A stretch of DNA of 64,000 bases, from NCBI RefSeq assembly GCF_023516495.1, contig NZ_JAMGBC010000001.1, positions 620,001-684,000 on the forward strand, written 5' to 3'. The number at the start of each line of letters is the position of its first letter. The stretch's first letter is position 1. The position numbers and the translations under genes are program-made. Positions 1-64,000 of the stretch are shown one piece after another. Below the pieces are notes generated by a model. The model searched no databases. It saw only the letters and a program-made list of their open reading frames with translations, and was not told the origin of the DNA. Source of the stretch: Sphingomonas anseongensis. GTDB lineage: Bacteria > Pseudomonadota > Alphaproteobacteria > Sphingomonadales > Sphingomonadaceae.

Positions 1-43
1 GCGGCCGCCCACCGCCGCCTTCGACGAGCGCAGCCTCGGCCAT
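1..43 (-). CDS. Probable TamB start (partial, runs off window)
   Basis: A minus-strand ATG at 43..41 shares one base with the TAA stop of the upstream tamA-like gene (TAATG overlap), the usual sign of translational coupling. Only 14 codons are visible (MAEAALVEGGGGR...), too few to identify the product by sequence. In Proteobacteria the gene coupled behind tamA is normally tamB, the inner-membrane AsmA-like partner of the translocation and assembly module, so the name is inferred purely from context. Confidence 0.45.
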   Translation of the reverse strand, partial: MAEAALVEGGGGRP

Positions 44-2049
44 TAAAAGGCCTGGCCGAGCGAGACCGCCACCGCGATCGGGCTGTCGCCGTGGCGCGGA
101 TTGAGCGGGGTCCCGACGTCGATCCGGATGGGGCCGAAGCTGGAATAATAACGGAGACCGACGCCGGCGCCGAACTGCCAGCGGCTTGCACCGGGCAAGA
201 TATTGTTGGTCAGCGACCCTCCGTCGAGGAAAGGCACGAGCCCGAAGTTGCCGCCGAACGCCTTGAGCCGGAACCGGGCCTCGAGCGCGAACTCGGTGAG
301 GGTCTTCCCTCCCACCGGATCGTTTTCGAAGTCGACCGGCCCGACGCGCTGGTAGCCATATCCGCGAACCGATCCGCCGCCGCCCGAATAGAATCGCCTC
401 GACGGCGCAATCGACGGCGCGTCCGCGCCGAGGATGCTTCCCAGGCGCACCCGCCCGGCGAGAACAGCTGTCCCGGCAACAGGAAGGTAGGCGCTCGCGT
501 CGATTTGCGCGCGGGCGTAGGCGAAGGACCCGGACTTGGCCGAGATTTCCGGGCTGAGCCGGCCGGACATCCTGAACCCGCGAGTCGGATCCAGGAGATC
601 GTCGCTGCCGTCATAGGCAAGGCTGACCGGAAGTGCAGTGATCAGGAAGGTCTTGGTTTCCTTCACGTTGGGATCGCTGAACACCCCGCGCTCGTCGGTG
701 GCCAGGAGTTCGGTGCCCACGCCCCAGGTCCAGCGCTTGCGCCAGATGATGTTGCTCTGCCGCTCGATGCTCCCAAGGAAGCGAATGGTGCGCGCCTCGT
801 ATGCGTCGAACTTGGTGTGGCTGGCGGTCAGCTGAAGGTCGAGAACGCGGTCGCGCCTCATGAAATTGTTGCGCCTGAACTGTACGCCCGCCAGCTGCTC
901 GCGAGTGCCCAGAATTCCGCGCAGCGAGAGCGCTCCTTCCGGGTTGAAGAAGTTTCGGTCCTGCCAGCTGACGTCGAGCCGGGCGCCCTCGCCCGTCCCA
1001 TAGCCAAGCTCCCCAGCTATGGTGTGGCGCGGAGCCGGAGTCAGGGTGACGTCGAGGTCGACCCTGCCCTGGTCGGTCACCGGCACGACCTTAACCTCCG
1101 CGGAGGCGACAAGGCCGGTGGCGATCAGCGCGCGGCGGAGATCGTCGACCCTGTCGCGCTCGAACCTCTGGCCCGGCTTGAACCTCGCCATCTCGGCGAC
1201 GTGGCGGGCGCTGAACGGCGGCTTCCCGCTGACCCGGATCGCCCCGAAATGAGCAACCGGCCCCGGGTTTACCGGAAGCACGAGGGTCGCGAGGTGGGTC
1301 TGGTGATCGACGACGATTTGCTGCTCGCCAATGTTGGCGAGAGCGAAACCCTCCTCGCCCAGCGCAACCTTGAGCGCAAGGTTGGCCGAGATCACCTCCT
1401 GCGCATTCACGGGATCGCCGAATTTGACGGCAAAGGACTGGCGAAGTTTCTCGGCGTCCGGGCCGGCTGCCTCGAGCCCAGGAAGCTCGACAGACCGGAA
1501 TCGATATTGCTGGCCCGGCTGCGCCTCCAGGGTCACCCGGAGAACGGAGCCTTCGGGTTCGATGGCGGGCTCGACGAGCGCGTCATAATAGCCTTGGGAT
1601 CGCAGAAGCTCGGCAAGCAGCTCCGAATCGTCTTCGGCGCGGCGCTGGATTTGGGCGGCGTTGGCTTCCTCCCTTCGCCGTTCGTACAGCGCGGACTGCT
1701 TCTCGAACGCGTCCACCAATTCCTGCCGATTTCCCAGCCGCTCGAGCCCGTCGATCACGATCGCATAGGCATGCTCGGAGTCGGTCTCGGTAATTGCAGC
1801 CGCTGGAGCGTCGGGCGCCTGTTGCTGAGAGGCGTCGGGCAGGTCCTTGCCGATCTCCGGCCACGGCACGCCGAGGTCCGGCATGGGGTCAAGCGGCGCG
1901 GATGGGTCGATGTAGGTGGAATCGGGTTGCGGCTCAGGTGGGGGTGACGGGTTTGCTTGCTGGGCGACAGCAGGGGCGCAGGCAAATGCCGCCGTTGCGG
2001 CCGCACAAAGCAGCCGCGCGATGACCCCCACCCCAGCCCGCTCGTCCAT
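43..2049 (-). CDS. tamA: TamA-type outer-membrane assembly protein (POTRA + Omp85 barrel)
   Basis: A 668-residue protein with an N-terminal signal peptide (hydrophobic residues about 9-25, cleavage near AVA29-Q30), a low-complexity Pro/Gln/Asp linker, POTRA-like repeats over about residues 95-340 and a C-terminal beta-barrel ending in phenylalanine. The barrel has the Omp85 loop-6 motif (VRGYGYQ, about 562-568) and a terminal strand around FGPIRIDVGTPL. TamA sits in the outer membrane and works with TamB in envelope assembly and phospholipid movement. The downstream ATG overlapping its stop supports a tamA-tamB pair. BamA is a less likely alternative: BamA carries five POTRA domains and is about 100 residues longer. 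Confidence 0.88.
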   Translation of the reverse strand: MDERAGVGVIARLLCAAATAAFACAPAVAQQANPSPPPEPQPDSTYIDPSAPLDPMPDLGVPWPEIGKDLPDASQQQAPDAPAAAITETDSEHAYAIVIDGLERLGNRQELVDAFEKQSALYERRREEANAAQIQRRAEDDSELLAELLRSQGYYDALVEPAIEPEGSVLRVTLEAQPGQQYRFRSVELPGLEAAGPDAEKLRQSFAVKFGDPVNAQEVISANLALKVALGEEGFALANIGEQQIVVDHQTHLATLVLPVNPGPVAHFGAIRVSGKPPFSARHVAEMARFKPGQRFERDRVDDLRRALIATGLVASAEVKVVPVTDQGRVDLDVTLTPAPRHTIAGELGYGTGEGARLDVSWQDRNFFNPEGALSLRGILGTREQLAGVQFRRNNFMRRDRVLDLQLTASHTKFDAYEARTIRFLGSIERQSNIIWRKRWTWGVGTELLATDERGVFSDPNVKETKTFLITALPVSLAYDGSDDLLDPTRGFRMSGRLSPEISAKSGSFAYARAQIDASAYLPVAGTAVLAGRVRLGSILGADAPSIAPSRRFYSGGGGSVRGYGYQRVGPVDFENDPVGGKTLTEFALEARFRLKAFGGNFGLVPFLDGGSLTNNILPGASRWQFGAGVGLRYYSSFGPIRIDVGTPLNPRHGDSPIAVAVSLGQAF

Positions 2050-2099
2050 TGGTGCAGACTAGAGGGCGGACATGAACCGCGCCAGACCGGCCAGACGAT

Positions 2100-2309
2100 T
2101 TAGTGAACGCTTCCGCGCACTTCCTCGCTGCTCAGCGTGACGATGACCCGCTCGATCTGCCGCCAGTGACAGAAGCGGACCAGGTTGCCCGCGTCGCGGC
2201 TCTCCTCCGCACGGACGGCTGCCTCGAGACCGGCATTGTCGCCGAAGCGCTCGATCAGCTCCGCTGCATCGGCAAGCGCCGGGCGGCCCGAAATGAAGGG
2301 AGAGTCCAT
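2100..2309 (-). CDS. Small conserved-looking hypothetical protein
   Basis: A 69-residue protein with an ATG start preceded by AAGG about 7 bases upstream. It is mixed acidic/basic, has no membrane segment, and ends in a distinctive block (RFCHWRQIERVIVTLSSEEV). That block and the codon use look like a real coding sequence. It is separated from tamA by 50 bases on the same strand. I do not recognise a named family. A functional role cannot be proposed from this sequence. Confidence 0.6.
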   Translation of the reverse strand: MDSPFISGRPALADAAELIERFGDNAGLEAAVRAEESRDAGNLVRFCHWRQIERVIVTLSSEEVRGSVH

Positions 2310-2356
2310 TGAAGCGCCTTAGCCCCGGAGCCGTTTCGGGACTGCGGATGAACATC

Positions 2357-2373
2357 GTCAACGGAGCGTTGAC
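2357..2373. promoter_or_regulatory. Perfect inverted repeat, candidate operator
   Basis: GTCAACG-GAG-CGTTGAC is a perfect 7-bp inverted repeat with a 3-base spacer. It lies in the 134-base divergent gap between the small minus-strand gene (start 2309) and the TIR gene (start 2444). This position suits a regulator site serving one or both promoters. The cognate protein is unknown. Confidence 0.4.
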
Positions 2374-2443
2374 CATCTGCTCTCCGCCGATTGCGAAGGC
2401 CTGTCATCGGACCTAAGCTGCCTCCGAGAGCGGGGGCTCACCA

Positions 2444-4342
2444 ATGAGCGATGTATTCGTCTCGTATAAGGCAGAAGACCGGCGGCGGGTTAAGCCGCTG
2501 GTCGATGCGCTCGAGGCCGAGGGCTATTCGGTCTGGTGGGACGAGCAGATCGGCGGCGGCGCGCAATGGCGCCACATGATCGAATCCGAGCTCAACGCAG
2601 CCAAATGCGTCATCGTTGTCTGGAGCAAGCGCTCGGTCGGGCCGGAAGGCACGTTCGTGCAGGACGAAGCGACGCGGGCGCAAGAGCGCCGCGTCTATGT
2701 GCCGGTGCTTCTCGATAACGTCCATCTACCGCTGGGCTTTGGGGAGATGCAGGCGCTTCCACTGAGTGGATGGAAGGGCGGCCGTTCCGAGCCGCGTTTC
2801 CAAGCCATCCTTTCTGCGGTCGCCAGGCTCGCCGGCGAGTCGAGCGGTGAGGCGATCTCCGCTTCTGGCGGCACTGGGCTGAGCCGGCGAAACGTCATTG
2901 CCGGAGGCAGCATTGCCGCAGTCGCCGTCGCTGCCGTTGGCGGCTACGCGCTCTTCAAGCCGACGTCCGCTTCCGCTGCTGGAAGCATCGCCGTCCTGCC
3001 GTTCGCCAATTTGAGCGGCGATCCCTCCCAGGCCTATTTTTCAGATGGAATTGCCGAAGAACTTCGGAGCGCCCTGGCCCGCCTTGCCGGCCTGAAAGTC
3101 GTAGGCCGAACCTCCTCGGAAGCGGTTCGCAACGACGATGCGGAGACCGCTGCGAAAAAGCTCGGCGTCGGCAACATCCTCACCGGAAGCGTCCGGCAGT
3201 CCCCCTCGACCATTCGCGTCAGCGCGCAGCTCATCGACGGCCAGAGCGGGATCGAACGCTGGTCGCAAAACTACGATCGCAAACCGGGCGATGCGATCGT
3301 CATCCAGACGGATATAGCCGAGAATGTGGCCCGGGCGCTCAGCATCACGCTCGGCGGGTTCGAGCATGAAGCGATCACCGCCGGAGGCACAAAGAACCCT
3401 GAGGCCCAAAAGCTTCTGCTTCAGGCGCTCGAAGCGACCCGGCGCGGCGATAAGGATGCGTTGCAGGAGGGCATTTCCCTCGCCGACGCGGCGATCAAGC
3501 TCGATCCGAAATATGCCGATGCTTATGCGAACAAGGCGCTGTTCACCAATTGGTATGCAAGCACCTATTCCGATGGTCTTCCGGAACTTGTGCGGCTTCG
3601 TTCAGATGCGATGGAAACCGCCAAGGTCGCGCTTCGGCTCGCTCCGAAGCTCGCCAACGCTCACCATGCCTTGGCGGAGATTTACCGCGTCGTCTTGGAC
3701 GTTGGGCCCGCAATCCGCGAGTATAAGATTGCGCTTCAGCTCGCGCCCGCCAGCCCTGCCGTGTTGTCGGATTATGCCTTCATCCTCGGAGCGCTCGGAA
3801 ACAGCACGGAGTCGATCAGGCTTTCCGATCAGGCGATCAACCTCGATCCGTTGAGCGTCAACGCCTACTTCGTTCATTTTTCCGCCCTGCTCGCCGCCCA
3901 CCGGTTCAACGAAGCGGTCGAGTTTTCACAGAAGCTCGAACGGACGCGACCGTATCTGTTCAACTGGCCCGAGATCGTCGCGACTGCGCTCGTTGCCCAA
4001 GGCAAGCTCGCCGAGGCCCAGGCCTATCTGAAGCGAGCACCAACGGACAATTACAACCGTCTCGTCAACGAAGCGGTGATCCTCGCCCAGACAGGGAAGA
4101 GCAAGGAGGTGCCGGCGGTGATCGAGAAGATGCGCCAATCCTATGGCGACGCCGCAAGCTACCAATATGCCGAGGTCTATGCGCAGCTCGGCGATAAGGA
4201 TCGAGCCTTCGCGGCGCTCGATCGGGCATGGGTAATCCGCGATTCGGGATTGCTCCGAGTGGAGCGCGACACGTACATCGACCCGCTTCGGAGCGATCCC
4301 CGCTATGCGGCACTGCTCCGGAAGATGAACTTCCCCGCCTGA
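2444..4342 (+). CDS. TIR domain / TolB-like / TPR membrane-anchored protein
   Basis: A 632-residue multidomain protein. Residues about 3-110 form a TIR fold (FVSYKAEDR start, VWWDEQI, IESELNAAKCVIVVWS, then a conserved-position acidic stretch QDEATRA that could supply the NADase glutamate). A single hydrophobic segment follows at about 150-168. Residues about 175-300 match the TolB-N/FlgO-like domain often fused to adenylate cyclases (SIAVLPFANLSGDPSQAYFSDG). The C-terminal half is TPR-like helical repeats. The architecture suggests a cytosolic TIR domain tethered to the membrane, with a cell-envelope or cytosolic sensor region. Whether the TIR domain hydrolyses NAD+ or is only a scaffold cannot be told. 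No defence genes surround it. Confidence 0.85.
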   Translation: MSDVFVSYKAEDRRRVKPLVDALEAEGYSVWWDEQIGGGAQWRHMIESELNAAKCVIVVWSKRSVGPEGTFVQDEATRAQERRVYVPVLLDNVHLPLGFGEMQALPLSGWKGGRSEPRFQAILSAVARLAGESSGEAISASGGTGLSRRNVIAGGSIAAVAVAAVGGYALFKPTSASAAGSIAVLPFANLSGDPSQAYFSDGIAEELRSALARLAGLKVVGRTSSEAVRNDDAETAAKKLGVGNILTGSVRQSPSTIRVSAQLIDGQSGIERWSQNYDRKPGDAIVIQTDIAENVARALSITLGGFEHEAITAGGTKNPEAQKLLLQALEATRRGDKDALQEGISLADAAIKLDPKYADAYANKALFTNWYASTYSDGLPELVRLRSDAMETAKVALRLAPKLANAHHALAEIYRVVLDVGPAIREYKIALQLAPASPAVLSDYAFILGALGNSTESIRLSDQAINLDPLSVNAYFVHFSALLAAHRFNEAVEFSQKLERTRPYLFNWPEIVATALVAQGKLAEAQAYLKRAPTDNYNRLVNEAVILAQTGKSKEVPAVIEKMRQSYGDAASYQYAEVYAQLGDKDRAFAALDRAWVIRDSGLLRVERDTYIDPLRSDPRYAALLRKMNFPA

Positions 4343-4380
4343 CGCTGGCGCTTGCAGCCGCGGTCTGCCAAGGCGCGGCA

Positions 4381-4551
4381 ATGGACGGACAAAACAAGCG
4401 CGCTGGCGGCTGCTTCATCATGGCGGCAGTCCTGCTGGGGTTCCTCGCCGGCCTCGTAACCGGCAACGCGCTTCGCGGCGTCTGGATCGGCCTTGGCGCG
4501 GGAATTGCCGTGGCGGTCGCCGTATGGCTGCTCGACCGGCGCCGAAGCTAG
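4381..4551 (+). CDS. Small two-helix membrane protein
   Basis: A 56-residue protein from the ATG at 4381, 38 bases after the TIR gene and in the same direction. It is almost entirely hydrophobic after a short polar start (MDGQNKRAGG), with two predicted membrane helices divided around residues 27-31 (GNALRG), and ends in LLDRRRS. An in-frame longer reading starts inside the TIR gene, but the ATG here matches the hydrophobic profile better. Function unknown. Confidence 0.5.
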   Translation: MDGQNKRAGGCFIMAAVLLGFLAGLVTGNALRGVWIGLGAGIAVAVAVWLLDRRRS

Positions 4552-4555
4552 AGTC

Positions 4556-5203
4556 TCAACCCAGCTTGCGCCCGGCCCAGATCACCCGGCCGATGCAGTG
4601 GATCGCGTCGATGTCGCAATCGGGCCAGTCCGGGTAGGCAGGATTGTCCGACTGGACGGTTACCCGTCGTCCGGTGGGATGGATCGCGAGCCTTTTCACG
4701 ACCAGGACATCGTCCGCGCGAAGGACGTAGATCCCGTCCCGGAGCCGCTCCATACAGTCGCCGAGGTCGACCAGGATGTCGTCGCCGGCATTCAGCGTCG
4801 GCGCCATCGAATCCCCCTCGACACGAATGATCGACAGCTTCGATGAAGCCGACGGAGTGAGCGTCCGGAGCCAGCGCTCGTCGAACGCGAAATAGGGTCC
4901 TCCCCTTTCCTCCCCGGCAAATGCGCCCGGCCCGGCCGAGGCATGCACGAGCGTCCGCTTCACGGGAATGAGCCCTGGCGGAGGCTTGTCCGCATCGGGC
5001 GGGCCGCCGAGCAAGGATTCGGGAACGCCGAAGAAGCGAGCCAGCTTCTTTCGCTCTTCCTCCTTCAGCTTCCTCGGAACACCACGGCGTACGAATTGCT
5101 GGATGTAGGCCGAGTTGCGGCCGAGCATTCGCGACAATCCGGCGAAATCTTCGCCGCGCTCGGCGCAGAGGCGCTCCAACACGGCACGGGGATTGGACTC
5201 CAT
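4556..5203 (-). CDS. LexA-like S24 family transcriptional regulator
   Basis: A 215-residue protein from ATG 5203. An in-frame ATG at 5215 would add four residues. Residues about 18-45 form a helix-turn-helix (FAGLSRMLGRNSAYIQQFV). The C-terminal half is a peptidase S24 domain with the nucleophile in VEGDSM (Ser132) and the general base in VLVVKRL (Lys170). An Ala-Gly pair at 90-91 could be the autocleavage site. Proteins of this type repress stress or phage-type genes and are relieved by RecA-stimulated self-cleavage, though many chromosomal relatives use S24 only for dimerisation. A perfect inverted repeat lies just upstream of its start, consistent with autoregulation. Its target genes are unknown. 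Confidence 0.85.
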   Translation of the reverse strand: MESNPRAVLERLCAERGEDFAGLSRMLGRNSAYIQQFVRRGVPRKLKEEERKKLARFFGVPESLLGGPPDADKPPPGLIPVKRTLVHASAGPGAFAGEERGGPYFAFDERWLRTLTPSASSKLSIIRVEGDSMAPTLNAGDDILVDLGDCMERLRDGIYVLRADDVLVVKRLAIHPTGRRVTVQSDNPAYPDWPDCDIDAIHCIGRVIWAGRKLG

Positions 5204-5220
5204 GGTTGGTCTCATAAGTG

Positions 5221-5234
5221 TAGGCATGTGCCTA
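5221..5234. promoter_or_regulatory. Palindromic candidate operator of the S24 regulator
   Basis: TAGGCA-TG-TGCCTA is a perfect 6-bp inverted repeat, 18 bases upstream of the regulator's ATG and 66 bases upstream of the divergent small gene at 5300. Location and symmetry fit autorepression by the dimeric S24 protein. It does not match the alphaproteobacterial LexA box GTTC-N7-GTTC. Confidence 0.45.
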
Positions 5235-5299
5235 GACAAGTAGGAATTGCGTTGGGAATGGATGGGCAGCCGAGTCGTCAGACGAAGTGGGGAATAAGC

Positions 5300-5473
5300 G
5301 TGTATCTGCTAAGAGAAGTCGAGAAATTTCTACGCCACCAGGAGGTCGCACCAACCCGATTCGGCCGGGATGCTGTCGGCGATCCGCGGTTTGTTTTCGA
5401 TCTGCGCAAGGGGAGAGAGCCGCGCCCGCGAACTATACAGCGGGTTCTCGCCTATCTGGAGACGCCGCAATGA
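5300..5473 (+). CDS. 57-aa minimal HTH-like small protein
   Basis: It starts with GTG at 5300 behind GGGGAA and encodes VYLLREVEKFLRHQEV, then a block with the pattern FGR-A-DPR-V-DL-GREP-T-V-L that resembles the helix-turn-helix half of XRE-type regulators. The stop overlaps the next gene's start (ATGA). The reading frame is open far upstream, but coding character begins only here. It faces the S24 regulator across a 96-base gap. A DNA-binding role is inferred from pattern only. Confidence 0.6.
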   Translation: MYLLREVEKFLRHQEVAPTRFGRDAVGDPRFVFDLRKGREPRPRTIQRVLAYLETPQ

Positions 5474-5802
5474 TGCGGCTGGCCATGTCCCCCGCCGCCG
5501 CGGGGTTGCTGCGTTCCCTGCTTCGGCGTGGCGGCGTAAACCGCGATAGGATTTTGCTTACCGAGTTCCGTTCAACGGATTGGCAATCATTAACCTTTAC
5601 AGGCGAGCAACACAAAATTCGCCTTCGTGTCCCAGCGCCGGATGCGGGGGCGATAGTGGCAAGGCTGGTTAACGGACTTGAAGATTCCGAGTTCTCCATC
5701 CCCGGCCATGTGGTTGCCGACATCGCGCTTGCAGGCGAGCCCGATCAACAACCGGACGGCTCGCTGGTGCTCACCATCGAGGCGTTGACGGTCGAGGACT
5801 AG
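5470..5802 (+). CDS. Hypothetical protein coupled to HTH-like small gene
   Basis: A 110-residue protein whose ATG at 5470 overlaps the preceding stop (ATGA), indicating co-translation. It has no signal peptide or membrane segment. Residues about 25-50 (DRILLTEFRSTDWQSLTFTGE) start a beta-rich domain that ends in an acidic tail (LTIEALTVED). I recognise no characterised family. The coupling to a putative DNA-binding small protein suggests a shared regulatory unit, but that is inference. Confidence 0.65.
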   Translation: MMRLAMSPAAAGLLRSLLRRGGVNRDRILLTEFRSTDWQSLTFTGEQHKIRLRVPAPDAGAIVARLVNGLEDSEFSIPGHVVADIALAGEPDQQPDGSLVLTIEALTVED

Positions 5803-5803
5803 T

Positions 5804-6109
5804 TTAAGCGAGCGACTGGCGAAGCTCGGCGAGCGCAAGTTTCAGTTCGTCGGCCGGACTGAGGCGCTCGCCAGCGCCGGCGCCACTTGCCTTGTTGCGC
5901 AGGTGGCGCTCGATCGAATCGCGCAATTCGCCGGCGGTGGGCATGGGCCGCGGCATCGCAACGACGTTGGTGGCGCTCACCGCCATGGGCTTGTCGAGCA
6001 GCAATTCGGCAAGCTCCTCCGCCGCCTCGCTCTCGAACTCGAGCGGGCGGAGCTCGAACTCGGGAAGCTCGAAGCATCGGCGTGCGAGGAGTCGGGCGAG
6101 AAGGGCCAT
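5804..6109 (-). CDS. Hypothetical acidic protein
   Basis: A 101-residue protein convergent with the preceding gene (stops 1 base apart). It is rich in Glu, Leu and Ala: the N-terminal part repeats FELPEFELRPLEFESEAAEELAELL, and the C-terminal part is a predicted helix (DELKLALAELRQSLA). The composition suggests a soluble helical protein. Other frames across this stretch are also open, so support is moderate. Function unknown. Confidence 0.45.
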   Translation of the reverse strand: MALLARLLARRCFELPEFELRPLEFESEAAEELAELLLDKPMAVSATNVVAMPRPMPTAGELRDSIERHLRNKASGAGAGERLSPADELKLALAELRQSLA

Positions 6110-6144
6110 TCACGCTTCCTACCCTGCCAAAGGTTGCCGGCTGG

Positions 6145-6693
6145 TTAGGCAGACGCCGAGGATTCGATCAGCTCAACGAGCGCTTCCGTAAAGGGCTTCA
6201 CGTCGTCGGGGTTGCGGCTGGTCAGGATGTTCCCATCGATCGTCGCCGGTTCGTCCACGACCTTCGCCCCGGCATTGGAGAGATCTGTGCGGATCGAAGG
6301 CCATCCCGTAACTTTTCTGCCCCGCACGAGATCGGCTTCCACGAGCAGCCAAGGGCCATGGCAGATCGCGGCAACCGGCTTGCCCGCCTGCGCAAACTCC
6401 CTGATCAGCGCAATCGCCGGCTTGTTCATTCGCAGGGCATCCGGGTTTCGGACCCCGCCGGGCAGGACCAACGCGTCGAAATCGGCCGAGCGAGCGTCCT
6501 CGATCCTCACGTCGGGCCGGATCGTCCTGCCCGGATCGTCGTGCACCGTCGCCTGGATCGGCCTCAAGTCCGGCGAGGCGAGCATTACCTGCGCGCCCAT
6601 CGCCATCAGCATTTCGCGCGGGCCGAACAGCTCCGACTCCTCGAACCCGTCGGTGGCGACGATGAGCACCCTTGAATCGCGGATTTTCGGCAC
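6145..6693 (-). CDS. DJ-1/PfpI family protein
   Basis: A 182-residue class I glutamine-amidotransferase-like fold. It carries the family's catalytic elements: an acidic pair in GFEESEL (Glu18/Glu19) and the nucleophile elbow AICHGPW (Cys111, His112). Length and motifs match the YhbO/PfpI branch, whose members act as stress-protective hydrolases and have been reported as deglycases for glycated proteins or nucleotides, a claim that is disputed. It is transcribed divergently from topoisomerase IB with a 61-base gap. The exact substrate cannot be told. Confidence 0.9.
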   Translation of the reverse strand: MPKIRDSRVLIVATDGFEESELFGPREMLMAMGAQVMLASPDLRPIQATVHDDPGRTIRPDVRIEDARSADFDALVLPGGVRNPDALRMNKPAIALIREFAQAGKPVAAICHGPWLLVEADLVRGRKVTGWPSIRTDLSNAGAKVVDEPATIDGNILTSRNPDDVKPFTEALVELIESSASA

Positions 6694-6754
6694 TTGGTGA
6701 CTCCGTTCGGCGAACAGCAGGAACCGCCCTGCCCCGCCGGTCGCTTAGGCGATC

Positions 6755-7777
6755 ATGCCGGAACAGAAGCAAAGGTTGCGCCACAGCAGCGATAGCGAGC
6801 CAGGGTACTCGCGCAAGCGGATGGGCCGCTACTGGGCCTATTTCGACGAGGCGGGTGAACGCGTGACCGACCGCGACACGATCGACCGGCTCAATTCGCT
6901 GGGCCTTCCCCCGGCCTATACCGACGCCTGGTTCTGCAAGGATTCCAACGGGCATCTGCAGGCGACCGGGATCGATGCGCGGGGCCGCAAGCAATATCGC
7001 TACCATCCTGACTTCCGCGCCCGGGCCGACAAGAAGAAATTCTCCGGCCTCCTCCAGTTCGGCGAGGCGCTACCGAAGATCAGGACGCGGGTGGAGGAGG
7101 ATCTTGGCAGCACGGGAATGAGCCGGGAGAAGGTGCTCGCTGCCGTCGTCCGGCTCCTCGACACCGAATATCTGCGCATTGGGAACGAACGCTACGCACA
7201 GGACAACAAGAGCTTTGGTGCGACGACGCTTCTCTGCCGCCATGTGAACACCGACGGCGGCAAGGTGAAGATGCGCTTCAACGGCAAGCACGGGAAGCTC
7301 CACGAGCTGGTCATCACCGATCGGCGGCTTGGCCGGATCGTCCGCCAGTGCAAGGAGCTGCCCGGCCAGGCGCTGTTCCAGTACATCAACGGCGAAGGGG
7401 TGCCGCACCCGATCACGTCCGATGACGTCAACGCCTACATTCGCGAAGCGAGCGGAGGCGAGTTCACAGCCAAGCATTTCCGCACCTGGTGGGCGAGCGT
7501 CATCGCCTACGGCGAGATTCTGGAAGCGGACGAAGCGAGCCGGGTCAGCGTCCAGACCGTCGTCGAGCCCGTGGCGGAAGCGCTTGGGAACACGCCGGCG
7601 ATCAGCCGCAAGTCTTATGTCCACCCGGCGCTGATCGAGGCGATAAAGGACAATCCGCGCGACCCGCTTGGCGGCATCGAGCCGCAGCGCAAGCGCAAGT
7701 GGTTGTCGTCTCCGGAAGTCGGCTTCCTCAAATTCCTGGAGCGAAAGCAAGGCACGCAGCGCAAGCGCGCTGCTTGA
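6755..7777 (+). CDS. DNA topoisomerase IB (poxvirus-type)
   Basis: A 340-residue bacterial TopIB. The N-terminal domain contains the GRYWAYFDEAGERVTD region. The catalytic domain has the tyrosine-recombinase-like residues expected: RIGNERY (about 141-147), HFRTWWAS (241-248) and the nucleophile in SYVHP (Tyr288). These enzymes relax supercoils through a 3'-phosphotyrosyl intermediate and occur sporadically in soil bacteria, including many sphingomonads. It starts a same-strand run with mscS, maoC and thiolase genes. No role beyond general topology or stress can be claimed. Confidence 0.93.
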   Translation: MPEQKQRLRHSSDSEPGYSRKRMGRYWAYFDEAGERVTDRDTIDRLNSLGLPPAYTDAWFCKDSNGHLQATGIDARGRKQYRYHPDFRARADKKKFSGLLQFGEALPKIRTRVEEDLGSTGMSREKVLAAVVRLLDTEYLRIGNERYAQDNKSFGATTLLCRHVNTDGGKVKMRFNGKHGKLHELVITDRRLGRIVRQCKELPGQALFQYINGEGVPHPITSDDVNAYIREASGGEFTAKHFRTWWASVIAYGEILEADEASRVSVQTVVEPVAEALGNTPAISRKSYVHPALIEAIKDNPRDPLGGIEPQRKRKWLSSPEVGFLKFLERKQGTQRKRAA

Positions 7778-7811
7778 TTTCCACGGCCCGAACCGGCCAT
7801 GACCGCCGGCG

Positions 7812-8915
7812 ATGGACGAGCGCATCATGTGGCCCTCGCGCGCCGCCGCCTGGCTGGCGCAGAACCGGCACGAGCTGATGATCGGCGCCGCCGCGGCCGT
7901 CGCTGCGGTCGCGCTGATGCTCGTCCTTCGCGAAATCGGCCGCCAGATCGCCGCCAGGGACCCACATTGCCGCACCTGGCGCTCGGTGATCGGGCGCGTG
8001 TTCGCCAGGACCAGCATCGTATTCATGGTCGTCGCCGCGCTCGACGTGCTCGCCAGCTACTCAGAGCCGCCGGAGCGGATCGCTCGCCTGATCGATGTCG
8101 CGTTCATCATCGTCGCGGCGTTGCAGGCGGCGGTGTGGGCGCGCGAGCTGGTAATGGGAATTCTCGCTCAGAAGGCGGGCGACGAACCGGGGGAGACCTC
8201 TCTCGACAACGCCCGAGCGGTGATCCGCGTGCTCGTCAGCGTCGCATTGTTCGCGATCGCGGTGATTGTCATCCTCGACAATCTGGGCGTGAACGTCACC
8301 GCGCTTGTCGCCGGGCTCGGCATCGGCGGAATCGCAATCGGCCTCGCGGCGCAGGGAATCTTCTCCGACCTGTTCGCCGCGCTTTCGATCCTCTTCGACA
8401 AGCCATTCCGTCGCGGCGACACCATCAGCTTCGGTAACAGCGTCGGAACCGTCGAAAGGATCGGGCTGAAGACGACGAGGCTTCGCGCCCTGAGCGGTGA
8501 ACAGCTGGTGATGGCCAACACCAAGCTTCTCGATCAGGAAATCCGCAACCTGGCCGAGGGGCAGAGCCGCCGCACCAGCCTCAATTTCGGAATCACTTAC
8601 CAGACGCCGACCGAGAAGCTGGAGGCGATTCCGGACCTCGCGCGCCAGGCGGTGGAGAGCCGCCGGGGCTGTGCCTTCGTCCGCTGCGCGATGACGGGCT
8701 TCGGGCCGTCCAGCCTCGACCACGAGCTGCTGTTCGATGTCACGACGGTGGACCCCAACGTCCTCGCAGCTGATCGAACCGCGATCATGATGCACATCCT
8801 TCGCGAGTTTGCGGAGCGAAAGATCGACTTCGCCTATCCGACGCAGACGACCTTCACGGCCGCGCCCGACGGGAAGATGATCATGCCCTATGCGGCCGCT
8901 CCGGCGCGCCGCTGA
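7812..8915 (+). CDS. Small-conductance mechanosensitive channel, MscS family
   Basis: A 367-residue membrane protein with about four N-terminal hydrophobic helices followed by the MscS pore helix and beta domain (ALVAGLGIGGIAIGLAAQGI, then DLFAALSILFDKPFRRGDTI). MscS channels open on membrane tension and release solutes during hypo-osmotic shock. The start at 7812 lies 34 bases after topIB. The stop TGA overlaps the maoC start (TGATG), so the two are translationally coupled. Confidence 0.92.
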   Translation: MDERIMWPSRAAAWLAQNRHELMIGAAAAVAAVALMLVLREIGRQIAARDPHCRTWRSVIGRVFARTSIVFMVVAALDVLASYSEPPERIARLIDVAFIIVAALQAAVWARELVMGILAQKAGDEPGETSLDNARAVIRVLVSVALFAIAVIVILDNLGVNVTALVAGLGIGGIAIGLAAQGIFSDLFAALSILFDKPFRRGDTISFGNSVGTVERIGLKTTRLRALSGEQLVMANTKLLDQEIRNLAEGQSRRTSLNFGITYQTPTEKLEAIPDLARQAVESRRGCAFVRCAMTGFGPSSLDHELLFDVTTVDPNVLAADRTAIMMHILREFAERKIDFAYPTQTTFTAAPDGKMIMPYAAAPARR

Positions 8916-9370
8916 TGCCCGTCGCAACGATTGACGAAATTCGCGGCCGCACCGGGCAGGAGATTGGCGTTTCGTCCTGGCTGACGATCGACCAGGAGCG
9001 GATCTCCGCCTTCGCCGACGCGACCGAGGACCGGCAGTTCATCCACGTCGATCCGCAGGCTGCCGCGCAGACACCGTTCGGCGGCACCATCGCGCACGGC
9101 TTCCTCAGCCTGTCGCTGCTATCGCGAATGGCTGCCGAGGTGATCCTGGTCCCGGACAGCACGCGAATGATCGTAAACTACGGACTCGACCGGGTTCGGT
9201 TCTTGGCGCCGGTCCGATCCCGCAAGCGGGTCCGGGGCCGCTTCACCCTGGACTGCGTAGAGGACAAAGCGGCGGGACAAATTCTTTTACGCCACCTCGT
9301 GACTGTCGAGATAGAAGATGAGGACAAGCCAGCACTATCGGCCGTGTGGCTGACCTTGCTGTTCACCTGA
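8915..9370 (+). CDS. MaoC-like (R)-specific enoyl-CoA hydratase
   Basis: A 151-residue hot-dog-fold protein with the hydratase-2 catalytic motif: Asp39 and His44 in [11 protein letters not shown], followed by FGGTIAHGF. Family members hydrate trans-2-enoyl-CoA to (R)-3-hydroxyacyl-CoA. In PHA producers this can feed beta-oxidation intermediates into PHA. Its ATG overlaps the mscS stop, and the thiolase gene follows 11 bases later, so the pair looks co-expressed. The PHA genes elsewhere in the window make a PHA link plausible but unproven. Confidence 0.88.
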
Positions 9371-9381
9371 AGGAGAGCCGA

Positions 9382-10560
9382 ATGGCCCGCGACGCAGTCA
9401 TCGTTTCCACCGCCCGGACTCCGATCGGAAAGGCGTATCGCGGCGCGTTCAACGCCACCCCTTCCCCAACGCTCGCAGCGCACCCGATCCGAGCCGCGGT
9501 TGAACGTGCGAAGATCGACCCGGCGGAGGTCGACGACTGCATCATGGGCGCGGCGCTCCAGCAGGGCGTCCAGACTACCATCGGACGGACTGCGGGGCTT
9601 CGCGCCGGACTACCCGTCACGGTCGCCGGAATGTCGATAGACCGCCAGTGCTCGTCCGGACTGATGGCGATAGCCACCGGCGCCAAGCAGATCATCGTCG
9701 ACCGGATGGACGTGATCGTCACCGGCGGAGTCGAATCCATCTCCCTCGTCCAGACGGGCGAGTTGCGCGTCGGCCCCGATCCCGAGCTGCTGGCAATGCA
9801 CAACGGCGTCTACATGCCGATGATCGACACCGCCGAAGTGGTCGGCGAACGCTATTCGATCAGCCGTGAGCGGTGCGACGAATATGCCCTTCGCTCGCAG
9901 CAGCGGACCGCCAAGGCGCAAGCCGAGGGCAGGTTCGACGACGAGATCATATCCGTCAGCGCAAGGATGGGCGTCAAGGACAAGGAGACCGGCGAGGTCT
10001 CGATGCGCGACATCACAATCGACAAGGACGAGGGCAACCGTCCCGAGACGACGCTGGAGGGGCTTCAGCAGCTCGAGCCCGTGCGCGGGCCAGGCAAGCA
10101 GATCACCGCCGGAAACGCGAGCCAGCTTTCGGACGGTGCGTCCGCGTGCGTCCTTATGGAAGCCGAGCTCGCGGCGAAACGCGGGCTCGAACCGCTGGGC
10201 CGCTATGTCGGCATGGCGGTCGCCGGCACAGAACCGGACGAGATGGGTATCGGCCCGGTCTTCGCCGTTCCCAAGCTGCTCGGCCGCTTCGGCCTGAGCG
10301 TCGACGACATCGGGCTCTGGGAGCTCAACGAGGCCTTCGCCGTCCAGGTGCTCTATTGCCAGGAGAAGCTTGGAATCCCCGATGACCGGCTGAACGTGGA
10401 CGGCGGCGCCATCTCGATCGGACATCCCTACGGAATGTCGGGCGCGAGGATGGCCGGCCACGCGCTGATCGAGGGCAAGCGCCGCGGAGTGAAGCACGTC
10501 GTCGTCACGATGTGCGTTGGCGGCGGGATGGGCGCCGCCGGCCTGTTCGAGATCTTGTAG
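9382..10560 (+). CDS. Acetyl-CoA acyltransferase (thiolase)
   Basis: A 392-residue type II thiolase, standard length for the family, starting at ATG 9382 behind AAGGAGAG. The three catalytic residues are at textbook positions: Cys90 in DRQCSSG, His348 in IGHPYGMSG and Cys378 in CVGGGMG, with the acidic active-site segment ELNEAFAVQ. It either cleaves 3-ketoacyl-CoA in beta-oxidation or condenses acetyl-CoA. The sequence does not separate FadA-like from PhaA-like function. It is the last gene of the topIB-mscS-maoC run. Confidence 0.93.
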
Positions 10561-10566
10561 TGGGCT

Positions 10567-11274
10567 TCAGTTAGCGGAGACGATCCGCCCGCTTCCGAAG
10601 TGCGAGCTGCGCATGCTCTTCGGATTGCCCACGTAACGCAGGCTCCCCGAACCGAACATCTGGGCGTCGAGCTTGCCCGTCGCGCGGACGATGGCGTCGC
10701 CGCTTCCGAACACACCTGCGGAAACGTCGGTTGCAAGGAGGTCGGCGAGACGCGCCCGGCCCGAGCCCATCAGCGCCAGATCGAGCTGCTGCGTGCGGCC
10801 GTTTGCCTGGATGTCGCCGGAGCCGTGCAGGCTGAGCTTCAGGCTGGAGCTGTTGACGTCGTGGATGACGACGTTCCCGCTGCCCACCGTCTTGAACTCG
10901 TCGAGCCTGGGCGTGGTGATCCAGACGCGGATCGGGCCGCGCATCCGGTAGGAACCACGGCTTTCAAACTTGAGCGTCCCGCCCACCACCCGGCTGCTGA
11001 GAAGCGGCAGGATGTTGTCGTCGGCGGCAATGACGACCGAGCGAGTCGGGCCGAAACGGACGTCCACGTCTTCCGACCCAAGCGTTTCCACGCGGCGGAA
11101 GTCTCCGACGTCCCGCCTCTGCTGGACCACGTGTCCGCTGCCCTGGACAATCGGCCGGTGATCGACGGTGACGGTCGTCCAGCTCTCGGCAAGCACCCCC
11201 GACGTGGGAACGATCAGTGCCGTCGAAACAAGAGCGGCGGCGGCGATAATGAGGACGGTTTGGTGACGCGACAT
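10567..11274 (-). CDS. GIN-domain (DUF2807) exported protein
   Basis: A 235-residue protein with a signal peptide (IIAAAALVSTALI..., cleavage around residue 29) and a right-handed beta-helix repeat typical of DUF2807: recurring LHGSGDI, LMGSGRA, VFGSGDA, MFGSGSL and HFGSGRI blocks. These proteins are periplasmic or surface-exposed with unknown function. The promoter is overlaid by two TACATTTGTA operators, suggesting inducible repression by a BlaI/CopY-type regulator. The gene is convergent with thiolase, and a good SD (GAAGGAGG) precedes the ATG. Confidence 0.88.
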   Translation of the reverse strand: MSRHQTVLIIAAAALVSTALIVPTSGVLAESWTTVTVDHRPIVQGSGHVVQQRRDVGDFRRVETLGSEDVDVRFGPTRSVVIAADDNILPLLSSRVVGGTLKFESRGSYRMRGPIRVWITTPRLDEFKTVGSGNVVIHDVNSSSLKLSLHGSGDIQANGRTQQLDLALMGSGRARLADLLATDVSAGVFGSGDAIVRATGKLDAQMFGSGSLRYVGNPKSMRSSHFGSGRIVSAN

Positions 11275-11292
11275 GGTTGCCTCCTTCAGTCG

Positions 11293-11318
11293 CTACATTT
11301 GTAGCGCTACATTTGTAG
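11293..11318. promoter_or_regulatory. Tandem BlaI/CopY-like operators (TACA-N2-TGTA x2)
   Basis: CTACATTTGTAG occurs twice, at 11293-11304 and 11307-11318, a 14-bp repeat period. Each copy contains TACATTTGTA, which matches the CopY cop-box pattern TACANNTGTA and the TACA/TGTA half-sites of BlaI/MecI. They overlie the probable promoter of the GIN-domain gene. No BlaI/CopY or M56 peptidase gene is in the window. Confidence 0.65.
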
Positions 11319-11325
11319 AGTACAA
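11298..11325 (-). promoter_or_regulatory. Probable sigma70-type promoter of GIN-domain gene
   Basis: On the minus strand, a -35 TTGTAC (11325..11320) and a -10 TACAAA (11303..11298) are 16 bases apart. The -10 lies inside one operator copy and the spacer inside the other, so a bound repressor would block RNA polymerase. The ATG is about 24 bases downstream of the -10. Confidence 0.45.
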
Positions 11326-11365
11326 GCCCTTTTTCGACGAACGGCGGAAATGCTATTCGCCGGGA

Positions 11366-11971
11366 ATGCCCGCGGTCGAACTGATTGCCCTGGCGTCAAC
11401 GGTCAGCCTCCTGGCCGGCTGGCGGCTGTATCTGGTCACATTCGCGACGGGGTTGGCGATGAAGCTGGGCTGGATCGCCCTGCCCGACCAGCTCAGCGCT
11501 CTCGACGTTCTCGCGAACAACTGGATCATCGGAGTCGCGGCTGTTGGTGCGCTGGCCGAGTTCTTCGCCGACAAGATCGCCTGGGTCGACAGTGCCTGGG
11601 ACGCCGTCCACAGCGTCGTCCGCCCCATCGGCGGCGCATTGCTGTCGATGGCGATCATTGATGGCGCCGACCCTGCCTGGCAGCTGGGAAGCCTGCTCCT
11701 GGGCGGCGGCGCGGCCTTCCTTGCCCATGCCGGCAAGGCCGGCGCCCGCACCCTGGTCAATGCGAGCCCGGAGCCCTTCTCCAATGTCGCGGTGTCCACC
11801 GCCGAAGATGTCGCCACCGGCGGGCTGCTTGCCCTGGCGATTGCCAACCCTGTCGCCGCGGTTCTGATTGCCGCGATCTTGGTGCTGCTGTCGCTGTGGC
11901 TCGTGTGGAAGGCCCGCGCCTTCCTCAAGCGGATTCTGCCCCCTCCCCCACGGCGCAAGTCCGCCCGTTGA
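11366..11971 (+). CDS. DUF4126 integral membrane protein
   Basis: A 201-residue protein starting at ATG 11366 (MPAVELIALASTVSLL). An in-frame upstream extension would read through the operator region and lacks coding character. It has about four to five hydrophobic helices, glycine-rich loops (GSLLLGGGAAFLAHAGKAG) and a basic tail (PPPPRRKSAR). The layout matches DUF4126 proteins, whose function is not known. It is divergent from the GIN-domain gene. Confidence 0.82.
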   Translation: MPAVELIALASTVSLLAGWRLYLVTFATGLAMKLGWIALPDQLSALDVLANNWIIGVAAVGALAEFFADKIAWVDSAWDAVHSVVRPIGGALLSMAIIDGADPAWQLGSLLLGGGAAFLAHAGKAGARTLVNASPEPFSNVAVSTAEDVATGGLLALAIANPVAAVLIAAILVLLSLWLVWKARAFLKRILPPPPRRKSAR

Positions 11972-11975
11972 ACCG

Positions 11976-11991
11976 CACGCCCTCCGGCGTG
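11976..11991 (+). terminator. Hairpin after DUF4126 gene
   Basis: CACGCC-CTCC-GGCGTG forms a 6-bp hairpin with a 4-base loop (extendable by a G-U pair) just after the DUF4126 stop, followed by TTGT. The U-tract is poor, so it may only weakly terminate. Confidence 0.35.
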
Positions 11992-12019
11992 TTGTCACTG
12001 AAAAGGAGGAGAGCGGACA

Positions 12020-12271
12020 ATGCCGGTTTCGGAAAAGCCGTTGGTCGAAAGAGTGGCGCGGGTTCTCGCGGGCGCTGCGCTCAGCAGCAATGCGGAAGGC
12101 AGCGACCCGTCGGCCGGGGACAAGATCGACCTCGCCTGGCGCGAGCATGTGAACCAGGCAGAGGCAGTGCTCCACACGATGCGTGAGCCCGACGAAGCCA
12201 TGGCTGCCGCCGGGGACGTGGAGACGTGGCGAGCGATGGTCGCCGCCGCGATCGCGCAAAAGGTCGATTGA
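12020..12271 (+). CDS. Small hypothetical helical protein
   Basis: An 83-residue soluble protein starting at ATG 12020 behind a strong SD (AAAGGAGGAGA). The composition is helical and Ala/Glu-rich, with the segment DKIDLAWREHVNQAEAVLHTMREPDE. It has no signal or membrane segment. It sits between DUF4126 and an MFS gene on the same strand. I do not recognise the family. Confidence 0.65.
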   Translation: MPVSEKPLVERVARVLAGAALSSNAEGSDPSAGDKIDLAWREHVNQAEAVLHTMREPDEAMAAAGDVETWRAMVAAAIAQKVD

Positions 12272-12288
12272 TGCGCTAAGGCCGTCGG

Positions 12289-13674
12289 ATGCGGCGCCCT
12301 TCCCCGACATGGACGCTCGTCATGTCGGTCTGTGCGTCCTCACTGTCCTTCATCGACGGCTCGGTCCTCAATGTCGCCCTCCCCGCGATGCGGGAAAGCC
12401 TTGATGCGAGCGCCGCCCAGATCCAATGGGTGGTGAACGGCTTCACGCTCCCACTCGCAGCCCTGATCCTCCTCGGCGGAGCGCTCGGCGATCACCAGGG
12501 TCGCAGGCGCTGGCTGGTCATCGGCACCATCCTGTTCGGCCTGGCATCCGTCCTTTGCGCTGTCAGCCGCTCGCTCGAGCTTCTCCTCGTCGGCCGGGCG
12601 CTCCAGGGAGTCGCTGCCGCGCTGCTGCTTCCCAACAGCCTCGCCTTGCTCAACAGCGCCTATGAAGGCGAAGCGCGCGGCCGTGCGGTCGGCATCTGGG
12701 CCGCCGCCGGCGCAATCAGCGCTGCGATAGCTCCGCTGATCGGCGGCTGGCTGGTGGACCATGTCGGCTGGCCGAGCATTTTCTACATCAACATTCCGTT
12801 CGCGGCGGCTTCGGTCGCCGTGGCGCTCTGGAAAGTGCCGGAATCGAAAGACCGGCAGAAGGTGCCGATCGATTTCCCCGGGGCCGTGCTTGCCACTCTC
12901 GGTTTGGGCGCCCTCGCCTACGGCCTCACCTTATGGTCTTCGCATCGCAGCTTCTCGCCGCTTGTGGGCGCGTCGATCGCGGCCGGCATCGTCATTCTGG
13001 TCGTCTTCATGCTCATCGAGCGCCGGGCGGGTGAGAAGGCCATGATCCCGCTCCGCTATTTCGGCGACTGGTGCTTCTCGTCGCTCAACCTCACCACCTT
13101 CCTTCTCTACGGCACCTTCGGATCCTGCCTGCTTCTCCTGCCCTACGTGCTGATCTCCGCAGGCGGCTATTCGCCCGTCGCCGCCGGAATGTCGTTGCTG
13201 CCCTTGTCGATCCTAATGGGGCTCGGCTCGCCCCTGATGGGCAAGCTCGCCACGCGCTTTGGCCCGCGCGTGCCACTGACGGTCGGCCCGCTGGTGGTCG
13301 CGGCCGGATTCCTGCTCGCGACGCGGGTCGCTTCGGACCAGGTTTATTGGACGAACGTCTTCCCTGCTGTCACGCTAATCGCCCTGGGAATGTCGATTCT
13401 CGTTGCCCCGCTGACGAGCACCGTCCTCGTTTCCGTCGATCCGAAGCACACCGGGATGGTTTCCGGTTTCAACAGCGCCTTGTCGCGCGCCGGCGGCCTG
13501 TTCGGAGTGTCGCTGCTCGGTGCCGTGCTCGCGGAAAACGGCAAGGCGCTCCTGGCCCCTTATTCGGTGGCAATGATCATCGGGGCGGTGATCGCAGCCC
13601 TGTCGGGCCTCGTATCCTTCATAGGGCTTCGCCACACTTCGACCAGCAAGCAACGCAAGGCGGCGCCCACCTAA
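12289..13674 (+). CDS. MFS transporter, DHA2 (EmrB/QacA-like) family
   Basis: A 461-residue membrane protein with about 14 hydrophobic helices. It has the DHA2-type features: the motif SFIDGSVLNVALPAMRESL in helix 1, WVVNGFTL in helix 2, motif A-like GALGDHQGRRRWL and motif C-like AAAGAISAAIAPLIGGWLVD. Members are proton-driven drug or solute exporters. No membrane-fusion partner gene is adjacent, so substrate and efflux architecture are unknown. Its TAA stop overlaps the TAG of the convergent PHA depolymerase gene. Confidence 0.9.
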   Translation: MRRPSPTWTLVMSVCASSLSFIDGSVLNVALPAMRESLDASAAQIQWVVNGFTLPLAALILLGGALGDHQGRRRWLVIGTILFGLASVLCAVSRSLELLLVGRALQGVAAALLLPNSLALLNSAYEGEARGRAVGIWAAAGAISAAIAPLIGGWLVDHVGWPSIFYINIPFAAASVAVALWKVPESKDRQKVPIDFPGAVLATLGLGALAYGLTLWSSHRSFSPLVGASIAAGIVILVVFMLIERRAGEKAMIPLRYFGDWCFSSLNLTTFLLYGTFGSCLLLLPYVLISAGGYSPVAAGMSLLPLSILMGLGSPLMGKLATRFGPRVPLTVGPLVVAAGFLLATRVASDQVYWTNVFPAVTLIALGMSILVAPLTSTVLVSVDPKHTGMVSGFNSALSRAGGLFGVSLLGAVLAENGKALLAPYSVAMIIGAVIAALSGLVSFIGLRHTSTSKQRKAAPT

Positions 13675-14900
13675 TCGCTGGCGGCGATCCAGTCCTCGAC
13701 GACGGGGGCGATGATCTCGCGCCACTTGCCGCCGTTGAAGATTCCGTAATGGCCGACATTCGGCGCGAGGAAGTATTTCTTCGCCGACGCCTTGAGCTTG
13801 GTCGCGAGGCCCAGCGCCGCCTTGGTCTGGCCGATTCCGGAAATATCGTCGCGCTCGCCTTCGATGGCGAGAAGCGCGGTGTCGGTAATCGCCGCCGGAT
13901 CGACCTTGCGGCCGCGGTGAGTCATCTTGCCGCGCGGAAGCAGGTGCCGCTTGAAGACAACGTCGACCGTCTGCAGGTAGAATTCCTCGGTCATGTCGCA
14001 GACCGACCGGTATTCGTCATAGAAGGCGCGGGTCGCGTCGGCATGCTCGTCGTCGCCGACCACCAGATGCTTGAACATCTCCCAGTGGCTGACGAGATGG
14101 TCGCCAAGGTTCATCGCCATGAAGCCGGCGAGCTGAAGGAAGCCCGGATAGACCTTTCGGCCGGTACCAGGATAGATCGCAGGGACCGTGGCTATCACGT
14201 TGTTCTGGAACCAGTTCAGCGGCCGCTGGATCGCTAGCGTGTTGACCGGCGTCGGAGCTTTGCGCGTGTCGACCGGCCCACCCATCATTGTGAGCGTCTT
14301 GGGCCGCCACGGGTTCTTGTCGGCGTTCATCAGCGCGGTTGCGGCAAATGCGGGCACAGAGGGCTGGCAGACGGCGATCACATGCGGCCGCTCGCCGGTC
14401 GCCTCGCCGATCGTCTCCAGGAACTCGATCAGGTAGTCGACATAATCGTCGAGGTCGAAGCTGCCTTCACTGAGCGGCACCATCTTCGCGTCGCGCCAGT
14501 CGGTCACGTAGACGTCGTGCCCGGGAAGCATCCGCTCGACGGTGCCGCGAAGCAGCGTCGCATAATGGCCCGACATCGGGGCGACGATGAGGAGCCTCGG
14601 GCCGGTGTCGACGCCTTCCCGGACGAAGCGCTTGAGCTGCCCGAAAGGCTTGCGCAGAACGATCTCTTCGCGAACCGCGACCTGTTTCTTGCCGATCTTG
14701 ACCGCCTTCAGCCCGAACTCAGGCTTGCCGTGCGGTGCGGTCGCGTTGGCGAAGACCTCGAGGCTCGCAGCAATCAGCGGGCTGGCGCTTGCGTAGGCCA
14801 TGGGATTTGCCGGATTGGTGAGCCACCCGGCCCCAAAGCCCGCAAGCTTGCTTGCGCCCGCGAGGAAGGAGCGCTGCACTTCATAAGCATCATAGAGCAT
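13671..14900 (-). CDS. phaZ: Intracellular polyhydroxyalkanoate depolymerase
   Basis: A 409-residue protein starting at ATG 14900 (MLYDAYEVQRSFLAGASKLA), the usual N-terminus of intracellular PhaZ. The nucleophile is the cysteine in VIAVCQPSVPA (Cys178), as in PhaZ1 of Cupriavidus, followed by a C-terminal NVGHYGIFNG segment carrying the catalytic His. It mobilises stored PHA to hydroxyacyl units inside the cell. phaR and a PhaC-like gene lie about 5 kb away. An upstream in-frame extension would reach 14981 but lacks conserved character. Confidence 0.93.
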   Translation of the reverse strand: MLYDAYEVQRSFLAGASKLAGFGAGWLTNPANPMAYASASPLIAASLEVFANATAPHGKPEFGLKAVKIGKKQVAVREEIVLRKPFGQLKRFVREGVDTGPRLLIVAPMSGHYATLLRGTVERMLPGHDVYVTDWRDAKMVPLSEGSFDLDDYVDYLIEFLETIGEATGERPHVIAVCQPSVPAFAATALMNADKNPWRPKTLTMMGGPVDTRKAPTPVNTLAIQRPLNWFQNNVIATVPAIYPGTGRKVYPGFLQLAGFMAMNLGDHLVSHWEMFKHLVVGDDEHADATRAFYDEYRSVCDMTEEFYLQTVDVVFKRHLLPRGKMTHRGRKVDPAAITDTALLAIEGERDDISGIGQTKAALGLATKLKASAKKYFLAPNVGHYGIFNGGKWREIIAPVVEDWIAASD

Positions 14901-15118
14901 TGGCTCTGATGTGGCCCCTCTTTCGCACCTGCGCAAGGAATTGGTGCGCTGCGGCGAAGTTATCCCCAGTCGATGTCTCACCCCGCGTCAGCAGGGCGCG
15001 AAGCCTCCAGCACTAACTTACGTTAGGTATGCACCGATGCCATTGAGAAATAAACCTCTTCAACTGGAAGGTGGGGCCGCTCGGGGCGAACCGCCGGCCG
15101 ACTTGGAGATGAGCCTCC
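14901..15118. other. Divergent intergenic region phaZ / acyltransferase
   Basis: A 218-base gap with no gene I can support. It holds an imperfect 14-base dyad, CTAAC-TTAC-GTTAG, at 15013-15026 that could be a regulator site. No clear -35/-10 pair could be assigned. Confidence 0.4.
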
Positions 15119-16183
15119 GTGTCGTTCGAGAGCCTGCCGCGTCAGCGCGAGCAGAACCACTTCAACTTGATACGGATGATTGCGGCAAGCTCGGTGATCA
15201 TATCTCATTCGGGGAACCTGTCTCTGTCCTGGGACACCCCCGACCCGCTTTACAGCCTGATCGGCATCGATCTTGGAGCGACGGCCGTCCTCGCCTTCTT
15301 CGCGATCTCCGGATATTTCATTTCGCTCAGTTTCGAACGCCGTACGTCCAATTCCGCTTTCCTGCTCGCGAGGGTGACGCGGATTATTCCGGCCCTTCTT
15401 GTGGTCTCGCTCGCCTGCGCATTCCTTATCGGACCGCTGTTCACCGACCACCCGCTCGGTGCCTATTTCTCCGACGAAAGCGTGTGGCTGTACCCCCTCA
15501 AGAACATCTCGCTTGTCGGCATCTTGTACGCAATCGGACTGCCCGGCGTGTTCATGCACAACCCCACTCCCAACATCGTCAACGGGCCGCTGTGGACGCT
15601 GCTCTTCGAAGGTGCGTGCTACGCGGGCCTGTTCTTGATCGGCGTGCTGGGATTGCTTCGGCGCGAACGGTTCGCCGTAATCGTCCTCGCCTGGGCTCCG
15701 GCCTATCTCATCATCCGTTATGGGCCGTGGCCGCAGTTCAGGTATTTTGCCGTTTTCAGCCTGCCGTTCGTCGTCGGTGTAGCTTTCTACCTGTTCCGTG
15801 CCTCGGGTATCCGCAACGGTCGTGTCGCGCTGGTCCTGTTCGCTACTGCGTTCGCATTGATCGTGACCGGCCATGGCGTTCAGGAACTGTGGTCGGTTGC
15901 GGTTGCCTATTGCGTTCTCTGGCTTGGCTTTGCCCGCGCGCCCGCTCTCCTCGCTTACAACAAGCTCGGGGACTATTCATACGGCACCTACATCTGGGGT
16001 TTTCCCGTCGGCCAGGTCCTCGCCGCGCTCATCCCGGGAATCGGCGTCGCCGCGATGATCGCGCTTTCGCTTCCACTGGGCGTGCTGTGTGGCGCACTTT
16101 CATGGTTCTGCGTGGAGCGCCCGGCTCTCAAGCTGAGAAACCTCGGCGACTCGCCTCACCGGCAAGCAGCTACCACGGCCTGA
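15119..16183 (+). CDS. Membrane acyltransferase, acyltransferase-3 family
   Basis: A 354-residue integral membrane protein with about ten hydrophobic helices, starting at GTG 15119 behind GGAG. The N-terminal HFNLIRMIAASSVIISHSGN carries the family's motif with the catalytic-type histidine in helix 1, and FFAISGYFISLSFERR follows in helix 2. The C-terminal part has SYGTYIWGFP, also characteristic. Family members O-acylate sugars of LPS, exopolysaccharide or glycolipids. It stands alone between phaZ and an ABC transporter, so its target is unknown. Confidence 0.9.
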   Translation: MSFESLPRQREQNHFNLIRMIAASSVIISHSGNLSLSWDTPDPLYSLIGIDLGATAVLAFFAISGYFISLSFERRTSNSAFLLARVTRIIPALLVVSLACAFLIGPLFTDHPLGAYFSDESVWLYPLKNISLVGILYAIGLPGVFMHNPTPNIVNGPLWTLLFEGACYAGLFLIGVLGLLRRERFAVIVLAWAPAYLIIRYGPWPQFRYFAVFSLPFVVGVAFYLFRASGIRNGRVALVLFATAFALIVTGHGVQELWSVAVAYCVLWLGFARAPALLAYNKLGDYSYGTYIWGFPVGQVLAALIPGIGVAAMIALSLPLGVLCGALSWFCVERPALKLRNLGDSPHRQAATTA

Positions 16184-16285
16184 CTGCGTGACGCCCGTCC
16201 CCGAATCGACCCACTCCCTCGCGCAAATCTTCATCCGGCGAACGGCTCGTTGAGAGCTTGGAGCGCGGCTGCTAGGCGGTAGCGA

Positions 16286-18064
16286 ATGGCGGCCAGTACC
16301 GAAAAACCCCGAGGCAGGCTCGGCAACCTTTGGGTCGTGTGGCGCGCCGCGGGCAAATATCCGGCGCAGATCTTCGCCGCCCTCTTCTTCCTCGTGATGT
16401 CGTCCGCGGCGACTCTGGCAATTCCCTACGGATTCAAACGCGTCATCGACCAGGGTTTCGGCTCCCAGGGCGGCAGTGAACATGCGGTCGCCACCGCGTT
16501 TCATTATCTGCTGATGATTGTGGCCGTACTGGCGCTCGCCACCGCGCTGCGCTTCTACTTCGTGTCATGGATCGGCGAGCGGACTGTCGCCGACCTGCGG
16601 GTCGCCGTTCAGCGAAACCTGTTGTCCTTGCCTCCGCGCTTCTTCGAGGAGAATCGACCGTCGGAGATCGCATCGCGGCTCACCGCCGACACCGCGATCC
16701 TGGACCAGGTAATCGGCTCGAGCGTCTCGATTGCGCTCAGGAACATGGCAACCGGCATTGGCGGCATCATCTACCTGTTCGTCCTTGCGCCCAAGCTTGC
16801 CGCGATGTTGGTCATCGGGATCCCGGTGATCGTCATCCCGCTTGTACTGTTCGGTCGCCAGGTCCGCTCGCTAAGCCGCTCGTCGCAGGACAGGATCGCC
16901 GACGTGGGTACGACTGTGTCCGAGACGCTCGGCGCGATGAAGGTCGTCCAGGCCTTCGGTCAGGAGGAGCGCGAGCTCGGCCGCTTCTCGACTGCCGTAG
17001 AGCAGGCGTTCCGCGTCGCGCGTCGGCGCTTCACGCTTCGCGCTGTCATGACCTTCAGCGTCATCCTGATGATGTTCGGAGCGATCGTCATGATCCTCTG
17101 GGAGGGCGCCAGCGACGTCGCCGAGGGCAGGATGACCGGCGGGACCATCGCCGCCTTCGTCTTTACCGGCGTGCTCGTCGGAGGCGCGTTCGGGGCGTTG
17201 ACCGAAACCTATGGCGACCTTCTTCGCGGCTCGGGCGCTGCCGGGCGAATCCACGAGCTGCTGATCGCCAGGCCTGAAATCCATGCGCCGGCGGAGCCGG
17301 TTGCGCTCCCCGAGCCGCCGGTCGGAAGCCTCGAGTTCGACAATATCACCTTCCGCTACCCGACGCGGCCCGAGGAGAAGGCGGTCCACGATCTGTCGCT
17401 GAACATTGCGCGCGGGGAGACGGTGGCGGTGGTCGGCCCGTCGGGTGCAGGCAAGTCGACGCTGCTGCAGCTGGCGCTTCGATTCTACGACCCGCAGGAA
17501 GGGCGAGTGCTGATCGACGGCATCGACGTTCGCGACGTCGACCCAGCCGAGATGCGGAAACGGATCGCGCTGGTGCCTCAGGAAACGGTGATCTTCGCCG
17601 CCTCGGCCAAGGACAACATCCGCTACGGCCGCTGGGACTCGACCGACGAGGAAATCGTCGAGGCGGCGAAGGCCGCCAACGCCCATGAATTTCTCGACAC
17701 TTTGCCCGAGCGCTACGACACGTTCCTTGGCGAAGGCGGGGCACGCCTTTCCGGCGGGCAGCGTCAGCGCATCGTCATCGCCCGCGCACTGCTTCGCGAT
17801 GCGCCCCTGCTCCTGCTTGACGAGGCGACGTCAGCGCTCGACGCGCATAGCGAGCAGTTGGTCCAAGAAGCCCTGGAGCGACTGATGAAGACTCGCACCA
17901 CCGTCGTCATCGCGCACCGGCTCGCAACGACCCGCGCTGCCGACCGCATCATCGTGATGGAGCACGGCCGGATCGTCGAGGAAGGAACTCACGATTCGCT
18001 GACGAAGGCGAAGGGACTCTACGCGAGCCTCGCCCGCCTTCAGTTCGCCGGGCAGGCCGCCTAG
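16286..18064 (+). CDS. ABC exporter, fused permease/ATPase (MsbA/ABCB-like)
   Basis: A 592-residue half-transporter. The N-terminal membrane domain has about six helices (residues 30-320), then an ATPase domain with Walker A GPSGAGKST (about 384-392), signature LSGGQRQR (about 487-494), Walker B LLLLDEATSALD (about 508-519) and an H-loop histidine in IAHRLATT. It works as a homodimer exporting lipids or other hydrophobic substrates. The branch resembles ABCB-type proteins common in Alphaproteobacteria rather than certified MsbA. Its stop overlaps the stop of the convergent histone-like gene. Confidence 0.9.
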   Translation: MAASTEKPRGRLGNLWVVWRAAGKYPAQIFAALFFLVMSSAATLAIPYGFKRVIDQGFGSQGGSEHAVATAFHYLLMIVAVLALATALRFYFVSWIGERTVADLRVAVQRNLLSLPPRFFEENRPSEIASRLTADTAILDQVIGSSVSIALRNMATGIGGIIYLFVLAPKLAAMLVIGIPVIVIPLVLFGRQVRSLSRSSQDRIADVGTTVSETLGAMKVVQAFGQEERELGRFSTAVEQAFRVARRRFTLRAVMTFSVILMMFGAIVMILWEGASDVAEGRMTGGTIAAFVFTGVLVGGAFGALTETYGDLLRGSGAAGRIHELLIARPEIHAPAEPVALPEPPVGSLEFDNITFRYPTRPEEKAVHDLSLNIARGETVAVVGPSGAGKSTLLQLALRFYDPQEGRVLIDGIDVRDVDPAEMRKRIALVPQETVIFAASAKDNIRYGRWDSTDEEIVEAAKAANAHEFLDTLPERYDTFLGEGGARLSGGQRQRIVIARALLRDAPLLLLDEATSALDAHSEQLVQEALERLMKTRTTVVIAHRLATTRAADRIIVMEHGRIVEEGTHDSLTKAKGLYASLARLQFAGQAA

Positions 18065-18657
18065 CTAGGCTTCGTTCCGCCCGACGGCTTGCGTGCGCCG
18101 CGCCGCGCAGTCGTCGACTTGCGAGCGGTGCTTCGCTTTGCGACACCCGACTTTGCGGGCGCCTTGCGGGTCGCGGTGCCGCTGGTTTTGGCTGCGGTGG
18201 AGGTCTTCTTCTTCGCCGTGCTTCGGCGGGTCGTCGACCGTTTGGCCGCCGGCTTCGCAGTGGTCGCTCGAGGTGAGCTCGAGGTCGAGCTCCGCGCCGA
18301 GCTTGCCCCGCGCGTGCCGGACGAGTTGCTGTCGTCCATCGGCCACTTGCCGGACATGATCCGCTGAGCCGCGTCGGCGACGGCCTCGGCAATCAGCGAG
18401 CCGAGCCTGGTGGCGCTGGACATCATTGACTTGGCCGCCTTGTCGGCCGTGTCCGCTGCATCCATCCCCGCGTCCTTGATTGCCTTGCGGGCCTTCGGGC
18501 TGGCGGCAATCGCGGCCGCGGCAGCGGTCAGGCCTGCAGCGAGCATTTCCTTGCTCATCGCGGCCTTTGCGATCTTATCACTGGTGCTTTGGTTCGAGCT
18601 CTTGGAGCGCGACGAAGACTTTGATGATGTTGACTTACGAGTGCTGGACTTTGCCAT
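18061..18657 (-). CDS. Histone H1-like protein with two basic tails
   Basis: A 198-residue protein behind a strong SD (AAAGGAGG). It has three parts: a Ser/Thr/Lys-rich N-tail (residues 1-27), an Ala-rich helical core (about 28-100, with AAGLTAAAAAIAASPKARKA) and a long Lys/Arg/Ala/Ser/Thr tail (about 110-198) with AAKRSTTRRSTAKKKT-like repeats resembling eukaryotic H1 and bacterial HctB/AlgP-type tails. The tails predict nucleic-acid or polyanion binding. The Ala-rich core also resembles phasin-like helices, so PHA-granule/DNA tethering is an alternative. Experimental function unknown. Confidence 0.75.
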   Translation of the reverse strand: MAKSSTRKSTSSKSSSRSKSSNQSTSDKIAKAAMSKEMLAAGLTAAAAAIAASPKARKAIKDAGMDAADTADKAAKSMMSSATRLGSLIAEAVADAAQRIMSGKWPMDDSNSSGTRGASSARSSTSSSPRATTAKPAAKRSTTRRSTAKKKTSTAAKTSGTATRKAPAKSGVAKRSTARKSTTARRGARKPSGGTKPS

Positions 18658-18687
18658 CGCAAAACCTCCTTTGCGGTCGCCGCATTA

Positions 18688-18712
18688 GACACTTCAACCC
18701 TACAACAGTTCC
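18688..18712 (-). promoter_or_regulatory. Possible EcfG-like promoter of histone-like gene
   Basis: On the minus strand, GGAAC (18712..18708) is followed 17 bases later by GTC (18690..18688). The alphaproteobacterial general-stress sigma EcfG recognises GGAAC-N16/17-GTT, so this is one base off consensus. The position, about 30 bases upstream of the start, is right. Confidence 0.3.
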
Positions 18713-18781
18713 GTTGCGGCGGCGAAAAAGCAAAGGAAAACGGCGAAGTCCGGCGAGTTGCAAGAGGCTAGATACGTTAAA

Positions 18782-18808
18782 GGGGACCGCTGCTGTGCAG
18801 CGATCCCC
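18782..18808 (-). terminator. 12-bp stem-loop, terminator of the 15-codon gene
   Basis: On the minus strand the RNA GGGGAUCGCUGC-ACA-GCAGCGGUCCCC forms a continuous 12-bp stem with a single U-G wobble, followed by UUU. On the plus strand the same position is a C-A mismatch, so the minus strand is the functional one. It lies 45 bases beyond the stop of the 15-codon gene. Confidence 0.55.
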
Positions 18809-18853
18809 TCGAACATGGTCAGCGGCCGGAAGTGACGGCCGTCCGTTCAGCGA

Positions 18854-18901
18854 TTACCGACGGACACCCCTTTCCGACCTCTGTGCTGAACCATGAGACA
18901 T
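18854..18901 (-). CDS. 15-residue ORF with near-perfect Shine-Dalgarno
   Basis: ATG 18901 reads MSHGSAQRSERGVRR then TAA. It is preceded by AAAGGAGGTGATCCG, complementary to essentially the whole 16S anti-SD, with 7 bases between GGAGG and the ATG. Two further hairpins (CGGCCG pair at 18823-18841, GTCCGT/ACGGAC pair at 18841-18865) and a terminator-like stem follow. The peptide is basic and too short for homology. The unit could be a translated peptide, a leader, or a dual-function small RNA. Confidence 0.5.
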   Translation of the reverse strand: MSHGSAQRSERGVRR

Positions 18902-18903
18902 CG

Positions 18904-18916
18904 GATCACCTCCTTT
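18904..18916 (-). promoter_or_regulatory. Unusually strong ribosome binding site
   Basis: Minus-strand AAGGAGGTGATCC matches the extended anti-Shine-Dalgarno complement over 13 contiguous bases, far stronger than any other RBS in the window. It sets the start of the 15-codon gene at 18901. Confidence 0.6.
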
Positions 18917-18955
18917 CGCTGCGTTGAAGCTAGAGCGAACATCGGCCGCCATCGG

Positions 18956-18980
18956 CTTCAGCACAAGTCTTGTATTGAAG
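18956..18980. promoter_or_regulatory. 25-bp dyad upstream of the 15-codon gene
   Basis: CTTCAGCACAAG-T-CTTGTATTGAAG is symmetric at 10 of 12 paired positions. It lies 55-79 bases upstream of the 15-codon gene's ATG, where a promoter operator would be expected, in the otherwise empty gap 18902-19028. The binding factor is unknown. As RNA it would also form a hairpin. Confidence 0.45.
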
Positions 18981-19028
18981 CTTTGTTTGGGCGATCTTGT
19001 TTGACTTCGCGAAACGACTCGCCCGCGA

Positions 19029-19499
19029 TCAGCTTCGGCAATCCTCCACCACCCGACTGAGCTCCGCCCAGACCGGCACCGCGACCATCGGCGCTCCGGC
19101 TGCACCGGTTGCGAAACGGCCGCGGCTGAAGGCGATGGCGTCAAGCAAGGGATCCGTCGCAGCCAGAGTCGCCGTCAGCTCTTTCGTCGACTGGAAGCTC
19201 GACGGGAGGCTGCGCGAGGCCGAGGTTGTCCAAACGCTCAAGGTCGGGGCGGCGGCCGCTACCCCGGTTCGGATCAGCGAGACGGTCCGCCCGGCGCGGT
19301 TGCACCGAATCATCAGCCGGACTGTTCCAGCAGCGTCGACGAAGTCCGCCTCGGTAGCGGCGGGCAAAGAGCGATAAACCCACTGCCCTGCAATCGGCTG
19401 AACGGACTCGAGGTCAATCGGCGCCGGGGCCTGAGCGGACGAAGAGGTGGACAGCGGCAGAAGCAATGCTGCCGCGAACGCAAACAAGGCTGTCTTCAT
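19029..19499 (-). CDS. Exported hypothetical protein downstream of phaR
   Basis: A 156-residue protein with a clear signal peptide (MKTALFAFAAALLLPLSTSSSAQA, cleavage about residue 24) and a mature domain with two cysteines (CNRAGR and near the C-terminus VEDCRS) that could form a disulphide. Its ATG overlaps the phaR stop (ATGA), so it is translated with phaR even though it is periplasmic. I recognise no named family. Confidence 0.75.
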   Translation of the reverse strand: MKTALFAFAAALLLPLSTSSSAQAPAPIDLESVQPIAGQWVYRSLPAATEADFVDAAGTVRLMIRCNRAGRTVSLIRTGVAAAAPTLSVWTTSASRSLPSSFQSTKELTATLAATDPLLDAIAFSRGRFATGAAGAPMVAVPVWAELSRVVEDCRS

Positions 19500-20017
19500 T
19501 TGCTAAGGCGTTCGACTTTTTCCTGGAGCTTCGCAAGCTCTGCGCGAAGCTCGTCGAGCTCTTTTTCGGATGCCGGCGCGGCTTTCTTCACCGTCTCGGT
19601 GAATGCCCTGCTCGCGCCCTCGAACATTGACATGTTTTGCTTTGCCAGGTCGGCGAAGCTGCTTCCGCTGAACGCCTGCCCAAGCGCCTGCTGGTTGCGC
19701 TTGAACGCGTCCATGGCCGCCTCGAGATATTGCGGCACCACGCCCTGCATCGAATTGCCATAGAGGCCGATGATCTGCTTGAGGAAGTTCACCGGAAGCA
19801 TCGTCGATCCGGCGCGCGATTCCTCATCCACGATGATCTGGGTCAGCACCTGGCGGGTGATGTCCTCGCCGGACTTCGCATCGATGACCTCGAACTCGCG
19901 GCCCTCGCGGACCATCTCCGCCAGTCGGTCGAGGGTGATGTAGGCCGAGCTTTCGGTGTCATAAAGCCGCCGGTTCGCGTACTTCTTGATCGTCACCTTG
20001 CCGCCAGATTTGCCCAT
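19496..20017 (-). CDS. phaR: PHA synthesis repressor PhaR
   Basis: A 173-residue protein starting at ATG 20017 (MGKSGGKVTIKKYANRRLYDT). The first 60 residues are the PhaR DNA-binding domain (KKYANRRLYDT, YITLDRLAEMVREG), followed by a PHB-accumulation regulatory domain and a C-terminal coiled coil (EKELDELRAELAKLQEKVERL). PhaR binds PHA granules and represses phasin and its own genes when polymer is absent. A PhaC-like gene is divergent and overlaps its upstream region. The gene after it is translationally coupled. Confidence 0.95.
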   Translation of the reverse strand: MGKSGGKVTIKKYANRRLYDTESSAYITLDRLAEMVREGREFEVIDAKSGEDITRQVLTQIIVDEESRAGSTMLPVNFLKQIIGLYGNSMQGVVPQYLEAAMDAFKRNQQALGQAFSGSSFADLAKQNMSMFEGASRAFTETVKKAAPASEKELDELRAELAKLQEKVERLSK

Positions 20018-20066
20018 GAACCGCTCCGATGATCGAACCGACAGAGTAACAGACGCCGAGTGTGCG

Positions 20067-21080
20067 GTGCAACAAAAGCGCGCGCCCCGCCCTTTGCCGC
20101 TGTTCCTCGAGCTTGTTCGGATGGTGTCGCAGGACAATCCGGAGCTGGCGGGGAAAGCGCTCGACGGGCTGGCCAAGTACGAACAGGCACCCCGGTTGTT
20201 GAAGCGCGATCCGAGGCCGGCTGTCGCAACGGCGGGCGCCGTAACGCTTCGCGATTATGGCGGGTCCGGACGGCCGCTGGTGCTCGTGCCGTCGCTGATC
20301 AACCCGCCCAGCATCCTCGACCTCGACGAGCATGTGTCACTCGCCGGCGCCCTCAGCACAATGGGCCGCCGAGTGCTTCTGGTCGATTGGGGGGAGGCGG
20401 CCAGGCGGCCCGGAATGAGCGTAAGCAACCATGTCGAGAAAAGTCTGACGACGCTGATCGGGGAGTTGGGCGAGCCCCCGGCGCTGCTCGGCTATTGCCT
20501 CGGCGGGACTATGGCGATCGCCGCCGCCAACCTGGTAGCGGTGGAGCGCGTCGTCACCCTGGCCGCGCCCTGGCGCTTCGGCGGATACCCTCTCGAAGCG
20601 CGCGAGCCGCTCCAGCAGCTTTGGGAAAGCGCGAAGCCTCCAGCGCAGCAGTTGCACGTGCTTCCCATGGAAGTGCTTCAAAGCGCCTTTTGGTCGCTCG
20701 ATCCCAAGCGAACGGTCACGAAGTTCGCGCGCTTTGCCGAGCTTCCGCCCGATGGCGAGGAAGCGCAACGTTTCGTCGCACTCGAGGATTGGGCGAACGA
20801 AGGCGAGCCTCTGCCCTATCCTGCCGCCCGGGAACTGATGGAAGACCTGTTCGGCAGCGACCTGCCCGGTCGCAACCAGTGGCGCGTGGCCGGCAAGGCA
20901 ATGAGCGATCGCCTCACCTGCCCGCTTCTCAACATTACCGCGTCAAACGACCGGATCACGCCCGCCGCGACGGCTCCGGCAGGTCGAGCGATCCCAATCG
21001 ATTCCGGCCATGTGGGCATGATCGTCGGCTCCGCGCGAGCAAAGCTGCACGAGGCGCTGGCGGATTTTCTTGGCAAGTGA
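20067..21080 (+). CDS. PhaC-like alpha/beta hydrolase (short, class III-like)
   Basis: From GTG 20067 the protein has 337 residues. An ATG at 20121 is an alternative, and longer in-frame starts overlap the phaR start, leaving no promoter space. The PHA synthase elbow GYCLGGT puts the nucleophile at Cys144, with Asp295 in NDRITP and His315 in SGHVGM. Order and spacing resemble class III PhaC (Cys149/Asp302/His331). The N-terminus [12 protein letters not shown] is not typical of class I PhaC. It may be a synthase, a synthase-like hydrolase or a thioesterase. No PhaE partner is adjacent. Confidence 0.75.
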
Positions 21081-21082
21081 AG

Positions 21083-21159
<77 letters not shown>

Positions 21160-21220
21160 TTGGAGGCGCGACTTAGCGATGGCGGTTGCGCCCGACAAGG
21201 TCGCGCGCGATGACTGCACA

Positions 21221-22351
21221 ATGCGCAGCCTGCTCCTTCTTGCCGCTATCCTCGTGACTGGCGCCGCCTCTGCCGCGGATCATCGGCCGCGTGCGCGCGA
21301 GGCGGGTATCACGTTCGGCATCCTTTCCACGGGGCCGCTGAACGCCATAACGGACGTCGCCGGAGTGAAGGTCGGCCAGGTTACGATCGTCGAAGGAACG
21401 TCCATCCGAACTGGCGTGACGGCAATCCTGCCGCATGGCGGAAATCTGTACCAGGACAAGGTCCCCGCCGGCTTCGCGGTCGGCAATGCCTACGGCAAGT
21501 TCATGGGATCGACGCAGGTGAAGGAGCTCGGGGAGATCGAAACGCCGATCCTGCTTACGAACACGCTCAACGTGCCCGAAGCAGCGGCGGGGACCGTTGA
21601 GTGGACGCTTAGGCAGCCGGGAAACGAGCAGGTTCGCTCGGTCAACGCGGTCGTAGGCGAGACCAACGACGGCTACCTCAACGACATACGCGCCCGGCGC
21701 GTGAAGCCCTCCGACACGATTGCGGCGATCGAGGGAGCGAGAACTGGCCCGGTCCAGGAAGGCTCGGTCGGCGCCGGCACGGGCACCATCGCGTTCGGCT
21801 GGAAAGGCGGGATCGGGACAAGCTCCCGCAAGCTTCCGGCCAGTTTGGGTGGCTGGACCGTCGGAGTGCTGGTCCAGACCAATTACGGGGGCGTGCTTCA
21901 GGTGGCGGGAACTCCGGTCGGGCAGAAACTCGGCAAATACTTTCTCAAGGACGAGCTATCGAAGGCTAGCGGAGACGGATCCTGCATCGTCGTCATCGCG
22001 ACCGATGCCCCACTTTCCGACCGCAATCTGGAGCGGCTCGCCCATCGCGGACTCCTCGGTATCGCCCGGACGGGCTCGCCCATGACCAATGGCTCGGGCG
22101 AGTATGCGATCGCCTTTTCGACAAATGCGGATGTGCGGCGGACGGCAGAGCGGCGGGCAAAGCCGAGTGCGATCGTCGACCTGCCCAACGACCAGGTTTC
22201 ACCTCTCTTCGAAGCCGCGGTCGAGGCTGCCGAGGAGGCCGCGATCAACTCCATGTTCGCGGCGACCTCGATGGATGGGGACCAGGGCCATCACATCGAC
22301 GCCCTGCCCGTCGACGACGTCCTGAAGCTCTACCGCAGCACTCGCCGCTAA
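21221..22351 (+). CDS. P1 (DmpA-like) family aminopeptidase, exported
   Basis: A 376-residue protein from ATG 21221 with a signal peptide (LLLLAAILVTGAASA). The fold is the DmpA/ornithine-acetyltransferase-like self-processing type. It has ITDVAGVKVGQVTI near the N-terminus, oxyanion-type NTLNVPEAAAGT, VGAGTG, and the autocleavage point at GDG-Ser254-CIVVIATDAP, where Ser becomes the N-terminal nucleophile of the beta chain. Such enzymes cleave N-terminal D- or L-residues or beta-peptides. It is convergent with the amidohydrolase gene (overlapping stops). Periplasmic peptide turnover is inferred. Confidence 0.9.
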   Translation: MRSLLLLAAILVTGAASAADHRPRAREAGITFGILSTGPLNAITDVAGVKVGQVTIVEGTSIRTGVTAILPHGGNLYQDKVPAGFAVGNAYGKFMGSTQVKELGEIETPILLTNTLNVPEAAAGTVEWTLRQPGNEQVRSVNAVVGETNDGYLNDIRARRVKPSDTIAAIEGARTGPVQEGSVGAGTGTIAFGWKGGIGTSSRKLPASLGGWTVGVLVQTNYGGVLQVAGTPVGQKLGKYFLKDELSKASGDGSCIVVIATDAPLSDRNLERLAHRGLLGIARTGSPMTNGSGEYAIAFSTNADVRRTAERRAKPSAIVDLPNDQVSPLFEAAVEAAEEAAINSMFAATSMDGDQGHHIDALPVDDVLKLYRSTRR

Positions 22352-23835
22352 TATTGGCCGTAGCGGCCCTTCACTGAATCCAGCAGCTTGGCGCTGTCGT
22401 AGCCGACGCCGTCCTTGAAGACGGTGTCCACCTTCTCGATGTCGGTGATTGCCGCCACTGGATTGCCATCGATCAGCACCAGGTCGGCGATCTTGCCCGC
22501 CTGGATCGAGCCGATGTGATCCTGGAGCCCCATGAAGATCGCGCCGTTCAGGGTGGCGATTCGGATTGCTTCGACCGGACTGAACCCGGCGTCCTGAACC
22601 AAAAGCTCGATCTCACGCTGGTCGCCGAAGCCGGGGATCACGCCGCCATTTCCGGTCGGGTCGGGCCCGGCAATGAGAAGACCGCCGGACATCGCGAACT
22701 GACGCTCCAGGCCCGCATTGTTATTGTAAGCCTCCCGGAACGCCTCGCCTCGAGCGCTGCCGCCGCGGGTCGCGGCGAGATTGCGAAGGTAGAGATAGTC
22801 GTTGCGCGCTTCCGGAGTCAGCACGGCCATCGCCCTTGGGTTCAGCGGCGCGTGAAGCGGCAGGCTCTGCTCGAACACCGGCAAAGTCGAGGTCACGGCG
22901 ACCCGATGGTCGACGAGCAGCTTGATCAGCGCGTTGGCCTCAGAACTTCCGGGCTTCATCGCGATCAGTGTCGGTGTTCCGCCCGTGTCGGGACACACGT
23001 CAGGCGTCTTTCCCGGATCGAGCTGGGTGTTGACGAAGAAGCCGTGCTCCAGGTCGTCGATGCCGAGCGCGGCAGCTTCGGGATAGGTGACCGAGCAGAG
23101 GTGTCCGGTGACCTTAAGCCCTCGCCGATGCGCCTCCTTGACCGCTGCACCAAGCTCCGCGCGGGTGATGTTCATATAAGCCTTGAAGGAATTGACGCCC
23201 TGCTCGGCCCAGAACGCGACCGTCTGGCGGGCATCGTCGGCATCGCGCAGCTGGTGCATCTGGATGAAGGGGCTGTTTGCGCCTTCCAGATACGGGCCGG
23301 TGACGTTCATGTGCGGCCCGGGCATCGCCCCGGCGTCGATCTGCGCCTTGACGTTGAGGTCGGCGTACGGCTCGACGCTCCCGGTCGTCCGCATCGTCGT
23401 CACGCCGTTCGCCAGGTAGAGGCGCGGCGCGGTGAACGTCATTTGCGGGACGACAAGTGGATCGTCGGCCCGGCCCTCGGGCGTGAGGTTCGGCCGCGCG
23501 ATGTAGAACATGTGGTTGTGCATCGCGACGATGCCGGGGATCAGAGTCTTCCCCGTCGCGTCGATGGCCCGGTAACCGTCCGGCACGGCATCGCTCGCCG
23601 CCTGAACTCCAGCAATTCGGGCTCCGTCGATCAGGACGGTCCAGTCCTCGGCGGACGCAGCGCCAGTGCCGTCGATCACTCGAACGTGCGTGATGGCGAT
23701 CCGTCCGGACGGAACGCGTACGAACGGCTGCACGTCCGCTCCCGGAGCAACCGGTGGAGCGAGCACTGGTGCGGCCGACAGCGTGCCAGCGGTCAGAAGC
23801 GCGGCAGCCGCCGCCAGACAATGTCGAGCTCTCAC
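22348..23835 (-). CDS. Exported amidohydrolase
   Basis: A 495-residue protein starting at GTG 23835 behind AGGGGAG. A signal peptide (CLAAAAALLTAGTLSAAP) precedes an imidazolonepropionase-like amidohydrolase TIM barrel. Metal ligands are visible: HNH in IVAMHNHMF, a possible KAY lysine (NSFKAYMN), His in KVTGHLCS, DLEHGFF, and Asp in LIAGPDPTGNG. The late segment GSIQAGKIADLVLIDGNP is characteristic. It probably hydrolyses a cyclic amide or dipeptide in the periplasm, perhaps with the adjacent P1 peptidase. The substrate is not known. Confidence 0.9.
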   Translation of the reverse strand: MRARHCLAAAAALLTAGTLSAAPVLAPPVAPGADVQPFVRVPSGRIAITHVRVIDGTGAASAEDWTVLIDGARIAGVQAASDAVPDGYRAIDATGKTLIPGIVAMHNHMFYIARPNLTPEGRADDPLVVPQMTFTAPRLYLANGVTTMRTTGSVEPYADLNVKAQIDAGAMPGPHMNVTGPYLEGANSPFIQMHQLRDADDARQTVAFWAEQGVNSFKAYMNITRAELGAAVKEAHRRGLKVTGHLCSVTYPEAAALGIDDLEHGFFVNTQLDPGKTPDVCPDTGGTPTLIAMKPGSSEANALIKLLVDHRVAVTSTLPVFEQSLPLHAPLNPRAMAVLTPEARNDYLYLRNLAATRGGSARGEAFREAYNNNAGLERQFAMSGGLLIAGPDPTGNGGVIPGFGDQREIELLVQDAGFSPVEAIRIATLNGAIFMGLQDHIGSIQAGKIADLVLIDGNPVAAITDIEKVDTVFKDGVGYDSAKLLDSVKGRYGQY

Positions 23836-23927
23836 ATGCCACTCCCCTGTCAGCGCCCCGTTAAAAGCACGATCCAGGTGCGGAAGTGAAGCCCGCCGGG
23901 CGGAGGGAGGGGTTCTACCCCGGTCCC

Positions 23928-25037
23928 TTACTTCTTGTATTCGCCGGGGATTGGCGTCGGCGTCTCAAGCGCCTCGACGATGTAGAGCCGTTTGACGAGG
24001 ACGTAGCAGACCACGGTGAGCGGGGCGGCGAAGATAACGCCGATGATCCCGAATAGAACCGCGAACGCGAGAAGAGCGAAGAGCAGGACGACGGCCGGCA
24101 CCTCGACAGCATATTGCTGGATGAGCGGCTGGATGAGGTACGCCTCGGCGTGCTGCACGAAGACGTACATCAGCGCCGTCCACAGTGCGAGCTCAGGGCT
24201 CTGGACGAGAGCGATCAGGATCGCCGGAATCGCGGACAGGATCGGCCCGGCGAAGGGGATGAATTCGAGGAAGCCGGCAAGGATTCCAAGAACTAGCCAG
24301 GACTCTACCCCAAGCAGCCACAGCCCCGCCCCCGTCATCACCCCGATCACCAGCATCGCTGCCAGCTGGCCCCGGAGCCAGAGACGCAGGGCGTTCTCGG
24401 AATCGCGCATCGCGTCGGCAACGAGTGCTCGCCGATGCGGCGGCACAAGCTTGATCACACCGGTCCGGTAGAAGCGAGGTTCCGCGGCGAGGAAGATTCC
24501 GCCGAAGAATACGATCAGCAGGTTGGCGAGTCCCGTGCTTGCGTCCGACAACCATGTGCTGAACCGCGACACGAGCGCTCCGCCATGCTGGTGCAGTTCG
24601 GCCAGCCAGCTCTGGATTGGATGGGCAAGCCCAAGGTTCGCCAGCCATCCGTCAACAGTCCGGAACGCCGTAGGCAAAGTATCTGCGAGCGTCTCTGTCT
24701 GCGCCGCGATCTGGTTGCCGAGCATCCAGCCAACGCCGCCAACAAGAACAACAATGACCAGAACCGCCAGAAGAACCGCTAGCCCTTCCGGCACGCGCAG
24801 CCTGTTCGTGCAGGGATCGGCGATCGCTCGGATGATCGTCGCCACGACCACCGCCCCGAACAACAGCACGATGACGGTTCGAAGTTGCCAGGCGAGGAAT
24901 ACGAGCGCGACGAGACCGAGGACGATCAACGTCCGCCGTACGAACTCCGAATTGCCGGGCACCTCTTTCTTCTCAGCCACCTCGAACTCCGCCGGATTTG
25001 CCGGACTGTAGCGCACCTGCCCCGCAGACTGTTCCAC
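23928..25037 (-). CDS. AI-2E family transporter (PerM/YhhT-like)
   Basis: A 369-residue membrane protein starting at GTG 25037 with about eight hydrophobic segments. The soluble region after the third helix and the GVESWLVLGILAGFLEFIPFAGPILSAIP segment are characteristic of the AI-2 exporter family (Pfam AI-2E_transport). Some members export quorum-signal autoinducer-2, others act as Na+/H+ or general permeases. No luxS gene is in the window. It ends with the charged tail PTPIPGEYKK. It is divergent from the dioxygenase gene with a 56-base gap. Confidence 0.88.
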   Translation of the reverse strand: MEQSAGQVRYSPANPAEFEVAEKKEVPGNSEFVRRTLIVLGLVALVFLAWQLRTVIVLLFGAVVVATIIRAIADPCTNRLRVPEGLAVLLAVLVIVVLVGGVGWMLGNQIAAQTETLADTLPTAFRTVDGWLANLGLAHPIQSWLAELHQHGGALVSRFSTWLSDASTGLANLLIVFFGGIFLAAEPRFYRTGVIKLVPPHRRALVADAMRDSENALRLWLRGQLAAMLVIGVMTGAGLWLLGVESWLVLGILAGFLEFIPFAGPILSAIPAILIALVQSPELALWTALMYVFVQHAEAYLIQPLIQQYAVEVPAVVLLFALLAFAVLFGIIGVIFAAPLTVVCYVLVKRLYIVEALETPTPIPGEYKK

Positions 25038-25093
25038 CCGCGGAAGGAATCCAGTCTGCGACCGTATGCCGTCCCATGTGTTAGGGGGAGTCG

Positions 25094-25942
25094 ATGAGCA
25101 GGATGCCCGCCATCTTCATCGGCCACGGAAGCCCGATGAACACGCTCGAGCTCAACGGCTTCACGCGCGGCTGGAAGGCGGTCGGCAAGGCACTGCCTCG
25201 GCCCCGCGCGATCGTCGTCATCTCCGCGCACTGGTTCTTCGGAGCCACTGCCGTGACAGCCATGGAGCGGCCCCGCACGATTCACGACTTCTACGGATTC
25301 CCGCCCGAGCTCTTCGCGGTTCAATACCCCGCCCCAGGAGCGCCCGATGTGGCGCAGGAGGTGGCGGACGCGCTTGCGCCTGTCTGGTGCGGTCTCGACC
25401 GCGACCAGTGGGGGCTCGACCACGGTACGTGGAGCGTCCTCGTGCACGTCTATCCGGACAGGGACATTCCAGTCGTCCAGCTCTCTATCAATGCGCTGAA
25501 GCCGTTCGATTATCATGTCCAGCTGGGACGAAAGCTCGCGCCGCTACGGGACAGCAACATCCTGATTCTCGCCAGCGGCAACGTGGTTCACAACCTTCGG
25601 AGGGTTGAGTGGGACAAGCCGGATTCGGCTTTCGACTGGGCGGAGCGCTTCGACGACGCCGCGATGGATCAGCTGCGGTCCAATCCGGGCGACATCCTCA
25701 AGTTGGTGGATCATCCAGACTATGCGTTGGCGGTGCCGACGCCCGACCATTTCATCCCGCTTCTCTACATAGCCGGCGTCGCCGCGGAATCGGGCGAGCC
25801 GATGGAGCCGTTCCTGAAGGGCTATTCGATGGGGTCGCTGTCGATGACCTGCTACAGCGCGGGGGCGGACCTTCACTGCGTCGAAACTGAAGGCGCTGCC
25901 GAAATTCCGGAGGGTGTTCCTCCCGACGAAACCAACACTTAG
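25094..25942 (+). CDS. Class III extradiol dioxygenase, DODA/YgiD type
   Basis: A 282-residue LigB-superfamily protein starting at ATG 25094 behind GGGGAG. Metal-binding histidines are His11 (FIGHGSP), His46 (VISAHWFFG) and one in ASGNVVHNLRR. Length and layout match YgiD, a 4,5-DOPA dioxygenase-like Zn/Fe enzyme. It is convergent with the E2 gene and beside the aromatic-catabolism island, so an aromatic ring-cleavage role would fit, but proximity is the only support. Confidence 0.87.
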   Translation: MSRMPAIFIGHGSPMNTLELNGFTRGWKAVGKALPRPRAIVVISAHWFFGATAVTAMERPRTIHDFYGFPPELFAVQYPAPGAPDVAQEVADALAPVWCGLDRDQWGLDHGTWSVLVHVYPDRDIPVVQLSINALKPFDYHVQLGRKLAPLRDSNILILASGNVVHNLRRVEWDKPDSAFDWAERFDDAAMDQLRSNPGDILKLVDHPDYALAVPTPDHFIPLLYIAGVAAESGEPMEPFLKGYSMGSLSMTCYSAGADLHCVETEGAAEIPEGVPPDETNT

Positions 25943-27126
25943 GCTGCCGGCCAGCCCTCTAGGACTTCGACGAACCTTGTGAGCCAGGCGTTTGTCTGGT
26001 GACCATCGACGACCCGGTGGTCGATCGTGAGCGTGACATAGGCCATCGGGCGGATCGCCATCGCCTCCTCCCCATCGCATTCCCTGACGACCACCCGCTT
26101 CTCCAGCTTGCCGACGCCGAGGATCGCCGCCTGGCCGGAATGGAGGATGATCGGCGCCGCGAGGAGCGAGCCGGAGACTCCGTGGTTGGAAATGGTGAAG
26201 CTGCCGCCCGACACGTCGGCGCCTGTGAGCGCGCCGTCACGAGCGCGTCGGGTCAGGTCGTCGAGCTTCGCTCCGATCTCCTCGACCGAGAGGCTTCCGG
26301 CATCCTTGACGACGGGAACGACCAGCCCTTTTTCGCCGAGCGCAGTACCGACGCCGATGTCGATCGTCGGCGAAATTGCGATTCGGTCCGATTCCCAGCG
26401 CCCGTTGATCGCCGGAGCTGCGGCCATCGACTCGGCAGCGGCTTTGACGATGTACGCCGTGTAGCTGAGCTTCACGCCCTTGGCGGCCAACGCTGCCTTG
26501 TGGGCCGCGACAGCGGAGAAATCGGCCTCGAAGACCGCAGTGACGTGCGGCTGCTCGGCGACCGCGCGAGCCATGTTCTCGGCGATCTTCAGCCGCATCT
26601 TGTCGTGTGGGATGTCCTGCGTTGACGTCTGCCGCGGCTGCGCCGTGGCGGGTTCGCCAACGCCGGTCGCGGTAGCCTGCGCAACGGCCCGGTCGACATC
26701 CTCGCGTGTGATCCGCCCGTCGCGCCCGGTCCCCTTGATCAACGAGGGGTCGATCCCGTGCTGCTGGAGCGCCCTCCGAACGGAAGGTGAAAGGCGGGTT
26801 TCGGCATCTCCGATCGCTCCGGGCGCAGATGCCGCGCGCTCGACGGAAGGTGGCGCTTCGGGTTCGCTCGACGCCGGCGCTGCGGCAACCGCTTTGTCGG
26901 TGGTAATCCGGCCCAGCACCGCGCCGGGGATCGCTTCGGCATCGGTATCGAGGACGATCTCGGCAAGCACGCCGGCGGCCGGGGCGGGCACCTCCTGAGT
27001 CACCTTGTCAGTCTCGAGCTCGACCAGCGGGTCGTTCTCGGCGACCACATCGCCGACCTTCTTGAGCCAGGATCGGACCACCGCCTTGGTCCCCTCTTGC
27101 TCGTCCGGCACCCGGATTTCGATCAC
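25939..27126 (-). CDS. 2-oxoacid dehydrogenase E2 (dihydrolipoyl acyltransferase)
   Basis: A 395-residue E2 starting at GTG 27126, one base after the E1 stop. The single lipoyl domain (1-78) has ETDKV with lipoylated Lys41. An Ala/Pro linker leads to the E1/E3-binding domain (about 113-148, SPSVRRALQQHGIDP) and a catalytic domain ending in DHRVVDG (His370, Asp374). The core transfers an acyl group from E1 to CoA. The gene order aminotransferase-E1-E2 next to paa genes suggests an aryl- or branched-chain acyl-CoA product. No E3 gene is adjacent, so E3 must be shared. Confidence 0.92.
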   Translation of the reverse strand: MIEIRVPDEQEGTKAVVRSWLKKVGDVVAENDPLVELETDKVTQEVPAPAAGVLAEIVLDTDAEAIPGAVLGRITTDKAVAAAPASSEPEAPPSVERAASAPGAIGDAETRLSPSVRRALQQHGIDPSLIKGTGRDGRITREDVDRAVAQATATGVGEPATAQPRQTSTQDIPHDKMRLKIAENMARAVAEQPHVTAVFEADFSAVAAHKAALAAKGVKLSYTAYIVKAAAESMAAAPAINGRWESDRIAISPTIDIGVGTALGEKGLVVPVVKDAGSLSVEEIGAKLDDLTRRARDGALTGADVSGGSFTISNHGVSGSLLAAPIILHSGQAAILGVGKLEKRVVVRECDGEEAMAIRPMAYVTLTIDHRVVDGHQTNAWLTRFVEVLEGWPAA

Positions 27127-27127
27127 G

Positions 27128-29152
27128 TCAGAACCCCACCAGCCGGTCGATCTCGGCCCGGATATCAGCGACGGACGGGACAGCCCGCTCGAGGAGCTTC
27201 GGGTGATGCGGGCTCGGAATGTCGGGCATCGTCACTCGGGCCACCGGAGCGTCCAGATCCAGGAAGGCCTCGTCGGCGACGACGGCAGCAATCTCGGCGC
27301 CGAAACCGCCGGTGCGCAGGTCCTCGTGGACGATCAGGCAGCGGCGAGTGCGGCGGACGCTGTCCAGCACCGCTTCGCGATCCCACGGCATCAAGGTTCG
27401 AAGGTCGATGACGTCGGCGCTGACGCCTTCGGCGGCAGCCTCGCAGCGTGGAACCATGGCGCCCCAGGTGACGATGGTGATCGCGTCGCCTTCGCGTGTT
27501 TTCTTCGCGCGCCCGAATGGAAGGACGAACTGGTCGCCGGGCCACGGTCGTCGCGCCCAGGCGTCATCATACATCGCACGGTGCTCGAAGAAGATCACCG
27601 GGTCGTTGCCCCGAAGCGCCGCACGAAGCAGCCCGACCGCGTCCTCGGCATTGGAGGGGACGGCGACCTTCCAGCCAGGATTGTGGATGAACTCCACCTC
27701 GTTGGTCTGGCTGTGCCAGGGGTCGCCGCACTTGAAGAAACCACCGGGAATGCGAAGCACCATGGGTGCAGCGAAGCGGTTGTTCGTGCGCCAGCGCATC
27801 GTGCCGCAATCGTGGATCTGCTCGGTCGCCGGCTCGGAATATTTGCGGAACTGGATTTCCGGCACCGGCATCAGTCCCGCCAGCGCCATTCCCACCGCTC
27901 GGCCGATAATTCCTTCCTCGTTCAGCGAGGTGTCGAACACACGGCTCAGACCGAACTTCTCCTGCAGGCCGAGTGTGACCGCATGCACGCCACCCTTCGG
28001 TCCGATGTCCTCGCCGAACAGAAGCACGCGCGGGTTCGCTTCGACCTCCTGCTCAAGGGTCCGGCGTATCGCCGTGACCATGTTGATCCGCTGTCCCTCG
28101 GGCTTGGGCTGGTCGGTGGCGCCGTCATCGAGGCTAAGCCCTGCGCGCCCGCCGACTTTCTGAAGATCGCCCTCGAAGAAAACGTTGGACGTGACTCGCT
28201 CTGGATCGGAGATGCCGCGAGCCTCCGCTTCGGCGACGGCCGCGGCGACTTCGCCCGCGACTTCGCGCTCGATCTGCTGCCATTGCGAGTCGGAAAGTCC
28301 CGACTGTGCCTTGAGCTTCGGAAGGGGGTCGCGACTCCATTCAGCGGCAACCTCATCTTCCGTCTTGTAGGCCTGCGTGTCCTGCGCGCTGTGCCCTTCG
28401 AGGCGCGGAACCGTCAGGCGAAGAAGAGCGGGCGCTCGCTTGTGGCGGACGTGGGCGACGGCGTCCGAGATCATCTTCGCCGCCTGCTCCGGCTCAGTTC
28501 CGTCGCCGTTGAAGATCGTCAGCCCGCGAAAGCTTGCGAGGTTCGCAGCGATGTCCTTGCCCGGCGTCTGGTATTCGGACGGAACGGAGATACCGTAGCC
28601 ATTGTCCTCGATATAGATGAGTAGCGGCAATTGTTGAGTCGTGGCAATTGTTAGCGCAGACCAAAATCCACCCGTCGCGGCGCTCGCATCGCCTCCGAGG
28701 ACCAGACCAATCGCGTCGTCGGGCCCCTCCTTGAGCACCTCGTTCTTATACTTGATGGCCTGCGCCCAGCCGGCAGCGGGCGTATATTGAGCGCCTACCC
28801 CGCCGCACATCGGAAGAGCGTGCGCACCGCCCGGATTGGGATAGTTGAACACCACGCCGATATCACGGCCGTCGGAATAGCCGCCGGCGAGGCCCATTCC
28901 TGACCCCAGGGCGTCGGCCAGCTCGACTCCCAGCGCCAGAAGGAGCGGCCGCGAGCGGTAATAACCGCAGGCCGCGTCGCCGTCCTTCACGTGCAGCCCG
29001 AGAAGCACCTGCGCCATGTCATGGCCGCGCGCGGAGAATTGGTAGAGGACCTTCTTTTGCGGAACGAGCTCCTGTTCCTCGATCCGGTCCATCTCGCGCG
29101 ATGTCAGGACGAGCCGGGCGACCCGGCTCCAGTCCAGCGTCGAATCGGCCAT
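27128..29152 (-). CDS. 2-oxoacid dehydrogenase E1, fused alpha and beta subunits
   Basis: From ATG 29152 the protein has 674 residues. A GTG at 29176 would add eight. The N-terminal half is E1-alpha-like with the ThDP-binding region GGDASAATGGFWSALTIATTQQLPLLIYIEDNGYGIS. The C-terminal half is E1-beta-like (VLLFGEDIGPKGGVHAVTLGL, RVFDTSLNEEGIIGRAVGMALAG). Such fusions occur in the branched-chain/2-oxoisovalerate group rather than in homodimeric AceE. It catalyses ThDP-dependent decarboxylation and reductive acylation of E2. Substrate choice (branched-chain versus arylpyruvate) is unresolved. The genes on both sides are close or coupled. Confidence 0.9.
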   Translation of the reverse strand: MADSTLDWSRVARLVLTSREMDRIEEQELVPQKKVLYQFSARGHDMAQVLLGLHVKDGDAACGYYRSRPLLLALGVELADALGSGMGLAGGYSDGRDIGVVFNYPNPGGAHALPMCGGVGAQYTPAAGWAQAIKYKNEVLKEGPDDAIGLVLGGDASAATGGFWSALTIATTQQLPLLIYIEDNGYGISVPSEYQTPGKDIAANLASFRGLTIFNGDGTEPEQAAKMISDAVAHVRHKRAPALLRLTVPRLEGHSAQDTQAYKTEDEVAAEWSRDPLPKLKAQSGLSDSQWQQIEREVAGEVAAAVAEAEARGISDPERVTSNVFFEGDLQKVGGRAGLSLDDGATDQPKPEGQRINMVTAIRRTLEQEVEANPRVLLFGEDIGPKGGVHAVTLGLQEKFGLSRVFDTSLNEEGIIGRAVGMALAGLMPVPEIQFRKYSEPATEQIHDCGTMRWRTNNRFAAPMVLRIPGGFFKCGDPWHSQTNEVEFIHNPGWKVAVPSNAEDAVGLLRAALRGNDPVIFFEHRAMYDDAWARRPWPGDQFVLPFGRAKKTREGDAITIVTWGAMVPRCEAAAEGVSADVIDLRTLMPWDREAVLDSVRRTRRCLIVHEDLRTGGFGAEIAAVVADEAFLDLDAPVARVTMPDIPSPHHPKLLERAVPSVADIRAEIDRLVGF

Positions 29153-29168
29153 TCTCGCCGCGTCGGCT

Positions 29169-30368
29169 TCAGCCACCGATCGCCTCGAGTACTGCGGAAG
29201 CGAAGCGGTCGACCTGCTCGTCCGACAGGCCGCAGATGTTGAAGCGGCCGCTGTCGGCCATGTAGATCGCGTGGGTCTCGCGAAGCCTCACAACCTGCTC
29301 CGGGGTCACCGGAAGCATCGAGAACATGCCCTTCTGCTCGGCGATGTAGCCGAACTGCGGGTCAGCGGCGGCGAGCCTCTGGCGAAGCGACGCGATCCGT
29401 CCGCGCATTCCGTCAAGCTCGACCCGCCAGTCTGCGCTGAGCTTCGCATCGTCGAGCACGATCCGGATCGCAGCGGCGGCATGATCGGGCGGCATCGACC
29501 ACATCTCGCGCGAGATCTGGAGGATGTGTCCCATCGCCGTTGCAGTCGAGGAAGTGCTTGCCGTCTTGATCCAGACCGAGCCAACGCGGTCGCGATAGAC
29601 GCCGAAATTCTTGTCGCAGCTTTGCGCGACGATGACCGTGTCGCAGGCGTCGAGAATTGCTCGGAGTCCGGCAGCGTCAGGATCCAGCCCGTCGCCGAAG
29701 CCTTGGTAGGCTATGTCGACTACCGGAAGCAGCCCGCGACCGACGATCAGCGCGGTGATCTCTGCCCATTGCTGCGCGTCGAGATCGGCACCGGTCGGGT
29801 TGTGGCAACAGCCGTGGAGTAGGACGACGTCGCCGGGGCGCGCCGACTTCACTGTCTCGGCCATCTCGTCGAAGCAGAGCTGACGCGAAGCGCGGTCGTA
29901 GTGGCGATATTCGACGATCTCGAGCTCGCAGCCGCGAATGATCGGCGCGTGGTTTGGCCAGGTAGGCGTGCCGACCAGCACCCGGGCGCCCGGATTTGCC
30001 GCCTTGATGAGGTGGAAGCCCAGCGTGAGCGCTCCGCATCCTCCGGGCGTCTGGATTCCCGCAATGCGCTCGTCGCTGGAATGCTCGCCGAGAAGGATCG
30101 GGGCGAGGAGCTCGGCGAAACGGACGTCGCCGCGTCCTCCGAGATAGGATTTCGTCTCTTGCGTCTCCAGGAGCCGCCTCTCCGCCTCCTTGATGACCTT
30201 GAGGATCGGCGTCGCTCCGCTGCTGTCGCGATAGACGCCGACTCCAACGTCGATCTTTTCCGGCCGCTTGTCGGCATTGGCGAGGTCGATCAGCGCGAGC
30301 AGCGAGTCACTTTTGACGGGTGCAAGATCGGCGATCGAGCGGGTGGTCACCTGGGCTTCGTCCAACAT
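29169..30368 (-). CDS. Aromatic/aspartate-type aminotransferase
   Basis: A 399-residue class I PLP aminotransferase of the AspC/TyrB branch. Visible motifs are GVGVYRD, GGCGALTLGFHL, HGCCHNPTGADL, VDIAYQGFGDG and the Schiff-base lysine in SCDKNFGVYRDR (Lys253). Its stop lies about 16 bases before the E1 ATG, making a minus-strand unit aminotransferase-E1-E2 behind paaABCE. TyrB-like enzymes convert Phe/Tyr to phenylpyruvate/4-hydroxyphenylpyruvate with 2-oxoglutarate. Asp use cannot be excluded. The neighbours point to aromatic amino-acid degradation. Confidence 0.9.
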   Translation of the reverse strand: MLDEAQVTTRSIADLAPVKSDSLLALIDLANADKRPEKIDVGVGVYRDSSGATPILKVIKEAERRLLETQETKSYLGGRGDVRFAELLAPILLGEHSSDERIAGIQTPGGCGALTLGFHLIKAANPGARVLVGTPTWPNHAPIIRGCELEIVEYRHYDRASRQLCFDEMAETVKSARPGDVVLLHGCCHNPTGADLDAQQWAEITALIVGRGLLPVVDIAYQGFGDGLDPDAAGLRAILDACDTVIVAQSCDKNFGVYRDRVGSVWIKTASTSSTATAMGHILQISREMWSMPPDHAAAAIRIVLDDAKLSADWRVELDGMRGRIASLRQRLAAADPQFGYIAEQKGMFSMLPVTPEQVVRLRETHAIYMADSGRFNICGLSDEQVDRFASAVLEAIGG

Positions 30369-30408
30369 GCGAGCGGCTTAGCGACAAACCGGCAGCCGCG
30401 CAAAAGGC

Positions 30409-31482
30409 TCAGGCGTCGTAGTCGACCGCAACTCCATCGCCGTCGGGCACCGACTGGCAGGTGAGAACATAGCCCTCCTCAACCTCCTCGTCGGTGAGGC
30501 CGTAGCGGGCAGCCATTTCAACCTTGCCGCTCGTCACCTTGGCGCGGCAGGTCGCGCATACGCCTGCCTTGCAGGCGAAGGGCGCCGGAAGGCCGGCGGC
30601 TCGCGCACTGTCGAGAATATTGCCCTCTGTGAAGGGTACCTTTCGGGTCCGCCCGTCTAGGGTCACGGAGAGAGTCAGGCCGGCAGCTTTCGTCTGGAGT
30701 TCGGCCATCTCGCGGACGAGGGTGTCCGGCGGACGGTCGGCGGTGAAGCGCTCGATGTGGATTCGCTCGCGGCGGATCCCGCGGTCTATCAGCGAGCTTT
30801 CGGCCGCATCCATCATCGGGCCCGGGCCGCAGATGAACCAGTCGGCGACGCTATCAGGCGCACCGATCAGATGCTCGATCGCGTCGTCCAGCCGCTCGCG
30901 GTTCAGCATCCCGTTGAACAGTTCGACGTCGCCCTCTTCGGCGTCGAGGAAATGATAGAGCTGGAATCGATCGAGATAGCGGTCCTTCAACCTGGCCAGC
31001 TCCTCGAGGAAGATGATCGAGGAGGAATCGCGATTGCCGTAAAGCAGGGTGAAGCGGCTCTCCGGCTCGGTTTTCAGGAGCGTCCGCAGCAGCGACATCA
31101 CCGGGGTGATTCCCGATCCGCCGGCAATGCCGACGACGTTACGCGCCGTGGCCGCGGGGAAGTCGGTCGTGAAGCTTCCGTGCGGAGGCATAACCTCGAT
31201 GGTGTCGCCGGCTTTGAGATTGTCGCCGACCCAGTTGGAAAAGAGGCCGCCGCCGATCCGTTTTACGGTGACCATCCAGTCGCGCTCGTCCGGAGCGGTG
31301 CACAAAGAGTAATTGCGCCGCACTTCCTCGCCGCCGATCTCCGCCTTCAGCGTCAAATGCTGCCCGGCCTTGAACGCGAAGGCATCGCGGAGCTCGTCGG
31401 GGATTTCGAAGCGGATCGAATTGGCCTCGTTCGTCTCGGGGACGATTGCAGCCACCCGCAGAGGGTAGAAGTGGGCGCTCAT
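30409..31482 (-). CDS. paaE: Phenylacetyl-CoA epoxidase reductase PaaE
   Basis: A 357-residue reductase with an N-terminal FAD-binding domain (FKAGQHLTLKAEIGGEEVRRNYSLC...), an NAD(P)H domain (GIAGGSGITPVMSLLRTLL) and a C-terminal plant-type 2Fe-2S ferredoxin (CKAGVCATCRAKV with a later Cys in VLTCQS). It passes electrons from NADPH to the PaaABC di-iron oxygenase. Its ATG overlaps the paaC stop (TAATG), so paaC and paaE are adjacent with no paaD between them. Confidence 0.95.
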   Translation of the reverse strand: MSAHFYPLRVAAIVPETNEANSIRFEIPDELRDAFAFKAGQHLTLKAEIGGEEVRRNYSLCTAPDERDWMVTVKRIGGGLFSNWVGDNLKAGDTIEVMPPHGSFTTDFPAATARNVVGIAGGSGITPVMSLLRTLLKTEPESRFTLLYGNRDSSSIIFLEELARLKDRYLDRFQLYHFLDAEEGDVELFNGMLNRERLDDAIEHLIGAPDSVADWFICGPGPMMDAAESSLIDRGIRRERIHIERFTADRPPDTLVREMAELQTKAAGLTLSVTLDGRTRKVPFTEGNILDSARAAGLPAPFACKAGVCATCRAKVTSGKVEMAARYGLTDEEVEEGYVLTCQSVPDGDGVAVDYDA

Positions 31483-32222
31483 TACCAGGTCGCGTCGGGG
31501 TAGGTGCGCGGGAGATATTGCATCGGCGCCAGGATGTGGCCGAGGTGCTCGCTGTGGTGCCCACGCCGCCCGCCCAGGATCGGGCGCTGCTCGGCCGGGG
31601 CGTCGAGCCTGGCTTCAGCGAGGACTGCAGCGATCGCGGAGCGATATTCGTCCTCGAAGTCCCGCGGATCGGGCGCCGCACCGCTGCCGATGATCGCCTG
31701 AAGCGTTTCGTCGACCTCGAACAGCTCGGGAATGAAGCGCCAGCACCAGTCGAGCCCTTCGGCCATCCTGCGCGTGCTTTCCTCGGTCCCGTCGCCGAGC
31801 CGCGCCACCCATTCGGCAGCGAGCTCGCGGTGATAGGCGACTTCCTTCACCGCCTTCGCCGCATATTCACTCAGGAATCGGTCAGTCGACGAAGCGAGCC
31901 GTTGCAAAAGCATGTGCTGCCAGGTCGAAAACAGCAGCTGGCGGGCCATCGTGCGGGCGAAGTCGCCGTTCGGCTGCTCGACCAGCAGGCAGTTGCGGAA
32001 ATCGAGCACGTCGCGATGGAAAGCGATCTTGTCCGCATCGCCGATGTTGCCAAACAGCAAATTCGCCTGCCCGACCAGGTCGAGCGCAATGTTGGCGAGG
32101 CTCAGGTCAACCTCCAGCGCCGGCGCGTGCCCGCACCATTCGGAAAGCCGCTGCCCGAGGATCAGCGCATCGTCGCCGAGCCTGAGAAGATAGTCGACGC
32201 GCGCCGCGTCGGGCGCCGTCAT
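31482..32222 (-). CDS. paaC: Phenylacetyl-CoA epoxidase structural subunit PaaC
   Basis: A 246-residue ferritin-like helical protein. It is related to PaaA but lacks the complete iron-binding carboxylate set and instead stabilises the PaaA-PaaC oxygenase. Recognisable regions are DYLLRLGDDALILGQRLSEWCGHAPALEVDLSLANIALDLVGQA and REVAYHRELAAEWVARLGDGTEES. The start overlaps paaB (ATGA) and the stop overlaps paaE, the usual tight coupling of this operon. Confidence 0.95.
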   Translation of the reverse strand: MTAPDAARVDYLLRLGDDALILGQRLSEWCGHAPALEVDLSLANIALDLVGQANLLFGNIGDADKIAFHRDVLDFRNCLLVEQPNGDFARTMARQLLFSTWQHMLLQRLASSTDRFLSEYAAKAVKEVAYHRELAAEWVARLGDGTEESTRRMAEGLDWCWRFIPELFEVDETLQAIIGSGAAPDPRDFEDEYRSAIAAVLAEARLDAPAEQRPILGGRRGHHSEHLGHILAPMQYLPRTYPDATW

Positions 32223-32503
32223 ATGTGCTTCACCTCGTCGGGGATGTCGTAGAAAGTGGGGTGGCGGTAGATCTTGTTCTCCGCCGGCTCGAACAGCTCG
32301 CCGGCATGGTCAGGGTCGGAGGCAACGATCTCCTTCGAGGGCACCACCCACAGGCTCACGCCTTCCATCCGCCGCGTGTACGTGTCCCGGGCGTGCGAGA
32401 GCGCGAGCTGCGCGTCAGGAGCATGAACGCTGCCAACGTGGCGATGCGAAAGCCCGCCCTTGCTGCGGACGAAAACCTCCCAGAGCGGCCAGTCGCCACT
32501 CAC
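32219..32503 (-). CDS. paaB: Phenylacetyl-CoA epoxidase subunit PaaB
   Basis: A 94-residue small subunit starting at GTG 32503, overlapping the paaA stop (GTGA). A longer in-frame reading extends inside paaA, but homologous sequence begins at [24 protein letters not shown]. It also shows DALQLA-like and [15 protein letters not shown] segments typical of PaaB. PaaB is needed for in vivo epoxidase activity and bridges the AC heterotetramers. Confidence 0.95.
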
Positions 32504-33480
32504 GCCGCCTTCCTTGCCTGGCGCTTCGCCTCGTGCGCAGCTGCGGCTTCGCGGACCCAGGCGCCGTCGTCCCATGCCTTGCGGCGGGCTTCCATCCGCT
32601 CCTTGGCAACCGGGCCCTCGCCGCGGACGACCGCGTAGAATTCCTCCCAGTCGACGGCGCCGAAGTCGTAGCCACCCTTTTCCTCGTTCCACTTGAGGTC
32701 CGGGTCGGGGACCTTGAGATCGAGGAAGTCCGCCTGCGGGACGGTGATGTCGACGAACTTCTGGCGAAGCTCATCATTGGTCTCGCGCTTGATGCGCCAG
32801 CGCATCGACTGCGCGGTGTTGGGACTGTTCTCGTCAGGCGGGCCGAACATCATCAGAGACGGCCACCACCAGCGATCGAGGGCGTCCTGGGCCATCCTTT
32901 TCTGCTCCGGAGTCCCGTTCGCCATCGCAATCATGATCTCGTAGCCCTGGCGCTGGTGGAAGCTTTCTTCCTTGCACACCCGCACCATAGCGCGGGCATA
33001 CGGCCCGTAGCTGGTCCGCTGCAGCGGCACCTGGTTCATGATCGCGGCGCCGTCGACCAGCCAGCCGATCGCTCCGATGTCTGCCCAGGTGAGCGTCGGA
33101 TAGTTGAAGATGGTGCTGTACTTGGCCTTCCCGGAGTGAAGCGCCTCGATCATCTCCTCACGGCTCGTCCCCAGCGTCTCGGCGGCGCAATAGAGGTAAA
33201 GGCCGTGTCCGCCCTCGTCCTGCACCTTGGCGAGAAGGATCGCCTTGCGGCGAAGCGACGGAGCGCGCGTGATCCAGTTGCCCTCCGGAAGCATCCCGAC
33301 AATCTCGCTGTGCGCATGCTGAGAAATCTGCCGGATCAAAGTCCGGCGATAAGCCTCCGGCATCCAGTCCTTCGGCTCGATGAATTCGTCGGCAGCGACG
33401 CGCGCCTCGAACGCTTCCGAAAGCTTCGGATCGTCGAGGTTCTTGATCTGAGCGGTCTTCTGGAGCTCGGTCGTGTACAT
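32500..33480 (-). CDS. paaA: Phenylacetyl-CoA epoxidase catalytic subunit PaaA
   Basis: A 326-residue di-iron oxygenase subunit, normal length. The ferritin-like core has the carboxylate/histidine ligands expected ([37 protein letters not shown]). With PaaB/C/E it converts phenylacetyl-CoA plus O2 to the 1,2-epoxide, the committing step of the aerobic hybrid pathway. It heads paaABCE, and paaI lies 31 bases upstream on the same strand. Confidence 0.96.
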
Positions 33481-33511
33481 GATCTCGATGTAGTCCCTGC
33501 CTGCTTAACGT

Positions 33512-33937
33512 TCAAACTTCGATCACCGCTCCGCCGATGGTGCGCGAATAGCCGGTGAATTCGGCGACTGGGCGGCCGTTGGAGGTTTTCACCGAAACCC
33601 CGGTCACGCCGCCGCGACCGGCAGTAGCGACCTCCTCGCCTTCTGCGATCAACGTCTCGCCAGCCTCGGCGCTACCCAGGAAGACGATCGATGCCTGGGC
33701 GGCGACCGTGCGCTCGTTGCGGCCGTTGCAAACGTAAGCGAAGGCAGTGTCGGCAAGAGCAAACACCATCCCGCCGTGGGCGATCCTATGTCCGTTGAGC
33801 ATATCCTCGCGTAGCTGCATCGACAGCCGGCAATAGCCCGCACGCACTTCCTCGATGCGAATACCCCACGAAGGCCCCGTGCCCTCGTCGGCAAGCATCT
33901 GGTGCGCGACGCGGTCCGCGAGTTCGTTTGCGTCCAC
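33512..33937 (-). CDS. paaI: Hydroxyphenylacetyl-CoA thioesterase PaaI
   Basis: A 141-residue hot-dog thioesterase starting at GTG 33937. The signature stretch NGHRIAHGGMVFALADTAFAYVCNGR contains the catalytic aspartate. PaaI releases CoA from dead-end hydroxyphenylacetyl-CoA made when the epoxide is mishandled. It lies first in the minus-strand paa run. Only 26 bases separate it from the divergent paaG start, so a promoter for one or both must overlap coding sequence. Confidence 0.9.
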   Translation of the reverse strand: MDANELADRVAHQMLADEGTGPSWGIRIEEVRAGYCRLSMQLREDMLNGHRIAHGGMVFALADTAFAYVCNGRNERTVAAQASIVFLGSAEAGETLIAEGEEVATAGRGGVTGVSVKTSNGRPVAEFTGYSRTIGGAVIEV

Positions 33938-33963
33938 TGCCCCTCCTTCGCTAGTCCGTGGCC

Positions 33964-34746
33964 ATGGATTACGAGACCATCGACTTCAAGATCGATGACG
34001 GAATTGCGCGCGTCACGCTCAACCGTCCCGACCGGCTCAACAGCTTTACCGCGCAAATGCACGAGGAGCTTCGATCCGCGCTCGCCGAGGCTTCTGAGGC
34101 GCGCGTCGTCGTCCTCACCGGCGCCGGGCGCGGCTTCTGCGCCGGGCAAGACCTCAACGAGCGGTCGGTGGCGTCGGGGGACCAGCCAGTCGACCTAGGT
34201 GTCACCGTCGAAACGGGCTGGAACCCGCTCATCACGATGCTCACTTCGATGAAGCAACCCGTCATCGCGCGGGTAAATGGAGTCGCCGCCGGAGCCGGGG
34301 CGAACATCGCGCTCGCCTGCGACATGGTGGTGGCCGCACGCTCGGCGAAGTTCATCCAGAGCTTTTCAGCGATCGGGCTCATCCCCGACAGCGGCGGTTC
34401 GTGGATCCTGCCGCGGCTCGTGGGACAGGCCCGGGCGATGGGGATGGCTCTGACCGGAGAGCCCCTGTCCGCCGAAAAAGCCGAGGAATGGGGGCTGATC
34501 TGGAAATGCGTCGACGACGACGCGCTCGACGGCGAAGTGAACGCGCTGGCGACCAAGCTCGCTTCGCTTCCACCGCTAGGCCTTGCAGCGATCAAGAAGA
34601 TCATCCGCACGACCTGGGAGCGAACCCTCGACCAGGAGCTTGACCTCCAGCGCGATGAAATGCGCCGGCTCGGCTACAGCGAAGACTATCGCGAGGGCGT
34701 CGCTGCCTTCCTGGAAAAGCGGCCGGCGAAGTTCATCGGGCGCTGA
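33964..34746 (+). CDS. paaG: 1,2-epoxyphenylacetyl-CoA isomerase-like (PaaG)
   Basis: A 260-residue crotonase starting at ATG 33964. A GTG at 33958 is an alternative. The motifs GRGFCAGQDLNERS and RVNGVAAGAGANIALACDMVVA form the oxyanion hole, and IGLIPDSGGSWILPRLVG is the segment typical of PaaG rather than PaaF. PaaG isomerises the epoxide to oxepin-CoA. The location, opposite paaI-ABCE, supports the assignment. A second crotonase (PaaF) is not in the window. Confidence 0.9.
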   Translation: MDYETIDFKIDDGIARVTLNRPDRLNSFTAQMHEELRSALAEASEARVVVLTGAGRGFCAGQDLNERSVASGDQPVDLGVTVETGWNPLITMLTSMKQPVIARVNGVAAGAGANIALACDMVVAARSAKFIQSFSAIGLIPDSGGSWILPRLVGQARAMGMALTGEPLSAEKAEEWGLIWKCVDDDALDGEVNALATKLASLPPLGLAAIKKIIRTTWERTLDQELDLQRDEMRRLGYSEDYREGVAAFLEKRPAKFIGR

Positions 34747-35712
34747 TCACGCGGTCACCAGCGAGGTGAATTTCGCCAGGTCGATATTGCCCCCGGAAAC
34801 CACGCAGACGATGGGCCCGTCGCCTGCCTCTCCGGTGAGTGCCGCGGCCAGGGCAAGCGCTCCGGCACCTTCCGAAACCACTCGTGCCTTGTCGGCCATC
34901 AGCCGCATGGCCTCGCGCACCTGCTCGAGCGACACCGTTATCGAGCCGTCGACGACCGGCTGCATCCGTTCCCACATTCGCGCGGTGACGCTCTGGCCGC
35001 CGGCGCCGTCGACGAAGCTCGCCTGCCAGTCCGTGAACTTGCTCGGCTCTCCGTTGCGAAGCGACAAGGCATAAGGGGCCGCGGTTTCGGGCTCGGCTCC
35101 AAGGACCCGCACATCGGGCTTGAGCGCCTTGATCGCGCTTCCGACGCCGGTGATTAGCCCGCCGCCGCCGATCGCAGCGATGACGGTGCGAACATTCGGC
35201 GCGTCCTCCAGGATCTCCAGCCCCATGGTGCCATGGCCGGCAATGAAATCGTGATTGTCGAACGGGTGAACGAAGGTGCCGTCCAGCCCTTCGAAGGCGT
35301 GTGCCTCCGCCGCCTTCCATGCCTCCTCGTAAGACACAGGCACGATCGTCGCGCCCAGCGCCCGCATCCGGTCAAGCTTGGTCTTCGGCGCGGTCTCGAT
35401 TGCCACAACCGAACAGGGAATCCCGGCGGCCCGCGCGGCATAAGCGACGCCCTGCCCCGCGTTACCGGCGCTGATCGTCCACACACCCCGCGCCCGATCC
35501 TCGTCCGACAGCATTGCAACGGCATTGGCCGCGCCGCGGATCTTGTAGGCGTTCGTGGGCTGCAGGTTTTCCAGCTTCAGCCGGATGTCGGGCCCGTCCG
35601 GGCCGAGGTCCAATTTCACCAGGGGCGTGCGCAGGATGGTTCCGGCGATCCGCTCGCGGGCTGCCTCTACATCCTCGATCGGGATGGGCCTTACCGGATC
35701 GATCACATGCAT
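34747..35712 (-). CDS. Threonine/serine dehydratase-like PLP enzyme
   Basis: A 321-residue fold-type II PLP enzyme starting at ATG 35712 (strong AGGAAGGGG upstream), not the TTG 21 bases earlier. The Schiff-base lysine is Lys57 in NAYKIRGAANA (usually SFKxRGA), with the PLP-phosphate loop GGGGLITG. The family covers biodegradative threonine dehydratase and serine racemase. It lacks the C-terminal ACT domain of IlvA. It lies inside the paa island between paaG and paaZ. A role in feeding 2-ketobutyrate or pyruvate is plausible; a link to Paa is not evident. Confidence 0.87.
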   Translation of the reverse strand: MHVIDPVRPIPIEDVEAARERIAGTILRTPLVKLDLGPDGPDIRLKLENLQPTNAYKIRGAANAVAMLSDEDRARGVWTISAGNAGQGVAYAARAAGIPCSVVAIETAPKTKLDRMRALGATIVPVSYEEAWKAAEAHAFEGLDGTFVHPFDNHDFIAGHGTMGLEILEDAPNVRTVIAAIGGGGLITGVGSAIKALKPDVRVLGAEPETAAPYALSLRNGEPSKFTDWQASFVDGAGGQSVTARMWERMQPVVDGSITVSLEQVREAMRLMADKARVVSEGAGALALAAALTGEAGDGPIVCVVSGGNIDLAKFTSLVTA

Positions 35713-35752
35713 CCCCTTCCTGCTCGTCGCCAACTTCTTCTAAGGAGCGGCG

Positions 35753-37774
35753 ATGAAGACTCAACAATTGCTCAATTACGAGCGCGACCGCTGGATCGCC
35801 GGTACCGACGGCCTGTCCGAGCTTGCAAGCGCGATCGACGGCTCGCCAGTGGCAATCGCCGGCTCCGGCGGGCTCGATTTCGGAGCGATGCTCCGACATT
35901 CCCGCGAGGTTGGCGGCCCGGCGCTTCGCAAGATGACGTTCCATGAGCGGGCGCGGATGATCAAAGGTCTCGGCCTAGCCATCATGGCGCGCAAGGAAGA
36001 GCTGTACGAGCTGAGCTACCAGACGGGCGCTACTCGCAAGGACGGCTGGATCGACATCGAGGGCGGTGCCGGCACTCTCTTCTCCTTCTCATCCAAGGGC
36101 CGGCGCGAGCTTCCCGACGCGCATGTGCTGCTCGACGGCGCCCTAGAGCCGCTGTCGAAAAGGGGCAGCTTCGTCGGCCAGCACATCTATACCTCGCTCC
36201 AGGGCGCGGCGGTGCACATCAACGCCTTCAACTTCCCGGTCTGGGGGATGCTGGAAAAGCTCGCTCCCACCTTCCTCGCGGGCGTTCCGGCCATCGTGAA
36301 GCCGGCATCGGCGACGTCCTACCTGACAGAGGCCGCGTTCCGAGTGATGATCGACAGCGGTCTGCTGCCGACCGGCGCGGTCCAGCTAATCGTCGGCGGA
36401 GTCGGCGACCTCTTCGACCATCTCCAGGGCCAGGACGTAGTCAGCTTCACCGGGTCGGCATCGACCGCCTACAAGCTTCGTACGCATCCGGTGGTGATGC
36501 GCGAAAGCGTCAAGTTCATCGCCGAGCAGGACAGCCTCAACGCTTCGGTCCTCGGTCCCGACGCGGCGCCGGGGACGCCGGAGTTCGATCTGTTCGTCCG
36601 CGAAGTGGCGATCGAGATGACGGTGAAGGCAGGCCAGAAGTGCACGGCCATCCGCCGGGCGCTGGCGCCGGCCGAGTATCTGGACGCCGTCCAGGCGGCG
36701 CTCGGCGAGCGGCTGACGCAAACCAAGGTCGGCGACCCGCGCTCGGAGGACACGCGCATGGGCGCTCTCGTCAGCGCGAGCCAGTGCAAGGACGTCCGGG
36801 AAAAGATCGCCGAGCTGGAGGCGGGAGGTGCGCGAATCGTCGCCGGCGACCCCAATGCCGAATCCCCGGTCAAAGGGGGATCGTTCCTGCCGCCGATCCT
36901 GCTTCGAAGCGACGATCCCTGGAACAACGCGGCCGTGCACGACGTCGAAGCGTTTGGCCCGGTCTCCACCATCATGCCTTACAGGGACATCGATGACGCG
37001 ATCGCCCTCGCCAATCGCGGCAAGGGGAGCCTGGCGCTGTCGCTTTTCACCCACTCGGCCGACTCGGCGCGCGACTTCGTTCGCGGCGCTGCCTCGTTCC
37101 ACGGGCGAATGCTGGTCATCGACCGCGACAATGCGAAGGAATCCACCGGCCACGGCTCGCCGCTTCCTGTCCTCGTCCACGGCGGCCCAGGAAGGGCCGG
37201 CGGGAGCGAGGAGATGGGCGGTGTTCGCGGAGTGAAGCATTACATGCAACGCACTGCGCTCCAGACCTCGCCGGCGATGATTGCGGCAATCACGGGCCAA
37301 TATGTCGCCGGAGCGCCCAAGCACGTCGTCGACGCCCACCCGTTCCGGCAGAAGATGAGCGAGCTCGCCATCGGCGACACCTGGGTCACCGGCAGCCGGA
37401 CCGTCACCATCGAGGACATCGAGCATTTCGCCAATTTCACCGGCGACAAATTCTACGCCCACATGGACGAGGAAGCGGCGAAGGCCTCGCCGATCTTCGA
37501 GGGCCGGGTCGCTCACGGCTATCTGATCCTGAGCTTCGCCGCGGGACTTTTCGTCGATCCCGATCCGGGCCCTGTGCTGGCGAACACCGGCCTGGAGAAC
37601 CTGCGCTTCCTGACGCCTCTCTATCCGGGCGATTCGATGCGCGTGGAGCTCACCGTCAAATCGAAGTCGCTCAAGAGCGAGGAAACCGGCGTGGTCCGCT
37701 GGGCCGTCGAGATCTTCAACCAGAAGGACGAACTTGTCGCCACATACGACCTTCTGACCGAGAACGTGCCCTAG
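35753..37774 (+). CDS. paaZ: Oxepin-CoA hydrolase / semialdehyde dehydrogenase PaaZ
   Basis: A 673-residue bifunctional enzyme starting at ATG 35753 behind TAAGGAG. The N-terminal 520 residues are an aldehyde dehydrogenase with catalytic Cys297 (KAGQKCTAIRR) and Glu258 (FIAEQDSLN). The C-terminal 140 are a MaoC-like hydratase (GDKFYAHMDEEAAKASPIFEGRVAHGYL). It opens the oxepin ring and oxidises the semialdehyde to 3-oxo-5,6-dehydrosuberyl-CoA. The length matches PaaZ of E. coli (681 aa), so both domains are complete. Confidence 0.95.
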   Translation: MKTQQLLNYERDRWIAGTDGLSELASAIDGSPVAIAGSGGLDFGAMLRHSREVGGPALRKMTFHERARMIKGLGLAIMARKEELYELSYQTGATRKDGWIDIEGGAGTLFSFSSKGRRELPDAHVLLDGALEPLSKRGSFVGQHIYTSLQGAAVHINAFNFPVWGMLEKLAPTFLAGVPAIVKPASATSYLTEAAFRVMIDSGLLPTGAVQLIVGGVGDLFDHLQGQDVVSFTGSASTAYKLRTHPVVMRESVKFIAEQDSLNASVLGPDAAPGTPEFDLFVREVAIEMTVKAGQKCTAIRRALAPAEYLDAVQAALGERLTQTKVGDPRSEDTRMGALVSASQCKDVREKIAELEAGGARIVAGDPNAESPVKGGSFLPPILLRSDDPWNNAAVHDVEAFGPVSTIMPYRDIDDAIALANRGKGSLALSLFTHSADSARDFVRGAASFHGRMLVIDRDNAKESTGHGSPLPVLVHGGPGRAGGSEEMGGVRGVKHYMQRTALQTSPAMIAAITGQYVAGAPKHVVDAHPFRQKMSELAIGDTWVTGSRTVTIEDIEHFANFTGDKFYAHMDEEAAKASPIFEGRVAHGYLILSFAAGLFVDPDPGPVLANTGLENLRFLTPLYPGDSMRVELTVKSKSLKSEETGVVRWAVEIFNQKDELVATYDLLTENVP

Positions 37775-37835
37775 GACGCAACACCCGCCACAGCCGTTCG
37801 TTTGCATCGCGAGACCCCGGAAAAGGAGAGAAGCG

Positions 37836-38267
37836 ATGAAAGTCAGCGAAGTGATGACTCGCGACGTCAAAACCGTCCGTCCCGACCAGAGCGCGCAGGA
37901 AGCCGCCAGCTTCATGTTGAGCGAGGATGCGGGCTCGATGCCCGTCAGCGAGGGCGATCGCCTGATCGGGATGATCACCGACCGCGACATCGCCGTTCGT
38001 GGAGTAGCCAAGGGTTACGGGCCGGATACGCTGGTCCGTGAGCTGATGACCGGTGATGTCCTGTGTGCTCGAGACGACGAGAGCATCGAGGACGTCGCGG
38101 CGAAGATGAGCCGCGCGCAGGTCCGCAGGATGCCAGTGGTCGATTCAAACGAGCGGCTATGCGGAATCGTCAGCCTGGGCGACCTCGCGCGTGAGACCGA
38201 CGATCAGAGCGCGGAACAGGCTCTCGAAGGAGTCAGCGCTCCCGGAGGCCAGCACAACCAGGGCTAG
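37836..38267 (+). CDS. CBS-domain pair protein
   Basis: A 143-residue protein with two CBS motifs (residues 1-62 and 68-125; VSEVMTRDVKTVRPDQSAQEA; MPVSEGDRLIGMITDRDIAVRG; RRMPVVDSNERLCGIVSLGDLA) and a polar tail. Such stand-alone pairs bind adenosyl ligands and sense energy state or modulate partners, often under general stress control. It is convergent with the ATP-synthase b gene. An SD (AAAGGAGAG) precedes the ATG. Its partner is unknown. Confidence 0.9.
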   Translation: MKVSEVMTRDVKTVRPDQSAQEAASFMLSEDAGSMPVSEGDRLIGMITDRDIAVRGVAKGYGPDTLVRELMTGDVLCARDDESIEDVAAKMSRAQVRRMPVVDSNERLCGIVSLGDLARETDDQSAEQALEGVSAPGGQHNQG

Positions 38268-38806
38268 CGTCCGTCGAAGCCCTTGATCGCCTTGTCGATC
38301 AGCGCCGAATCCGCCTGACCGGTAACCTGCTCGGAAAGGATTTGGGCGGCGGCGCTGGTGGCAGCCTCGGCAACCGCGGCGCGAAGCTGCTGAATTGCGG
38401 CTCGCTCCTCGGCGGCGATCTTGTCCTCGGCCATCCTCGCCCGGCGCTCGACGAGGGCCTCGGCATCCGCGCGAGCCTTCTCGAGCATCGCTTCCGCTTC
38501 GTGCTGGGCGCGCTCGATCATTGCCGCGGCTTCCTTCTCGGCAGCGGCCCCCTTGGCGGCATATTCGGCCTTCAGCGCCTCGGCTTGCTTGCGCAGGTCC
38601 TGCGCTTCGGCGAGCTGCGCACTGATCGCGGCGATCTTCTTGTCCAGCGCAGAGGCCACCATCTTGTGCGCCTTGCCCCACATCAACAGGCCGATAACGA
38701 CCAGCATCGCAAGCGCTATGTAGAACCCCGGGCCGAGGCCGAAGGCGGTCGCTTCCTCGTGGCCCGTCTCGCTCGGGACCTCCTGGACGGTCGTAAACTC
38801 AGCCAT
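38264..38806 (-). CDS. atpF: F0F1 ATP synthase subunit b
   Basis: A 180-residue peripheral-stalk subunit: one N-terminal membrane helix (about 27-45, FYIALAMLVVIGLLMWGKA) and a long Ala/Glu/Lys coiled coil (LAEAQDLRKQAEALKAEYAAKG...). It is the last gene of the F0 run. Its start overlaps the end of the b' gene by 8 bases. It pairs with b' as the heterodimeric stator found in Alphaproteobacteria and phototrophs. Confidence 0.92.
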   Translation of the reverse strand: MAEFTTVQEVPSETGHEEATAFGLGPGFYIALAMLVVIGLLMWGKAHKMVASALDKKIAAISAQLAEAQDLRKQAEALKAEYAAKGAAAEKEAAAMIERAQHEAEAMLEKARADAEALVERRARMAEDKIAAEERAAIQQLRAAVAEAATSAAAQILSEQVTGQADSALIDKAIKGFDGR

Positions 38807-39290
38807 TGAGATTCGCCTTCACCGCATCGGCGGCCTGCTTCTTGTCGACTTCGATGCCGGCGAGACGGCGAACCATGTCCTGAGCGGCATCGACCGCGAT
38901 CGACTCCAACTCGGCGCGTGCCGATTCCACGGCCTTGCGGATGCTTGCTTCCGCATCTTGGACGCGCTTCGTGATCTTGCCCGCGGACTTGGCAACCTTG
39001 GCCTCGATCTCGCGAGCGCTGGCCGCGCGCCCCTTCTGCTCAACCTCGGCTGCCTTGGCGCGAGCCTCGTTCATCCGGGCTCGCCAGTCCGCTTCCGTCC
39101 GATCGGCTTCCTCGCGAGCATCCTGGGCACGTTTGAGGTCGGCCGCGATCTTCGCCTCGCGGTCGCTGACGGTGCCCCGGACCTTCGGCACCATCCCTCG
39201 CCCGATGACGAAGTAGATAATGCCGAACACCAGGGCCAGCCAGAACAGCTGGGAGAGGAAGATCTCGGAAAGTTGGTTGATCTGGGGCAT
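38799..39290 (-). CDS. atpG: F0F1 ATP synthase subunit b'
   Basis: A 163-residue homologue of b with a membrane helix near the start (LSQLFWLALVFGIIYFVIGRGMVPKV) and a coiled coil. Such b' genes sit between c and b in Alphaproteobacteria, and annotation symbols vary (atpG, atpF2). Separate b and b' mean a heterodimeric stalk rather than b2. Confidence 0.9.
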   Translation of the reverse strand: MPQINQLSEIFLSQLFWLALVFGIIYFVIGRGMVPKVRGTVSDREAKIAADLKRAQDAREEADRTEADWRARMNEARAKAAEVEQKGRAASAREIEAKVAKSAGKITKRVQDAEASIRKAVESARAELESIAVDAAQDMVRRLAGIEVDKKQAADAVKANLNG

Positions 39291-39320
39291 GGATCGTCCG
39301 CCTTGGCGGGTCCTTCTCGC

Positions 39321-39557
39321 TTAGGCGGCCGGCGGCGCGTAGAGGATGATCATCGCGACGACGAACGCAATCAGGCCGAGCAGCTCGGCGAGTGCGAAGC
39401 CGATCAGGACGCGAGTGAACTGGCCGTCGGAAGCCGCGGGGTTGCGAACCGCGCTTTCCAGGAACGGGCCCCACACGTTGCCGACGCCGATTGCTGCCGC
39501 GCCAACGCCGATGGCGGCGAGGCCGGCTCCGATGACCTGGGCTGCTGCAAGATCCAT
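39321..39557 (-). CDS. atpE: F0F1 ATP synthase subunit c
   Basis: A 78-residue hairpin of two membrane helices. The N-helix is glycine/alanine rich (AGLAAIGVGAAAIGVG) and the proton-carrying carboxylate is Glu58 in FALAELLGLIAF. No Na+-type ligand cluster is visible, so proton coupling is expected. It lies between the a and b' genes with 20-30 base gaps. Confidence 0.95.
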   Translation of the reverse strand: MDLAAAQVIGAGLAAIGVGAAAIGVGNVWGPFLESAVRNPAASDGQFTRVLIGFALAELLGLIAFVVAMIILYAPPAA

Positions 39558-39577
39558 GACGAACTCCTTTGTTGAAA

Positions 39578-40354
39578 TCAGTGAAGGTTGACCGCGTCGT
39601 TCAAATAGACGGCGGTGAGAAGCGTGAAGACGTAGGCCTGGATGAGGTTCACCAGAATCTCGAGAAGGCTCACGAAAACGACGAAGATGAAGCTGAGCAG
39701 TCCGACGCCCATTCCGAAGGGGCCGCCGTTCAGGCCGTCGACGATGAAGTTTCCGAACACTTCCATCAGCACGTGACCCGCGAAGATCGCGACGAACAAA
39801 CGGAGGCCGAGGCTGAACGGACGGACGAGGAAGCTGATCAACTCGATCGGGAACAGGAATGCCTGCATGTACCAGGGCACGCCGGGCGGCAGGAACAAGG
39901 TGAAGAAGTGCAGGCCGTGCTTTGCGAAGCCGACGATGAGGACGATCGAGAAGCTGAGCACCGCCAATACGCCGGTGATCGAGAAGTGGCTGGTCGAAGC
40001 GAAGGGGTGAAGGCCCGGAATCATCGCGAACGGCAGGATTCCCAGGAAATTCGCCACCAGGATGAACGAGAAGAGCGAGAACAGGAGCGGCTCGAACTTC
40101 TTGCCTTCAGGACCGATCGTGGCTCCCGCCATCTTTTCGGTCATTCCGGTCAATTCCTCGACCGCCATCTGCCAGCGGCCGGGAACGAGCTCGCGCTTCA
40201 TTCCAAGGGCGATGAAGCCGATGATTACGACGAGGGCGATCAGCATCCACAGACCGCTGTTGGTCAGGCTGATGTCGTAATTGCCGATATGAAGTGGAAC
40301 GATCGGATGCACCTGGAACTGGTGCATCGGGTCGAACTTCGCTTCGCCCGCCAC
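39578..40354 (-). CDS. atpB: F0F1 ATP synthase subunit a
   Basis: A 258-residue membrane subunit with five to six helices. It contains the essential arginine in RPFSLGLRLFVAIFAGHVLMEV, which faces the c-ring Glu. It starts at ATG 40354, 16 bases after atpI. The F1 genes are not in this window, so F0 and F1 are in separate loci, as usual in Alphaproteobacteria. Confidence 0.96.
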   Translation of the reverse strand: MAGEAKFDPMHQFQVHPIVPLHIGNYDISLTNSGLWMLIALVVIIGFIALGMKRELVPGRWQMAVEELTGMTEKMAGATIGPEGKKFEPLLFSLFSFILVANFLGILPFAMIPGLHPFASTSHFSITGVLAVLSFSIVLIVGFAKHGLHFFTLFLPPGVPWYMQAFLFPIELISFLVRPFSLGLRLFVAIFAGHVLMEVFGNFIVDGLNGGPFGMGVGLLSFIFVVFVSLLEILVNLIQAYVFTLLTAVYLNDAVNLH

Positions 40355-40370
40355 TTTAAAGTCCTCGCCT

Positions 40371-40703
40371 CTATTCGGGCCTTCGGTCGTTCGAAGGCGT
40401 CGACTTGGTCCAGTAGTAAACGTTCCTGATACCGAGCCCGAAGCCCACGAACATCAGGATAATCATGAGCAGCGGCTTGGTATTGAACAAAGTGTCCAAA
40501 CCCCAACCGAACAACAGCCCACCGGCCGGAGCACCGATCATCTGAGCAGCGACCTTTTGCCCGAATTGCCGGACCCGGTTGGACTGCTCCTGCTTCGCCT
40601 GCTCCGCTTCCGCCCGGTGCAACTCATCCAATCGCCGATCGAGCGATTGAAGTCGTGCGTCGGGTGGAAGGTCCGGGACCTTGCCGGTTTCGTCATCAGC
40701 CAC
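40371..40703 (-). CDS. atpI: ATP synthase assembly factor AtpI
   Basis: A 110-residue protein starting at GTG 40703 behind AGGAGA. An in-frame extension to 40766 overlaps a 5' UTR hairpin and is unlikely. It has a polar helical N-terminus (LQSLDRRLDELHRAEAEQAKQE) and two membrane helices with a Gly-rich turn (AAQMIGAPAGGLLFGWGLD, MIILMFVGFGLGIRNVY). AtpI helps c-ring assembly and Mg2+ uptake. It is the first gene of the F0 operon. Confidence 0.9.
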   Translation of the reverse strand: MADDETGKVPDLPPDARLQSLDRRLDELHRAEAEQAKQEQSNRVRQFGQKVAAQMIGAPAGGLLFGWGLDTLFNTKPLLMIILMFVGFGLGIRNVYYWTKSTPSNDRRPE

Positions 40704-40722
40704 GATTCTCTCCTGTGCGTCG

Positions 40723-40743
40723 CCCCTGACGGAATTACAGGGG
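40723..40743 (-). promoter_or_regulatory. 5' UTR hairpin of the F0 operon
   Basis: CCCCTG-N9-CAGGGG forms a 6-bp stem between the promoter and the atpI SD. It is not followed by a U-tract, so a role in mRNA stability or translation is more likely than termination. Confidence 0.35.
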
Positions 40744-40795
40744 GCAAGCTCCGGGGCGAAAAACATGGCGGCGACGAGCCCGCCAAGGCGCGGAC

Positions 40796-40824
40796 CCTTT
40801 ATGAACCGACGCCCGCCTAGTCAA
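40796..40824 (-). promoter_or_regulatory. Sigma70-like promoter of atpI-B-E-b'-b operon
   Basis: Minus-strand -35 TTGACT (40824..40819), then a 16-17 base spacer to a -10 ATAAAG/TAAAGG (40802..40796). It is the best housekeeping promoter match in the 155-base gap upstream of atpI, giving a roughly 85-base leader. Confidence 0.5.
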
Positions 40825-40858
40825 CCGCGCGCGCAACCCACGCGAAAATCTCGCAAAC

Positions 40859-41236
40859 TTAGCGCCCGCAGTAGCTTGGCGCGGGGGCGCCCTCACCGGA
40901 GGCCCTTCTCCGCCAGGAGCCGTCATTGAGCATGTAGATTTCGCCCGGCTTCACGTCTGCAAGTAGTTGGCAGCCGGCGGCGATCCCGACTTCCTGCACA
41001 GTCGCCCGGCGCCTGACGGCGAGATCCGTGTAGAGGCTCCTCCGGCGGATGTTCACCGCCCCCACCTGCCGGCGCACCTGCTCGCCGGCGCCGGGAGCAA
41101 AGCCGAGATAGCCGTCATAGCGCTCACCGACGATTGCTGCCTGCCTGGCCTGGACGATCACCGAGCTTTCCTGCGCGGCGGCCGGTGCCGCCACGGCAAG
41201 CGCGGCCGCCATCAGGAGACGCGCTGCAAGGGTCAC
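40859..41236 (-). CDS. ydbL: YdbL-like periplasmic protein (DUF1318)
   Basis: A 125-residue protein with a signal peptide (LLMAAALAVAAPAAAQ, cleavage about residue 22). The mature part reads VIVQARQAAIVGERYDGYLGFAPG and includes RQVGAVNIRRRSLYTDLA, characteristic of the YdbL/DUF1318 family. In E. coli YdbL modulates the YdbH-YnbE bridge. Its start overlaps the ynbE stop. It is the last gene of a ydbH-ynbE-ydbL minus-strand operon. Confidence 0.85.
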   Translation of the reverse strand: MTLAARLLMAAALAVAAPAAAQESSVIVQARQAAIVGERYDGYLGFAPGAGEQVRRQVGAVNIRRRSLYTDLAVRRRATVQEVGIAAGCQLLADVKPGEIYMLNDGSWRRRASGEGAPAPSYCGR

Positions 41237-41457
41237 TGCGACCCTCCCGGCGTCTTCGGGAAAGCTTCCGGATTCTGCCGGATTAGCTGCTGGACGTCCT
41301 GTTGAAGCCTGACCACCACCTCCTGCCGGATAACGACATTGAGGTTGATCTCGATCGGCTTGTCGGGCGCCTTGACGGTAACGCAGCTCGCCAACGGGAT
41401 CGCCAGCGCTGCTCCGGCGAGGAGCCGGAAGTGCCGCTTCATGTTGAGCTTGGTCAT
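41233..41457 (-). CDS. ynbE: YnbE-like outer-membrane lipoprotein
   Basis: A 74-residue protein from ATG 41457. The ATG at 41442 is also possible. The N-terminus ends in lipobox LASC, marking a lipoprotein with acylated cysteine. The short mature part (VTVKAPDKPIEINLNVVIRQEVVVRLQQDVQQLI) is the YnbE beta-strand that multimerises with the YdbH groove. It is positioned between ydbH and ydbL with overlapping stop/start. Confidence 0.87.
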   Translation of the reverse strand: MTKLNMKRHFRLLAGAALAIPLASCVTVKAPDKPIEINLNVVIRQEVVVRLQQDVQQLIRQNPEAFPKTPGGSQ

Positions 41458-41458
41458 C

Positions 41459-44400
41459 TCACTTCTCGCTTGGTGGTGGGGGTTTGGTGGAAACATCGAC
41501 CTCGTCGATCGGCGTAAGTCGCGTCTGCTCTTCCTCTTTCCCGAGGACGCGGGTCTCGGTGACAATGCCGGGGCTATCGAGCGGGAAAGGCATCACCGGT
41601 TCGATGACGCCGGTCGGGTCCTTGAAGCCCTTCGCCATCTGGATCAGCGAGCGGAACGGGCCCCGGATGTTGAGGTTCACGACCATCGGCACGTTCTTGA
41701 AGGCGCCGCGGACCAGCCCTGCGACGAAGCCGCCGCGGTTGCCCAGCGACACCTGGTTGATCGTGAACCGGGTGGCGAATTCGCCCGCGAGGTCGCCATC
41801 CAGGCGAATGATCATCGACCGGTAGCGGATGTTGCTGAGAAGGTCGAAGGCAACTCCGACCATCATTCCTGCCTTGGGCTTGGTCCCGTTATAGGCGAAC
41901 TCGCCTCCCGGCGGCCGCGAATCCAGCCGGCCTCCGACTATCCGGCCGCCGTTCTCGTCGAAGATCATCGGCAGAACTCCGTCGAACGTGCCGGTGATCT
42001 CCAGCCCGGAGAAGCCGAGGTTGTCGATGAACATTTTCGCGTCGAAGCCCTGAAGCTCGAAGGTCAGGCGCTTGGGCGCATCGCTTCCGAAATTGAGGAT
42101 CGTCTCGCGCAGGATCAGGCGGCCGCCCATGAACGGCCATTCGCCGCGCTCCACCTTCACCAGCTGATTGGGCAACAGCTGGTACCGGATGACGCCGTCA
42201 TTGACGATGATGCCGGGGTTGATGGAATGGATCGACGCGACCTGGCCGGGCGAACTCTCCAGCCCGAGAAGATCGGTGAAATGGACGCTGGTCGTCAGGC
42301 CCTGGACCGGCCCGAACGGCGCGGCGAGATCCATGTTGGCCGTCGAGAAGTCGCCGGTGGAGGTGACTGCACCGGACCCCGACCAGTTGATCCTGCCCTG
42401 ACCGTTCACGGTCCCCTGAACCAGGGCGACCACGCCTTCGGTCAGACGGGTCAGCTCGTCGGGCTGGAGGTTGGGCCCGAAGGTGATCCCCGGAACGTCA
42501 AGGTTTGCATGGCCGGCGCCGCTGTTGAGATTATGCTCGATGTTGACGTCGCTGATCCTCGTTCCGCTCGCCGGATGCCGCAGGGTGCCGGTGGTCGTGA
42601 TGCGGTTGTTCGCCAGCACGAAATGAACATCGTTGCTCATGAGCGGATAGAAGCGCGGCGGGTCGAAGCGATCGTTGAGAAGCAGGCTTCCGTCGACCGT
42701 CAGCCGCTCGTTGAAGAACCTCCAGCGGCCGTCGATGTCGGTCATCTTCAGTTTCACCGACCCGAGAACCGCTTCCCCATTTGAAAGGGTTCCGGCCGCG
42801 CCGCCGCTGGTGAACCTGCCGCGAAGCGCCTCCGCACTGAGCGCAACGGGCCTTTCGTCCCTGCCGATACGAAGGGCGACGTTGCTCCCCTCGAAACCGG
42901 CCTGTGAAAGCAGGATCGACCTGGCGCTGAGCCGCATCGGGGCCGAGCCGAGGTTTCCGGCGAGCGCCGGATTGCTGATCCTTCCGCCGACGTGAAGCGC
43001 TCCGCCGGCGGCCTGGGCGATAATCGCCGCGCCAGTCGGGCAGACCGGCAGTCGGGTGCGGCCGAGACTGAGCTGCTGCATCTTCAGATAGTCGAAAGTG
43101 ACGACCATGCACCGCCGGCCAACGAGGATGCCGCCGTTGGCGCCGATCCTTCCCTCGATCGGAAGATTGAGGTTGCGCACCTGCCCCCCGGGGAAATTGC
43201 CAGTCAGGTTAGCAAGCGTACTGAAATTGGTGGCGCCGCTCGCCTCGCCGTTGAAGCGCAGGGTCGACAGGCTGAGCCGCGAGCCGTCGACGACATAGGG
43301 CCGGAAGTTGCCGAAGCCGTTCAAGGCTCCGTTCGGCGCCTGGTGGAGAGTGACCGAACCGGTCGGAAGTCCGCCACCCGTCATCGCAATCGTTCCGTCG
43401 AAGCGAAGCGCGCCGGTCGGCCAATAGTAACTGACGCCCTTGCCGCCGGAGATCTGCGCCCGTCCGCCGGTGGCGGTGCGAACGGTCGCGTCGGTGACTC
43501 GAGCGCCGCCGTAGCCGGGGAAGTTCACCAGCCGGATTCCGCCGAACACGTCGAAGTTGCGTGCGCTCGCGCCGATCGCCTTGCCGATCGTTGCTGCGAT
43601 GGGACCGATGGGGGTCGATTTCGTCGCCGCCAGCGCGCGCGTCAGGCCAGCCGTCATCGAAGGCGCCAGGCTGGCGCCATTGGCGCGATACTGGCCGACC
43701 ATGACCAGCGAGCCGGCGGTAGTCCGCAGCCTGTACTTGCCCTGGACTCGCGTCCGCTCGGCCGTGATCGTCCCAAGCCTCGATTTTTGCGCGGAGAAGT
43801 CCATCACCCCGCGAGCGTCCTTGGGGTCGCCGACAAGGGTCATCGTGCCGTTGAGCGCGGCAAGACCGTTGTCGCCGGCTGTCAGCACCTGCGACATCAG
43901 CCGCGCGTTGGCGTCGTAATTATCGAACGCCTCGCCAAACTTGGCGTCGAGCTCGAGGCGGGGCTGGACGATCGTGAACCGGCTTGCCGGGCAGACGAAC
44001 TGATTTGCGGTGAGCGGGCCGACGACGTGGGGGTGGCGAGCCTTTACCTCTATGGCGGCCGCGCCGCGCACATTCTCGGCGAAGCACCTGCCGGTGACCA
44101 GTCGCGGGCTCGAGGAAACGAAGCGGCCCTTGAAACCGCCGGTGAGGTTGCCGTTCCCCTGGACCGCGAACCCGAGCGGCCCCCATGGCGTTGCAAGGGC
44201 AATGCTGCTGTCGGCAATGTCGAGCGCGACGTCGGGCAAGCTGAACGGCTTGCCAGTTGGCGGTGGAAGCAACTTGTCGATCTGGCCCCAGCTGACGCGT
44301 CCGCTCGGAAACACCTTCCCCCGCAACCGGACACCGCGAGCGACGATCCGATACACATCGACGCTGCCATTCCATTTCAGCCGCATCTGGATCAGCACCC

Positions 44401-44686
44401 GCTCGGCAGTGAGATCGGGGTGATTCGGGTCGCCGATCCGGAGGTTGCTGATCTGCTCGGTCCTGAGGCCCACCCGGTCGAGCGTGTAGCTCCCCTTCAC
44501 CCCGCGGCTTTCGAGCTGGCGGTCGATGATGTTGCGGGCGATCGGCCGCCGCTCCAGCCAGACGAACAGGAATGCGGCGAGGATGAAGGCGAGCGCGCCG
44601 ACGCTGACCCAGGTGAGCACCCTGCGCCATCCGTACCGCCGCCTGACGACGACGGTGTCCCCGCTCTCGGCCTCAGATCCGACCAT
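41459..44686 (-). CDS. ydbH: YdbH-family AsmA-like intermembrane lipid transport protein
   Basis: A 1075-residue protein from ATG 44686 (GAAGG upstream; a TTG 12 bases earlier is less likely). A single N-terminal membrane helix (about 19-40) anchors a long periplasmic beta-rich domain. The C-terminal third holds the family region (EWPFMGGRLILRETILNFG, QGFDAKMFIDNLGFSGLEITGTFDGVLPM). With YnbE and YdbL it forms an envelope bridge that moves phospholipids, redundant with TamB and YhdP in E. coli. A TamA and probable TamB lie in the same window, so both bridges are present. Confidence 0.88.
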   Translation of the reverse strand: MVGSEAESGDTVVVRRRYGWRRVLTWVSVGALAFILAAFLFVWLERRPIARNIIDRQLESRGVKGSYTLDRVGLRTEQISNLRIGDPNHPDLTAERVLIQMRLKWNGSVDVYRIVARGVRLRGKVFPSGRVSWGQIDKLLPPPTGKPFSLPDVALDIADSSIALATPWGPLGFAVQGNGNLTGGFKGRFVSSSPRLVTGRCFAENVRGAAAIEVKARHPHVVGPLTANQFVCPASRFTIVQPRLELDAKFGEAFDNYDANARLMSQVLTAGDNGLAALNGTMTLVGDPKDARGVMDFSAQKSRLGTITAERTRVQGKYRLRTTAGSLVMVGQYRANGASLAPSMTAGLTRALAATKSTPIGPIAATIGKAIGASARNFDVFGGIRLVNFPGYGGARVTDATVRTATGGRAQISGGKGVSYYWPTGALRFDGTIAMTGGGLPTGSVTLHQAPNGALNGFGNFRPYVVDGSRLSLSTLRFNGEASGATNFSTLANLTGNFPGGQVRNLNLPIEGRIGANGGILVGRRCMVVTFDYLKMQQLSLGRTRLPVCPTGAAIIAQAAGGALHVGGRISNPALAGNLGSAPMRLSARSILLSQAGFEGSNVALRIGRDERPVALSAEALRGRFTSGGAAGTLSNGEAVLGSVKLKMTDIDGRWRFFNERLTVDGSLLLNDRFDPPRFYPLMSNDVHFVLANNRITTTGTLRHPASGTRISDVNIEHNLNSGAGHANLDVPGITFGPNLQPDELTRLTEGVVALVQGTVNGQGRINWSGSGAVTSTGDFSTANMDLAAPFGPVQGLTTSVHFTDLLGLESSPGQVASIHSINPGIIVNDGVIRYQLLPNQLVKVERGEWPFMGGRLILRETILNFGSDAPKRLTFELQGFDAKMFIDNLGFSGLEITGTFDGVLPMIFDENGGRIVGGRLDSRPPGGEFAYNGTKPKAGMMVGVAFDLLSNIRYRSMIIRLDGDLAGEFATRFTINQVSLGNRGGFVAGLVRGAFKNVPMVVNLNIRGPFRSLIQMAKGFKDPTGVIEPVMPFPLDSPGIVTETRVLGKEEEQTRLTPIDEVDVSTKPPPPSEK

Positions 44687-44802
44687 TGGTGCCTTCAACC
44701 CGCGCCCGTGCCAGCCGTTCCGTCACCGGCACGACCACGCTTTCCACGGCGCGAGGGATGTGGCTAGTATGGCACTGCTCGGAGTGGTCGGATGGGAACC
44801 GG

Positions 44803-45495
44803 ATGCACGGGCGAATCACGTCGGTCGAAAGCAATGGCAGCGGCCACAGGTCGAGGCTTAGGAAGCGGCTGTTCGAAGGCGGCGGCAAGGCGCTGCTGGA
44901 CCATGAGCTGGTCGAATATCTTCTCGCGCTGGCGATCCCCCGTCGCGACACCAAGGACCAAGCGAAGGAGCTGATCGCCAAGTTCGGTGGCATCGGGCCC
45001 CTTCTGTCGGCGAGCGCGGAGACGATGAAGCGCGAAGGGCTAAGCGAGTCGGTGATCGGCGCATTGAAAATTGCCGAGGCGACCGCGCTTCGTCTGCTCG
45101 AGACCCGCGCCGAGGGCGCTCCGATCCTTTCCAGCTGGGAGGCTCTCTGCGATTATCTCCACGTGGCGATGGCGCATTCGCGCACCGAACAGGTCCGGGT
45201 GCTGTTTCTCAACGCCAAGAACATGCTGATCGCCAACGAGGCCATGTGGAATGGCTCCGTCGACGAAGCATCCGTTCACGTCCGCGAGGTGATCTCCCGA
45301 GCTATCGCGCTAGGCGCCACCGCGCTGATCATCGTCCACAACCACCCCAGCGGCGACCCGACGCCCTCCAGCCAGGACATCCGCATCACCAACGATCTCA
45401 TCGAAGCCGCTCGACACATGAAGATCACGGTCCACGACCATGTGATCGTCGGTGCGAGCGGCAGGACCAGCATGCGGGCGATGGGGTTGATTTGA
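44803..45495 (+). CDS. radC: RadC-family JAMM-domain protein
   Basis: A 230-residue protein starting at ATG 44803. An N-terminal helix-hairpin-helix-like region (ELIAKFGGIGPLLSASAETM) is followed by the JAMM metalloprotease-like motif: Glu in VREVISRA, HNHPSGDPTPSSQD (two His, Asp). Despite the name, a direct repair role is not established. It is divergent from ydbH over a 116-base gap. Confidence 0.9.
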   Translation: MHGRITSVESNGSGHRSRLRKRLFEGGGKALLDHELVEYLLALAIPRRDTKDQAKELIAKFGGIGPLLSASAETMKREGLSESVIGALKIAEATALRLLETRAEGAPILSSWEALCDYLHVAMAHSRTEQVRVLFLNAKNMLIANEAMWNGSVDEASVHVREVISRAIALGATALIIVHNHPSGDPTPSSQDIRITNDLIEAARHMKITVHDHVIVGASGRTSMRAMGLI

Positions 45496-45544
45496 AGGCG
45501 CAAACCGGTCCGGCTTGATTACCCGGCCACGACGTCCATATTGG

Positions 45545-45730
45545 TTATATGACTGGGTATTCCCCCTGCAGGCGGCCTCAGCTCCATCCGGGCAGCAGCA
45601 CCGCACGATTCTAGTGCCCTCGGCGCGCGCCCAAGCCCGCGCTTAGGGCTCTCCCCCGACTGAACCGCGCGCCGCATCGCAGCGCGCCACTCACATCAGA
45701 CGACGGGCCCGCCCGTCAGGGAGTAGTTTC
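45545..45730 (+). ncRNA. Structured leader / possible ncRNA upstream of small gene
   Basis: The 235-base gap after radC holds no normal gene but folds strongly. GCCCT (45616-45620) pairs with AGGGC (45645-45649), enclosing GGC-GCGC-GCC and AAGC-CCGC-GCTT as a three-way junction. A GCGCGC/GCGCGC stem follows at 45667-45687, and GACGGGC-CC-GCCCGTC at 45702-45717 abuts the AGGGAG SD. A 21-codon reading begins at ATG 45549 without an SD. Consistent with a cis-regulatory leader; class unknown. Confidence 0.4.
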
Positions 45731-45952
45731 GTGGCAACGCAACGTTTCTCAGTTGAATTCGAGCGAAGGACCGTAGGGATCGCAGTCCGCGTCCCCGGCG
45801 GCTTCGTTTTCTATGCATCGGATAGCCGCTTCGAGGGGCTCGACGGCAAGACTTTTCCCAGAGCACGAACGATCGAGCGCGAGCTGGCCAAGTTTGCGAA
45901 GCAGCAGAAGCCGGCCCGCCAGACTCTCCAGCAAAGCCCGGCGATGGCCTGA
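45731..45952 (+). CDS. Small hypothetical protein behind structured leader
   Basis: A 73-residue protein starting at GTG 45731 behind AGGGAG. It has a beta-rich start (QRFSVEFERRTVGIAVRVPGGFVFYASD), a helical end (RTIERELAKFAKQ) and a low-complexity tail. The stop overlaps the next start (TGATG). The motif VGIAVRVPGGFVFYASDSRFEGLDG is reminiscent of small uncharacterised proteins in other Alphaproteobacteria, but I cannot name a family. Confidence 0.65.
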   Translation: MATQRFSVEFERRTVGIAVRVPGGFVFYASDSRFEGLDGKTFPRARTIERELAKFAKQQKPARQTLQQSPAMA

Positions 45953-46290
45953 TGCTCACAGCAAGAATGGACGATACAATGACAAACCGTACGACGCGCG
46001 AGCAGGTTCGCGCTCTCCGGATAGACCGCGACCGAATAGCCGGCCTGGTCGGTCGCTATCCGGCAGTGACTCAAGAGGAAACCGGCGAGATCCTGAGGTT
46101 CATGCGCACCGGACGTCACCTGGACATCGGGCTCCTTACCAGCAACCAGCGCCTTCGTCCGAAGCTCGACGCCTTCATGGAGGAGCACAAGGCGCACTTC
46201 CGCGTCTCGTTCATGGAAAGCGCGGCGGTGATCGCCGCCATCCTGGCCACGCTGTTCGGCTTGTGGCTAGCGTGGGAGGCATTCGCCTGA
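45952..46290 (+). CDS. Small membrane-anchored hypothetical protein
   Basis: A 112-residue protein from ATG 45952, overlapping the upstream stop. In-frame ATGs at 45967 and 45979 are alternatives, the last giving MTNRTTREQVRALR. A soluble helical part (RDRIAGLVGRYPAVTQEETGEILRFMRTGRHLDIGLLTSN) precedes one C-terminal membrane helix (AAVIAAILATLFGLWLAWEAF). A tail-anchored, cytosol-facing arrangement is likely. Function unknown. Confidence 0.65.
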   Translation: MLTARMDDTMTNRTTREQVRALRIDRDRIAGLVGRYPAVTQEETGEILRFMRTGRHLDIGLLTSNQRLRPKLDAFMEEHKAHFRVSFMESAAVIAAILATLFGLWLAWEAFA

Positions 46291-46418
46291 GTCTCGACGC
46301 GTTGTCGGGAATTGACCTGATTGCCATTGCACCGGCTGCGGGCAAATTCCGGGCAGAGCATCAATCGCTACCCTGAGGCATGGCGCCAAATGACGGGAAG
46401 CAGCGACAGGGCGTGAGC

Positions 46419-47024
46419 ATGACCAAGGGCATCCTGGGAGATCGTGAAAAGGCGCTCGAGGATAATTACTTCCGGCAAGAGGAAGCGAAACTTGTCGAGA
46501 AGCTGCGCCAGAACGCCAGGCTCGACGAGATCGCGGCCGCGCTGCGCGACAAATTGCAGGTCGATGACCCCGAGCTGCTGATGCGTACGCGGCAACTCGG
46601 AGTGACCGTTGAGACCGCACCTGCCTTCTTCCTGGCCCCACTCGTCCAGGTCGCCTGGGCAGGCGGTTCGGTCACGAGTTCCGAACGTGAAACTGTGCTT
46701 GGCCTTGCGCGCGGTCGTGAGATCGACCCCGCCTCGCCTGCCTATGCGCAGCTTGTCAGCTGGCTCGAAAGCAAGCCTTCGGATGAGCTTTTCGACACCG
46801 CACTGGAAGTGTTGAGGAGCGGCTTTTCAGTGCTTCCGCCCGACGAGCGAAGGGCGCGCGTAACCACGCTGGTCGACGCCTGCCATAAGGTGGCCGAAGC
46901 AGCAGGAAGCCACGTCGCTACGCTCCTTGGAATGCGCCAAGACGTTACGCGGGCGGAAGAGTCGGTCGTCGAGACAATCAACAACAAGCTGCGGATCGGG
47001 ACAGGAGAATCGGCTTCGGACTAA
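46419..47024 (+). CDS. TerB-like protein with ATPase-zeta-like N-terminus
   Basis: From ATG 46419 the protein has 201 residues. Residues 1-40 (GILGDREKALEDNYFRQEEAKLVEKLRQNARLDEI) resemble the start of the alphaproteobacterial F1-ATPase inhibitor zeta (DREKAFE...KFAHDEE). Residues about 60-185 form an all-helical TerB-like domain (PLVQVAWAGGSVTSSERETVLGLARGREI). TerB domains occur in membrane-associated tellurite and stress modules. The combination is seen directly; function is not known. Convergent with pflA (overlapping stops). Confidence 0.7.
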   Translation: MTKGILGDREKALEDNYFRQEEAKLVEKLRQNARLDEIAAALRDKLQVDDPELLMRTRQLGVTVETAPAFFLAPLVQVAWAGGSVTSSERETVLGLARGREIDPASPAYAQLVSWLESKPSDELFDTALEVLRSGFSVLPPDERRARVTTLVDACHKVAEAAGSHVATLLGMRQDVTRAEESVVETINNKLRIGTGESASD

Positions 47025-47860
47025 TCTGCAGCTAGCCCCGCGGCCCGGAAAATCCGCACTGCTTCCGCAATCTGCTCATCCGTGGGCGGCTTGGTATCGG
47101 CGAGGGAGTATTCGAGGCCCAGCCGGTCCCATTTATACTGGCCAAGCTGGTGGAACGGCAGGATTTCCGCACGCTGGACGACGCCAAGGGAGGCTCCAAA
47201 CTTCGCGACTGCCGCCATCTCTTCCGGAATGTCGGTCAGTCCCGGAACCAGGACGTAGCGAAGCCACATTGGGCGTTTGAGCCGCGCCAGGCGATCGCAG
47301 AAGGCGAGGATATCGTCGTTATGCATCCCGGTGACCCGCCGGTGCTGGTCCCGGTCGATCGCCTTCATGTCGAGAATGACGAGGTCGATGGTCTTGAGCT
47401 CGTCGTCCGAAAGCCGCTCGCCGAAATAGCCATTGGTCTCGATGGCGGTGTGGACACCCATGTCCTGTACCGCAGCAAACAGCCGCACCGCAAAGCGATC
47501 CTGCATCAGCGGCTCGCCGCCCGACAGTGTGAACCCGCCACGGATCGCCCTCAAACCGTTGGCGTATTTGCGCACCTCCTCGATCGCCTGCTCCAGGGTC
47601 ACGGGGATTCCGTTGGTCAGGGTCCAGGTGTCCGGGTTGTGGCAATACTTGCAGCGAAACATGCAAGCCGTGGTCCAGGCGACGAGACGAATTCCAGGCC
47701 CGTCGACCGCCGAACCGGTGGTGAAGCTGTGCAGGAATCCCATGTCACCGGTCTTGAGCGCCGAGCGGACATCCGTGTCTGGCAGGCCTTCGCCAAGGCT
47801 GACGCGCATCTCAAAAGGCGAGCTGGCCTCCAGCGGAGTGGGCGGCGGATTTGATTCCAC
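47021..47860 (-). CDS. pflA: Pyruvate formate-lyase activating enzyme
   Basis: A 279-residue radical-SAM enzyme starting at GTG 47860. The 4Fe-4S motif is CMFRCKYC (Cys66, Cys70, Cys73), followed by GGFTLSGGEPLMQ (SAM GGE motif) and ETNGYF. It abstracts hydrogen from Gly728 of PflB to generate the glycyl radical. It follows pflB by 6 bases and ends the sdaA-MFS-pflB-pflA unit. The extended N-terminus (40 residues before MGFLHSFTTGS) is longer than E. coli PflA, so a downstream start (ATG 47743) is possible. Confidence 0.93.
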   Translation of the reverse strand: MESNPPPTPLEASSPFEMRVSLGEGLPDTDVRSALKTGDMGFLHSFTTGSAVDGPGIRLVAWTTACMFRCKYCHNPDTWTLTNGIPVTLEQAIEEVRKYANGLRAIRGGFTLSGGEPLMQDRFAVRLFAAVQDMGVHTAIETNGYFGERLSDDELKTIDLVILDMKAIDRDQHRRVTGMHNDDILAFCDRLARLKRPMWLRYVLVPGLTDIPEEMAAVAKFGASLGVVQRAEILPFHQLGQYKWDRLGLEYSLADTKPPTDEQIAEAVRIFRAAGLAAD

Positions 47861-47866
47861 GCCGAC

Positions 47867-50125
47867 TCACTCCCCGTGGAATGTGCGGTTGATCACGTCC
47901 ATCTGCTGCTCGCGGGTCAGGCGGACGAAGTTGACGGCATAGCCGGAGACCCGGATCGTCAGGGTCGGATATTTCTCCGGGTGGTCCATCGCGTCGACCA
48001 GGGTGTCGCGATTGAGCACATTCACGTTCATGTGAAAGCCAGTGACTGAGAAGAAGCGGTCCAGGATCGAAGTGAGGTTTGTGATCCGGTCCTTTTCGGT
48101 ACGGCCGAGCCCGGTCGGCACCAGACTCGTCGTAAGCGAAATTCCGTCCTGGGCGTCGCGATACGGGATTTTCGCCACGGAGGCGGCCGAAGCCTGGATT
48201 CCGTGGCTATCGCGCCCGTGCATGGGGTTTGCGCCGGGGGCAAACGGCTCGCCCTTGCGCCTTCCGTCAGGCGTGTTCCCGGTGGCCTTGCCGTAGACGA
48301 CGTTGGACGTGATCGTCAGCACCGACTGCGTGTGGAGGGCGTTGCGGTACGTCTCGTGCCCGCGAAGCTTCCCCATGAACGTGCTGACCAGCCAGGCGGC
48401 CATATAATCGACGCGGTTGTCGTTGTTCCCGAACTTGGGAAAGTCGCCCTCGACTTCATAGTCGACGACGAGACCGCTGCTGTCCCGGATGACTTTGACC
48501 TTCGCATATTTGATCGCGGACAGGCTGTCGGCGACGACGGACATGCCCGCGATCCCGAACGCCATCGTCCGGATCGGCGAGTAATCGTGGAGCGCCATTT
48601 CGACCCGCTCGTAGGCATATTTGTCGTGCATGTAGTGGATGACGTTCATGGCGCTGACGTAGATCTCCGCCAGCCAGCCCATCATTTTCTCGAACCGGTC
48701 GAGGACGTCGTCGAAATCCAGATAATCGCCTTCAACCGGCGCGGTCGGCGGTCCGACTTGATCCCCGCTGATCTCGTCCCGCCCTCCGTTGATTGCGTAG
48801 AGCAGGCATTTTGCGAGGTTCGCGCGGGCGCCGAAGAACTGCATTTGCTTGCCCATCAGCATCGGCGAAACGCAGCAGGCGATGGCGCCGTCGTCGCCCC
48901 AGGCCATCCGCATGATCTCGTCGCTCTCGAACTGGATCGAGCTCGTGTCGATCGCGACCTTGGCCGTGAACCGGCGGAAGTTCTCGGGAAGCTGCGAGGA
49001 ATACCAGATCGTCAGGTTAGGCTCGGGCGCAGGGCCGAGATTGTAGAGCGTCTGGAGGAAGCGGAAGCTCGTCTTCGTGACGAGGGGGCGGCCGTCATCC
49101 CCCATTCCCGCGATGGACTCCGTGACCCAGGTGGGATCTCCGGCGAATAGCTCGTCATATTCGGGCGTTCGAAGGAAGCGGATGATCCGCAGCTTCATCA
49201 CGAAATCGTCGATGATCTCCTGGGCTTCGCTTTCGGTGATCAGGCGCGAAGCGAGATCCCGTTCGAAGAAGATGTCGAGGAATGTCGACACTCGTCCGAG
49301 CGACATCGCCGCTCCGTTCTGCTCCTTCACCCCGGCGAGATAGCCGAAATAGAGCCACTGAACGGCTTCCTTCGCGCTTGTGGCCGGCTTCGAAATGTCA
49401 AAGTCGTATTTGGCCGCCATTTCCTTCAGTTCGCCAAGTGCGCGAATCTGTTCGGAAAGCTCCTCGCGGTCGCGGATCGTCTCGTCCGTCGACCACACCT
49501 GGTCGAGCTGGCTTTTCTCGGTCTTTTTCTCCTCGATCAGGCGGTCGACGCCATAGAGGGCAACGCGGCGATAATCGCCGATGATCCGCCCCCGCCCGTA
49601 GGCATCGGGGAGACCGGTCAGTATGTGTGATTTGCGGCAGCGTCGGACGTCCGCGGTGTAGGCATCGAAGACGCCCGCGTTGTGGGTTTTCCTGTATTTG
49701 GTGAAAATCTCCACGACCTGGGGATCGGGCGTGTAGCCGAACGCCTCGAGCGCGTTGGTGACCATCCTCAGGCCGCCATTGGGCATGATCGCGCGCTTCA
49801 GGGGGGCGTCCGTCTGGAGCCCGACGATCACCTCGTTGTCGCGGTCGATATAGCCGGCGTCGTGAGCCGTGATCGAGCTTGGGATTTGCGAGACGTCGAG
49901 AACGCCCTTCTTGCGCTCCTCGACGAAAAGGTCGGTCAATTTCTTCCAGATAGCTCGGGTGCGGGGAGTCGCAGTCGTGAGGAAGGAGCCGTCGCCGAAA
50001 TAAGGCGTGAAGTTCGTCTGGATGAAATTGCGGACATCGATGTCCTTCGTCCACAGTCCGCTTTGGAAGGATGGGCGTTCCTGGGTCCCGCGCTTGTGTT
50101 CTGGCTCCATGATCAGGGTCGGCAT
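47867..50125 (-). CDS. pflB: Formate C-acetyltransferase (pyruvate formate-lyase)
   Basis: A 752-residue protein starting at ATG 50125 behind GGAGGA (an ATG 12 bases upstream lies right after the MFS stop and is less likely). Catalytic cysteines are Cys417-Cys418 in AIACCVSPM, and the radical glycine is Gly728 in RVSGYAVNF. Full length and all motifs match canonical PflB (759 aa in E. coli), not glycerol or choline glycyl-radical lyases. It converts pyruvate plus CoA to acetyl-CoA plus formate and is irreversibly cleaved by O2 in the active state. Unusual for a sphingomonad-like genome. Confidence 0.96.
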
Positions 50126-50137
50126 CGAGTCCTCCAT

Positions 50138-51418
50138 TCATTCGGCGGGGAGTGCGGAAGCTGCCTTCGCTGTCCGTGCGCGCGGCCCGGTTTCGCGAAG
50201 CAGCAGGGTCAGGGCGATTGCGAGGACCACGCCATAGAGAAGCGGCTGGAACGCCTCCTGATAATGACCGAGCTGCCGGTCCCCGCCTGCGCTCGCCCCA
50301 ATCAGCGCGCCGGCGAAAATCGGGCCGAGGACGGCCGTCATCGAGAAGTTGAGAAAGTTGACCACTCCGGTCGCCGTGCCGCTGTGCTCCGGCCGGTTGG
50401 CTTCCTTGATGATCGTGTACGGGATCATCGCCGCACCGGAAGCGATCCCGGCGACAAGGGCGAGGCTGAACGGCGGGAATATGCCAACCGGCGCGAACAG
50501 GATCAGCGCCAGCGTTCCAAGAAGGACTAGCCCGGCGCCGACGATCACGGGCTTGCGGCGACCGATCCGGTCGGTGATCCAACCCAGGAGCGGGCAACCG
50601 ATGATCCACCCGAAGGGGACGGCGGCAGATCGCAGGACCGCGACCGAATAAGGCAGATCATGCGCTTCCTGCAGGTACCGAACGCCCCAGACCATGTCGA
50701 AGATGGTCGTCGGTATGAAGAACAGCCCGGCGATCAGGCCGCACAGCAGCGACTGGGGATTCGCGAACACCGTCCCCATCGCCGACAGCGCCGGGCCGAG
50801 ACCCCTTCGCTGGCGGGACGCACCTTCCTGGACCTCTCGTTTCGGGATGAGCAGAAGCAGCAGGAGTGCGATGGGGATGCCGACGACGCCGGCGATGAAC
50901 CAGAACTTGTCCCACGCTATTCCGGAAGCGATCAGCGGGCCGACGACGAACTGGCCGGCGGAGCCGCCTGCCATTCCGAACATCTGCGTGACGCCGACAA
51001 GCGTCGCGGCGCTCGACACGGGCATGAAGGCCGTTACCAGGTAAACGGCCCCGATCAGCGCGAACACGCCGCCGGCACCCTGCATGAACCTGCCAATGCT
51101 TCCGAGCGTCGGATCGCCGGTTGAAAACAGCATTGCGCCAATCGCCACGCTGGCGGCCCCGAGGGGAACGACCTTGCGGGGCCCGAGCTGGTCCATCGCG
51201 ACGCCCGCAACCAGGCTGAAGGGTGCGTAGCCGTAATAGAAAAGGCCGACGAGAGAGGCGATGCCGACGGCGCTCATCCCGAAGGCGGCCGTGAGCTCCG
51301 GAACCATGACGGCGGGCGCCGAGCGCATCGAATATTGGTAGAAATAGAAGACTGCGGTCAGGAGCCAGGCGGCGGTGATTGCCGCCGTCGCTCCCGACCG
51401 CGTGACCGGCCCGGACAT
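50138..51418 (-). CDS. MFS transporter in the fermentation operon
   Basis: A 426-residue major-facilitator protein with about 12 hydrophobic helices, including FYFYQYSMRSAPAVMVPELTAAFG in helix 1, a motif-A-like VAGVAMDQLGPRKVVPLGA and, in the second half, LLGWITDRIGRRKPVI. It lies 5 bases after sdaA and 13 bases before the pflB start. The position suggests transport of serine, pyruvate, formate or acetate. It is not a FocA-type formate channel. Substrate not determinable from sequence. Confidence 0.88.
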   Translation of the reverse strand: MSGPVTRSGATAAITAAWLLTAVFYFYQYSMRSAPAVMVPELTAAFGMSAVGIASLVGLFYYGYAPFSLVAGVAMDQLGPRKVVPLGAASVAIGAMLFSTGDPTLGSIGRFMQGAGGVFALIGAVYLVTAFMPVSSAATLVGVTQMFGMAGGSAGQFVVGPLIASGIAWDKFWFIAGVVGIPIALLLLLLIPKREVQEGASRQRRGLGPALSAMGTVFANPQSLLCGLIAGLFFIPTTIFDMVWGVRYLQEAHDLPYSVAVLRSAAVPFGWIIGCPLLGWITDRIGRRKPVIVGAGLVLLGTLALILFAPVGIFPPFSLALVAGIASGAAMIPYTIIKEANRPEHSGTATGVVNFLNFSMTAVLGPIFAGALIGASAGGDRQLGHYQEAFQPLLYGVVLAIALTLLLRETGPRARTAKAASALPAE

Positions 51419-51423
51419 CGGAT

Positions 51424-53016
51424 TCAGCAGAGCGTCAGGGACACGGCGAGGCCGCCTTCCGACGTCTCCTTATACTTCGAATTCATCTCCTTGGCGGTGA
51501 TGGCCAAGGCCTGCACGGTCGAATCGAAATCCACGCGCCGGTTGGCGGGAATCTCGTTCTTGGCGATCAGATAGCCGGTCCAGGATTTGACCGCCCCGAA
51601 TGCGCAACGCTCGATGCACGGTATCTGCACGTACCCGGCGACCGGATCGCAGGTCATTCCCAGATGGTGCTCAAGCGCGCCTTCCGCGGCGTTGGCGATG
51701 ACCTGCGGCGGCGCATCCAGCGCTTGTCCGATCATCGCCGCTCCCATTGCCGAGGCGACTCCGATTTCCGCCTGGCAGCCACCCTCCGCAGCTGCCAGGG
51801 TCGCGTGGTGCTTGCACAGATAGCCGACGACCGATGCGGCCAGCAGCCCCTCGCGAAGCTTCTGGTCAGGGACTTTTGCGCCGGCTTGATCGAGTGAATA
51901 GAGAACCGCAGGCATGACCCCTGCGGATCCGCCGGTGGGCGCGGTTATCACCAAGTGGCCGCGAGCATTTTCTTCGGACCCTGCAAGTGCGGCGGCCGAC
52001 ACCATTCCAATGGCTTTGCGGGCAGGTATCGCCTCGGCCTGAGCGCTTCTGAAGACGTCCCCGGCCTTCGTCTTGAGCTTGATTGGCCCGGGCAAAGTGG
52101 ACGTCGGGGCGGCGAGACCCGTCTTCACTGTTGCACGCATCGCGCCAATAATCTTGTCCAGAAAGGCGTTGATCTCGGCTTCGCTGCGCCCGGAAATCGA
52201 CGTCTCGTTCGCCATTGCGAGCTGGGCGATCGAGATATTGTCACGCTTGGTATAGTCGATGACCTGAGCCATCGTTTCGTAGGGATATTTCGGAGCGTGC
52301 TTCTCGGGCGGTGCATAACCCTTCCACTCGATGAATCCGCCTCCGACCGAATAATATTCCTGTTCCAGCAAGACCTTGTCGCCGGCCATCAACTTGACCG
52401 TCATCGTGTTGGCGTGCGGGAAATCGCCCTTGGTCGCGTCATAGATGATGTCCTTGAGCGACGCGTTGATGGTCTTGGTTCCGAGCTTGACCGGGTAAAC
52501 CTTGTCCGGCTCGGCCTGCATCTTGTCGAGAACGGCAACCGGGTCGATCGTCGCGGGCTCATGACCGATCAGCCCCGCAAGGGCCGCCCGTTCCGTGCCA
52601 TGGCCTTTGCCGGTCGCGCTTAGGCTGCCGTAGAGATGGACTTTGAGTGCCGTCGCCTGGTCGAGCTCCGCCTGCGGCAGTTTGATCGCCCGCTGGTAAA
52701 AGTCGTAGGTGATCCGCATCGGGCCGATCGTGTGCGACGAGGACGGTCCGGGACCGACCTTGTAGAATTCGTCGACCAGGGTCATCACCGGCCCCTTCGA
52801 CTGCTTCACCACATTCAGGTTCGGGTCGAGCTTGACCGGCTGCGCATTGGCCGGAGTCTGCGCGAACAGCGGATTGATCGTGCCGCCAACCGCGATGATG
52901 GCCGTGGCCATGGCGCTGCGCACCATGAACGCCCGGCGGTCAGAGCCGGTCGGGGGTTCGGAATAGTCGAGCTCCGGAATCACCGGCGCGGTGGGATTGC
53001 GAGTCTCGCTGTCCAT
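51424..53016 (-). CDS. sdaA: Fe-S L-serine dehydratase with Tat-like N-terminal extension
   Basis: A 530-residue single-chain L-serine ammonia-lyase from ATG 53016 (GGGAGAG upstream). The beta domain begins DEFYKVGPGPSSSHTIGPM. Three cysteine cluster ligands, Cys414 (EGGCQAE), Cys456 (GMTCDPVAG) and Cys467 (IPCIERC), plus the C-terminal Cys530, match the spacing of Legionella serine dehydratase (343/385/396/458). Before the domain lie 75 extra residues containing SDRRAFM (Arg27-Arg28), a hydrophobic stretch (AMATAIIAVGG) and a cleavage-like LFAQT, as in Tat signals. Reaction: L-serine to pyruvate plus NH3. Export is inferred, not shown. Confidence 0.93.
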   Translation of the reverse strand: MDSETRNPTAPVIPELDYSEPPTGSDRRAFMVRSAMATAIIAVGGTINPLFAQTPANAQPVKLDPNLNVVKQSKGPVMTLVDEFYKVGPGPSSSHTIGPMRITYDFYQRAIKLPQAELDQATALKVHLYGSLSATGKGHGTERAALAGLIGHEPATIDPVAVLDKMQAEPDKVYPVKLGTKTINASLKDIIYDATKGDFPHANTMTVKLMAGDKVLLEQEYYSVGGGFIEWKGYAPPEKHAPKYPYETMAQVIDYTKRDNISIAQLAMANETSISGRSEAEINAFLDKIIGAMRATVKTGLAAPTSTLPGPIKLKTKAGDVFRSAQAEAIPARKAIGMVSAAALAGSEENARGHLVITAPTGGSAGVMPAVLYSLDQAGAKVPDQKLREGLLAASVVGYLCKHHATLAAAEGGCQAEIGVASAMGAAMIGQALDAPPQVIANAAEGALEHHLGMTCDPVAGYVQIPCIERCAFGAVKSWTGYLIAKNEIPANRRVDFDSTVQALAITAKEMNSKYKETSEGGLAVSLTLC

Positions 53017-53284
53017 CTTACTCTCCCGTGCACGGAGAAGAGACTTCGGGCAGTGCTCCCCACTGCTCCGACGCTCGCTCTCGTCGATGTTTGAAGGATA
53101 GGCGCAGGCTTGCGGCGGCCTATCGGGAGTTACCCCCAAGACGCGTCGATCCAATTGCTGAGGACTTTTTGGTCAAGGCTCTCCCACCGGCCGGATTTCG
53201 GCCGCGCGTCAGGGCATATCCGGATTAACGGCTACCAACTGCCGCCTATGCTTCGGGCTTTCCGATCCAAGCGGGAGGTCGCCG
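53017..53284. promoter_or_regulatory. Divergent control region sdaA / pta
   Basis: The 268-base gap between divergent sdaA and pta. It contains hairpin GCAGTG-CTCCC-CACTGC (53050-53066, in the sdaA leader), CGGCCG-GATTT-CGGCCG (53188-53204) and palindrome ATCCGGAT (53218-53225). A TTGACC hexamer at 53177..53172 on the minus strand is a possible sdaA -35 with only a weak -10. I found no FNR/Anr TTGAT-N4-ATCAA site. Confidence 0.45.
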
Positions 53285-54256
53285 ATGTCGGTGCTCGAGG
53301 TCGAGCGTCCAATCGCTCGCAACACTCATGACAGGTTTCATAGCCTTATTGCGAAGGCCGCCAAGCACGAGCCGATAAAGGTGGCCGTTGCCCACCCTTG
53401 CGACCAGGTGTCGCTGGAAAGTGCGGCCGCGGCGGCCAAGATGAAGCTGATCCAGCCGATCCTGGTCGGGCCGGAGGAGCGGATTCGCGCCGTTGCCTCG
53501 GACCACAAGATCGACATCAGCGGTTTCGAGATCGTCGATGCGAAGTTCAGCGAGGATTCGGCGAGCAAGGCCGTCGAGCTCGTTCGCGAGGGCCGCGCCG
53601 AAGCGCTGATGAAAGGCAGCCTTCATACCGACGAGCTGATGGGCGCTGTGGTCAAGCGCGACACCGGACTGCGCACGGCGAGGCGGATCAGCCATTGTTT
53701 CGTGATGGATGTGCCGGGCCATGACCAGCCGCTGATCATCACAGACGCCGCGGTGAACATTGCGCCCGACCTCAAGGCCAAGGTCGATATCACCCAGAAT
53801 GCGATCGACCTGGCCCACGCGCTGGGCTCGAAGGAGGTGCGGGTCGCGATCCTGAGCGCGATGGAAAGCGTCAATCCGGACGTTCCGTCGACGCTGGAGG
53901 CGGCGGCGCTGTGCAAGATGGCCGATCGCGGCCAGATCACCGGTGCACTGCTGGATGGCCCGCTGGCGCTGGACAATGCGATCAGCACTGAGGCCGCGGC
54001 AATCAAGAAGATTGCGTCGCCGGTGGCGGGCCGGGCCAATGTCCTCGTGGTCCCGGACCTCGAAGCCGGCAACATGCTGGCAAAAAGCCTGTCCTTTCTC
54101 GCCGACGCCGATTCCGCCGGGATCGTCCTTGGCGCGAAGGTGCCGATCATCCTGACCAGCCGCGCCGACAGCGAAACGGCTCGCCTCGCATCATGCGCAG
54201 TCGCCCAGCTGGTCGCAGCCTCGCGCCGGGCTTCCGCGTCGGCAGCCATCCAGTAG
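53285..54256 (+). CDS. pta: Phosphate acetyl/butyryltransferase, stand-alone domain
   Basis: A 323-residue single-domain phosphotransacylase (EALMKGSLHTDELMGAVV, ISHCFVMDVPGHDQPLIITDAAVNIAP, ESVNPDVPSTLEAAALCKMADRG, DGPLALDNAIS). Motifs are those of the Pta/Ptb catalytic domain. The N-terminal MaoC-like or DRTGG extensions of larger relatives are absent. It makes acetyl-phosphate from acetyl-CoA. A butyryl- or acyl-specific enzyme is possible. It forms a two-gene unit with ackA and is divergent from sdaA. SD GGGAGG precedes the ATG. Confidence 0.9.
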   Translation: MSVLEVERPIARNTHDRFHSLIAKAAKHEPIKVAVAHPCDQVSLESAAAAAKMKLIQPILVGPEERIRAVASDHKIDISGFEIVDAKFSEDSASKAVELVREGRAEALMKGSLHTDELMGAVVKRDTGLRTARRISHCFVMDVPGHDQPLIITDAAVNIAPDLKAKVDITQNAIDLAHALGSKEVRVAILSAMESVNPDVPSTLEAAALCKMADRGQITGALLDGPLALDNAISTEAAAIKKIASPVAGRANVLVVPDLEAGNMLAKSLSFLADADSAGIVLGAKVPIILTSRADSETARLASCAVAQLVAASRRASASAAIQ

Positions 54257-54265
54257 GTCGCCGAC

Positions 54266-55441
54266 GTGGCCGAATGCATCGCAGTCGTGAATGCCGGTTC
54301 GTCGAGCATCAAGTTCGCGCTGTTCGACGACGGACCCGACCTTCCGCAGCTGTTCGCCGGGCAGCTTGAACAGATTGGCGTCGCTCCTCGGTTGACCGTC
54401 ACCGATCCGGCGGGCGAACGGGTTCTGGAAAACGAGTGGGATCCGAAGGAAATCGATCACCGCGCCGGCGCGTCAATCATTCTCAAGACGGCGATCGGGC
54501 TGCTCGGCGGAAAGCCGATCGCGGGCGTCGGTCACAGAGTCGTACATGGCGGGACGAGTTTCACAGCACCGGTAATCGTGACCAACGAGGTAATTGCGTC
54601 ACTGAAAGGTCTTTGCCCCCTCGCCCCACTGCACCAGCCGCACAATCTGGTCGCCATGGAAGCAATCCGAACCGCAGCGCCGCACATCGAGCAGGTCGCC
54701 TGTTTCGACACGGCTTTCCATCAAGCGCAGCCCCCCATTGCGCAAGCCTTTGCGTTGCCGCGGGAACTCAGCGACTCCGGAGTGAAGAGATACGGCTTCC
54801 ACGGCCTGTCGTATGAGTTCGTAAGCGGCCGGCTTCGCGAGCTCGACCCGGACATGGCCGACAAGCGGATCATCGTCGCGCATCTCGGTAACGGCGCCAG
54901 TCTTTGCGCCATCCATCACGGGCGTAGCGTTGCGAGCACCATGGGCTTCACCGCGCTCGACGGACTGGTCATGGGAACGCGTTGCGGGGCGATCGATCCC
55001 GGCGTGCTCATTTACCTGATGGACGAGCGCGGCATGGACGCCCGAAAGCTCGAAGCTTTGCTGTACAAGCAATCGGGGCTTCTCGGCGTTTCCGGCATTT
55101 CATCGGACATGCGCACCCTTCGCGCTTCGGAAGAGCCGGAGGCGCGCGAGGCGATCGACCTCTTCGTCTATCGGATAACCCGGGAGATCGGATCGCTCGC
55201 GGCCGCTCTTGGCGGCCTTGACGGGCTGGTGTTCACCGGCGGCATCGGTCAGCGCGACGTGAAAACGCGAAGCGAGGTCGTTGGCGGGTGTACCTGGCTC
55301 GGCGCGGCGCTGGACGAGGCGTCAAACGGCAAAGGGGAAATGCGGATCGAGGCCTCGGGGTCCCGCCTGCCGATCTGGGTGCTCCCGACGGACGAAGAGC
55401 GAGTCATCGCCCGAAGCACAGCGGCGCTCGTTGCCGCTTGA
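54266..55441 (+). CDS. ackA: Acetate kinase
   Basis: A 391-residue acetate/propionate kinase of the ASKHA fold, starting at GTG 54266. Signature 1 is VVNAGSSSIKFALF and signature 2 is VGHRVVHGGTSF. Also present are SYEFVSGRLRELDPD, HLGNGASLCAIHHGRSVASTMGFTALDGLVMGTRCGAIDPG and FTGGIGQRDVKTRSEV. With Pta it yields acetate and one ATP per acetyl-CoA. It lies 9 bases after pta. Confidence 0.95.
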   Translation: MAECIAVVNAGSSSIKFALFDDGPDLPQLFAGQLEQIGVAPRLTVTDPAGERVLENEWDPKEIDHRAGASIILKTAIGLLGGKPIAGVGHRVVHGGTSFTAPVIVTNEVIASLKGLCPLAPLHQPHNLVAMEAIRTAAPHIEQVACFDTAFHQAQPPIAQAFALPRELSDSGVKRYGFHGLSYEFVSGRLRELDPDMADKRIIVAHLGNGASLCAIHHGRSVASTMGFTALDGLVMGTRCGAIDPGVLIYLMDERGMDARKLEALLYKQSGLLGVSGISSDMRTLRASEEPEAREAIDLFVYRITREIGSLAAALGGLDGLVFTGGIGQRDVKTRSEVVGGCTWLGAALDEASNGKGEMRIEASGSRLPIWVLPTDEERVIARSTAALVAA

Positions 55442-55453
55442 AGAAGTGCCAAT

Positions 55454-55717
55454 TCAATTGAGTGCGGAGGGGACTCCGCGAGGGCGGCCATCTCCGGCGA
55501 AGGGCTGCGCGGTGTGACTTGCCCGGCAAGTGTCCTGCTCGAGATAGCTCTTCAGCCATTCGAGCTGTCCTTCCAGCTCGGTCCGCAAAGTGGCCGGCAT
55601 CCGTTGAAGGAGGAGCGCTTCGGAAGTCTCGCGAATCGCGAGCCGGACGGTTTCCTTGAAGGCGGGCCCGTTGACCTCCCAGAATTTCTTTCGATCGGTA
55701 TCGATCTGATCCAGCAT
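55454..55717 (-). CDS. Small hypothetical helical protein
   Basis: An 87-residue protein from ATG 55717 (GGAGG 11 bases upstream; a TTG at 55735 is the alternative start). Soluble and helical: MLDQIDTDRKKFWEVNGPAFKETVRLAIRETSEALLLQRMPATLRTELEGQLEWLKSYLEQ. The frame remains open upstream with plausible coding text (LTIEELEVGLR) but no start codon, hinting at a worn or non-canonical N-terminus. Function unknown; it is convergent with ackA. Confidence 0.55.
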   Translation of the reverse strand: MLDQIDTDRKKFWEVNGPAFKETVRLAIRETSEALLLQRMPATLRTELEGQLEWLKSYLEQDTCRASHTAQPFAGDGRPRGVPSALN

Positions 55718-55985
55718 CCGCAGTCCGACCTCCAATTCCTCGATCGTAAGGGGGGCGGCATCGCTCTCAGCTGCAGGTTCGAGGACGTGGACCGGATTCG
55801 GTCGAGATGCCCCTGGACGCCTTTGGGCCGGCTGTCGGTGCGAGTGCGATCGCTTGCTGAAGTGTGATGGGTTGGCCGTAATTCCGTCGGCCTACGGGTG
55901 GCCTGCCAGCCGGTCCATCGGGGATTACCCGATACCTTTGGATCATCGTCACCGGATAGGTCGAAGCGTGTGCAGATGGACGAAA

Positions 55986-56492
55986 ATGCCCATGCCCGAC
56001 GACACGAACAAGCATCGCTCCGCAAGCGACGAGGAGATTGAGCGAGAGATCAGCCAGGCGCGCTCGTTCACGCCGACGGAAGCGATAGCCAGGATGGCAG
56101 GCCCCGGCGCAATGAAGGGAGCTTCGCCTGTCTCCCCTGTTCTGCAAGCGGAGACGGAGATCGGAACCTGGCTCAGGAGCAACCTCCCCGATCCCGACGG
56201 CGCATTGCAGGCTTCGTTGCATCGCCGCCTGAGGGGAAGCGAAGAGCTGCTCGCCCATCTCGACGCACCTCTCGAAGCATTGGCAGAGCACTGCGAGCGG
56301 ACATTGTCTTCCGATTACGTCCTGGCCGAGCTCGTGCGCGAAGCCGATGTCGAATGGGGCCGAAGGATGGGCGAACCGCCCCACTTCGCGAGGACTGGCG
56401 GCACCGACCCGGGCGATCCCTACACGATCGAGACCGTCCGCGGCGCATTGTCAAAAATGATGACGGAACTCGCCGAGAGCGCAGGGCGATAG
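55986..56492 (+). CDS. Hypothetical protein downstream of the pta-ackA module
   Basis: A 168-residue soluble protein from ATG 55986. A basic/acidic N-terminus (SDEEIEREISQARSFTPTEAIARMAGPGAMKGASPVSPV) is followed by helical segments ending in DVEWGRRMGEPPHFARTGGTDPGDPYTIETVRGALSKMM. There is no signal peptide or membrane helix. It faces away from the small minus-strand gene across 268 bases. It looks conserved but unnamed. Confidence 0.7.
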   Translation: MPMPDDTNKHRSASDEEIEREISQARSFTPTEAIARMAGPGAMKGASPVSPVLQAETEIGTWLRSNLPDPDGALQASLHRRLRGSEELLAHLDAPLEALAEHCERTLSSDYVLAELVREADVEWGRRMGEPPHFARTGGTDPGDPYTIETVRGALSKMMTELAESAGR

Positions 56493-56497
56493 GCTTC

Positions 56498-56704
56498 GTG
56501 GAGCCACTGTTCGTCGTCCTTCACAGTCCGCCCGACACCGGGAAGGTGAAGGTCATCGGCATCTATTCCTCCGAACCAAGGGCGCAGGAAGCCGCGCAGA
56601 GAGCGCAGGCTTTGCCCGGCTTCGTCGAGGATCCGGACAGCTTCACGGTCCATCGATACGAAATTGACGAAGACCATTGGCCGCGGGGCTTCGTCCGCCT
56701 GTGA
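56498..56704 (+). CDS. Small protein resembling DUF7336-type domain
   Basis: A 68-residue protein starting at GTG 56498, 5 bases after the preceding stop. FVVLHSPPDTGKVKVIGIYSSEPRAQEAAQRAQALPGFVEDPDSFTVHRYEIDEDHWPRGFV resembles small immunity/regulator-like domains (VIGIYSSEERAKEAI... PGF...YELDEDHW) known only as domains of unknown function. Likely translated with the upstream hypothetical gene. Confidence 0.65.
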   Translation: MEPLFVVLHSPPDTGKVKVIGIYSSEPRAQEAAQRAQALPGFVEDPDSFTVHRYEIDEDHWPRGFVRL

Positions 56705-56766
56705 ACCTTTCGATAGCACCCAGGCCGATTTGAAGGTCCGCGGCTTCCCTGCTAGCCGCATCGGCC

Positions 56767-58089
56767 ATGGTCCCTCGCTATTCCCGCCCCGAAATGACCG
56801 CGATCTGGTCGCCCGAGAACCGCTATCGCATCTGGTGGCAGATCGAGGTCTTCGCCGCGGAGGCGATGGGCAGGATCGGGATGATCCCCGCCGAGGACGC
56901 CAAGACGATCCGCGCTGCGTACGACAGCAACGCCCTGGGCGACATCGACGTCCCGGCAATCGACGCGATCGAAGCGGTCACGAAACATGACGTCATCGCC
57001 TTCCTGACCTGGGCCGGCGAGAAGCTGGGCACGGAGAAGCGTTGGCTCCATCAGGGAATGACCAGCTCCGATGTGCTCGATACAGCTCTCGCGGTTCAGT
57101 TGAAGCAGGCCGCTGACATCCTTCTCGCCGACCTCGGCCAGCTGCTTGAGGTGCTGAAGCGGCGGGCGTTCGAGCACAAGCTGACCCCGACGATCGGCCG
57201 AAGCCACGGAATCCACGCCGAGCCCGTCACCTTCGGGCTGAAGCTCGCGCAGGCTTATGCCGAGTTCGACCGCAATCGCGACCGCCTTGCAGCGGCTCGC
57301 GAGGACATCGCCACCTGCGCAATCTCCGGCGCGGTGGGCACGTTTGCCAACATCGACCCGCGCGTCGAGGAGCATGTCGCCGGGGAACTGGGGCTGAAGC
57401 CCGAGCCCGTCTCGACCCAGGTGATCCCGCGCGACCGCCACGCGATGTTCTTCGCGACTCTCGGCGTCATCGCCTCATCGATGGAGCGGCTGGCGACGGA
57501 AATCCGTCACCTGCAGCGCACCGAAGTGCTGGAGGCGGAGGAGTTTTTCTCGCCCGGCCAAAAGGGCAGCTCGGCGATGCCGCACAAGCGCAACCCGGTC
57601 CTCAGCGAGAACCTCACGGGACTCGCGCGGATGGTGCGCTCCTACGCGATTCCGGCGATGGAGAATGTCGCTCTCTGGCATGAGCGCGACATCTCGCATT
57701 CGTCGGTCGAGCGCTTCATCGGCCCGGACGCGACGATCACGCTCGATTTCGCGCTCGCCCGCCTGACCGGACTGGTGGACAAGCTGCTCGTCTACCCCGA
57801 GCGGATGATGAAGAATCTCGACCGCATGGGCGGCCTCGTCCACTCGCAGCGCGTGCTTCTCGCGCTGACCCAGGCAGGCCTCAGCCGCGAGGACAGCTAC
57901 TCCCTGGTACAGCGCAATGCGATGAAGGTTTGGGAAAGCGACGGACAGCTGTCGCTCCTGGACCTACTGAAGGCCGATCCGGAGGTGACGTCGCGGCTCT
58001 CCGCCTCGGAACTCGAAGCGCTCTTCGACCTCGATTATCACCTGAAGAACGTGGACGCGATATTCGAGCGGGTGTTCGGTCGCGCCTAG
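56767..58089 (+). CDS. purB: Adenylosuccinate lyase
   Basis: A 440-residue fumarase-superfamily enzyme. The signature [16 protein letters not shown] is present, along with [29 protein letters not shown] and [22 protein letters not shown]. It catalyses two steps of purine synthesis (SAICAR to AICAR, adenylosuccinate to AMP), both releasing fumarate. The length is normal. Its stop overlaps the stop of the convergent hydrolase gene. Confidence 0.97.
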
Positions 58090-58982
58090 TGCGCGTCCTT
58101 CGGGGGATTCTTCAGGCTGTTGTAGACCGTCTCCACGAAGCCATCCGGCTTGATGAAGCCGTCGGGCATTCCATAAGGCGCCGCCGGCTTCGAGGCCTGG
58201 ATTTCAGCGAGGCTGCGACCGGCTTGTATGCCGGCGGCGACCTTGGTGCGGATGTCGACAAGCATTTCCCGATAGGCGGCCAGCTCAGCCCGAGTAGCGA
58301 TCGGGCCATGGCCCGGCACGATGATCGTTGTCGTCCCTGCCAGGTCGAGCCCTTTGTTCGCGGCGGCTATGGCGCCGTCGATCGACCCACCGGAATCGAG
58401 GTCGATGAAGGGAAAGCTGATCTTGTTGAAAAAGGCGTCGCCCATGTGCAGCACGTCGGCCTTGGTCCAGCGGATGAGCGAATCGCCATCAGTGTGGGCG
58501 TGGGCGACGTGGACGACCTTCAGGTCGTCCCCGTTCAGGTGGACTGTCACGCCGTCGGAATAAGTGATCACCGGCAGCGCCTCCTTGGGCGAAGCCGCGA
58601 CCTTGTCTCCGCGGACGACCTGATCGCTCATCAGCCTTGTCCGCACATTGTCCTGAGCCAGTATGACCGCGCCCGCGCGACCGAGATTGGCGTTCCCGCC
58701 CGTGTGATCGCCATGCCAGTGGGTGTTGATCACGAAGCGCACCGGATCGGCATCGACGGTTTTTATCGCCGCAAGTATCCTGTCGGTCAGTGGAGCGAAC
58801 TGGTCGTCGATGACGACATTGCCGTCCTCACCGTAGGACAGGCCAATGTTGCCGCCGGCGCCGAACAGGACAGCAACTCCGGGGGCGAGCTTCTCAACCT
58901 TGATCTCGACCTTGGAGAAGTCCTGCGCCGCAGCCGGAGCGGCGGTTAGAGCGGCAAACGAAACCAGAAATGCGAGGCGCAT
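58086..58982 (-). CDS. Exported metallo-beta-lactamase-fold hydrolase
   Basis: A 298-residue protein from ATG 58982 (GGGAGGG upstream) with signal peptide MRLAFLVSFAALTAAPAAAQ. The MBL motif HWHGDH is in VINTHWHGDHTGG, with further His in VAHAHTDGD and PGHGPIATRAEL, so two zinc sites are likely. It resembles the periplasmic quinoprotein-relay/SoxH-like group more than true beta-lactamases. Whether it acts on beta-lactams is unknown. Confidence 0.88.
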   Translation of the reverse strand: MRLAFLVSFAALTAAPAAAQDFSKVEIKVEKLAPGVAVLFGAGGNIGLSYGEDGNVVIDDQFAPLTDRILAAIKTVDADPVRFVINTHWHGDHTGGNANLGRAGAVILAQDNVRTRLMSDQVVRGDKVAASPKEALPVITYSDGVTVHLNGDDLKVVHVAHAHTDGDSLIRWTKADVLHMGDAFFNKISFPFIDLDSGGSIDGAIAAANKGLDLAGTTTIIVPGHGPIATRAELAAYREMLVDIRTKVAAGIQAGRSLAEIQASKPAAPYGMPDGFIKPDGFVETVYNSLKNPPKDAH

Positions 58983-59043
58983 CGAAACCCTCCCGTTGGG
59001 AGCACGACTAGAAGATTTGGTGCGCTTGGAAAATCCCGCCGCG

Positions 59044-60171
59044 TCAGCCGCCGAGCATATCGCGAACGCGGCCGAAAAAGCCTTTCGCCGCCGGGCATTC
59101 ATCGCCTGTCTCTGTTGAACGAAATTCCTCCAGCAATTTCTTTTGCTTGGAGCTCATTCTTGTCGGCGTTTCTACGATGATTCGAGCGACGAGGTCGCCT
59201 CGCCCGCGCCCGTTGAGGACGCTCATTCCGGCGCCGCGCTGGCGTAGCTGCTCGCCCGACTGGGCGCCGGCCGGCACCTTCATCTCCACCTTCGCGCCGT
59301 CGAGGCCCGGAAGCGTGATCGTCCCGCCGAGAGCGGCTGTTGTGAAGGTCACCGGACAATCGGCGATCAGCGTCGTGCCTTCGCGGGCGTAAACCGGGTG
59401 CCGCTTCATGTGCACGAAGATGTAGAGGTCGCCGTTGGGCGCATTGCGAACGCCCGCCTCGCCTTCGCCGGCAACCCGGATCCGGGTGCCCTCGTCGACT
59501 CCGGCGGGGATTTTTACGGTCAGCTTTCGCTTGTTGATCGTCCGCCCTTCGCCCTCGCAGGCACGGCAAGGGTCGGCGATGACCTCGCCGCTACCGCGGC
59601 AGGTCGGGCAGCCGCGCTCGACAACGAAGAATCCCTGCTGGGCGCGGACCTTGCCCATTCCTCCGCAGGTTCCACAGGTGCGCGCGCAATTTTCGGTCGC
59701 CGTACACCCGCGCCCGCCGCAGGTCTCGCAAGCCGAGAGCGCGTCGACCGTGACCGTCGCCTCCTTGCCGGCGAACGCTTCCTCCAAGCTGAGTTCCAGG
59801 TCGTAACGGAGATCGGCGCCGCGTGCCGGATTGACCCGTCCGCCGCCGTTTCGGTCCATGAACTCGCCGAAGATGGACGAGAAGATGTCCGAAAAGCCTT
59901 CGAAGCCGGCCGCCCCGAACGGGTCCTGGGCTCCTCCGGCTCCGTTCTGGAAGGCCGCCTTGCCGAAGCGGTCGTAGGCGGCGCGCTTCTGCGGGTCGCG
60001 AAGGCAGTCGTAAGCCTCGCTGATCGCCTTGAAGTGCGCTTCCTTTTCCGAACAACCGTTATGCTTGTCCGGATGGCACTCCTTGGCCATCTTGCGATAG
60101 GCGGCCTTGATCGTGTGCAGGTCCGCGCCGCGGGAAACGCCCAGCAGCTCGTAATAATCCTGCTCAGCCAT
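59044..60171 (-). CDS. dnaJ: Chaperone DnaJ
   Basis: A 375-residue type I Hsp40 (ATG 60171; a preceding ATG gives one more Met). J domain with HPD (KECHPDKHNG), Gly/Phe-rich linker, four CxxCxGxG-type zinc repeats (CETCGGRG, CGTCGGMG, CPTCRGSG, CRACEGEG) and the C-terminal substrate domain. It stimulates DnaK ATPase. It follows dnaK by about 50 bases with a strong intercistronic hairpin. Confidence 0.97.
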   Translation of the reverse strand: MAEQDYYELLGVSRGADLHTIKAAYRKMAKECHPDKHNGCSEKEAHFKAISEAYDCLRDPQKRAAYDRFGKAAFQNGAGGAQDPFGAAGFEGFSDIFSSIFGEFMDRNGGGRVNPARGADLRYDLELSLEEAFAGKEATVTVDALSACETCGGRGCTATENCARTCGTCGGMGKVRAQQGFFVVERGCPTCRGSGEVIADPCRACEGEGRTINKRKLTVKIPAGVDEGTRIRVAGEGEAGVRNAPNGDLYIFVHMKRHPVYAREGTTLIADCPVTFTTAALGGTITLPGLDGAKVEMKVPAGAQSGEQLRQRGAGMSVLNGRGRGDLVARIIVETPTRMSSKQKKLLEEFRSTETGDECPAAKGFFGRVRDMLGG

Positions 60172-60195
60172 CATCGTCCCCCGGCACGCCTACTA

Positions 60196-60219
60196 GGTGC
60201 CGGCGCGTGAGCCGGCACC
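60196..60219 (-). promoter_or_regulatory. dnaK-dnaJ intercistronic hairpin
   Basis: GGTGCCGGC-GCGTGA-GCCGGCACC is a perfect 9-bp stem with a 6-base loop between the dnaK stop and the dnaJ start. It lacks a U-tract, so it probably adjusts mRNA stability or the dnaJ:dnaK ratio rather than ending the operon. Confidence 0.5.
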
Positions 60220-60223
60220 GGCA

Positions 60224-62167
60224 CTAGCCCTTGTTCTCTTCGTCGACTTCGGAGAATTCCGCGTCGACGACTTCTTCGTCCGAAGCCGCGCCTTCGCCCT
60301 CGGGTGGCGACGTTCCGGCATCGGGCCCGGCGGCGGCCTCGGTCTCGGCCTGCTGCGCCTTGTACATGGCCTCGCCCATCTTCATCGCCGCCTGCGTCAG
60401 CGCGTTGGTCTTCTCGGTCATCTGATCCGGATCGCCGCTCTCGACGGCCGCCTTGGCCTCCGACAGGGCAGTCTCGATCTCGGTCTTGATCGCCGGCTCG
60501 ACCTTGTCGCCATGCTCGGAAAGCTGGCGCTCGGTGGTGTGGATCAGGCTTTCGGCATTGTTCTTGGCCTCGGCCGCAGCCTTCCGCTTCTTGTCTTCCT
60601 CGGCGAACTGCTCGGCTTCCTTGACCATCTTCTCGATGTCTTCGTCGGCAAGGCCGCCCGAAGCCTGGATCCGGATTTGCTGTTCCTTGCCGGTGCCCTT
60701 GTCCTTGGCGGACACGTTGACGATGCCGTTGGCATCGATGTCGAACGTGACCTCGATCTGAGGCACTCCGCGCGGAGCCGGCGGGATCCCGACCAGGTCG
60801 AACTGACCGAGCATCTTGTTGTCCGAGGCCATTTCGCGCTCACCCTGGAACACCCGGATCGTCACCGCGCTCTGGTTGTCGTCGGCGGTCGAAAAGACCT
60901 GGCTGCGCTTGGTCGGGATGGTCGTGTTGCGGTCGATCATCCGGGTGAACACGCCGCCGAGTGTCTCGATGCCGAGGCTCAGCGGAGTGACGTCGAGAAG
61001 GAGGACGTCCTTGACGTCGCCCTGCAGGACGCCGGCCTGGATGGCGGCGCCCATGGCGACAACCTCGTCCGGGTTCACGCCGGTGTGCGGCTCCTTGCCG
61101 AAGAACTCCTTCACCACCTCGCGAACGCGCGGCATTCGGGTCATTCCGCCGACGAGAACGACGTCGGCGATGTCCTTGGCGTCGATTCCGGCGTCCTTGA
61201 TCGCCTTCCGGCACGGCTCGAGCGTCCGGTCGATAAGGTCTGCGACCAGTTTCTCCAGGTCGGCGCGGGTGATCGTCTCCACCAAGTGAAGCGGAGTGGT
61301 CGCGCCGCCTTCCATACGGGCGGTGATGAAGGGCTGATTGATCTCCGTCGTCGAAGCCGATGACAGCTCGATCTTCGCTTTCTCGGCCGCTTCTTTCAGG
61401 CGCTGAAGCGCGAGCCGGTCGGTGCGAAGGTCGATGCCTTCCTTCTGCTTGAACCTGTCGGCGAGATAATCGACGATCTTCGCGTCGAAGTCCTCGCCTC
61501 CGAGGAAGGTGTCGCCGTTGGTCGACTTCACCTCGAACACGCCGTCGCCGATCTCGAGGATCGAAACGTCGAAGGTGCCGCCGCCAAGGTCGTAGACGGC
61601 GATCGTCTTACCGTCCTGCTTATCGAGCCCGTAGGCGAGAGCGGCCGCGGTCGGCTCGTTGATGATGCGAAGGACCTCGAGGCCGGCGATCTGTCCGGCA
61701 TCCTTGGTCGCCTGCCGCTGTGCGTCGTTGAAATAGGCTGGAACCGTAATCACCGCTTGGGTGACCGTCTCGCCAAGATAGGCCTCGGCGGTTTCCTTCA
61801 TTTTCTGGAGGATGAAGGCGGAAACCTGCGACGGGCTGTAGTCCTTGCCGCCGGCGTTGACCCACGCGTCGCCGTTCGATCCCTTGACGATCTTGTAGGG
61901 CACCAGCTCGGTGTCCTTCTTGGTGATCGGGTCGTCGAAGCGGCGGCCGATAAGGCGCTTCACCGCGAAAATTGTGTTGTCGGGGTTGGTGACCGCCTGC
62001 CGCTTCGCGGGCTGGCCGATCAGACGCTCGCCGTCCTTCGTGAAAGCGACGACCGAAGGCGTGGTTCGCGCGCCTTCGCTATTCTCGATAACCTTCGGCT
62101 TGCCGCCTTCCATCACGGCGACGCAGCTGTTGGTCGTGCCCAGGTCGATGCCGATTACTTTCGCCAT
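60224..62167 (-). CDS. dnaK: Chaperone Hsp70 DnaK
   Basis: A 647-residue Hsp70. The ATPase domain has [32 protein letters not shown] and [13 protein letters not shown]. The interdomain linker is [15 protein letters not shown]. The C-terminal lid ends in [15 protein letters not shown], the acidic EEVD-like tail. It folds client proteins with DnaJ and GrpE and restrains RpoH. An RpoH-like promoter lies upstream. Confidence 0.98.
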
Positions 62168-62231
62168 ATTCCCTCTCGTCCCCTGTCTCGGCCCTCACGA
62201 GAAGTGGCCGAATGCTTGAATTTCTTCGTCG

Positions 62232-62259
62232 ATATAGGTGGCGTTCAAGCGACGACAAG
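62232..62259 (-). promoter_or_regulatory. RpoH (sigma32)-like promoter of dnaK-dnaJ
   Basis: Minus strand: CTTGTCG (62259..62253), 14-base spacer, CCTATAT (62238..62232), close to CTTGAAA-N13/14-CCCATAT. The predicted start is near 62225, leaving about 58 bases of leader before the dnaK ATG. Consistent with heat induction. Confidence 0.6.
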
Positions 62260-62308
62260 GCTGGCGCTGCTGCCGATTTCTTAACCATAAGATGGCAACA
62301 GCGCCTCG

Positions 62309-63520
62309 GTGGACGGGCTTCGAAACGGCAGCTGGCTTACTCGCGAGCGAGTGATCGCAATCGCGACAATGTCCGCTGTCGCCTCGCTGGTATCGCTCGT
62401 CTGGCTGTTCGGCTTCGGCCACGGAACCCTCGATCCGATGGGCCGGCCGCTCGGCACCGATTATTCCCAGGTGTGGGCGGCGGGGAAGATGGCGCTCGGC
62501 GGCCACCCCGCCGACGTCTGGTCCTGGCCAAAGCATTTCGCGGTGCAGCAGCAGATCCACCACAGCACGACGGTGGACCTGTACGGCTGGCATTATCCGC
62601 CGCCGTTCCTGCTGGTCGCCTCGTTGCTTGCCCTGCTTCCCTACCTTCCGGCGCTGCTTGTCTGGCAGGCGGCGTCGCTCGGCGCATTTGCCGCCCTCAT
62701 GCGGCGGCTGGTGCCGCGATGGGAGACCGTGCTGCTCGTGGTCGCAGCGCCCGTGACGCTCATCTGCGTCACTCACGGACACAACGGTTTCCTGACGGCC
62801 TTCCTGCTCGGCGGAGGGCTGCTTCTACTGGAGCGCAAACCGCTTGCTGCGGGGTTGCTTCTCGGATGTCTCATCTACAAGCCGCAGCTCGCGCTGGTGA
62901 TCCCGCCTCTCCTTCTGGTCACCCGCAACTGGCGGGCGATCGCCGGCGCCTGCCTTTCGGCCGGGCTGCTGGTGGCCGCCACCCTCCTCTTCTGGGGCTG
63001 GCCGGTCTGGCAGGCGTTTCTCGACAGCCTGCCGCTGACCCGCGATGTCGTCCTCGAGCAGGGCCGAACCGGCTGGTACAAGATCATGAGCCCCTTTTCC
63101 GCGGTGCGGATGTGGGGTGGAAGCATCGCCCTCGCATACGCGGTTCAGTCGCTAGTGACTGCGGCGGCGGTCGCCGGCGCTCTGTTCCTGGCGCTTCGGG
63201 ACAACGCGCGCCTACGCAACGCAGCGGTCACGGCCGCAGTCGTCCTCTCCACGCCCTATGTCCTCGATTACGACTTCGTCGTCCTCGGGCTCGGCCTTGC
63301 CTGGCTGTGGCGCGACGGTGAGGAGAAAGGTTTCCTCCCGTGGGACCGTTCACTGATGGCGCTCGTCTGGATCGCGCCGCTCGCCGCGCGCCGGATCGCA
63401 GAGTTCACCTATTTTCCGCTCGGCCTCATCATCGCAGCGATCATGCTTGCGCTGCCGCTTCGAAGGTCGATCGTCAGGGCATCGCCATTCCGCCGTTCAC
63501 GTGAAGCGTTTGCCCAGTGA
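62309..63520 (+). CDS. GT87-like (DUF2029) membrane glycosyltransferase
   Basis: A 403-residue polytopic protein starting at GTG 62309, about nine to ten helices. Early periplasmic loop GTDYSQVWAAGKMALGGHPADVW has the Asp and Trp features of GT87/DUF2029. HYPPPFLLVASLL, KPQLALVIPPLLL and LSTPYVLDYDFVVLGLGLA also fit. These enzymes usually transfer a mannose or other hexose from polyprenyl-phosphate. The C-terminus overlaps fabG by 47 bases on the opposite strand. Confidence 0.82.
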   Translation: MDGLRNGSWLTRERVIAIATMSAVASLVSLVWLFGFGHGTLDPMGRPLGTDYSQVWAAGKMALGGHPADVWSWPKHFAVQQQIHHSTTVDLYGWHYPPPFLLVASLLALLPYLPALLVWQAASLGAFAALMRRLVPRWETVLLVVAAPVTLICVTHGHNGFLTAFLLGGGLLLLERKPLAAGLLLGCLIYKPQLALVIPPLLLVTRNWRAIAGACLSAGLLVAATLLFWGWPVWQAFLDSLPLTRDVVLEQGRTGWYKIMSPFSAVRMWGGSIALAYAVQSLVTAAAVAGALFLALRDNARLRNAAVTAAVVLSTPYVLDYDFVVLGLGLAWLWRDGEEKGFLPWDRSLMALVWIAPLAARRIAEFTYFPLGLIIAAIMLALPLRRSIVRASPFRRSREAFAQ

Positions 63521-64000
63521 CATAACCCGCCTCGCGGCTGGCGAGGTAGACGCAGGCGGCACCGATATCGTCACCGGTTCCCATCTGCCCGGCCGGAATC
63601 CGCGACAGGATTCCCTCGCGCTGCTGCTCGTTTAGTGCGTCCGTCATCGCCGAGGTCATGAAGCCCGGAGCGACGCAGTTTGCGGTTACACCGCGGCTCG
63701 CAAGCTCCTGCGCCACGGCCTTCGTCATGCCGATCAGCGCGGCCTTTGACGCGACGTAATTCGCCTGGCCCGGATTGCCGGTGACTCCGACGACCGAGGT
63801 TATCGAGATGATCCGTCCATAACGCGCCTTCATCATCGGCCTTGCCGCAGCGCGCATCAGCCGAAACGCGGCCTCCAAATTGATGCGAATGACCTCCTCG
63901 AATTCGTCGTCCTTCATCCGCATGAGAAGGTTGTCGCGGGTCACTCCGGCATTGTTGACGAGGATGTCGAGCTTGCCGCCTAGAGCGTCGACCGCCGACG
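63474..64000 (-). CDS. fabG: 3-oxoacyl-ACP reductase FabG (5' truncated by window)
   Basis: Open to the window edge; about 175 of the usual 245 residues are visible. NNAG segment (LDILVNNAGVTRDNLLMRM), catalytic Ser (SITSVVGVTGNPGQ), YxxxK (NYVASKAALIG), ANCVAPGFMTSAM and GYVTGQTLHVNGGMAM are all intact. NADPH-dependent reduction of 3-oxoacyl-ACP in fatty-acid synthesis. The specific SDR assignment as FabG is based on these motifs and the DNLLMRM helix. Confidence 0.93.
   Translation of the reverse strand, partial: SAVDALGGKLDILVNNAGVTRDNLLMRMKDDEFEEVIRINLEAAFRLMRAAARPMMKARYGRIISITSVVGVTGNPGQANYVASKAALIGMTKAVAQELASRGVTANCVAPGFMTSAMTDALNEQQREGILSRIPAGQMGTGDDIGAACVYLASREAGYVTGQTLHVNGGMAMP

Follow-up and report, generated by a model that had tools for sequence, protein, structure and literature searches.

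Amino-acid fermentation is usually assumed to begin with uptake, followed by deamination in the cytoplasm. In the tdc operon of Escherichia coli the dehydratase and the kinase are assigned as TdcG and TdcD, and TdcG is not known to carry an export signal. Precursor and product are exchanged by AspT (aspartate:alanine) and OxlT (oxalate:formate). According to passages of two reports (PMC1884159, PMC9040844), the tdc operon converts serine and threonine anaerobically to acetate or propionate, formate, and ATP, and E. coli is an established case of serine fermentation via a formate-lyase. For the E. coli cyuPA operon of cysteine fermentation, passages of PMC9040844 name an importer and a desulfidase only.

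The window, a stretch of 64,000 nucleotides from Sphingomonas anseongensis, holds a module which shares with the tdc operon the grouping of a serine dehydratase, a transporter, a ketoacid formate-lyase, and a kinase. It differs as follows: its dehydratase has a twin-arginine (Tat) signal, it has its own pflA, pta stands alongside, and its transporter is of the MFS_1 type (AspT/YidE-type in a variant) instead of the tdcC-type Ser/Thr permease reported in PMC1884159. No tdcB-, tdcA-, or tdcF-like genes were present among the module neighbours scanned. With cyuPA the module shares a dedicated transporter and an oxygen-sensitive Fe-S enzyme of distantly related fold providing pyruvate for fermentation, whereas the cyuPA enzyme is a desulfidase acting on cysteine (PMC9040844).

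Four genes lay on the minus strand. The sdaA gene (51424–53016, 530 aa) encodes an Fe-S L-serine ammonia-lyase (381.9 bits against the TIGR00720 curated cut-off of 345.1) and was followed by an MFS transporter gene (50138–51418; PF07690, 129.2 bits, cut-off 33.4), pflB (47867–50137), encoding a pyruvate formate-lyase (PFL) of 756 aa (TIGR01255, 1144.8 bits, curated cut-off 994.2), and pflA (47021–47860), encoding its radical-SAM activase (TIGR02493, 265.7 bits, curated cut-off 231.75). On the plus strand, pta (53285–54256) corresponded to the short-type phosphate acetyltransferase subfamily (NF008852, 517.3 bits, cut-off 413), scoring far under the classic Pta model TIGR00651 (83.9 bits, cut-off 311.2), and ackA (54266–55441) to an acetate/propionate kinase (TIGR00016, 361.2 bits, curated cut-off 293.4). 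All six genes of the preliminary description were thus found in place, each above a family cut-off. The minus-strand gaps of 5, 12, and 6 bases that it gave were reproduced with the second pflB ATG (50125); the first (50137) gives 5, 0, and 6 bases. The ATG at 53016 is the likely sdaA start, in place of the TTG that gives a longer frame in the open reading frame list; nine of 12 relatives had a methionine in the same alignment column, the other three being g100 genomes.

PflB carried Cys421-Cys422 (ACCVS at 420–424) and the glycine-radical loop RVSGYA at 729–734 (Gly732), PflA a CxxxCxxC motif at 66–73, and SdaA an SSSHT motif, Cys414, Cys456, Cys467, and the C-terminal Cys530. Between the window and S. 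hankyongi, dN was 0.07–0.22 and dS 1.3–1.8 across the six genes. The motifs agree with the claim of intact catalytic residues for these three proteins, and dN lay well below dS in all six genes. The reading as a compact and intact-looking serine-to-acetate unit is supported, and the chemistry inferred earlier for it, from serine through pyruvate and acetyl-CoA plus formate to acetate and ATP, fits these genes.

The Tat signal and the SdaA clade

The N-terminus of SdaA (approximately residues 1–57; 52846–53016, minus strand) showed a twin-arginine motif, SDRRAFMVRSA, ahead of a hydrophobic stretch, with LFA-Q or ANA-Q as possible cleavage sites. This signal was common to 12 relatives. Related SdaA loci were sought with peptides from the enzyme domain, none from the signal, and the best 80 of 85 were retained by their match to the whole protein. 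The RRxF motif was present in 76 of these 80, or 76 of the 79 with a readable N-terminus; of the other four, L136 was cut at the N-terminus and L112, L122, and L133 had no Tat motif. A lipobox occurred at one fixed position past the arginines in 15 of the 76 Tat loci. None of 31 canonical alphaproteobacterial SdaA had an RRxF in frame before the enzyme domain. The genome encodes TatC (228.2 bits in a search for this protein). The preliminary description missed the signal and implied a cytoplasmic first step; deamination is probably not cytoplasmic, because the Tat signal is conserved. An export signal on the first enzyme suggests serine breakdown outside the inner membrane, with uptake of the product alone. 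No exported serine dehydratase was described in the literature searched. The three Tat-less loci also had neither transporter nor PFL in the locus DNA; they correspond to only two losses in the tree, too few to test Tat loss against linkage.

The window SdaA fell in a clade separate from canonical SdaA (SH-aLRT 100) in a quick LG+G4 tree with SH-aLRT support only. Rows with internal stops or fewer than 380 residues were dropped (fewer than 600 for PflB), so that the tree lacked L147 (one of the 31 canonical loci) as well as L118 and L141 (two of the 77 Tat-side loci); L136 was placed as Tat despite its missing N-terminus. The window SdaA was the single match to the SdaA models used in its genome. 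Its fold matched the canonical Legionella enzyme 4RQO (38% identity), with which it shares the enzyme domain, the SSSHT motif, and cysteines aligned with Cys414, Cys456, Cys467, and Cys530, which we take to be the three cluster cysteines and the C-terminal cysteine. The AlphaFold model was moderate (mean pLDDT 71.9). At 101 positions, Tat and canonical SdaA agreed on one residue, each class at a frequency of at least 90%. Unlike 4RQO, the module SdaA stands in its own clade with its Tat signal and nine class-specific positions, including Cys471, an Asn in the canonical class, next to a cluster cysteine. The Asn at 471 was kept in two further two-subunit-type sequences, and class-specific position 362 also differed (Ala) in L192, annotated as a two-subunit serine ammonia-lyase, and in L193, an unannotated relative. 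Two module genomes, G274 and G405, held canonical SdaA besides Tat-SdaA, and the Tat type is therefore not merely a stand-in for the canonical enzyme.

Distribution, transporters, and PFL lineages

Of 397 genomes sampled from the family, an identical set of 10 carried Tat-SdaA (above 920 bits, other listed matches at most 379), the MFS (above 700 bits, the next 372), and module-type PFL. The module is rare in this sample and thus not a general trait of aerobic relatives. Within the genus, it was present in eight of 71 genomes, one with a broken sdaA. PFL in the family is not new in itself, being present in four g46 genomes (1.9–2.1 Mb); the three of these placed in the tree belonged to a different PFL lineage. 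The module is also not specific to sphingomonads: the same linkage was observed in Caulobacterales, Gammaproteobacteria, Acidobacteriota, and a planctomycete MAG, and Microvirga has a variant of it. The window SdaA had no match of at least 60% identity in 72,556 plasmid records.

The module MFS was 60–80% identical across phyla. PFL was present in the locus DNA of 44 of the wider loci, and the transporter was swapped with the PFL lineage: 21 combined the MFS with lineage A, 22 had lineage B together with an AspT/YidE-type exchanger (PF06826), and the remaining one, L102, ended inside pflB. Lineage assignment used the percent identity with the window PflB and matched the PflB tree for the rows in it (quick LG+G4, SH-aLRT only, midpoint root). 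Its outgroups were few, nine rows from three g46 genomes and six plasmid records, and L126 in it was a very distant glycyl-radical enzyme. A transporter was counted from 100 residues and 55% (MFS) or 45% (exchanger) identity; the MFS stub of L119 and an exchanger-like match of 30% in L138 therefore stayed uncounted. At these thresholds no locus had both types; L076 combined the MFS with two distant AspT/YidE-like stretches (23–25% identity).

Seven more Tat loci had the MFS and no PFL in the locus DNA, and in L091, also with no PFL there, the exchanger gene overlapped sdaA. In 24 of the 76 Tat loci no MFS, exchanger, or PFL was counted in the locus DNA; several lay on short contigs, and the contig of L119, one of the 24, broke off within the first part of an MFS gene. 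The genomes of 27 of the 36 loci without PFL were checked: seven had a TIGR01255 match above cut-off elsewhere, one (G870) a partial or broken one, and 19 none above cut-off. From the partnerless loci and the PFL-free genomes it follows that SdaA must sometimes serve another purpose. A FocA-type formate channel was absent in 12 of 13 module sphingomonads, the window genome included, which is weak support for the pathway proposed below since FocA was also absent from the four g46 genomes with PFL and no module. A distant MFS homologue (36–38% identical) in g46 lay far from pfl in the two examined genomes with both on one contig, and gave nothing firm.

A proposed serine pathway

We propose that the module probably encodes a self-contained, redox-neutral serine fermentation with its first step outside the inner membrane. 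In this model, the Tat system would export the folded 4Fe-4S L-serine ammonia-lyase, which would convert periplasmic L-serine into pyruvate and ammonium. The dedicated transporter, here the MFS, would import pyruvate, possibly against formate or acetate. Once activated by PflA, cytoplasmic PflB would cleave this pyruvate to acetyl-CoA and formate; Pta and AckA would then yield acetate and one ATP per serine. Neither NAD(H) nor an electron acceptor would be needed, and hence we infer use of the pathway for energy when oxygen is short. Counting against the model are the 24 Tat loci with no counted partner, the lack of a clear anaerobic control box, and the risk to a periplasmic 4Fe-4S dehydratase in an oxygen-exposed cell. 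The exchange proposed shares the precursor/product logic of AspT and OxlT, and the Microvirga variant has an AspT/YidE-family protein (193.5 bits, below the TIGR03802 cut-off of 546.95); the window MFS, in contrast, had no sequence kinship to these exchangers, its profile matching no solved structure in the PDB at E 0.001. Its fold matches were generic MFS proteins, OxlT being one of many, and pyruvate as its substrate is therefore a guess.

A fuller version can be put forward tentatively. Tat-exported SdaA, probably lipid-anchored in some phyla, would deaminate serine outside and leave the ammonium there; the MFS, or the AspT/YidE-type exchanger in Microvirga, would swap pyruvate in for formate or acetate out, and PFL, Pta, and AckA would make ATP with no cost of serine uptake. 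Such a two-compartment fermentation would have been put together with two different PFL lineages and with transporters from two families that are not related.

It is unlikely that the pathway is instead a cytoplasmic, tdc-like fermentation, with SdaA inside, an MFS importing serine or expelling acids, and an extension that is no export signal. The enzymes downstream of SdaA do belong to cytoplasmic families, the pathway is that of the tdc operon, and three clade members have no Tat motif, so that the enzyme domain may occur alone. Against this reading stand the Tat anatomy of nearly all readable loci, the fixed place of the lipobox, and an extension missing from every canonical SdaA compared. 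Quite unlikely, in our view, is an exported enzyme acting on another amino acid (cysteine, threonine, or D-serine) or in detoxification, with the fermentation genes using the keto acid secondarily. The class-specific residues, among them the Asn471 to Cys change beside a cluster ligand, the many Tat-SdaA loci with no PFL, and the cysteine desulfidase CyuA, which ranked behind the 4RQO group among the fold matches and is distant, would fit this reading; the TIGR00720 score, the identity to a solved L-serine dehydratase, the Ala at 362 shared with an annotated serine ammonia-lyase, and the linkage to PFL in two lineages argue for serine, which we infer to be the substrate. The patchy presence in genus and family could also suggest that the island was acquired recently or lies idle and that the lineage has no selected role for it, but this is very improbable given the low dN of all six genes and the order sdaA-MFS-pflB-pflA, identical in the window and the 12 of 12 relatives examined with these genes.

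If the exported, redox-neutral serine fermentation is real, the first catabolic step moves outside the membrane and the energy balance of serine use changes. Supposed aerobes (Sphingomonas, Caulobacter, Brevundimonas, Microvirga) would gain ATP from serine in oxygen-poor soil or biofilm. The parts of the module are amenable to testing in cultured species.

The divergent region

A 268 bp intergenic region (53017–53284) separates sdaA from pta. The single shared control region described earlier was not conserved: pta-ackA diverged directly from sdaA in three of 13 module genomes, one of them that of the window, and no FNR-type box stood out. The region contained no FNR box (TTGATN4ATCAA) of note, no sigma-70-type match, and no Rfam match, and the promoter/terminator scan gave nothing useful. 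Of 81 upstream regions, 14 had an FNR-like box with at least eight of 10 matches, the window region being outside this set; single-base shuffles led to an expectation of eight, and the excess is weak. The genome also encodes a Crp/Fnr protein, L180 (C1:416235), whose N-terminus has a cysteine motif and which may therefore control the module. Some relatives have genes lying between sdaA and pta that were set aside as not conserved with the module; by eye, they corresponded to a DUF3141-like gene, FabI, a polyphosphate kinase 2-like gene, and a SulP permease.

Gene content and organization of the module

The 2.23 Mb genome carrying the window (G000:C1:620001-684000) was assembled in two contigs. 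The gene unit given in the preliminary description was confirmed, with all six genes found past curated family cut-offs. On the minus strand were sdaA (51424-53016), the MFS gene (50138-51418), pflB (47867-50137) and pflA (47021-47860), and the intergenic gaps counted earlier were correct if pflB starts at its second ATG. On the plus strand were pta (53285-54256), which passed the cut-off for short-type phosphate acetyltransferases rather than that for the classic Pta, and ackA (54266-55441). All inspected motifs of PflB, PflA and SdaA were intact, and dN was low versus a high dS for all six genes. Elsewhere in the genome, L180 (G000:C1:416235-416462) encoded a Crp/Fnr-type regulator whose N-terminal part contains a CxxCx7C stretch and which may sense oxygen.

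The control region said to be shared by the two units corresponded to a divergent gap of 268 bp between sdaA and pta. Nine of 12 relatives had the pair pta-ackA within the examined 18 kb. Because this pair directly diverged from sdaA only in the relatives G456 and G465, apart from the window itself, the shared region is not a conserved part of the module.

A Tat-type SdaA

The window SdaA started with SDRRAFMVRSA, a twin-arginine signal, and a hydrophobic stretch came after it; an excerpt of PMC3383694 gives S/T-RRxFLK as the Tat consensus. The interpretation as a serine-to-acetate unit was supported in part and had missed this signal, which makes the unit more unusual than was supposed. The signal was present in all 13 aligned module SdaA (that of the window and those of 12 relatives, in one of which the downstream frame is broken) and absent from two canonical congeneric SdaA included in the same alignment. 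When genome contigs were queried with enzyme-domain peptides, 85 relatives were obtained; among the best 80, which were retained, 76 possessed the Tat motif, one was cut and three had no motif. A lipobox was located at a single fixed distance in 15 of the 76. None of 31 canonical alphaproteobacterial SdaA showed RRxF in an open frame ahead of the enzyme domain. TatC is encoded in G000, and Tat export of SdaA is predicted with high confidence.

The SdaA tree (115 rows) set the Tat-type enzymes apart as a discrete clade: the 30 canonical rows were placed on one side with a support of 100, and two losses of the Tat label were required on the other side. With a Tat-SdaA profile, two of 385 sampled alphaproteobacterial genomes, one being G000, scored above 940 bits with an alignment extending into the signal; the next-best match (391.6 bits) began past it. 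The window genome had no second match to the SdaA models. In the fold search, the enzyme matched L-serine dehydratase 4RQO (38% identity), and the cysteine desulfidase CyuA was a distant match. At 101 positions the two classes shared a residue that was conserved at 90% or more in each of them, and nine positions were class-specific, including Asn471 to Cys.

In G465, of the same genus, the Tat-type sdaA (L059:8553-10147) was split over two overlapping frames, reflecting either gene decay or an error in sequencing; the other module genes matched nearly full length. A cysteine-rich stretch (e.g., CGGCSSxxCxPC) preceded the Tat motif in nine Bacteroidota/Acidobacteriota loci (L125-L129, L131, L132, L134, L135). 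The Tat-SdaA of L100, a contig labelled Flavobacteriales, grouped with sequences that were mostly from Alphaproteobacteria, by either transfer or mis-binning.

Distribution of the module and the two PFL lineages

PFL (TIGR01255) matches were observed in 15 of 397 sampled family genomes. Thirteen were over the cut-off, one was split across contigs (G275) and one was a weak match to another glycyl-radical enzyme. The MFS profile (E 1e-50) matched in 14 genomes, of which 10 exceeded 700 bits and the other four reached at most 372, and the SdaA profile (E 1e-20) in 199, 10 above 920 bits and the others, among the matches listed, below 380. The same 10 genomes (G000, G014, G256, G332, G447, G206, G258, G363, G274 and G405) recurred in all three sets, with Tat-SdaA, MFS and module PFL coinciding in 10 of 397 genomes. 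G274 and G405 had a canonical SdaA in addition. Four further PFL-bearing genomes belonged to another genus of the family (g46); the locus was examined in three of them, and in each neither sdaA nor the MFS gene adjoined pflBA. SdaA matched in 12 of 71 genomes of the window's genus: eight of Tat type (G465 in two frames), all with the identical four-gene order, three canonical and one fragmented (G003). The bearers include S. hankyongi SE220, S. cremea G124, S. caseinilyticus NSE70-1, S. alba SE158 and Croceibacterium selenioxidans LX-88. Glycyl-radical enzymes of other kinds occurred in the same genus or order: L025 (G030) and L026 (G051, two in a row), with about 24-26% identity to the window PflB, and L005-L006 (G045), two matches inside one open frame of 1684 aa.

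Among the best 80 of the 85 SdaA loci, 44 contained PFL within the examined DNA. The MFS gene accompanied lineage A PFL in 21: 10 alphaproteobacterial (sphingomonads, Caulobacterales) and 11 from Gammaproteobacteria, other Pseudomonadota, Acidobacteriota and one planctomycete MAG. The order sdaA-MFS-pta-ackA-pflB-pflA was found in nine of these 11, L117 having sdaA last and L115 being cut. Lineage B PFL was present in 22, all uncut (L094:14862-16430 and 21 others), with an AspT/YidE-type exchanger (PF06826) adjoining pflA instead of the MFS gene; they comprised 19 Microvirga records, one Rhodospirillales genome, and one unclassified proteobacterial and one Thermoanaerobaculales MAG. The remaining contig, L102, ended within pflB. 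No locus combined MFS and exchanger at the thresholds used. One Tat-sdaA/MFS locus, L076, was preceded upstream by a tandem pair of stretches (4200-7384) with distant similarity to AspT/YidE (23-25% identity).

In the PFL tree, lineage A (30 rows) and lineage B (22 rows) each received a support of 100. Lineage B clustered with PFL of Azospirillum, Kovacikia and g46 (support 91), which suggests that the association with PFL may have arisen twice separately.

In the examined DNA of the 36 loci without PFL, seven Tat loci had MFS (five on contigs below 12 kb) and one, L091, had the exchanger; 24 Tat loci (including L119, with an MFS stub at the contig end), three Tat-less loci and the cut one had neither. 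Across the 27 of their genomes that were searched, PFL over the cut-off was located elsewhere in seven, one had a partial PFL, and 19 had no match exceeding the cut-off. The MFS gene lay apart from sdaA in several genomes: with pta-ackA and pflBA in G862 and G864, with pta-ackA in G866, with pta-ackA and a pflB that is either disrupted or incomplete in G870, and near pflBA in G884.

Proposed route of serine utilization

If the signal is functional, exported SdaA would generate pyruvate beyond the inner membrane, from where it would become available to the cytoplasmic PFL only after inward transport. A dedicated transporter is therefore predicted. Such a gene, from one of two unrelated families, was present at 43 of the 44 PFL loci, the exception ending within pflB; this is the outcome predicted by external pyruvate formation. 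Neither sequence nor fold searches (generic MFS matches only) identified the MFS substrate. In 12 of the 13 module sphingomonads no FocA-type channel was found, so that exchange of pyruvate against formate or acetate is conceivable; the argument is weak because the four PFL-bearing g46 genomes, which do not have the module, also showed none. We regard exchange coupling at the transporter as a tentative proposal, and the model as a whole (exported SdaA, dedicated transporter, PFL route) as reasonably probable. PFL-bearing g46 genomes also possessed an MFS homologue, 36-38% identical and distant from pfl (L194-L196).

The conversion of serine to acetate and formate is redox neutral. According to an excerpt of PMC9040844, about 1 ATP is gained per cysteine, minus the import cost, and serine would equal that; the E. 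coli pathways depend on oxygen-sensitive enzymes. In the literature searched (mainly titles and abstract openings), we found no description of an exported or periplasmic serine dehydratase, of PFL in Sphingomonas or Microvirga as part of such a module, or of the module in the named bearer species; any of these may have been reported in papers outside this search, including most subscription papers. Sphingomonas is mentioned solely as a Zymomonas relative in the accessible part of PMC10746277. The nearest known system is the tdc operon, whose gene logic is alike (PMC1884159, in part) and whose threonine branch is covered in the available text of PMC5459495. The module differs from it by the export signal, the other transporter families and its own activase.
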